Below are positions 1 to 26,373 of a stretch of 26,373 nt of DNA, one piece after another; the stretch's first letter is position 1, and each line of letters starts with the position of its first letter. The stretch covers positions 1-26,373 of the IMG/VR virus record IMGVR_UViG_3300033143_000668; one strand, given 5' to 3'. Under the pieces are notes generated by a model that was not told where the DNA came from, ran no database searches, and saw only the letters and a list, made by a program, of their open reading frames with translations. A program made the translations under genes and the position numbers. This DNA is from a virus.

Positions 1-1143
1 ATCTCTGTAGTATAGTAAGTCTTCATCTACCTCAGCCATCTTAGTCTTGAACTCTTCATCCATCTTAAGAGTAGCCTCATCTATCTCAGCCCTAGTCTCA
101 GTATGTAATGAGTTTCTCTGTATGTTCATAGCTTCAGAGTATGAGTTCCATATGTCTTGATTAAATGTAGCTAGGTCACCCTCATATCCTTTAGACTTAG
201 CTATCTCAAATGCTTGACTTACTTCTTGTATCATTATCTGGTGTATACCATCAGCCTCTTTCTTTACATTAACTGCATTCTTAGGAGTAGGTATTAAGTT
301 GCCTTGACTATCCTTTAGAGATACAGTAGGACTAGCTAATCTACTAAACAGACTTCTAGTTACTTCTGAGCCCTCTTGGTATACCTTATGTATATCACTT
401 CTAAATATGTTACCTATACCTGGTACTCTATCTAGTAAGCTCTTTTTCATAGGAGCTATATCTACTATCTTAGGTATACCATTCTCATCTAACTGTATAG
501 TAAGTGAGGGGTCTGTATCAAAGTCTCTAGAAAAGCTATCATTCTTACTAGAAGAAGCCTCAGAGATTAATCCCTTCTGAGAGCCTGATAGAGATGCACC
601 TAGTACACCTAATCCCCCTCCAAAAGCTAATCCAACTGCTGCTGCACCTAAGTAGTTAGTAGGCATACCTTGAATATCAAATATAGCCTCATCTATTACA
701 TTAGCTGTAACACCTGTTACTCCACCTGCCATACCAAATGCTACTAAGTTATTAACTCTCTTAGCTGTCTGTGCTACTTTAAATACTGCACCAAATGGGA
801 GTAAAGAACTAGGAGAAGCTAGTGAAGCAGGAATACCCATAGCTAACTGAGTAAGCATACCATCTTGACTAATAGCCTCTTGACTCTCATTAAATATGTC
901 TCTTCTCTGGGCTATTTTAATTGCATCACTATTGTTATTAGACTTAAGCATAGCTCTCTGAGTTTCTATATCAGCATCATCATAATATAACTTCATCTCA
1001 GGTTCTTCTAAATCTATCTTACCTCTAATGTCTGTAGCAGCACTAAACTGTAACTCAGGGTTACTTGCTGGTATAAATAAGGGGCTTAATGTATTACCAT
1101 AATCCCCAAATGTACTCTCCCTTTGTTGTTCTATCTCTGCCAT
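1..1143 (-). CDS. Large internal virion (DNA ejection) protein, N-terminal part, truncated by the window edge
   Basis: An open frame of 381 codons starts with ATG at 1143 and runs off the left edge without a stop. The N-terminus is polar and acidic. Between roughly residues 95 and 185 there are long Gly/Ala-rich hydrophobic stretches (around LAMGIPASLASP, LVAFGMAGGVTGV and LGAAAVGLAFGGGLGV) that could insert into a membrane. A charged, helix-forming region follows. Position after the gp14-like and 921-aa proteins matches T7 gene 16, whose product is the large inner-core protein ejected into the host envelope to form the DNA channel. The function is inferred from context and these features, not from a catalytic motif. 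T7 gp16 carries its transglycosylase at the N-terminus; I see none here, which fits the lysozyme-like domain of the neighbouring 921-aa protein. The gap to that gene is 12 bases. Confidence 0.75.
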   Translation of the reverse strand, partial: MAEIEQQRESTFGDYGNTLSPLFIPASNPELQFSAATDIRGKIDLEEPEMKLYYDDADIETQRAMLKSNNNSDAIKIAQRRDIFNESQEAISQDGMLTQLAMGIPASLASPSSLLPFGAVFKVAQTAKRVNNLVAFGMAGGVTGVTANVIDEAIFDIQGMPTNYLGAAAVGLAFGGGLGVLGASLSGSQKGLISEASSSKNDSFSRDFDTDPSLTIQLDENGIPKIVDIAPMKKSLLDRVPGIGNIFRSDIHKVYQEGSEVTRSLFSRLASPTVSLKDSQGNLIPTPKNAVNVKKEADGIHQIMIQEVSQAFEIAKSKGYEGDLATFNQDIWNSYSEAMNIQRNSLHTETRAEIDEATLKMDEEFKTKMAEVDEDLLYYRD

Positions 1144-1155
1144 CTACTCTTCTCC

Positions 1156-3921
1156 TTATAAATTAATTGTACCTGCCCTAGATTGAGAATGTCTCTCTTT
1201 ACTTGACTTAGCCATAAATATTATCTTACCTTGTGCATCTTTGTACACCATATCACCATTAGACTTCTGTTCTACTGACTTGATAGGTCTTGAAGGCTTA
1301 GACTTATTATAAGCCTCTGCTCTTCTTTTTCCTATACCTTTTACTGACTTACCACCTGCATATATCTTAGTAAGTATAGCTGTCTGTAGTGTCCCTTCAG
1401 TAGGGTTATTCATAAACTCTTTAATAGAAGACCACCCTAAAGCCCCTTCACCTGTATTGTATACAGTATCTAGTAGTGCTACTTTAAGGTTTCTAGGTAT
1501 ATTAGAGTTATTGTTATCAATCATATTAGAGAGGTCAGTTAAATACATAGTAGCTACTTCCTTATCTGATTTATCCTCTCCATATCTCTTCTTGATATTT
1601 TCAGTAACACCTAAGTCACCTGTAGGAGTATCTGTTAAAGTATCACCTGAGCCTTCTTGAGTCTCAAATGACTTAACCATATCCTCTACCATCATATTAT
1701 TACTAGCACCTTTAGCTGCCCTGCCCTTATCTTGTGCTAACCCTAGAGCATTCATCATACTCATTTGGTCATACTTAGATTGTGTATTGATAGATACATC
1801 AGGCTCTAAGTTAATATACTTAGCCTCAACCTCGTCTAATGCTTTATATACAGACTCTCTGAACTCCTCATTAGAAGTTATCTTCTGTAGTGTAGCTTCT
1901 TTATCATCCCTAGCTTCCTTCTGGTCTAATCCAAAGAATTCTGCTTGTCCTGGTGTCATACTATCTATCATATGATTGCCTAACCTAGAAGTCATATTAC
2001 CTACTAAGTCTCCTATAACTCCTGGTGTACCTACTGCTGTATCTACAGAGTTATCTACAAGTACTCTAAAGAAAGAACCTATAGCTGATGCATGGTCTCC
2101 TAATATAGTTCTATCTTCTACTCTCTGAGCTTCATATTCAGTTACTACTTTATTCTTATCTATATAAGGCTGTACATTAGTAATAGTAGTAGTACCTAAC
2201 TTATCAGATACAACCATAAGAGGTTCGCCTTTAGAGTTAGTCATATGTACTACATTATCACCATCTTTAACTACCTCACTAGATATAGCAGCATTAAAGG
2301 TCTCTTGATTAAGGGCTTGTGGGTGTTGACTCATAGAAGAGTCTATTGTAACACCATCTACTGTATCAATAGTAGAAGCAAAGTATTCTGCTACATTCTG
2401 GTATTCTTCCTTAGCTAACTGAGGGTTAATCTGCTTATACTGTGTCATTACATTTAAGAAGTTATTACCTTGTCTACCCAACTTCATAGCATACTCTCTA
2501 ATCTCCATCTCAGTACCTACATCTAACTTCATTATATTAGTAGATGCCTTAGACTTATCTATAGCATCTCTCAGCTCAGGTAATGTTTTATCACTATTAG
2601 CTAGACTCATACTATGTAGTACACTAACTCTAGTATACTCATCATCAGTTAACATTTGTCTAAGTGCAGTAGGTCCTTGATTAGTAGCATTAACATTACC
2701 TAAGAAGCCCATAAGAGATTGTAACTCTTTAGGGTCTGTAGCTTGGTTAATCTTATTAAGTAAGTACTCACCTGTCTTCTTACCAAAGTCTCTTTCATTA
2801 TAAGATATCCTAGCAAAGTTCTCATAGTCGCCATTAGATAGTGCAAGTGTTAAGTCCTTAGTTACTGCTGCTTGTCTCTCTTTCATAAGAGTCTTATTCT
2901 CTTTAGGTAGGGCTTGTGTTCTACTACCTATCTGATTATTATGGTTGTAAGCATCTGCCTCACCTCTTTCATTGTACTTCTTAGTATATGCCTCTACTTC
3001 CTTTACATAAGCTACATCATTAGCTGTAGTAGCCTTAATAGACTTTAACATAAAATCAGGATGAGTTCTATTACCATTTACTGCTGTCTTAGCTCTAAAA
3101 GAAAAATGTGTATCCTTAATGTCTTTCTGTTTAGCTTTTATAGAAGCAGTTAGACTAGCCTCCATAGAGTTAACATACTCTTGTCCTTGCTTCTGTCTAG
3201 TAGTAAGAAACTGTGGAGTCTTATAAGGAGCCTTAATATCCTCTACATCTGCTATAGCATTAGCTAAAGCTTCCTCAGTAGGTGCTGCTGTATTAACTGC
3301 ACTAATCATCTCTACATAAGCTTCTGACATTAATGCTCTAGATACAACTACCTTATCAAGTCTAGGATTAGCTGTAGTATATACATCTACAAAGTCTTGT
3401 GGTGTCTTACCTGACTGTTCATTAGTAAGAGTAAAAGAATCATCTACTCCAAACCCACCATACTCTTCACCACTATCTTCTTGCATCCAAGCCATCTGAG
3501 AAGCACCTGCTGCATTATAATGGGCATTATCTTCTATTACACCTCTAGCATTATACTGTCTAGCATATTCACCTGAAGAGTAACCCATAAAAGAATTCTG
3601 ATAAGCTTCTGACCTATCTGGTAAACTACTATAGATACCTTCTAGCATCTCAGCTTTACCTACAGCATCAGCATCAAGATAACCCTCAGATGTACTTACC
3701 TTTACCCAATCACCTTTAGCATTATTAGCTTCAGAAGCCTTCTCAGCATTAACTATATTAGTAGCTAAAGTAGCAGCCCCTCTAGTTATACCTCCTACAT
3801 CTATATGACCTGTACCTCTAGAAGCAATATCACTTATCTGTCTCTGTGCTCTAATATTTCCTGTATCAGTAATTCCTACTTCATTGAAGCCAGAACTAAA
3901 CTGTGTTATTACTCCACTCAT
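1156..3921 (-). CDS. Internal virion protein with C-terminal lysozyme-like domain (T7 gp15/gp16 role)
   Basis: This 921-aa protein is mostly polar and helix-rich with no signal peptide, as expected of a virion core protein. About residues 750-875 resemble a phage lysozyme (GH24-like, with some GH108 flavour). That segment has an acidic start around E753/E756-G757, then DTPTGDLGVT, which parallels the catalytic Glu, Asp and Thr region of T4 lysozyme. Next comes ALLDTVYNTGEGALGWSSI, like the conserved Asn-Gly helix, and near the end GIGKRRAEAYNK, like the family's closing G-x-x-x-RR-x-E. A short charged tail of about 45 residues follows. I infer that it is packaged in the head and ejected, locally opening peptidoglycan during DNA entry. 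It lies between the gp14-like gene and the large ejection-protein gene, with 11- and 12-base gaps. Fold family is moderately sure; exact class and activity are not. Confidence 0.8.
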   Translation of the reverse strand: MSGVITQFSSGFNEVGITDTGNIRAQRQISDIASRGTGHIDVGGITRGAATLATNIVNAEKASEANNAKGDWVKVSTSEGYLDADAVGKAEMLEGIYSSLPDRSEAYQNSFMGYSSGEYARQYNARGVIEDNAHYNAAGASQMAWMQEDSGEEYGGFGVDDSFTLTNEQSGKTPQDFVDVYTTANPRLDKVVVSRALMSEAYVEMISAVNTAAPTEEALANAIADVEDIKAPYKTPQFLTTRQKQGQEYVNSMEASLTASIKAKQKDIKDTHFSFRAKTAVNGNRTHPDFMLKSIKATTANDVAYVKEVEAYTKKYNERGEADAYNHNNQIGSRTQALPKENKTLMKERQAAVTKDLTLALSNGDYENFARISYNERDFGKKTGEYLLNKINQATDPKELQSLMGFLGNVNATNQGPTALRQMLTDDEYTRVSVLHSMSLANSDKTLPELRDAIDKSKASTNIMKLDVGTEMEIREYAMKLGRQGNNFLNVMTQYKQINPQLAKEEYQNVAEYFASTIDTVDGVTIDSSMSQHPQALNQETFNAAISSEVVKDGDNVVHMTNSKGEPLMVVSDKLGTTTITNVQPYIDKNKVVTEYEAQRVEDRTILGDHASAIGSFFRVLVDNSVDTAVGTPGVIGDLVGNMTSRLGNHMIDSMTPGQAEFFGLDQKEARDDKEATLQKITSNEEFRESVYKALDEVEAKYINLEPDVSINTQSKYDQMSMMNALGLAQDKGRAAKGASNNMMVEDMVKSFETQEGSGDTLTDTPTGDLGVTENIKKRYGEDKSDKEVATMYLTDLSNMIDNNNSNIPRNLKVALLDTVYNTGEGALGWSSIKEFMNNPTEGTLQTAILTKIYAGGKSVKGIGKRRAEAYNKSKPSRPIKSVEQKSNGDMVYKDAQGKIIFMAKSSKERHSQSRAGTINL

Positions 3922-3932
3922 CTTTTATCTCC

Positions 3933-4505
3933 TTATTTTAAACTAGAACTTAAACTAACCCCTGCTGATGCACCAGATATACCAGCACTTACTATCTCAC
4001 CTTGATTACCTCTATAAGAAGCACCTGGTGTAGATAGAACTGTTGCCATCTGTTGATGTGCTGAGAATAGTTTATTATTTAAATCATTAGTAGCTTTATC
4101 TTGTGCATCTGTTATTTGATTAATCATATTAGATGTCTCAGACCTACTATCCTGTACAGCTTGATTACCTTTAACTTGTAGAGCAACCATCTGTCTACCC
4201 TTTGACCTACCTGAAGTAAGCCCCTCAGAAGAGGCTTGTACCTTACTAGTAACTACAGTAAGTTCCTCCTTTACTCTTCTATCCTTTTCTGCTCCTGCTC
4301 TAAGAACCTCACCTATTGCATTCTGTGTATTCTCTCTATTAGCAGACTTCATTATATTGATAGAATTCTCTGTAGAAGCAAACCCTACCTTAGCACCAGC
4401 CATCTCTAATACTCTCATATTATCTGCTTGCTGTGCTTCTGCTTCTTGACCTTTAACACTACTTATAATACTTACTGCTGCAACTCCAACTGCTATGAAA
4501 GACAT
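3933..4505 (-). CDS. gp14-like internal virion protein
   Basis: This 190-aa protein has a hydrophobic N-terminal segment (about residues 2-17, FIAVGVAAVSIISSV). A long Gln/Ala/Ser-rich helical body follows, and the tail is Gly/Ser-rich (GISGASAGVSLSSS). Length and layout match T7 gp14 (internal virion protein B), one of the three core proteins ejected into the host, where it is associated with the outer membrane. The start is well supported: AAGGAGGT lies a few bases upstream of ATG. The first 13 bases overlap the end of the cupin-like gene, suggesting translational coupling. The gene is followed after 11 bases by the 921-aa core-protein gene. There is no catalytic motif, so the assignment rests on shape, size and gene order. 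Confidence 0.75.
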   Translation of the reverse strand: MSFIAVGVAAVSIISSVKGQEAEAQQADNMRVLEMAGAKVGFASTENSINIMKSANRENTQNAIGEVLRAGAEKDRRVKEELTVVTSKVQASSEGLTSGRSKGRQMVALQVKGNQAVQDSRSETSNMINQITDAQDKATNDLNNKLFSAHQQMATVLSTPGASYRGNQGEIVSAGISGASAGVSLSSSLK

Positions 4506-4936
4506 TTGTTACCTCCTTTTAATTCTTTATATGCTTTACTCTCTACTACTAGAGTAGCTTCTAACTTATCTACATCTGTTTCTTCTGTAACATGTATAGT
4601 ACTCCATACACACTCTTCTACTATATACAATAACTTCCTAATACCAGCCTCAGACTCAAATGTCATAGGAGCTATAATATCAGTAAGTTCACCTGTATCT
4701 ATATCTACTAGTACACAAGCCCCTTTAGAGACTATATTGAAATGTTTAGTAGTATGTTCCTTACCTAATATAATAGAACCAGTAGGCATAGTTATCTCTC
4801 TAACATATACACCATTACTAAACTGATGCTTTAAAGGACATATAGGTTCTACTAAGTCCTTCTGTACTAACATCTTCTCCTCTAATAGGGCTATCTTATC
4901 CCTTGTAGAGCTCATCAAAGAATACTTCATCTCCAT
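4493..4936 (-). CDS. Cupin-fold protein
   Basis: This is a 147-aa protein. Residues 42-115 look like a single-domain cupin: a run of short beta strands (GVYVREITMP, GSIILGKEHTTKHFNIVSKG, ACVLVDID) with H61 and H65 placed like metal-binding histidines, then ECVWSTIHVTEETDVDKLE, a closing strand and Asp/Glu-rich end common in phage cupins. The substrate is unknown; it may be a structural jelly-roll rather than an enzyme. The ATG at 4936 is chosen because AGGAGG lies 8 bases upstream, although this overlaps the preceding gene by 41 bases. A second in-frame ATG at 4915 has a weaker site. It sits between the gp13-like and gp14-like genes, so a role in the virion or in core assembly is possible. 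Confidence 0.7.
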   Translation of the reverse strand: MEMKYSLMSSTRDKIALLEEKMLVQKDLVEPICPLKHQFSNGVYVREITMPTGSIILGKEHTTKHFNIVSKGACVLVDIDTGELTDIIAPMTFESEAGIRKLLYIVEECVWSTIHVTEETDVDKLEATLVVESKAYKELKGGNKCLS

Positions 4937-5261
4937 AAAATTTACCTCCTAATCTTGCAGCCCCCTTATGTAACTGTATCTTATTAGGGTCACTTTGTAT
5001 TCTGATAGGCTTAACTCTAGCTCTTAATGTATCTCTTAGTACTCTCCATTGAGCCTTACTAAATCTATCATTCTTAGCTGCAGTTATTATCATATCATGT
5101 TTAAAGTCTAGAAAGAAGTATGTAACAAATCCTAATAACTCACCTGTATCTTCATCTCTATCTTCCCAACTCTCATGTTTGAAGCATCTATAACAATTTA
5201 ATGTATCCTCATATCTATTTGGTAAATGTTGTATTAACATCTCCTCTATTGTTTCTACCAT
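4896..5261 (-). CDS. gp13-like internal virion protein with acetyltransferase-like fold (tentative)
   Basis: This is a 121-aa protein. I start it at the ATG at 5261 because AAAGGAGAGAGT precedes it at ideal spacing; an upstream in-frame ATG at 5327 would add 22 residues with no comparable site. The middle (GFVTYFFLDFKHDMIITA) and end (RIQSDPNKIQLHKGAARLGGK followed by a VFFDEL strand) resemble the strand-helix pattern of GNAT acyltransferases. T7 gp13 (138 aa) is also GNAT-like and sits in the same relative place, before gp14. T7 gp13 is needed for virion assembly rather than known as an enzyme. No clear acetyl-CoA pyrophosphate loop is visible, so catalysis is not claimed. The last 41 bases overlap the cupin-like gene. 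Confidence 0.6.
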   Translation of the reverse strand: MVETIEEMLIQHLPNRYEDTLNCYRCFKHESWEDRDEDTGELLGFVTYFFLDFKHDMIITAAKNDRFSKAQWRVLRDTLRARVKPIRIQSDPNKIQLHKGAARLGGKFYGDEVFFDELYKG

Positions 5262-5358
5262 ATTACTCTCTCCTTTAATATTACTATAGTACCCTCTAAG
5301 AATCATTTTAAGACCCCTAGAAGACACGAACTAGTATTAACCTATGCTCTACTATTGA
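5262..5358 (-). promoter_or_regulatory. 97-base spacer with a TACTATAGTA palindrome
   Basis: Non-coding gap between the CCxxHD membrane-protein gene and the gp13-like gene, if the latter starts at 5261. It holds a perfect 10-base palindrome, TACTATAGTA, and the string CTAGGGG. ACTATAG recalls the core of T7-type promoters, but the rest of a consensus is missing, so no promoter is claimed. It ends in the strong ribosome binding site of the downstream gene. Confidence 0.25.
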
Positions 5359-5577
5359 TTATACCTTTCTATACTTTATAAGGCATCCTAGAGCACCACC
5401 TAATGTTATAAGTAAACCACCTACAATCTTCTTACCTCTAAGGCACTTAAAGAAGTCTGTTGTCTTACAATCACTATCATGTCCTTCACAACAATCTCCT
5501 ATATATGTTCTCTTCCACATAATAGGATTCTTCCAAGTATACCAATACTCAGGAAAACTTGTACACCAATCTTTCAT
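5359..5577 (-). CDS. Small membrane protein with phospholipase A2-like CCxxHD motif
   Basis: This is a 72-aa protein. The ATG at 5577 is preferred: GGAG lies six bases upstream and it follows the previous stop by one base; the longer reading would need TTG at 5589. Residues 28-37 read DCCEGHDSDC, resembling the secreted phospholipase A2 signature (Cys-Cys-x-x-His-Asp-x-Cys), where His and Asp form the active site and calcium site. Here His is residue 33 and Asp 34, and the following Cys is one residue later than usual. Further cysteines are at 5, 45 and 64. Residues 51-67 (IVGGLLITLGGALGCLI) form a likely membrane segment, followed by a basic end. Located after the tail-fibre cluster, where T7 keeps its holin, it is a candidate lysis or membrane-remodelling protein. 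The function is inference. Confidence 0.65.
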   Translation of the reverse strand: MKDWCTSFPEYWYTWKNPIMWKRTYIGDCCEGHDSDCKTTDFFKCLRGKKIVGGLLITLGGALGCLIKYRKV

Positions 5578-5578
5578 G

Positions 5579-6004
5579 CTATGCTCCAAATGCTGGTAGA
5601 ACAGCCAAGAACTCTTCAGCAGTAGTATTCATAGTAACTACACCATCTTGTTGAGCTATTCTAGCCTTCTCCCAACAAGATGTATTATAAGCTACTATAT
5701 CTACACAGAACTGTTGATGAATATAACCATCTTGTCCTGTGTACTTATGACAGCTATCTACATCTGTAAAGTGAACACCATGTTCCTCATTATACTTATC
5801 TATTTCTACTTGCACATGAGACTCTACTAGAGCTTCACCATCAGCTATCATCTTCTGTATAGCTTCTGCATTGATTGTATCCATATCTAAACTCATATCA
5901 GCATTGTAGTGCTTTTCATAGTCACCATTAGCTTTCTTTGTTAGTAGATTTTCATAGACTGAGGCAGAAACCCCAGCTACATTTACTTGTATCTTTCTAA
6001 GCAT
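5579..6004 (-). CDS. Unknown protein following the tail fibre (141 aa)
   Basis: This 141-aa acidic protein has no membrane segment or signal peptide. It begins with a beta-like stretch (KIQVNVAGVSASVY). The middle is charged and helical and contains the histidine-rich patch HGVHFTDVDSCHKY. The end (TMNTTAEEFLAVLPAFGA) resembles the C-termini of small proteins encoded next to tail fibres. The start overlaps the tail-fibre stop by 8 bases, implying co-translation. A tail-fibre chaperone or a small virion protein would fit the position, but no diagnostic motif supports either, so I leave the function open. Confidence 0.7.
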   Translation of the reverse strand: MLRKIQVNVAGVSASVYENLLTKKANGDYEKHYNADMSLDMDTINAEAIQKMIADGEALVESHVQVEIDKYNEEHGVHFTDVDSCHKYTGQDGYIHQQFCVDIVAYNTSCWEKARIAQQDGVVTMNTTAEEFLAVLPAFGA

Positions 6005-9000
6005 CTTGTACCTCCGTTGCTATTTTAGTTACTATTACCCTACATGGTGCAGAGGTGACTTGAGTCCCTGTATATCCAGTACCACCAATCATATATGCAG
6101 ATGCTGTGTATACTGCATTAGCTCCTGTTTGAACAATAATACCCGCTAGATTTGAATAACCTTTAGCTCCATATCCAGTAGTTCCAGTACCAGTATCGTT
6201 TCCTATTCCAGTACCACTCCATATGCCACCAACAAATACTTCACATCTAACTATACACCCCTCATAATTCTCATTACCAAAAGGATTATCAATTACATAT
6301 CTGTTGTTCTTAAACACAGTACCAAAATCTACTATCTTAACATTAGCATTCAGATTAGCTTCACCTTGAACTACAATAGCATTGAAGTAGCTCTGTAAAG
6401 GCTCATACTCTACTAAGTCATAGGCATTACCTTGACCATCTGATTTACATTCACCTAATGCCACTAAGTTTGTAGCTACATCACCTGAGTCATATACTAC
6501 TTTGTCTAGTGTGTTAAGGTATGGAGCATCTGATACTTCAAAGTTGAATTCTAGTTCTCCTATTGAAGTATAAGAAGCATCACCATTGTTTAAAGTAATT
6601 TCTATTCTAAAAGCTCTCAGTAAGCTAGTTGACGACACATCTAGTAAAGGACTAAAAGTATATGCATCTGGTATTGGAAAATCAGAAGATTCATAATCTG
6701 TGAAAACATCAATCCTTGTGCCACTTTCATTAACTGCTGTAAGTTTCCATCTTTTAGGTGTTTCTGTAATATCATCAGAAGATGCAAGTCTAAAAGATTT
6801 TAGCTTTTTATATACTATAGTGTCATATTGCAACCATGATACAGTAGTGGTATCTACTGCCCATTTTTCTGCGGATACTCCTGAACTTTTATCGAAAGCA
6901 AAGTATGGATAGTATGCAGCAAAAGGTTGACTTTCACTGATGATACCTGTAGCACTTTCATAGTCACCATGTCTATCAGTAGTCCTATAATCACCATTAA
7001 CAGTACCCCATCTATCAGCATCTATTCTTGATTGACCTACACCTAGATTCTGAACAAATCCTAAAGCATCACTACCTCTCTCTTTAAGTATATAAGCTGT
7101 TTCACCTGCAAAGCTACTTACATCAACTGTGTGAGCTGTTGTAGTTTCTTGTAGGTTTGTGAGTCCTATACCTTGTGTGTAAGTCAAGTCAATACCACTG
7201 TTGACTGTTATGTCTTTACCACCAGTTGGTTGGTTGTATTTAGGTGAGTATGCTTGGATTAGGTATAAGCCACCTGAAGCATTTACTGTAATACTTGTAC
7301 TTGTTATGACTATACCAATTGATGTAAAGTCTACATAATTCGCCCCAACACTCTCAAGAACACTCAGATTTGCAAATAGGGTATCATCACCATTACCTCT
7401 GAGAGTATCTACAATAGACCAATCACTTACACCATCCAATCTCTTCACCATCACATAACTACCATCAACAGTCATATCTAAACCAAAGTCTACTACATTA
7501 CCTACTTCACCTGTACCTGTGTATGCACCTATGTAGTGGTTATCTGAATCAGCTTGGAGGTATGTAATATGCTGATTTCCACTACCATTAGACATAGAGT
7601 TATCACCGACTGTATAATTATCATCTGTTGGTTCAGTATCATTCCATACAGTTATTGCTGGAGTAGACGCGGTTGTTGCGTTCAATGACATATAATCCGT
7701 TGCACTTTTTACATTATTGTAAGTATACCAATTAGAAGATGCTAATTCTAAGGATTTCTTAACAAAGAAACCAGGCTTACTCTGTAAACTATGTGGAATA
7801 CTTCTACCAGCTACACCATTACCAGTATCCATAATAATACTAAACCCTGTTGTAGGATTGTAATGCTCTATGATAGGATTACCAGCACTATCTGTAGCCA
7901 TCAAGTCAGTACCAGTGTTGTTCTTACTGTTCTGCATATCGCCTGCATCTGTACGATAACCTGCTGTCTTTCTAGTTGTTTGGTCTACCCATACTACACA
8001 ATCATTTGAATTAGTATTTAATTCAGAACTACTACCAATACTTAAAGAAGATACATTAATAGTTGAAAGTCTAGTTGTGTCATTCCCCTCTATTACTGTA
8101 GTGTCTGATGATAACCAATTTCCAGCTCTTCTTATAGAATCAAATAGTTGGTTATTATTAGCTGCATCTCTATCTTTAAACCAAAACCTACCACCATATT
8201 GATTAGTTTCTAGTACCCAGTTAGTAGTGTCTAGACGTGGGTTAGTTGAAGAGTTGGTACCAGTTAAGTTACGATAAGCTAACTGGTCACCACTTGCACT
8301 ATCATCAATAGCTACGCCTCCAATTGCATATGAAGCTACATTAGTCCATGGTTGAGCTAATGTCGAACCATCTCCATTATCATTAGCAATTTGCATTAGT
8401 GGTACTTCTTTTACTAATACATTGTCAAATTCTGCATATTCACCATCATTACTACTGCCACAAATTAATTGTATTTCATGTGATGAAGCAGTTGCAACAA
8501 AAATAAGATTATATACTTTTGCATCTGCCGTAAAAGGAGTGGATACTAATCCACTAATTCTCATAGAGGCTACTGCTGTTGTATTAATTAACTCAGCACT
8601 AAAACTATAAGTTTTTCCAATTATTGTAGAAATAGTTTGAAGTATAATTGGGTCTTGTGTACCATTTCTAGTTATCCTAATCTTATCTATTTCGTGTGTA
8701 ATGTCTCCAGTTGAAGAAGTCCATCCAGTTGTATCAGTAGTAAAATGACCATTAGTAACTAACTCATTACCAATAACTCCACCATGAACAGGTACATCTT
8801 GACTTGTTCCATTACCAGTATAGAGGATAGGCATAGAGCCAGTAACTTCTGTTGTTGCTAGGGCTAAAGCACCTGATGTAAGAGTACCATTATTAATTAC
8901 ACCTGGCACTTCACCTACTGAAGAGGCACTATTGGCTGCCGCTACCTCACTTGCTAAGGCATTAGTCTCAGATAAAGCTGCATTAGTTTCACTTGTACTG

Positions 9001-9683
9001 GCTGCTGCTGCTGATGCTGCACTATTAGTCTCAGATGTAGCGGCTGCTGCTTCACTTGCTGCACTATTAGTCTCAGATGTAGCTGCTGCTACTTCACTTG
9101 CTGCTGAGTTAGTCTCTGATGTAGCTGCTGCTACTTCACTTGCTGCTGAGTTAGTCTCTGATGTAGCTGCTGCTACTTCACTTGCTGCTGAGTTAGTCTC
9201 TGATGTACTAGCTGCTGCTTCTGATGCTGCACTATTAGTCTCAGATGTAGCGGCTGCTGTTTCTGATGCTAGAGCTAATACTGCACTTGCTGCTGCATTA
9301 TCTGCTGCTGCTTCTGCTCTCTCTACTGAAGGAGCTGTTAGTGTTTCTCCAAACTCTTCAGAAGATGAAGCCACCTCTACCCATATATAAGAACCTGCTG
9401 TAGGAGCTTCATAGTATAATACACTATTATCTACTATCTGCCACTTATCTACTGTAACTAAATCCGCAGACTTAGGAGCATTATTACCTCTCTTATATAG
9501 ATTATCAGGGAAGCCCCAATCACTACCTATATCTTGTAATACATCCTCACTACCATCTGGGTTTAATGTCTCATCATATACATATGCATATGGTCTACAA
9601 AAGTTCTCACTTCTAATAATAAAATCACTTAGGAATCTATTAGTTGAACCATCTACATCTTCAAATAACCTTTTAGCTATCAA
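5997..9683 (-). CDS. Tail fibre / adhesin, multidomain (1228 aa)
   Basis: This is the probable host-recognition fibre. Residues 1-115 form a mixed N-terminal domain that presumably docks on the tail. Residues 120-255 are an Ala/Ser/Thr/Glu-rich coiled-coil-like stalk containing six tandem 14-residue repeats (SETNSAASEVAAAT type). About residues 304-428 resemble a carbohydrate-binding jelly roll (NELVTNGHFTTDTTGW start, ending AEFDNVLVKEV). Residues 600-815 are beta-rich, with DFGLDMTVDGSYVMVKRLDG like receptor domains of marine phage fibres. About residues 910-1050 resemble a discoidin (F5/8 type C) domain (SQPFAAYYPYFAFDKS through SLLRAFRIEITL). The end is Gly-rich and may form a tip. T7 gp17 is 553 aa, so this fibre is more than twice as long. 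It follows tail tubular protein B and overlaps the next gene by 8 bases. CpG dinucleotides are far denser here than in flanking genes. Confidence 0.88.
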   Translation of the reverse strand: MIAKRLFEDVDGSTNRFLSDFIIRSENFCRPYAYVYDETLNPDGSEDVLQDIGSDWGFPDNLYKRGNNAPKSADLVTVDKWQIVDNSVLYYEAPTAGSYIWVEVASSSEEFGETLTAPSVERAEAAADNAAASAVLALASETAAATSETNSAASEAAASTSETNSAASEVAAATSETNSAASEVAAATSETNSAASEVAAATSETNSAASEAAAATSETNSAASAAAASTSETNAALSETNALASEVAAANSASSVGEVPGVINNGTLTSGALALATTEVTGSMPILYTGNGTSQDVPVHGGVIGNELVTNGHFTTDTTGWTSSTGDITHEIDKIRITRNGTQDPIILQTISTIIGKTYSFSAELINTTAVASMRISGLVSTPFTADAKVYNLIFVATASSHEIQLICGSSNDGEYAEFDNVLVKEVPLMQIANDNGDGSTLAQPWTNVASYAIGGVAIDDSASGDQLAYRNLTGTNSSTNPRLDTTNWVLETNQYGGRFWFKDRDAANNNQLFDSIRRAGNWLSSDTTVIEGNDTTRLSTINVSSLSIGSSSELNTNSNDCVVWVDQTTRKTAGYRTDAGDMQNSKNNTGTDLMATDSAGNPIIEHYNPTTGFSIIMDTGNGVAGRSIPHSLQSKPGFFVKKSLELASSNWYTYNNVKSATDYMSLNATTASTPAITVWNDTEPTDDNYTVGDNSMSNGSGNQHITYLQADSDNHYIGAYTGTGEVGNVVDFGLDMTVDGSYVMVKRLDGVSDWSIVDTLRGNGDDTLFANLSVLESVGANYVDFTSIGIVITSTSITVNASGGLYLIQAYSPKYNQPTGGKDITVNSGIDLTYTQGIGLTNLQETTTAHTVDVSSFAGETAYILKERGSDALGFVQNLGVGQSRIDADRWGTVNGDYRTTDRHGDYESATGIISESQPFAAYYPYFAFDKSSGVSAEKWAVDTTTVSWLQYDTIVYKKLKSFRLASSDDITETPKRWKLTAVNESGTRIDVFTDYESSDFPIPDAYTFSPLLDVSSTSLLRAFRIEITLNNGDASYTSIGELEFNFEVSDAPYLNTLDKVVYDSGDVATNLVALGECKSDGQGNAYDLVEYEPLQSYFNAIVVQGEANLNANVKIVDFGTVFKNNRYVIDNPFGNENYEGCIVRCEVFVGGIWSGTGIGNDTGTGTTGYGAKGYSNLAGIIVQTGANAVYTASAYMIGGTGYTGTQVTSAPCRVIVTKIATEVQDA
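8994..9245 (-). repeat. Six tandem 42-base repeats in the tail-fibre stalk
   Basis: Six head-to-tail copies of a 42-base unit encode the 14-residue motif SETN-SAAS-E-V/A-AAA-T/S (fibre residues 147-230). The central copies are nearly identical in DNA as well as protein, which indicates recent expansion or homogenisation by recombination or slippage. A degenerate partial unit follows on the C-terminal side. The repeat makes an artificial long open frame on the plus strand. Confidence 0.92.
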
Positions 9684-9699
9684 AATTACTTCTCCTTAT

Positions 9700-11979
9700 T
9701 TATACTCTTGTGGACCTCTGAAAGAAGTAACCCTCAAGGTTTGCTGTAGACAATTCAAATCCCTTACTAGGGGCTTCTGTACTACTTTTGAAAGTAATTA
9801 TTACCTTCTTACTATTTGCCATTACTGTTACTTTATCATCATCTGTATATATTCTACTATATAGTGGGTCTATATCTACCCATATAAGGGTATCATCCCA
9901 AGTATCTGTATCATCCCAAATAGTACCATACATTGTATCTTCATCAAATAAGTTACTATCAGTATTAAATATCTCAGTAACATATCTACTACTCTCTTCT
10001 ATTGTATACTGTAGTGTTCTTAATTGGTATCTACCTCTAACTGAGCCTTTACCATCAGCATCTCTAAAGAAGAATTCAGAGAACACAATAGCTGATTCAT
10101 ACTCTACTACAGCATCTATACTATTATATTTATCTAAGTAACTTATAGTATCTATATCACCTGGTATCTCTAGGTTCATACTAACTAAGTCTCCATCTGA
10201 GAATAGTATATATAGGTCATTATTAATAATATGAGTACTAACTATATCCTTCTCAAATACCCACCTATGAAATGCATTCTGTAAATCCTCTTGTCCTTTA
10301 AGGATAGAAGTAAGTACAGTTAATTGTTTAGGGTATGTTTCAGTCTCCATAAAAGTATAGCCTAGTACATCATGTCCTATTATCCTACTAATAGTATTAT
10401 CTATATATGTAGGTAGGTGTAGAGTCATAGCATTAGCTTCTGTTAACTTACTGCCTGCATCTGTAATTCTATATGAGTATATCTGACTATACCCACCTGC
10501 TTGATTAGCAAAGAATACTCTATTACCTACAGCCTTAGCAGCAGCTCTATTACCATATGTGTAATTACTTAATGGTGTGATATCTGCTGAGTTAGGTGTA
10601 AGAGGTCCTTCTAGTGCATCTAATGAAAACTGAGTATCATCTGCAAACAAGATTAATTGTCCTGCTGTAGGTACTGCATGTCTTAATATAGTTACATCTT
10701 GACTAGCAACTGCTAAATCAATAGGGTCATCATCTAGTACATTCTGTAAAGTCTGAAAGAAGAAGTTACCATAATCACTAGTCCTAGATAATACAATACT
10801 ATCATTAGTAATAAAACCTAGTCTGTTCTTATGGAAGAATATATTATTAATAGACTTACCTACAAATGAAGGGTTCTCTAATTCATCATCTCCTCCTGAT
10901 TCTCTCATACCCCATTTGGATACACCATCTAATGCACTACCATCTGTTATTATACCTTGGAACTCATTAAACTCAAAGCCACCTGTAAGCCTATACAATA
11001 CATGGGGCATAGTAGTAGGGTCTAATGTAGTTAAACTACCTGGTGCTGCTACTTCACTCCAAGTCTTATCTGTATAGTCATACTGTAAGTAGTAGTCATC
11101 AAACTCTGCTGATGTACCACCTGATACTTTTACTATGAACCCATCTAAGGCTGAAGGCATATTAACAGGTAAGTCTCCTGATTCTTTAACTACTTTCCAT
11201 ACCCCTATAGAAGCCTCATCTCCAAATGTATCACTCCAAGACCAATCACTGCCTACAAAACTAGTCTTATAAGCTATAGCATCTTCTGCTGTATCTACTA
11301 GACTGTTAGCCACATCTGCTGCAAACTCTGTTGCTATATCATAAGCTGAGCTTAACTCTATAGCTGTTTGTCCTGGTCTAGTCTCTTCTGTACCCTCTAC
11401 TTCTAGATTATTAAGAGTATAAGTATATCCTTTCATTAGGCTACCTACCTCTGTACTAGAAGTATATTGTTCATGTACAACTAATGTAGTCTTCTTAATC
11501 CAATAAAAAGCCATATCACTATAACCAGAACTAGAAGCTACTGCTGCAGTAAAACTAGTCTGTACTGATTGATTAACTATAAATGTATGGTCTCCTATAG
11601 TTAAGGCACTAAATGTCTCTTTAGCTCTAAGTCCTACTAGAGTAAGATAAGCATCTCCTGTCTTAGTATACAGAGCTACCCCATCTGTATCATTAGTATT
11701 GTATACTCTTAAACTACCATCACCAGGTATTACTACCATATACTGTTCTGTATCTGTACCTCTATCATATGTATATACAAAACAATCAGATAAGTCTGTA
11801 GGCAGTCCTTGTAGTTGTGCTACTGGTGTGATAGGGTTTCTTCTAAGTACACCTCTAGTAATAGAAGGTATACAATTACTCATTGAAGTTACTTGACTAT
11901 CAAATCTACCTTCTTGATACTGTTGGGTTACCCCTTGAGCTAGGCTTGATAGAGTATTGTTTATTAATTTTCCCGCCAT
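9700..11979 (-). CDS. Tail tubular protein B (T7 gp12-like nozzle)
   Basis: This 759-aa protein is close to the size of T7 gp12 (794 aa). The N-terminus (INNTLSSLAQGVTQQYQEGRFDSQ, then NCIPSITRGVLRRNP) follows the family pattern of an early hydrophobic motif, a Gly-Val-x-Gln-Gln segment and an Arg-rich loop that contacts the rest of the tail. The body is beta-rich, with strands such as SKWGMRESGGDDELENPSF and KNRLGFITNDSIVLSRTSDYGNFF, the last being a very typical gp12-family stretch. It forms the nozzle at the tail tip and carries fibre-binding surfaces. It starts 2 bases after the gp11-like gene ends, and the tail fibre follows. CpG is almost absent, in contrast to the fibre next door. Confidence 0.93.
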   Translation of the reverse strand: MAGKLINNTLSSLAQGVTQQYQEGRFDSQVTSMSNCIPSITRGVLRRNPITPVAQLQGLPTDLSDCFVYTYDRGTDTEQYMVVIPGDGSLRVYNTNDTDGVALYTKTGDAYLTLVGLRAKETFSALTIGDHTFIVNQSVQTSFTAAVASSSGYSDMAFYWIKKTTLVVHEQYTSSTEVGSLMKGYTYTLNNLEVEGTEETRPGQTAIELSSAYDIATEFAADVANSLVDTAEDAIAYKTSFVGSDWSWSDTFGDEASIGVWKVVKESGDLPVNMPSALDGFIVKVSGGTSAEFDDYYLQYDYTDKTWSEVAAPGSLTTLDPTTMPHVLYRLTGGFEFNEFQGIITDGSALDGVSKWGMRESGGDDELENPSFVGKSINNIFFHKNRLGFITNDSIVLSRTSDYGNFFFQTLQNVLDDDPIDLAVASQDVTILRHAVPTAGQLILFADDTQFSLDALEGPLTPNSADITPLSNYTYGNRAAAKAVGNRVFFANQAGGYSQIYSYRITDAGSKLTEANAMTLHLPTYIDNTISRIIGHDVLGYTFMETETYPKQLTVLTSILKGQEDLQNAFHRWVFEKDIVSTHIINNDLYILFSDGDLVSMNLEIPGDIDTISYLDKYNSIDAVVEYESAIVFSEFFFRDADGKGSVRGRYQLRTLQYTIEESSRYVTEIFNTDSNLFDEDTMYGTIWDDTDTWDDTLIWVDIDPLYSRIYTDDDKVTVMANSKKVIITFKSSTEAPSKGFELSTANLEGYFFQRSTRV

Positions 11980-11981
11980 CT

Positions 11982-12638
11982 CTAGAAGCTCCTTCTACTT
12001 GCATTCCCATATAGTCCTTGTACTAAGTAACCATTATGTATTCTAGTATTAACCTTATAGTTAGCTAATTTAAAATCTTGACTCTGTAGCTGTCTTCTCT
12101 GTAAGTTAATAAGGCTATCTGTCTCATCTCTTACTGTAAACTGGTCTATCTCTTGAGCCCCTATTACCTTCTGTTGAAACTTTCTAGCTGCTCTTAGAGA
12201 TATATACTCATAAGCTTCAGGAGGTAGTTCAGCATAATCTACTAGCCATACTACATCTGCAATTAACTTATTCTCTATTATATATGTATGGTTTAAGTAA
12301 TCATATATCTTACCATTCTTAAGTGTATACTGGTGTCTAAACTCCGTATTACCAAAGTCTACTCTAAGTGTATTAGGAGGCATAGTAATGAACTTATTAG
12401 AATCAGGAACAAGAGGAAAGGCATAGTCAAGATTAAAGTACCAACCTCTAGCTTGTACCTCTACCATAGTAGTTCTAATTAATCTCTTAGCTGTCTCTCC
12501 ATCTGTACCTACAGGTAATGTCTCTACTAGTGTTCCCTCTATAAAAGGTGTCTCACCAATAGAAAGTAGACTATCATTTATCATATTCAGTTCACTCTTA
12601 GCCCACACAGCTCCATTCTGAAATATTATATCTGCCAT
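11982..12638 (-). CDS. Tail tubular protein A (T7 gp11-like gatekeeper)
   Basis: This 218-aa protein is similar in length to T7 gp11 (196 aa). The segment ELNMINDSLLSIGETPF and the later EVQARGWYFNLDYAFPLVPD are characteristic of the family, as is the C-terminal helical stretch with SLRAARKFQQKVIGAQEID. It forms the dodecameric adaptor ring between portal and nozzle. A good ribosome binding site (AAGGAGAATAAATA) precedes the ATG at 12638. It lies between the capsid gene and tail tubular protein B, the same order as in T7 (10, 11, 12). Confidence 0.92.
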   Translation of the reverse strand: MADIIFQNGAVWAKSELNMINDSLLSIGETPFIEGTLVETLPVGTDGETAKRLIRTTMVEVQARGWYFNLDYAFPLVPDSNKFITMPPNTLRVDFGNTEFRHQYTLKNGKIYDYLNHTYIIENKLIADVVWLVDYAELPPEAYEYISLRAARKFQQKVIGAQEIDQFTVRDETDSLINLQRRQLQSQDFKLANYKVNTRIHNGYLVQGLYGNASRRSF

Positions 12639-12708
12639 TATTTATTCTCCTTGTTTTCTTGTATAGTCTCTAGGAGTACCCCCTAAGGGGCACCTAAGAA
12701 ACTAGTCC
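12639..12708 (-). promoter_or_regulatory. Post-capsid spacer with a strong GC hairpin
   Basis: In the minus-strand RNA, positions 12693-12676 fold as GUGCCCC-UUAG-GGGGUAC (seven pairs, one G-U). T7 places its main terminator after the capsid gene, so an attenuator or RNA-processing site is plausible here. No run of U follows the stem, which argues against a simple intrinsic terminator. The 15 bases 12691-12705 (minus: CTAGTTTCTTAGGTG) match 14 of 15 bases of a motif at 17482-17496, which is also next to a CCC/GGG hairpin. Confidence 0.5.
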
Positions 12709-13626
12709 TTATGAGTCATCATTGATAACTTCCATACCTGTAGGGTTAAGTGCACCCATTCCTAAAGCATAGTAAGATACTAGTAAATTACCTAGTCTTC
12801 TATTGTCATAACTAGCCTCAGATTGAATGTCCATTGCTTTAACTACACCTGCTACATCTTTAGTAAACATTAGTGCAATTAGTTTAGCATTAGTAGTCTT
12901 ATCTAAGTGGTTAGTCCAACCAATAGAGAAACCTGCTACCTGTCTAATCATACCTGTATCAATACCACCATTGTTAGAAGTATAATCTGCATTAACACCT
13001 CTAGTAGATTGTACAATATTGTAGTAATCATCTGGTGCCACAATTACAGAAGGTGTATCAGTTACATTCTTAACATTTAAGTTAGATTTACCTGTATATA
13101 GTGCTGCAATGATAACATTACCTTTTGCTTCTGCTGTAGTTGCTGCTGCATAACCTGTAGCTACAACTGTACCTGCTGCTTTCTGTCCTGGTAATGGAGT
13201 CATTGCTGGAACAGTATTACCTACTAGTTTAAATACATCCTTATCAATCTTAGTAGCTAGTACTTGTCCTGATTGAAATGCTAACTCACCTCTAACCTCA
13301 TATTGTGCTAGTTTTTCATCTAATGAATCAAGGAAGTGTGAGTGTACATATCTAGTAGATACTGTAATTGTTACTTCATCATTAGCAAGAACAACTGGTG
13401 TTACTTCTTCACCTCTAACATGTGTCTGGATATCTCCCTCATCAGCCTCACCTGTTACAATGAACTGTGCTGTCTTACCACCTGATATCATTCTAGACTT
13501 AATTAGTCCTAGTCCAATATTCTTTTCTCTAAATGCCTTAATTACCTCACCTGTGTACAGTGTAAGTGCTGTGTCTCTTGCTGCGTCTTTATTTGGTAAT
13601 GTTGGTGCTGCATATGGATTTGCCAT
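12709..13626 (-). CDS. Major capsid protein (T7 gp10-like, HK97 fold)
   Basis: This 305-aa protein is a little shorter than T7 gp10A (345 aa). It shows the family's pattern: an N-terminal helix, GGKTAQFIVTGEAD, then HVRGEEVTPVVLANDEVTITVSTRYVHSHFLD with DSLDEKLAQYEVRGELAFQSGQVLATKIDKDV forming the long spine helix, and a downstream PSVIVAPDDYYNIVQS segment. It assembles the icosahedral head around the scaffold encoded just upstream. The start at 13626 has AGGAGAATATAATT before it. A long structured leader (13627-13832) lies upstream and a GC hairpin lies downstream, suggesting separate control of this highly expressed gene. I see no sign of the programmed frameshift of T7 gene 10, but did not test it rigorously. 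Confidence 0.95.
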   Translation of the reverse strand: MANPYAAPTLPNKDAARDTALTLYTGEVIKAFREKNIGLGLIKSRMISGGKTAQFIVTGEADEGDIQTHVRGEEVTPVVLANDEVTITVSTRYVHSHFLDSLDEKLAQYEVRGELAFQSGQVLATKIDKDVFKLVGNTVPAMTPLPGQKAAGTVVATGYAAATTAEAKGNVIIAALYTGKSNLNVKNVTDTPSVIVAPDDYYNIVQSTRGVNADYTSNNGGIDTGMIRQVAGFSIGWTNHLDKTTNAKLIALMFTKDVAGVVKAMDIQSEASYDNRRLGNLLVSYYALGMGALNPTGMEVINDDS

Positions 13627-13832
13627 AAATTATATTCTCCTGCCCTTATAGGGACTTGTAAGTACCCCTATAGGTACTATTCATTCTATATACTACTGTA
13701 TATGCCTCAGTTAAACATGTTTCTGAGTTATCTGTCTTCTACTACCTTAGTAGTATCTCTCTAGGCTCATAGAAACCTACCATACAGGAGAGAGGGTGTA
13801 TAGTAGGCTCATATGAACTTAGAAGAGGAAGC
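13627..13832 (-). promoter_or_regulatory. Structured capsid leader with six consecutive stem-loops
   Basis: This 206-base gap between the scaffold and capsid genes has no convincing ORF. Inverted repeats form hairpins at 13776-13807 (nine pairs, one mismatch), 13740-13755 (six pairs), 13706-13727 (CTCAG/CTGAG with inner AAAC/GTTT), 13688-13703 (six pairs), 13661-13678 (AGTACC/GGTACT) and 13643-13653 (CCCT/AGGG). The minus strand contains CCTATAGGGG and CCCTATAAGGG, recalling the initiation region of T7-type promoters but without the rest of a consensus. The 10-mer TAGGCTCATA is directly repeated at 13762 and 13804. A late promoter, RNase III-type processing signals, or mRNA stabilisers for capsid messages are the likely roles. 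Confidence 0.6.
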
Positions 13833-14666
13833 TTAAAAGCTCCATCCTTCCCTATTAGTTCTTGATAGTTTATCTAATACTGCCTTATTAAATTTAGGGT
13901 CTGTATTATATGCTGGGTTGTTCATGTCTTTAAACATCTCTGTCTCATTAGTATACCCTTTGCTTGGTGTAGTTTGATTGGCACCTGTATGTAGTACTTG
14001 GTCTGTACTTGTACCTGCTGAAGCATACTCCTCATATAGTCCTTTTTGCATTGCTTGTTGTGCTATCTTAGGTACCTTAGCTAGAGTCTCATTAAAAGCT
14101 TTAATGTCCTCTGGTGTCTTACTTTGATTAGCCCAATCAGCTACTTCTTTAAACTTATCTGTACCACCTCCTAGAGGTTCTAATACATCATTAAGAGCTT
14201 TCTCTTGCTTATAAGATTGGAACTCTTGTAGGGCTTTTCTGTTAGTTATTTCAGCATCTACAGTAGCTTTATCATAACCTGCCTTAGCTAGTTCTGCATA
14301 CTCTACATCTGATAAGCTACCATTCTTATCTAGACTCTCTGCATATCTGTCATACTGTTCTTGCTCTACTTTAGTTGGTTCTTCTTTACCCTTCTCAGGC
14401 TCCAAGGGCACTTCCCCCTCTGTAGATTCTTGACCACCCCCTTCTTCTGGAGCCTTACCTTTAAACTTCTCTAACTCTTGATAAGACTTAATAACTTCCT
14501 CTAAAGATTTACCTTGAAACTTATCAGGCATCTCAAACTCTGGTGTATCACTAGGTAGTATTGCTTCTTCAGGTGCTGCTCCTCCTACAATAGATGTAAC
14601 TTCACCCTCTGATAGAACATTACTCTGCTCTACTACCTCTCCTGTTGCTACTTCTTCTGCTGCCAT
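13833..14666 (-). CDS. Scaffold (capsid assembly) protein
   Basis: This 277-aa, very acidic protein lies between portal and capsid genes, as T7 gp9 (307 aa) does. The N-terminal half is Glu/Pro/Gly-rich and probably disordered, with PDKFQGKSLEEVIKSYQELEKFKG, a motif often seen in T7-like scaffolds. The middle is helical. The end (NPAYNTDPKFNKAVLDKLSR) is basic and helical and is the likely capsid-binding part. It would be expelled from the maturing head. AAGGAGAAGTAAT precedes the ATG. Confidence 0.9.
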   Translation of the reverse strand: MAAEEVATGEVVEQSNVLSEGEVTSIVGGAAPEEAILPSDTPEFEMPDKFQGKSLEEVIKSYQELEKFKGKAPEEGGGQESTEGEVPLEPEKGKEEPTKVEQEQYDRYAESLDKNGSLSDVEYAELAKAGYDKATVDAEITNRKALQEFQSYKQEKALNDVLEPLGGGTDKFKEVADWANQSKTPEDIKAFNETLAKVPKIAQQAMQKGLYEEYASAGTSTDQVLHTGANQTTPSKGYTNETEMFKDMNNPAYNTDPKFNKAVLDKLSRTNREGWSF

Positions 14667-14677
14667 ATTACTTCTCC

Positions 14678-14836
14678 TTAACCTTTTGGTCCATCATATT
14701 TAAAGTACTCTGCATATGATTTGAACTGATATCTATACTTCTTCTCTGCTTCTACCTTCTCTTCTACTATCTCTGTAGCTGTTGGTGCCTTAGCTGCCTC
14801 TTTCTCTGCTCTCTGTGCTTTAGTTAATCCTGCCAT
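14678..14836 (-). CDS. 52-aa Lys/Glu-rich protein between portal and scaffold
   Basis: A short frame of 52 codons from ATG at 14836 to TAA at 14678, preceded by GGAGGGATAAG. It starts one base after the portal stop and ends 11 bases before the scaffold ATG. The protein begins MAGLTKAQRAEKEAAKAPTA, continues as a charged helix (EIVEEKVEAEKKY) and ends with an aromatic-rich patch (YRYQFKSYAEYFKYDG). Tight placement and the binding site argue that it is real. It could be a small head-assembly factor; no family is recognised. Confidence 0.75.
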   Translation of the reverse strand: MAGLTKAQRAEKEAAKAPTATEIVEEKVEAEKKYRYQFKSYAEYFKYDGPKG

Positions 14837-14837
14837 C

Positions 14838-16400
14838 TTATCCCTCCTTTTTGTTTTGGTCTATCTGCATCTGTCCAGCTACTTGTTGCTCTTGTTGAGC
14901 CTGTGCTGCTAGTTGTTGTGCTTGTTGTTCTTTCTGTATCTGTTCCTGTGTCTTGACTATATCATCAGGATTCATACCAAGAGATGTAGCTATCTGTCCT
15001 AGATAAGCTGGTACATTTAAGTATGTAGCTATTACTTCTGGTCCTAGCTGTGCTATTGATTGTAACATAGTATTAAGATTAGTATAGTCTCTCTCTCTAG
15101 ATATAGCACTAATACCAGTTGTTACACTAGGTATAGTAAACTTAAGTACTTCAGGTTGTAGCTCTTGTAATATCAATGTAATTACAGGTGTCTGAAACTC
15201 TGCTGCTAATACACTAAATACACCACCTAAGGTAGCTTCTAGTTCTGCTGCTGTAGCTCTTACCTCTGTAGCTGTAGTTCTCTCTGAGTCTCTTATCTGT
15301 CCTGACATGAGCATAAAGGCTTTACCTAATCTCTGCTCTAACTGTGTTATCAAGTTTAGAGGTACACTTAAGTCTGCCCCTTTGTTTACTTGTAGTACAG
15401 ATACTTCTCTCTCTAAATCACCTAATACAAACTCACCATTCTGAGCATTGTTTAAGTCCTCTACTTGTAGTGTACTACCTGGCTTTAATCCAAATAGGTG
15501 CATAGCTGCTATACCTGCTCCCTCTACAATAGTCTGAGTAAGTCCTTCTAAGCTTCTTAAGTCACCTAGGTACTGACTAACTAGGCCTCTACCATATGAT
15601 TCATTATTAACAGTAGTCCATCTAAGAGTTATATAAGGTAGTTTATCTTCAGTATAAGATTTCTCTGTACCTGCTATTACTATACCATTTATCTCTTGCC
15701 ATACCTTGTACTTATTAAGTGACTCTCTTACTATCATGGTATATACATCTACTTGTACAATCTCTTGTACAGTACCTCCTGAGTCTTCTGTAGGAGTACT
15801 ATCTGCTGCATCTTGTAACTCTGTTTGTACCTTCTCAGGTAGAGCCTTGATGTCCATCTTCTCCTTGATACATGCAGTAAGTACATTACCTACATAGTCT
15901 CTCTGTACTACATATTGATAAGGACTAAATACTTTGAAGCTACCATTAGGCACCTTATAAAGCATAGCATTACCTGTAATAATAAGTAACTTAATAGCCT
16001 CATATACAGGCACTCTCATAGCCTTCTGATTAATATACTCTACTACATCCTTCTCTACTTGTGCTAACTCAACATCTAACTGCTTAAGCTGTCCTTCAGG
16101 TGCATCTGCAACTACCTTCTTATCTGGTAATAGTCTAAAGAAAACACCAGTAGGAGGAAGTAATGCTAATAATAACTTACTAGCTAAAGTATTAACACCA
16201 CTGGCACCTACACTATTATAAGGACTAGGCATAGAAGCACTCTCATCCTGGTCATCACTAATAGGGAATACATAAGGAAGAGTAAGTTGTGCAGAGTCTC
16301 TCCACTCTTGTTCTAAACTACTCCTTACTATTTCATTAGTAGTATACCAACTCTTAGCTGTCCCATACTTCTCATGTAGTGGGTTTACTTGTTCTGCCAT
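14838..16400 (-). CDS. Portal (head-tail connector) protein, T7 gp8-like
   Basis: This 520-aa protein matches T7 gp8 (536 aa) in size and pattern. It contains an N-terminal WRDSAQLTLPYVFP stretch, GASGVNTLASKLLLALLPPTGVFFRL typical of the podoviral connector family, the LIITGNAMLYKVPNGSFKVF core and, later, MLMSGQIRDSERTTATEVRATAAELE, a conserved helix followed by the wing region. The C-terminal 40 residues are very Gln-rich. It forms the dodecameric DNA gate at the packaging vertex and binds the terminase and the gp11-like ring. It is preceded by the two gp7.3/gp6.7-like genes and followed after one base by the 52-aa gene. Confidence 0.95.
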   Translation of the reverse strand: MAEQVNPLHEKYGTAKSWYTTNEIVRSSLEQEWRDSAQLTLPYVFPISDDQDESASMPSPYNSVGASGVNTLASKLLLALLPPTGVFFRLLPDKKVVADAPEGQLKQLDVELAQVEKDVVEYINQKAMRVPVYEAIKLLIITGNAMLYKVPNGSFKVFSPYQYVVQRDYVGNVLTACIKEKMDIKALPEKVQTELQDAADSTPTEDSGGTVQEIVQVDVYTMIVRESLNKYKVWQEINGIVIAGTEKSYTEDKLPYITLRWTTVNNESYGRGLVSQYLGDLRSLEGLTQTIVEGAGIAAMHLFGLKPGSTLQVEDLNNAQNGEFVLGDLEREVSVLQVNKGADLSVPLNLITQLEQRLGKAFMLMSGQIRDSERTTATEVRATAAELEATLGGVFSVLAAEFQTPVITLILQELQPEVLKFTIPSVTTGISAISRERDYTNLNTMLQSIAQLGPEVIATYLNVPAYLGQIATSLGMNPDDIVKTQEQIQKEQQAQQLAAQAQQEQQVAGQMQIDQNKKEG

Positions 16401-16412
16401 ATTATTATTCCT

Positions 16413-16697
16413 TTATAGTTGTAACCCTCCAATCTTAGTTGAGGTATTAAATTTATTAGTACCCACTATAGGTGCTGCTTTAGTTGCTTCCTTAGTAGGT
16501 AATTGTACAGCAGGTTCTACTACTCTAGTTGTTACACTAGGGTCTAAGTCAGGGTTATCTAGTATCTGCTTCTGTTCTGCCTGTGCTGTTTCAAACTCTT
16601 CTTGAGCCCATTCAGCTTTATTACCATGTAAATCTAGTGGGTCTGGTAATCCAAAGAGACCACCACCTGAACCAAAGATTCCTGTACCCCCTCCCAT
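16413..16697 (-). CDS. Small Gly-rich virion-type protein (94 aa), gp6.7/gp7.3-like
   Basis: A 94-aa protein with a Gly-rich start (MGGGTGIFGSGGGLFGLPDPL), a helical Gln/Glu-rich middle (AEWAQEEFETAQAEQKQ) and a short C-terminal tail ending KIGGLQL. It overlaps the preceding 91-aa gene by one base and is 12 bases before the portal gene. T7 has small tail-assembly and ejected proteins (gp6.7, gp7.3) in this place. The C-terminal G-L-Q-hydrophobic motif resembles that of the 91-aa neighbour, so the pair may act together. Assignment is from position and composition. Confidence 0.7.
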   Translation of the reverse strand: MGGGTGIFGSGGGLFGLPDPLDLHGNKAEWAQEEFETAQAEQKQILDNPDLDPSVTTRVVEPAVQLPTKEATKAAPIVGTNKFNTSTKIGGLQL

Positions 16698-16972
16698 TAT
16701 ACTTGTACCCCACTACCTGCAGCAGTAGTACTAGTACCTGAAGTTAAAGGTATCTGTAATCCTCTAGTACCCATCTTCTTCTTATCTACTGTCTCTTCTG
16801 TTACTGTCTCTTCTTCAAAGGCAGGAGTCTGTATATCTAATTGATTGCCTACTGATGCTCTAGTCTGTATAGGAGCAGCAGCCATTGTCTGTTGTCCACC
16901 TGACTTACCACCACCTCCTCCATTATATGTTGTAGGGCTTGTACCTATTAACTTACTTAATCTATTTAACAT
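16697..16972 (-). CDS. Small Gly/Thr-rich protein (91 aa), gp7.3-like tail assembly candidate
   Basis: A 91-aa low-complexity protein: a basic start (MLNRLSKLIGTS), five consecutive glycines, an acidic Thr/Glu stretch (EEETVTEETVDKKK), then MGTRGLQIPL and a C-terminal end GSGVQV. T7 gp7.3, a 99-aa protein needed for tail assembly and adsorption, also pairs a low-complexity body with a terminal Lys/Gly-rich, Leu-x-Ile and Gly-x-hydrophobic ending. AGGAGGT precedes the ATG within the end of the 57-aa gene; the two genes overlap by 11 bases. Confidence 0.7.
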   Translation of the reverse strand: MLNRLSKLIGTSPTTYNGGGGGKSGGQQTMAAAPIQTRASVGNQLDIQTPAFEEETVTEETVDKKKMGTRGLQIPLTSGTSTTAAGSGVQV

Positions 16973-17135
16973 CTTCTTCTACCTCCTCTTCTATTTTTAA
17001 TTTAATCTTTAGGTCTTCTACTACCTGTCTATTACCTACTAATACACCTAACTCAAAGTCAGTTACATAAGCATTAGGTAGTCTATCAGGAAACTTCTGC
17101 TCCAACCATTGTAGTATAAAGTTATTACTATTCAT
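16962..17135 (-). CDS. 57-aa acidic protein of unknown function
   Basis: A 57-codon frame from ATG at 17135 to TAG at 16962. It overlaps the end of the 102-aa gene by 8 bases and the start of the 91-aa gene by 11 bases, a coupling typical of this genome. The protein starts MNSNNFILQWLEQKFPDRLP and ends in an acidic helix (KIKLKIEEEVEEDVK). No membrane segment or known motif is visible. It completes an otherwise unexplained coding gap and has the same codon habits as its neighbours. Confidence 0.75.
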   Translation of the reverse strand: MNSNNFILQWLEQKFPDRLPNAYVTDFELGVLVGNRQVVEDLKIKLKIEEEVEEDVK

Positions 17136-17436
17136 CTTCTGGTATCTCTTCTACTACTACATCTTCCATACTATCTATAGCAGGGAATAAGTTCTCATTA
17201 AAAATATAACTTGGAGGCTTGTAATCTTCAGCTAACTTATTACTATGTTTACTCATTAAGTAACTAGCAACTACACCAAGTACAAACCCTGTGTCTGCTT
17301 TGTTCTCTGTAAGTATACCTACTTGTCCTAAGTCTCTACATATATTAGTAAGTAAGTTCTCTAACCTTATGCCTCTATCTGTATAGCTAGTAGCTAATAC
17401 TACATTACTCATACCTTCACTTATATCTTTAATCAT
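17128..17436 (-). CDS. 102-aa protein of unknown function, first gene of the morphogenesis cluster
   Basis: A 102-aa soluble, acidic protein with a helical N-terminus and a modestly hydrophobic stretch (ADTGFVLGVVASYLMS). The end is strongly acidic (SMEDVVVEEIPEDE). AGGAGATGAGAT precedes the ATG at 17436. It is the first gene after the structured spacer 17437-17620, so it probably heads the late transcript. T7 carries small genes (6.5 to 7.7) in this interval; I cannot match this one to a family. Confidence 0.75.
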   Translation of the reverse strand: MIKDISEGMSNVVLATSYTDRGIRLENLLTNICRDLGQVGILTENKADTGFVLGVVASYLMSKHSNKLAEDYKPPSYIFNENLFPAIDSMEDVVVEEIPEDE

Positions 17437-17620
17437 ATCTCATCTCCTATTCTTCTTTGGGTAGGCTCGCCCTAAAGGGCTCACCTAATAAACTAGGGGT
17501 TAGTTCTCTCTATACATATACACTAACTGTATATACTTCTATTGCTAGTTACTATCTAGTAGTAGTTATATAGGGTCCCCCTTGGTTCTAGTATAGTTGT
17601 AGACTTCCTACATTCCTATG
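17437..17620 (-). promoter_or_regulatory. Structured spacer between the replication and morphogenesis clusters
   Basis: This 184-base gap has no convincing ORF. It contains hairpins at 17550-17564 (TACTA/TAGTA), 17516-17534 (ATATAC/GTATAT, seven-base loop) and 17462-17487 (GCCC/GGGC with outer TAGG/CCTA). The order of the TACTA-type and ATATAC-type hairpins is the same as in the capsid leader. The motif at 17482-17496 matches the post-capsid spacer. No U-run follows the GC hairpin. The location suggests a late promoter and an RNA-processing or attenuation site. Confidence 0.55.
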
Positions 17621-17827
17621 TTAGAAGAGCTTATATTTACCTAATATATCTGATAACTGATAAGCTCTTAATCTTGTTAGTTGGCATACAGTATCTTCTA
17701 TCTTATAATAGTCCTCTAGTGTCATAACCTTATGTACTGTCTTCTTTACCTTAGCCTCCCTAACCTCTTTACTTGTTAGGGTAGATATAGGAAAGCTTAT
17801 GTAACTGGGCAACTGCCTCCTGCACAT
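17621..17827 (-). CDS. 68-aa basic ORF overlapping the ribonucleotide reductase end
   Basis: A 68-codon frame that begins inside the last 31 bases of the reductase gene. It is basic and Lys-rich in the middle (SKEVREAKVKKTVHKVM) and ends in a helix-like region (YYKIEDTVCQLTRLRAYQLSDILGKYKLF). The ATG at 17827 lacks a clear ribosome binding site, and the AGGAGG just inside it belongs to the reductase's Ala-Gly-Gly-Ser codons. A shorter start at 17725 would give 34 residues. It fills the gap before the structured spacer. Function is unknown, and the exact start is unsure. Confidence 0.5.
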   Translation of the reverse strand: MCRRQLPSYISFPISTLTSKEVREAKVKKTVHKVMTLEDYYKIEDTVCQLTRLRAYQLSDILGKYKLF

Positions 17828-19767
17828 TCTTGTGTATCCATCTCATTGTCTAAGCTGTCTACTACACCTGAGAAGTCTACCTCAGATAGTCCTGCTGTAT
17901 ACTCATCATAAATCTCTTTAGTTACTACTTCCTGTGGTAGGTATAGGTAGCCTAAGTCTGCTGCTGTCTTACTAGGGTCTGTTCTATATAAGAATGATAC
18001 TCCTACATAGTGCTCCCAATTCTTAAGTAACCATTCCTTGATATCCTCTACTTCATCTAAGTCATAAGAGATTGTATTACTTACATTCTGCTGACACCAA
18101 TGTACTTGATACTTCTTGTATCTCTCTAGTTGTTCAATAGCTGTCTCTTTGTTTACCTCTACTATAGTCCCATCTGGTCTAGTAACCTTAGTGAACTCTA
18201 TGTCATCCCACTTAATAGGGAATGTAACTAGCATACCTTCTGGGTCATTAGGGTTAGGTATTACCTTGTAGCCTGATGATATAAGATTAGGTAGGATAGG
18301 GTCATGCTTACCAAAGTTAATGTTGTTTAGTATATACTTACCTAATGGTAGGTGTACCCCTTCTGTTGTACTCATTACTTTACTTAGTGTACCACTAGGC
18401 TTAACTGTAGTTACATTCTTAGGTCTCTGTTTACCTAGCTCATCAGCCATACAATAAGCACTGTGGACTGATACTCTCTTCATAGCATCTATGTCATATA
18501 TACTTAAGTCTTCCCTCTGAGCTATCCCTGTGAGTCCTACACCACATAGTCTAAGGAACTCATTGTTCAAGTGCCAAGCCTCCTGTAGTATACCATCCTT
18601 AAGTTCTACTAGTGTCTGTCTATAGTTAGCTCTAGCTGCTAGCTCAAGTGTTCTATGCAGTCCTGCTGTATCACCTTTAAACTTAGCTATGTCTATCTCT
18701 ACTAAGTTACAGAAGTTCTTATTACCTAGTAGTATCTCACAGCAAGGGTTACTTCCTTTAAACCAAGGTGCTCTAGTAAGAGCTGCTGCTCCATTAACAA
18801 AACCAGGCTCACTACCTCCTGACTCCTCCATCAAATTAAAGATAGTATCTAGGTCCTCCTTCTTAGGAGTATCATAGAAGACTAGACTATTATTAGACTG
18901 ACCTCTCTGGATATTCTTCTCCCAATAGTTTCTCTTAGCTGTAGCAAACTCTTTCCACTCAGGCTTATCATACTCAAAGAGAGCAATCTGTGCTGACCTT
19001 CTACTTGATAGGATAGTACCTAACCAATTAACTACATCTAGTATATCCATTCTAGTTAGTAACTGTCCTGCCTTGTTGTTCATCAGCTCTGCAATAGATA
19101 CATAAGCCTTAGCAATAGCTGCATCTCCTGAACTTATCCAACCATAGCCTGCTAGTCTTTCACCTGCTGGTCTGAGTTCTGAGAAGTCAAAAACCAACTT
19201 GGTAGCTGCATACTTTCCTGCAAGGAGCTTACCAATACTCTTTGCCCATGCTTCTGCCGAGTCACCCACTCTGATTGTCCATACACCATCTTCAAAGGTT
19301 TCTTCATTATCTTCCTTACCTCCCTTAGTTGTTCTTGTTGTATTGATTACCTCTACATCTTGTATCTTATGGAAGAAGCCATTGAGTGTACCTACAATAG
19401 GTTTAAAACCTACACCACATCCTTGCATAAGTAACCACAGTACATCTACTACATCATATACAGTCTCTACCTCAGTGAAGCTACAGTTAAACTGACTAGC
19501 CTCTCTCCTCTGAGCTACCTCTGTACCTCCTAGCCATAGTGTCCTACCTGATACAGATACTTTCTTCTCTATCATCAGTTGCTTGAACTCCTCTAGCTCT
19601 GCCTCTTGTTTATCATTAAGGTCACTACCATTTGCTCTACTCCATAACCATCTCTGGTGTCCCTTAACTCTCTCTGCTATCTGCTCCCAAGTCTCAAACT
19701 CTGTCTCCTCTGGGTTAGTAGGTCTAGCATATGTTCTTCTTATTACTACCTCTGCTCTTGTCTTCAT
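17797..19767 (-). CDS. Class II (adenosylcobalamin-dependent) monomeric ribonucleotide reductase
   Basis: This 656-aa enzyme converts ribonucleotides to deoxyribonucleotides for phage DNA synthesis using a B12-generated thiyl radical. Key residues align with Lactobacillus leichmannii ribonucleoside-triphosphate reductase (739 aa). C95 (in QFNCSF) and C353 (in NFCNL) form the active-site redox pair. C342, in N340-P-C342-C-E344, is the radical cysteine, eleven residues before C353 as in the model enzyme (408/419). C648 and C653 in the C-terminal ECAGGSCP shuttle electrons. The residue after the radical cysteine is Cys343, where the model enzyme has Gly. Being oxygen-independent and single-subunit, it needs no small-subunit gene, and none is present. 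ATG overlaps the exonuclease stop by one base (TAATG). Confidence 0.95.
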   Translation of the reverse strand: MKTRAEVVIRRTYARPTNPEETEFETWEQIAERVKGHQRWLWSRANGSDLNDKQEAELEEFKQLMIEKKVSVSGRTLWLGGTEVAQRREASQFNCSFTEVETVYDVVDVLWLLMQGCGVGFKPIVGTLNGFFHKIQDVEVINTTRTTKGGKEDNEETFEDGVWTIRVGDSAEAWAKSIGKLLAGKYAATKLVFDFSELRPAGERLAGYGWISSGDAAIAKAYVSIAELMNNKAGQLLTRMDILDVVNWLGTILSSRRSAQIALFEYDKPEWKEFATAKRNYWEKNIQRGQSNNSLVFYDTPKKEDLDTIFNLMEESGGSEPGFVNGAAALTRAPWFKGSNPCCEILLGNKNFCNLVEIDIAKFKGDTAGLHRTLELAARANYRQTLVELKDGILQEAWHLNNEFLRLCGVGLTGIAQREDLSIYDIDAMKRVSVHSAYCMADELGKQRPKNVTTVKPSGTLSKVMSTTEGVHLPLGKYILNNINFGKHDPILPNLISSGYKVIPNPNDPEGMLVTFPIKWDDIEFTKVTRPDGTIVEVNKETAIEQLERYKKYQVHWCQQNVSNTISYDLDEVEDIKEWLLKNWEHYVGVSFLYRTDPSKTAADLGYLYLPQEVVTKEIYDEYTAGLSEVDFSGVVDSLDNEMDTQECAGGSCPVT

Positions 19768-20501
19768 TACTTCTCTACTCCAAATTCATGTTTATCTTCT
19801 TCAGGTACAGTGTAATATGTACAAGCCTCTTGGAATGAACAGTAGTTACACATCCAAGCAGGACAATCATTCTCAGGTTGTGTAGGTGCTTTAGTTACAG
19901 CTAACTTACCTTTGATGTATGTATCTATTGTACTAATAGGTAGTAGGTCTAACCATACTTCTTGCATCTCAGGGTAGGCTGCATATGATGCATGCCCTGG
20001 TGTGAATAAATAGATAACCCCTTTGTCTTCTATATCAAACATACCCTCAAACAACCATCTGTATATGCTCATCTGTAGTTGTTCTTTCTCCTGCTCTGGC
20101 TTAGGGTTAGGGTTAGTTTTGGTTCCAATCCCAATGAACTTCTTAGTTGGATAATCTCCCTTAAGCTTAACATCACCAAGTCTCCATTTGTTAACAGTAT
20201 ATCTCCATCTAAGTTCATCACAAGTTCCTCCGATTCTTGTACCATCTGCCATTGTCTTGACCCAACTGAGTTCTTTGATGACTCCATCTTCATCCATCTC
20301 CTCTATTACTTTATGTAATGCACTACCTAAGAAAGACTTAAAGCCTACTACCTTATCATGTTTATCTCCACCTTCCCATATTGTATTAGCCTTAGCCCAT
20401 AGTTGGCTAGACGGCATTGTTAAATCACTAGCACTATACTCACAATCTTTAGGGCGGTACATTGATTTTAACCATCCTTGTTGTATTCTTGAACCTGCCA
20501 T
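19767..20501 (-). CDS. PD-(D/E)XK exonuclease, Cas4/RecB-like, with predicted Fe-S cluster
   Basis: This 244-aa protein takes the place of the T7 gp6 exonuclease but belongs to the RecB/Cas4 nuclease fold. Motifs in order: LGSALHKVIEEM (H63, E67), GGTCDELRW (D95), GDVKLK (D110-x-K112, the catalytic core) and a Q-x-x-x-x-x-Y element (Q141 to Y147). Four cysteines are spaced as in Cas4 and AddB: C20 near the N-terminus and C218-x2-C221-x5-C227 at the end, predicted to hold a 4Fe-4S cluster. The likely role is resecting DNA ends for recombination, concatemer processing and recycling host DNA. It is coupled to the ribonucleotide reductase by a one-base overlap, linking degradation to dNTP production. 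Confidence 0.88.
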   Translation of the reverse strand: MAGSRIQQGWLKSMYRPKDCEYSASDLTMPSSQLWAKANTIWEGGDKHDKVVGFKSFLGSALHKVIEEMDEDGVIKELSWVKTMADGTRIGGTCDELRWRYTVNKWRLGDVKLKGDYPTKKFIGIGTKTNPNPKPEQEKEQLQMSIYRWLFEGMFDIEDKGVIYLFTPGHASYAAYPEMQEVWLDLLPISTIDTYIKGKLAVTKAPTQPENDCPAWMCNYCSFQEACTYYTVPEEDKHEFGVEK

Positions 20502-20502
20502 A

Positions 20503-20814
20503 TTAATCTCTCTCCTTTAAATAATCTAGTGCATCTTCTATGCTTTCTATTGTGTCTCCTAACATACCAAGTCCTCTATTACATTTGTTACATAGTACTC
20601 CTCTAATCTTACCTGTCTTATGGTTGTGGTCTAAATGTTTAGACTCTCTAATACCACATAATTCACAGACAGGACTAGCACTAAATAACTTATCATATTC
20701 TTCAGCAGTAATATCATACCTCTTCTTAATATTATATTCTCTTCTATATAGTCTCTGTTTTTCTTCATTTCTTTTGTGCCATCTCTGTTGCCTACTAAGT
20801 TCTTCCTGCAGCAT
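20503..20814 (-). CDS. Endonuclease VII-type (HNH) nuclease, short copy (103 aa)
   Basis: This 103-aa protein has a basic helical N-terminus and the endonuclease VII core: C50-x2-C53, then LDHNHKTGKIRGVLCNKCN with D62-H63-N64-H65, C75-x2-C78 and N79, followed by GLGMLGDTIESIEDALDYLK. The four cysteines bind zinc, and the Asp-His set is the beta-beta-alpha-metal active site. The family resolves branched DNA in T4; free-standing copies can also act as homing nucleases. The start has AGAGGAGAAGAAGTAAGG before it. It lies between the 44-aa gene and the exonuclease and shares its core with the copy after the polymerase. Confidence 0.9.
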   Translation of the reverse strand: MLQEELSRQQRWHKRNEEKQRLYRREYNIKKRYDITAEEYDKLFSASPVCELCGIRESKHLDHNHKTGKIRGVLCNKCNRGLGMLGDTIESIEDALDYLKERD

Positions 20815-20816
20815 CC

Positions 20817-20951
20817 TTACTTCTTCTCCTCTTTACTCTTAATGTTGTGCCCTTTAAACCAAGCAAGTATCTCACTATCCTTAACCATATAGCCAAACTT
20901 GTCATAATGTATACTCCTCATCTCTTTAGTTACTATATGCTTGTTAGGCAT
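20817..20951 (-). CDS. 44-aa basic protein of unknown function
   Basis: A 44-codon frame from ATG at 20951 to TAA at 20817. The start overlaps the DUF3310 gene's stop by 8 bases (ATGCCTAA), and it ends two bases before the endonuclease gene. The product is Lys-rich (MPNKHIVTKEMRSIHYDKFG, then YMVKDSEILAWFKGHNIKSK) and has no membrane segment. Its place in an unbroken overlapping series supports it. No family is recognised. Confidence 0.72.
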   Translation of the reverse strand: MPNKHIVTKEMRSIHYDKFGYMVKDSEILAWFKGHNIKSKEEKK

Positions 20952-21279
20952 TCTTGAGTTCCTTATTAACTTCTAACCATTTCTCTAAGTAATGTACTGC
21001 CTTCTCTATGTCTTGATATGTATCCATCTTATTTCTAATGATATACTTAATAGCACTACCTCTATAATGGTCTAGTCCATACTCATCTACAATACCCCAA
21101 TGAGTAATAGTCTTACCTAAGTAATGGTTACCTCCTACCTGTCTAGCTGCTGCCTCTGCTGGGTTGCCTTCACCTGTATATCCTGCTAGTACCTCAGGAA
21201 AGATATCAGCATACATCCAACCTGTAGTACCTTCCTTAGCCTCTCTATATCCTTGAGGTCCTCTACCAAACTTAGACAT
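20944..21279 (-). CDS. DUF3310 family protein
   Basis: This 111-aa protein contains the full DUF3310 pattern: QVGGNHY (residues 47-53), then ITHWGIVDEYGLDHYRGSAIKYIIRNK (58-84) and DIEKAVHYLEKWL (90-102). The family is frequent in phages, close to nucleotide and replication genes. Some databases label it nucleotide-kinase-like, but the reaction is not established. The first 45 residues are a less conserved extension. It overlaps the MazG-like gene by 8 bases and the 44-aa gene by 8 bases, placing it in the nucleotide-handling block. Confidence 0.88.
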   Translation of the reverse strand: MSKFGRGPQGYREAKEGTTGWMYADIFPEVLAGYTGEGNPAEAAARQVGGNHYLGKTITHWGIVDEYGLDHYRGSAIKYIIRNKMDTYQDIEKAVHYLEKWLEVNKELKNA

Positions 21280-21637
21280 CTTCTAGTACCTCTGAAATAG
21301 CAGGCTCAGGTGATAACCAGTTAGGACCTTTCTGTATCTTACCTTCTATTTTTTCTTCTAGTTTCAAGTTGTTAGCTGCAGTTACTAGTAGTAATATATC
21401 TTGTACCTTATCTATATCACCAGCACATAGTTTAATCAAGCCTCCAATAGCTACTACTGCTACATCTGCTAGTTCTTTAGCTTGGTTAACTGTATCACCT
21501 GTAATGCCTCCCTCCATATACTCTCCTATTTCTTCATCTAACATACTATACTCTAGGCTAGGGCTATAGCTTAGGTTATCTCTCACAATATTCCAGTTAC
21601 ATACTTCTTCTACAAAATCTACTCTTCCATTCATCAT
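21272..21637 (-). CDS. MazG-like nucleotide pyrophosphohydrolase-type protein
   Basis: This 121-aa all-helical protein has the metal-binding pattern of the MazG/dUTPase-like superfamily: E35-E36-x-x-E39 in LDEEIGEYMEG and E55-x-x-D58 in AKELADVAVVAIGGLIKL. Such enzymes hydrolyse NTPs or dNTPs to monophosphate and pyrophosphate; phage versions are thought to clean nucleotide pools or shift host alarmone signalling. The end (KGPNWLSPEPAISEVLED) is typical of phage members. The ATG at 21637 directly follows the stop of the 53-aa gene, with GGGGAAG just upstream. Substrate is not readable from sequence. Confidence 0.82.
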   Translation of the reverse strand: MMNGRVDFVEEVCNWNIVRDNLSYSPSLEYSMLDEEIGEYMEGGITGDTVNQAKELADVAVVAIGGLIKLCAGDIDKVQDILLLVTAANNLKLEEKIEGKIQKGPNWLSPEPAISEVLEDV

Positions 21638-21799
21638 CTACTTCTTCCCCTTTGGTTTCTTTTTAGTTTTTCTAGCTTCTTCTTTAAGCTCTGTTATTAT
21701 CTCATCCATTTCAAATAATGTCAAGGGGGCTTTAATCCCATGGCGAGACTTGAATATTTCTATTGCTCTTATTACTGTTTGTTGGTCTGTATCTTCCAT
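21638..21799 (-). CDS. 53-aa charged protein of unknown function
   Basis: A 53-codon frame from ATG at 21799 to TAG at 21638, lying exactly between the endonuclease VII gene (ends 21801) and the MazG-like gene (starts 21637). AGAGGAGAAAGTAAT precedes the ATG. The N-terminus is acidic and helical (MEDTDQQTVIRAIEIF), the middle reads LTLFEMDEIITELKEEA, and the end is a lysine-rich tail (RKTKKKPKGKK) that could bind nucleic acid. No known domain. Confidence 0.78.
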   Translation of the reverse strand: MEDTDQQTVIRAIEIFKSRHGIKAPLTLFEMDEIITELKEEARKTKKKPKGKK

Positions 21800-21800
21800 A

Positions 21801-22208
21801 TTACTTTCTCCTCTTCTTCAGGTAGGTTACCATTTTATTTATAGCTTCTAGTGTATCTCCTAGTTGTCCTAATCCTGCATTACATGTTCTACATAGTACA
21901 CCCCTAAACTCCATAGTTGTATGGTCATGGTCATACACTAAGTTCTCTTCTCTACCACAGGCTTCACAGCAGTGTGAGGTCTCCATCCTCTTCTCATACT
22001 CTTCATATTCTATACCATATCTCTTTCTTGTTTGTAGTTTCTGCTTATACTTATGTGATTTATAGTCATCTCTTTGTTTAGCTGAGTTACATTCCTTACA
22101 TATATTAGCCTTACCATACTTCATATCTTTCTTAGAGTAGAACTGTTCTAAGTCCTCCTCCTTATATGCCATTAGTTTACATACTCTACATGTTCTAATG
22201 GGTTTCAT
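21801..22208 (-). CDS. Endonuclease VII-type (HNH) nuclease, long copy (135 aa)
   Basis: The protein is 135 aa from the ATG at 22208; a longer reading would need TTG at 22223 and overlap the polymerase more. An N-terminal zinc module (C7-x2-C10, C37-x2-C40) precedes the catalytic module: C81-x2-C84, YDHDHTTMEFRGVLC with D93-H94-D95-H96, C106-x2-C109 and N110, then GLGQLGDTLEAINKMVTYL. The core is that of T4 endonuclease VII, which resolves branched DNA. Position just behind the DNA polymerase gene is also a classic site for a homing endonuclease. GGAAG lies 8 bases before the start. The core closely resembles the 103-aa copy. Confidence 0.88.
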   Translation of the reverse strand: MKPIRTCRVCKLMAYKEEDLEQFYSKKDMKYGKANICKECNSAKQRDDYKSHKYKQKLQTRKRYGIEYEEYEKRMETSHCCEACGREENLVYDHDHTTMEFRGVLCRTCNAGLGQLGDTLEAINKMVTYLKKRRK

Positions 22209-23916
22209 ACCAGTTTCTTCCAACCTTACTTTCCCCTTCCATTTTGATTCTCATACCTATGTCCTCACCAACTGTTATGAACAACTCCTCTAGTTTTTTA
22301 GCAAATTCCTCAGCTTGGTCTTCTCTAGTTTCTATCTGCAATTCGTCATGTATATTACCTACTATGTGTGCATCATACTTACTATCTACTATCATCTTAT
22401 CTACAGCTACTACCCAATACTTCATATAGTATGCACCTGCTGATTGGAGGAGTGTATTAAGTGCACTATGTGGTGACCTTATGAATAGTCTTCTACCACT
22501 TAACCCTCTAATCCATTTCTTTCTAGCTGCTTTTCTGACATCTCCAACAAGTCCATCAAGTCCTCTTGTCTTCTTAAGAAATCTTGCCTTAAGTCTAGCT
22601 CCCTCTTTGCTATCTCCACCTGTGATACTTCCAATCTTTGCATCACCTGCTCCATAGAGGAATGCATAGATGAAAGTCTTAGCTGTGTCTCTAGTAGGCA
22701 ATCCTGCTGCCTCTTGATTAGCCGTGTGTATATCGCCTTCAAGTACTTGTCTTCCATATGCTCCTCCATCATATCTTGCTAGGTAGTGGGAGAGAGTTCT
22801 AAGCTCAAGCCCCGAAGCATCAGCCCCAACAAGCTTATAATTGCTCCCAACTTCAAAGAGACCTCTAGCTTCTCTTCCTTTGTAAGCCCGTACTGAGGGT
22901 ACTTGTGCAAGGTTCGGGTTGCTATGAGTAAATCTTCCTGTAACTGCTCCCAGTATATCTGCTTGTCCATGTATTCTATCTCCTCTTATATTCTTTAACC
23001 ATGCTTTAGGTCCCTCGGCTAATTGTCCTAGTAGTTTATTAACTTCTAAGTAATGTAGTAGTGGCTCTAAGAAAGGTTCCTCTCCAAACATATCCTTAAG
23101 TGTCTCAGCATCTGTCTTAGGATTATTCTTATCAGTAAGTACCCATTTCTGTTTACCTAGATGATGTTCTATCCACCATACTACATGCTTACCACTCCCA
23201 GGATTGAATGTCCTTAGCTTTATCGGCTGATGCGGTCCCACTGTTGATACACCCATTCTCCTAAACGGTCTCTTAGGTGTCTTAATCTTACCAGCTGGTA
23301 GTAGCATTGGAATGAAAGTTCTCCATAGACTTTCTTCAGCCAACTCTTTTTCTTGTGTAAGTTGTATGTGTAGTTCTCTTGCTTTCTTTTCATTAAATCT
23401 CCATCCTTTTATATATTGTCTAGTTACTATCCTTTGTACATCTTGTTCCAATTCAAGTGCTTCTTTAGGGAGCCAAGTTGTCTTCCTCTTAAGATGTTGG
23501 TATAGTTTCTTGGTAACCTTAACATCTTGTATACAGTATTCCTCCATCTCTTTTGTGTACTTACTCCAATCATTATAGCTCCCCTTCTTCTCTCCTAGTC
23601 TTTCTCCATATGCATCCAATGAATGCGACCAGCTTTTGTCCTTATCATAGTAAGCTAACTTAGCTAGAACAAGAGTGTCAATAACTTGTACATGTGGGCT
23701 AATATCAATACCGCACAAAATAAGAATAACAGGGATATCATAGCCAATAATATTGTGTCCGATAATAGTATCGGCTTTACATAAGTCTGTAGCCAATTCT
23801 TTTGCTTCATAATATACTTTCTCCTCTTTAGTTTCTATACAGTAAGTAACTCCTACCCACAGCTGTGTTACATCTAGTAGTAGTCCATCTGTTTCTATAT
23901 CAAAAATTAATGTCAT
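22195..23916 (-). CDS. Family A DNA polymerase with 3'-5' exonuclease (T7 gp5-like)
   Basis: This is a 573-aa replicative polymerase. Proofreading domain: FDIETDGL (D6, E8), GHNIIGYD (D60) and YCIQD (Y127, D131). Polymerase: TGRFTHSNPNLAQVPS, motif A GADASGLELR (D366), motif B RDTAKTFIYAFLYGAG (R409, K413, Y417, Y421) and motif C NIHDELQ (H523, D524, E525). Y417 corresponds to E. coli Pol I F762. T7 gp5 is 704 aa, so this version is shorter; I see no obvious counterpart of T7's thioredoxin-binding insertion, so its processivity may rest on something else. ATGA overlap with the zinc-ribbon gene upstream. CpG content is clearly higher than in the neighbouring genes. Confidence 0.96.
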   Translation of the reverse strand: MTLIFDIETDGLLLDVTQLWVGVTYCIETKEEKVYYEAKELATDLCKADTIIGHNIIGYDIPVILILCGIDISPHVQVIDTLVLAKLAYYDKDKSWSHSLDAYGERLGEKKGSYNDWSKYTKEMEEYCIQDVKVTKKLYQHLKRKTTWLPKEALELEQDVQRIVTRQYIKGWRFNEKKARELHIQLTQEKELAEESLWRTFIPMLLPAGKIKTPKRPFRRMGVSTVGPHQPIKLRTFNPGSGKHVVWWIEHHLGKQKWVLTDKNNPKTDAETLKDMFGEEPFLEPLLHYLEVNKLLGQLAEGPKAWLKNIRGDRIHGQADILGAVTGRFTHSNPNLAQVPSVRAYKGREARGLFEVGSNYKLVGADASGLELRTLSHYLARYDGGAYGRQVLEGDIHTANQEAAGLPTRDTAKTFIYAFLYGAGDAKIGSITGGDSKEGARLKARFLKKTRGLDGLVGDVRKAARKKWIRGLSGRRLFIRSPHSALNTLLQSAGAYYMKYWVVAVDKMIVDSKYDAHIVGNIHDELQIETREDQAEEFAKKLEELFITVGEDIGMRIKMEGESKVGRNWYETH

Positions 23917-24038
23917 CCATCATATCCATTATGGTCACAATTAAAACATAAACCATCTGGGTCTAGCTCATCACCACATTTTTTACAATACTCAGTCATA
24001 TAAAAGCTCCATTTAAAAGTCTGTTGTTCCTTGCTCAT
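23913..24038 (-). CDS. Zinc-ribbon miniprotein
   Basis: A tiny protein with two Cys pairs (YCKKCGDELDPDGLCFNCDHNG), a classic zinc ribbon. Two starts are possible. ATG at 24038 (41 aa) has GAGGA at good spacing but overlaps the helicase end by 26 bases. ATG at 23999 (28 aa) has GGAG seven bases upstream and lies clear of the helicase. The cysteine part is the same in both. Its stop overlaps the polymerase start (ATGA). It lies between helicase-primase and polymerase and may be an accessory to the replisome, but no function is known. Confidence 0.65.
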   Translation of the reverse strand: MSKEQQTFKWSFYMTEYCKKCGDELDPDGLCFNCDHNGYDG

Positions 24039-25641
24039 TAGTGAATCCTCCTTCTCCTTCTGGTATGTCAGTAGGTAATAGTCTACCAATCTCTGCCTCA
24101 TATATAGCATGTCCTAGTATACCTACCTTCTCACCTTCTTCTCTATCCTTAAGACACCTAATAATTCTCTCATTAGAATGTTCCTCATCCTGTTGATTAC
24201 CTTCTAGTCCTATCACCTTATCTGACAACTGTGCTATGCTTCCTGAGCCTCTCAAATGACTAAGGGATACTTGGACACCATCTTCATGTCCTTTGTCTCC
24301 TCCTGGTCTCTTAAGGTGACTCACAAGTATCATACCTACACCTGTCTCTTCTACTAATGACCTTAACTTAGTCATAAGTACATCTATTACTCTTCTCTCA
24401 TTGTCCCCCATATCTTCCAAACCTGACACCACAATACTGATGTGGTCAAGTATGATAATATCACAACCAGCTCCAACTGCAAGGTACCTGAGCTTATTAA
24501 GTAAGGAATCACTATCCAAACTTCCAAAATGATTATAAAGATAAAGCCTGTCAGTACCAATAACTTTATCATATGCTGTCTTAATTTTTGTAACATTATC
24601 TGGTTTCTCCTTAAATGTATGCCATTTCTTCTTACCTACTATAGATTCATTAAGCTCTATACCTAGGTAGGCTCTCTTACTTACACTATTATTCTCTTCT
24701 AGTGCTACATGTCCTACAGTTAAGTTATGAGTAGTAAGCATATGATGCCCTATCTCTCTTACTATAGTACTCTTACCCATACCTGAGCCTGATACAAAAG
24801 TAGTCATAGCTCCCTTAGCAATAGATAGTTCAGGATATTGTGTATCATATACCTCATCACTATTACTATCTTCCATAAGGGCATCAAAGCCCCCTTCATT
24901 AGCATTAACTATACCACTTGGAGTAAACTTCTTAGCTTCATAGTAGTAATGTAATACACCTGCCTTACCTTTACTAATTAATATCTCATTAGCATCCTTA
25001 TAGTCACCTGTATTAATAGTGAATACCTTACCTGGTGGAAATAAACTACTTACTTCACTTACTGCCTTCCTGCCTGGCTCATCTTGGTCAAACCATAATA
25101 CAATCTCATCAAAGCTATTAAGGTACTCTATATGTTTCTTTAAGTCCTTCTTAGCTGTAGCTGCTCCATTAGATATACTAATAACAGGATACTTACCACC
25201 TAAGGCTTCAGCTATACTCATAGCATCTAATTCCCCCTCAGTAATAGTAATCCTCTTACCACCTTGTCTCCATTGGTCCATACCAAATGGTACAGCTTCC
25301 TTAGCCTTACCTTTCCAACTAAATGTCTTATCTTTGTACCTCATCTTCTGTGCTACTACTGCACCTTCACTATTGTACATCTGACATACATGAGCTCCTG
25401 CATGGTCCTTAAAATAACTAAATTGCTTAAATATATCAGGACTTATCCCTCTTATCTTACTGGTGATTTCTTTTACCTCACTTAGGTTTTCATCTTTAAA
25501 CTCACTTTGCATTGGCTCTGTATAGCCTCCTTCTTCTGTCTTATAAGTCTTTTCACACACAAAACAATGTGTTAGACCTGTATCTTCATATGTCTGAGCC
25601 CCATCTGAGGACCCACACTTAGTACAGCTACTATTAGCCAT
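24013..25641 (-). CDS. Primase-helicase (T7 gp4-like)
   Basis: This 542-aa bifunctional replisome motor has an N-terminal zinc finger (C6-x2-C9, C26-x2-C29) that reads priming sites, a TOPRIM primase core (ITEGELDAMS with E135; VLWFDQDEPG with D185 and D187) and a hexameric RecA-type helicase. The helicase shows Walker A GSGMGKST (285-292), E315/E316 in VALEENN, Walker B DIIILDH (394-400), LVSHLKRP and SHLRGSGSIAQLSD, and the arginine-finger region RCLKDREEGE. The end is acidic and finishes in Asp-Phe, like T7 gp4, whose tail contacts the polymerase. T7 gp4 is 566 aa. It overlaps the RusA-like gene by 8 bases. Confidence 0.96.
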   Translation of the reverse strand: MANSSCTKCGSSDGAQTYEDTGLTHCFVCEKTYKTEEGGYTEPMQSEFKDENLSEVKEITSKIRGISPDIFKQFSYFKDHAGAHVCQMYNSEGAVVAQKMRYKDKTFSWKGKAKEAVPFGMDQWRQGGKRITITEGELDAMSIAEALGGKYPVISISNGAATAKKDLKKHIEYLNSFDEIVLWFDQDEPGRKAVSEVSSLFPPGKVFTINTGDYKDANEILISKGKAGVLHYYYEAKKFTPSGIVNANEGGFDALMEDSNSDEVYDTQYPELSIAKGAMTTFVSGSGMGKSTIVREIGHHMLTTHNLTVGHVALEENNSVSKRAYLGIELNESIVGKKKWHTFKEKPDNVTKIKTAYDKVIGTDRLYLYNHFGSLDSDSLLNKLRYLAVGAGCDIIILDHISIVVSGLEDMGDNERRVIDVLMTKLRSLVEETGVGMILVSHLKRPGGDKGHEDGVQVSLSHLRGSGSIAQLSDKVIGLEGNQQDEEHSNERIIRCLKDREEGEKVGILGHAIYEAEIGRLLPTDIPEGEGGFTNEQGTTDF

Positions 25642-26038
25642 CTTTTACTTCTCTTACTAGAATATCTACATATCCTCTCTGTTTCTCATCATATCCACCA
25701 TATTTAAAGGTAACTTTCTTAAGATAGTGATAATTATCATCTTCTATCACCCCCATAGTAACTAATGAGTCACAAAAGTACTTATCTACCATACTTAGTA
25801 CATTAGATATGTCTCTTCTTAATTTGTTAGGTAAATATAGTGTATATTCTAATTCTATCTGGTTAAACTTCATACCTGTTGGTATAAGAGGTTCAGCTAT
25901 CCTATGATACTCCTTCTTTACATTGTTCATCAAGAATCCTACCTTATTTCTGTATATATTCAGGTTAATATAGTATCTCTTCTTCTTTCTGACCCCTATC
26001 TCTACTGAAATAGGCATCTGTACAGTAAATTCCCTCAT
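25634..26038 (-). CDS. RusA-like Holliday junction resolvase
   Basis: This 134-aa protein has the family's beta-rich start followed by the signature region RRDISNVLSMVDKYFCDSLV (D76, N79, D85, D90) and GVIEDDNYHYLKK (D100, D101), the metal-binding acidic residues that cut four-way DNA junctions. RusA of E. coli is 120 aa. It sits directly before the primase-helicase, where T7 has the gp3 endonuclease and gp3.5, so it may replace gp3 in resolving branched replication intermediates. The start has GGAGGAG close upstream, within the end of the 56-aa gene. Confidence 0.85.
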   Translation of the reverse strand: MREFTVQMPISVEIGVRKKKRYYINLNIYRNKVGFLMNNVKKEYHRIAEPLIPTGMKFNQIELEYTLYLPNKLRRDISNVLSMVDKYFCDSLVTMGVIEDDNYHYLKKVTFKYGGYDEKQRGYVDILVREVKDG

Positions 26039-26039
26039 T

Positions 26040-26210
26040 CTACTCCTCCTCTTGCGTATTCCAGTTAAGTATTTTAAACCTATCTACTGCAAAGAAACTG
26101 ATTAACTTATTACCATGTTCATTCATAAAAGTATACTCTACATCAAAGAAAGTTTGTCTATGTATTTCATTTCCTTCTACATCACATATACTCAGTATAT
26201 AATCACCCAT
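26040..26210 (-). CDS. 56-aa protein of unknown function
   Basis: A 56-codon frame from ATG at 26210 to TAG at 26040, one base before the resolvase start. The sequence is MGDYILSICDVEGNEIHRQT, then a beta-rich middle (YTFMNEHGNKLISFFAVDRF) and an acidic end (WNTQEEE). A purine-rich TTAGGGGAAAAT lies upstream. Its spacing and codon use match the rest of the operon. No family is recognised. Confidence 0.72.
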   Translation of the reverse strand: MGDYILSICDVEGNEIHRQTFFDVEYTFMNEHGNKLISFFAVDRFKILNWNTQEEE

Positions 26211-26257
26211 TTTTAATTTTCCCCTAAGATTTTTACTCTATTTCTCCATTCCATCAA

Positions 26258-26335
26258 TTAAGATAGACTAACTAAATCAGATACTAAAGATAATAAACCA
26301 TATGTAGCTAAGAAAGCTACTATAAATGTTTGCAT
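26258..26335 (-). CDS. 25-aa hydrophobic peptide
   Basis: A 25-codon frame starting with ATG directly after the upstream gene's TAG (GAGGA lies 7 bases before it). The peptide, MQTFIVAFLATYGLLSLVSD plus five residues, is almost entirely hydrophobic and could span a membrane once. It is too short to be certain by itself; the ribosome binding site and stop-start junction are the only support. Confidence 0.4.
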   Translation of the reverse strand: MQTFIVAFLATYGLLSLVSDLVSLS

Positions 26336-26373
26336 CTAGAAGTCCTCACTAGGCTTAGTAGTACCGCCATCAA
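26336..26373 (-). CDS. C-terminal end of an upstream gene, possibly ssDNA-binding protein
   Basis: Only the last 12 codons lie in the window, ending GGTTKPSEDF and a TAG stop at 26336. An acidic end finishing in Asp-Phe is typical of phage single-stranded-DNA-binding proteins such as T7 gp2.5, which comes before the resolvase and primase-helicase genes in T7. That makes it a reasonable guess, but so little is visible that other proteins are possible. Confidence 0.35.
   Translation of the reverse strand, partial: DGGTTKPSEDF

Follow-up and report, generated by a model that had tools for sequence, protein, structure and literature searches.

A 72-residue phospholipase A2-like protein encoded behind the tail fibre of a T7-like phage as a candidate auxiliary lysis protein

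Secreted phospholipases A2 (PLA2s) are marked by the pattern HDxxY followed by D-x5-C, as in the D99 to C105 spacing of the pancreatic enzyme. The classical scheme of phage lysis consists of holin, endolysin and spanin and includes no lipid hydrolase. In the literature that we searched, mostly without subscription papers, a PLA2-type protein is nowhere described as part of a phage lysis cassette. A recognisable spanin was missing from about 13% of 677 surveyed genomes, and other routes through the outer membrane have been asked for; a type I protein with N-out/C-in topology was named as a conceivable alternative to spanins (PMC6139136).

The whole stretch of DNA analysed here, referred to as the window, is a 26.4 kb fragment of a T7-like phage. 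Its nozzle gene (9700-11979) matches phrog_457 (E 3.5e-133), and the encoded protein shares 43.5% identity with the nozzle of Roseobacter phage CRP-143. Adjoining the nozzle gene is a long tail-fibre-like gene for 1228 aa (5997..9683, minus strand), which contains a run of short ETNSAASEAAAATS-like repeats in the N-terminal part of its product, followed by a gene for 141 aa (5579..6004, minus strand) in the position of a tail-fibre assembly protein. The TAG of the 141-aa gene ends one base ahead of the ATG (5577-5575) of a small gene on the same strand (5359..5577), which runs to a TAA stop at 5361-5359 and encodes a product of 72 aa, MKDWCTSFPEYWYTWKNPIMWKRTYIGDCCEGHDSDCKTTDFFKCLRGKKIVGGLLITLGGALGCLIKYRKV. 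This open reading frame is a real gene because a ribosome-binding-site-like GGAG (5584..5587, minus strand) stands 7-10 bases before its ATG, the upstream stop abuts it, and homologues with intact frames occur in the same place. The slot after the tail fibre, which is the T7 holin position named in the sequence-only reading, is real. Downstream of the 72-aa gene come a 122-aa protein, a short-tail-fibre-like protein, a 190-aa protein and a 921-aa protein, and no lysis gene directly follows it in the window. The 921-aa protein (1156-3921, minus strand) is internal virion-like and bears a C-terminal lysozyme-type domain (residues 748-921; phrog_31077, E 2e-23). Apart from the 72-aa protein, nothing in the window, which is a fragment, stood out as a holin candidate. 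Among the relatives of the window, the 72-aa gene is patchy; it occurs in 3 of 12 mostly fragmentary records and is absent from CRP-143. Elsewhere in the window, two small proteins (20503-20814 and 21801-22223, minus strand) resemble endonuclease VII-type recombination endonucleases by eye (CELCG/CEACG ... DHDH ... RGVLC).

The 72-aa protein had first been noticed for its DCCEGHDSDC stretch, read as a PLA2 signature with a shifted final Cys and a membrane span behind it, and the stretch and a C-terminal hydrophobic helix are both confirmed. KDWCT (residues 2-6; 5560..5574, minus strand, as are all features of this protein below) aligns with T42-D43-L44-C45-T46 of the Streptomyces PLA2 1FAZ, and Cys30, His33 and Asp34 of CCEGHD (residues 29-34; 5476..5493) align with C61, H64 and D65. 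In group XIV enzymes such as 1FAZ/1KP4, Ca2+ is bound by the aligned Asp, the carbonyl of the next residue and the Asp of HD. The active-site C-x-x-H-D of group XIV PLA2s is found in CCEGHD, and their upstream Asp-x-Cys of the Ca2+ site (D43-L44-C45) in KDWCT, as residues from which Ca2+ binding and a disulfide to the Cys before HD are predicted. The dyad Asp and the Tyr of HDxxY are replaced by Thr39 (5461..5463), six residues before the core Cys45 (5443..5445), and by Cys37 (5467..5469), respectively; nearly all members of a second clade of the family, clade B, have both residues. The final Cys, which had been called shifted, sits on the Tyr position of HDxxY. Family comparison shows Cys45 to be a conserved Cys of the second helix. 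Residues 51-69 (5371..5427) form the most hydrophobic 19-residue stretch of the protein, with a mean Kyte-Doolittle hydropathy of 1.74 and an AF2-modelled helix at residues 54-70, and are a plausible, though not certain, membrane span. The description as membrane-bound is thus plausible, but in many close relatives the same helix is weaker (mean hydropathy 0.8-1.3).

On its own, the window protein matched nothing in Pfam, PHROGs, PDB or GenBank phages when searched by sequence, and as the sole query of a locus search it yielded no relative; the family was opened only through a degenerate DNA pattern and synteny. The pattern, W-C ... C-C-x-x-H-D-x-x-C, matched 66 stretches in virus contigs, of which three were true relatives (L003, L027 and L041) and most were rejected as out-of-frame chance matches. 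Two further relatives (L068 and L077) were located downstream of homologous nozzle genes. Profile searches gave 30 loci for the clade of the window (clade A) and 25 for clade B, which was reached via Aurantimonas phage AmM-1 and the Pseudomonas phages 8P, USP_18, USP_25, ZRG1, Epa5 and Epa43; gp49 of Mannheimia phage 3927AP2 is a further member. The profiles of the two clades align in hhalign with a probability of 95.6% and a score of 47, which indicates that the clades are related. The only four confirmed matches in bacterial genomes (L111-L114) are all in Campylobacterota MAGs (Sulfurimonas, Helicobacteraceae), hinting that clade A phages may infect Campylobacterota. Eighteen of 28 relatives match phrog_6098 (best E 3e-28); the window protein itself does not match this HMM and is tied to PHROG 6098 through its clade. 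Judged by these profile matches, the family is PHROG 6098 and its kin, an uncharacterised group found in T7-like, P2/Mu-like and other phages.

Conservation of His33 and Asp34 in homologues had been proposed as a check, and the His-Asp pair is kept in 51 of 51 non-identical relatives, nearly all within C-C-x-x-H-D, a figure to which selection contributed, as H-D was part of some of the search patterns. A search with the N-terminal D-x-C-T pattern, which has no H-D in it, still yielded complete relatives that all have H-D, and nearly all of the 51 retain D-x-C-[ST] at the N-terminus. From these comparisons the motif in the window protein is judged to be more than chance. One relative (L095:4992-5240) has LC in place of CC and has lost the core Cys with H-D intact. 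Clade A members have a Cys three residues after H-D and, in most cases, Thr or Ser six residues before the core Cys; in clade B, Tyr occupies the HDxxY position and, in nearly all members, Asp the one six before the core Cys. Cys37 tends to occur together with a Cys of the third helix, Cys65 in the window protein: 25 members have both, and 15 members with Tyr have neither. This suggests a Cys37-Cys65 disulfide joining the third helix to the core, and shared descent could also explain the co-occurrence. If the disulfide is real, the clade A helix may rest on the membrane surface without spanning it, with which the weak hydropathy in many clade A members agrees; that of the window protein is stronger. 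A sub-clade with a long loop after HD (L102 and L104-L108: L104, L105, L106, L107 and L108), without the Asp at the dyad position and partly without the extra cysteines, is a possible intermediate between the clades.

A profile search against PLA2 families had been suggested as a further check; the search made here covered the whole library of 177,635 distinct PDB sequences and was not steered towards PLA2. A profile of 39 relatives placed three bacterial or fungal group XIV PLA2s at the top, with E-values that are all sub-significant (1faz 0.095, 4aup 0.28, 7ygk 0.37), and the alignment was nearly gapless from KDxCT to HD, covering the Ca2+-ligand Asp, the disulfide Cys and the His-Asp pair. 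In hhalign, the same profile matched an alignment of four PLA2s with a probability of 76% and a score of 32.2, as compared to a maximum of 17.05 in 150 column shuffles; clade A alone scored 24.1 against a shuffle maximum of 16.8. Single members gave weak Pfam matches to Phospholip_A2_3 (E 0.012) and PLA2G12 (E 0.035), and one to Toxin_17 (E 0.002) was set aside as an artefact of the Cys pattern. Sequence searches of Pfam, NCBIfam and PDB gave no significant match; the window protein does not reach the cut-off of the PF09056 family HMM, and there is no PF09056 match in the window. In the AF2 models of the window protein (pLDDT 82.6) and of a relative, L135 (pLDDT 87.9), a beta hairpin or loop is combined with two short helices next to each other and a third, longer one. 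Foldseek found no PLA2 match with either model, which weighs against PLA2 homology. All Foldseek matches of the window model were taken as noise, and two parvovirus/densovirus VP1 entries (PLA2-bearing) at E 7-8 were not counted as evidence. Overall, PLA2 ancestry of the family is probable, and homology to group XIV PLA2s is supported but not proven. The designation as a PLA2-like lipase therefore holds for motif and ancestry, given the conserved residues and the top PDB matches, and not for a proven enzyme or fold.

Whether the window protein itself catalyses is uncertain from its residues. In plant secreted PLA2s, Ser, Asn or His has been reported in the role of the dyad Asp (PMC6635587), and Thr39 is thus no disproof of catalysis. 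Catalysis appears more likely in clade B than in the clade of the window, because clade B has the full residue set, whereas Thr39 replaces the dyad Asp in the other.

In T7-like, P2/Mu-like and other phages alike, the PLA2-like gene begins on or right next to the stop codon of a tail-fibre or fibre-assembly-like gene at almost every locus. Of 32 clade A loci, 14 have a peptidoglycan hydrolase within the next 2.3 kb downstream, a few of the contigs involved being closely related to one another. In L099 the order is PLA2-like gene, holin (PF05105), Rz-like gene, small lipoprotein and T4-type lysozyme, and L088 likewise has a separate holin. P2/Mu-like relatives have either the tail sheath gene or the end of the genome behind the PLA2-like gene; the gene of the Mu-like phage 3927AP2 follows the tail fibre near the right end, and that of ZRG1 lies between baseplate V and PAAR genes. 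The adjacency of lysis genes could be hitch-hiking, since the tail-fibre module is the constant neighbour. Two relatives go beyond adjacency. One open frame in L130 (5992-7125) joins the PLA2-like unit to a GH19-like endolysin (phrog_181, E 2e-40; phrog_6098, E 6e-21), and one in L140 (5986-7104) joins it to a Phage_lysozyme2 endolysin (Phage_lysozyme2, E 2e-18; phrog_6098, E 1e-16). The two fusions look independent because they carry different hydrolases; both end in C-terminal hydrophobic segments, and they are possibly multi-function lysis proteins. In L140, AAGGA precedes an internal ATG, from which the endolysin may also be made alone. These fusions are the best evidence for a lysis role, and together with the frequent lysis neighbours they strengthen the earlier idea of a lysis tool.

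Our working reading, which we hold tentatively and at somewhat less than even confidence, is that the window protein is a miniature, PLA2-derived and probably membrane-attached auxiliary lysis protein, and not the holin. The Ca2+-loop-like KDxCT, the helix with CCxxHD and the second helix would form a miniature PLA2-derived domain, held at the membrane by the hydrophobic third helix. The domain would probably be periplasmic, where the six conserved cysteines can form disulfides. An N-out, C-in topology fits, most clearly in clade B, because the C-terminus is basic; in the window protein both flanks of the helix are basic and point to neither orientation. Synthesis would be late and translationally coupled to the tail-fibre module. 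The protein would most likely act at the end of infection, hydrolysing or at least disturbing host phospholipids, and such damage would help holin, endolysin and spanins to break the envelope. The gene, its family, the conservation, the gene neighbourhood and the endolysin fusions are directly shown by the data; we infer this topology, as well as the lysis role and catalysis. A bolder version, in which a membrane-tethered miniature PLA2 that destroys host phospholipid in lysis represents a new class of phage lysis factor, built into the endolysin in some phages and with a Thr-containing active site in the clade of the window, is rather doubtful.

Ancestry, activity and role are separate questions, so that the readings weighed here overlap and our confidence in them may add up to more or less than one. 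One rival is that catalysis was lost in the clade of the window and that the PLA2-derived scaffold left there serves as a small structural or regulatory membrane protein, such as a holin or antiholin partner or a membrane binder. The changes from Asp to Thr and from Tyr to Cys would be expected of it, the Cys37/Cys65 co-occurrence suggests a structural disulfide remodelling the old active site, and several relatives adjoin separate holin and endolysin genes. However, a pure scaffold would not need the invariant His33 and Asp34, and the Ca2+ ligand position near the N-terminus still holds its Asp; we consider this reading unlikely. It is quite unlikely that the PLA2 resemblance arose by convergence in a small Cys/His/Asp-rich disulfide or metal-binding hairpin. 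Sub-significant E-values and the missing fold match leave room for it, but the distances between Asp, Cys, His-Asp, Tyr and Asp agree throughout with PLA2, the top three PDB matches belong to one enzyme family, and the score is far above the shuffles.

Alternatively, the protein might belong to the virion or tail and, produced along with the tail fibre, serve in entry by attacking or binding the host membrane at infection, as the overlap with fibre and assembly genes across phage types and the baseplate V and PAAR flanks in ZRG1 might suggest. A hydrophobic helix with a basic tail nevertheless fits an inner-membrane protein of the producing cell, and endolysin fusions with C-terminal membrane segments fit lysis better; an entry role is very unlikely. 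The same fusions and the frequent lysis neighbours argue against an accessory late gene behind the tail fibre, for example for superinfection exclusion, whose PLA2-like residues would bind Ca2+ or another metal without hydrolysis; despite the patchy presence of the gene and its place near the right end of 3927AP2, such a role is highly improbable.

A small PLA2-like protein that is widespread, encoded where fibre and lysis genes meet and twice fused to an endolysin gives the idea of lipid attack in lysis a concrete candidate that is easy to test. If the auxiliary lysis reading is true, this domain would be among the smallest of PLA2 type, and it would give a meaning to an unnamed family of T7-like, P2/Mu-like and other phages. 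PHROG 6098 (78 positions) is unassigned in function in PHROGs, where no link to PLA2 is drawn.

The T7 holin gp17.5 and the window protein are both small, have a hydrophobic segment and are encoded right after the tail fibre. Unlike gp17.5, the window protein has a PLA2-like Cys/His/Asp core, and its relatives have separate holins. The position of the T7 holin, to which the sequence-only reading had likened the locus, is accordingly shared as a slot after the tail fibre, while a holin role is unlikely, with several relatives beside a separate holin, an Rz-like gene and an endolysin; we rejected it as the main reading in view of the holins of L099 and L088. Spanins (Rz/Rz1, T1 gp11) are likewise small lysis-cassette proteins with a hydrophobic helix. 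In contrast to them, neither a lipobox nor an N-terminal membrane anchor with a coiled coil was seen in the 72 residues of the window protein, and relatives adjoin separate Rz-like genes; a replacement for spanins was rejected because an Rz-like gene coexists in L099. In residues, the phage proteins resemble the group XIV PLA2s (PF09056; Streptomyces violaceoruber 1FAZ/1KP4). They are shorter, with 67-93 aa versus about 120, and differ by the extra CC, the hydrophobic third helix and no signal peptide seen. They share the order and spacing of Asp-x-Cys, Cys and His-Asp, with the C45-C61 spacing of 16 equalled in P0003 and AmM-1, and clade B additionally shares the Tyr and the Asp.
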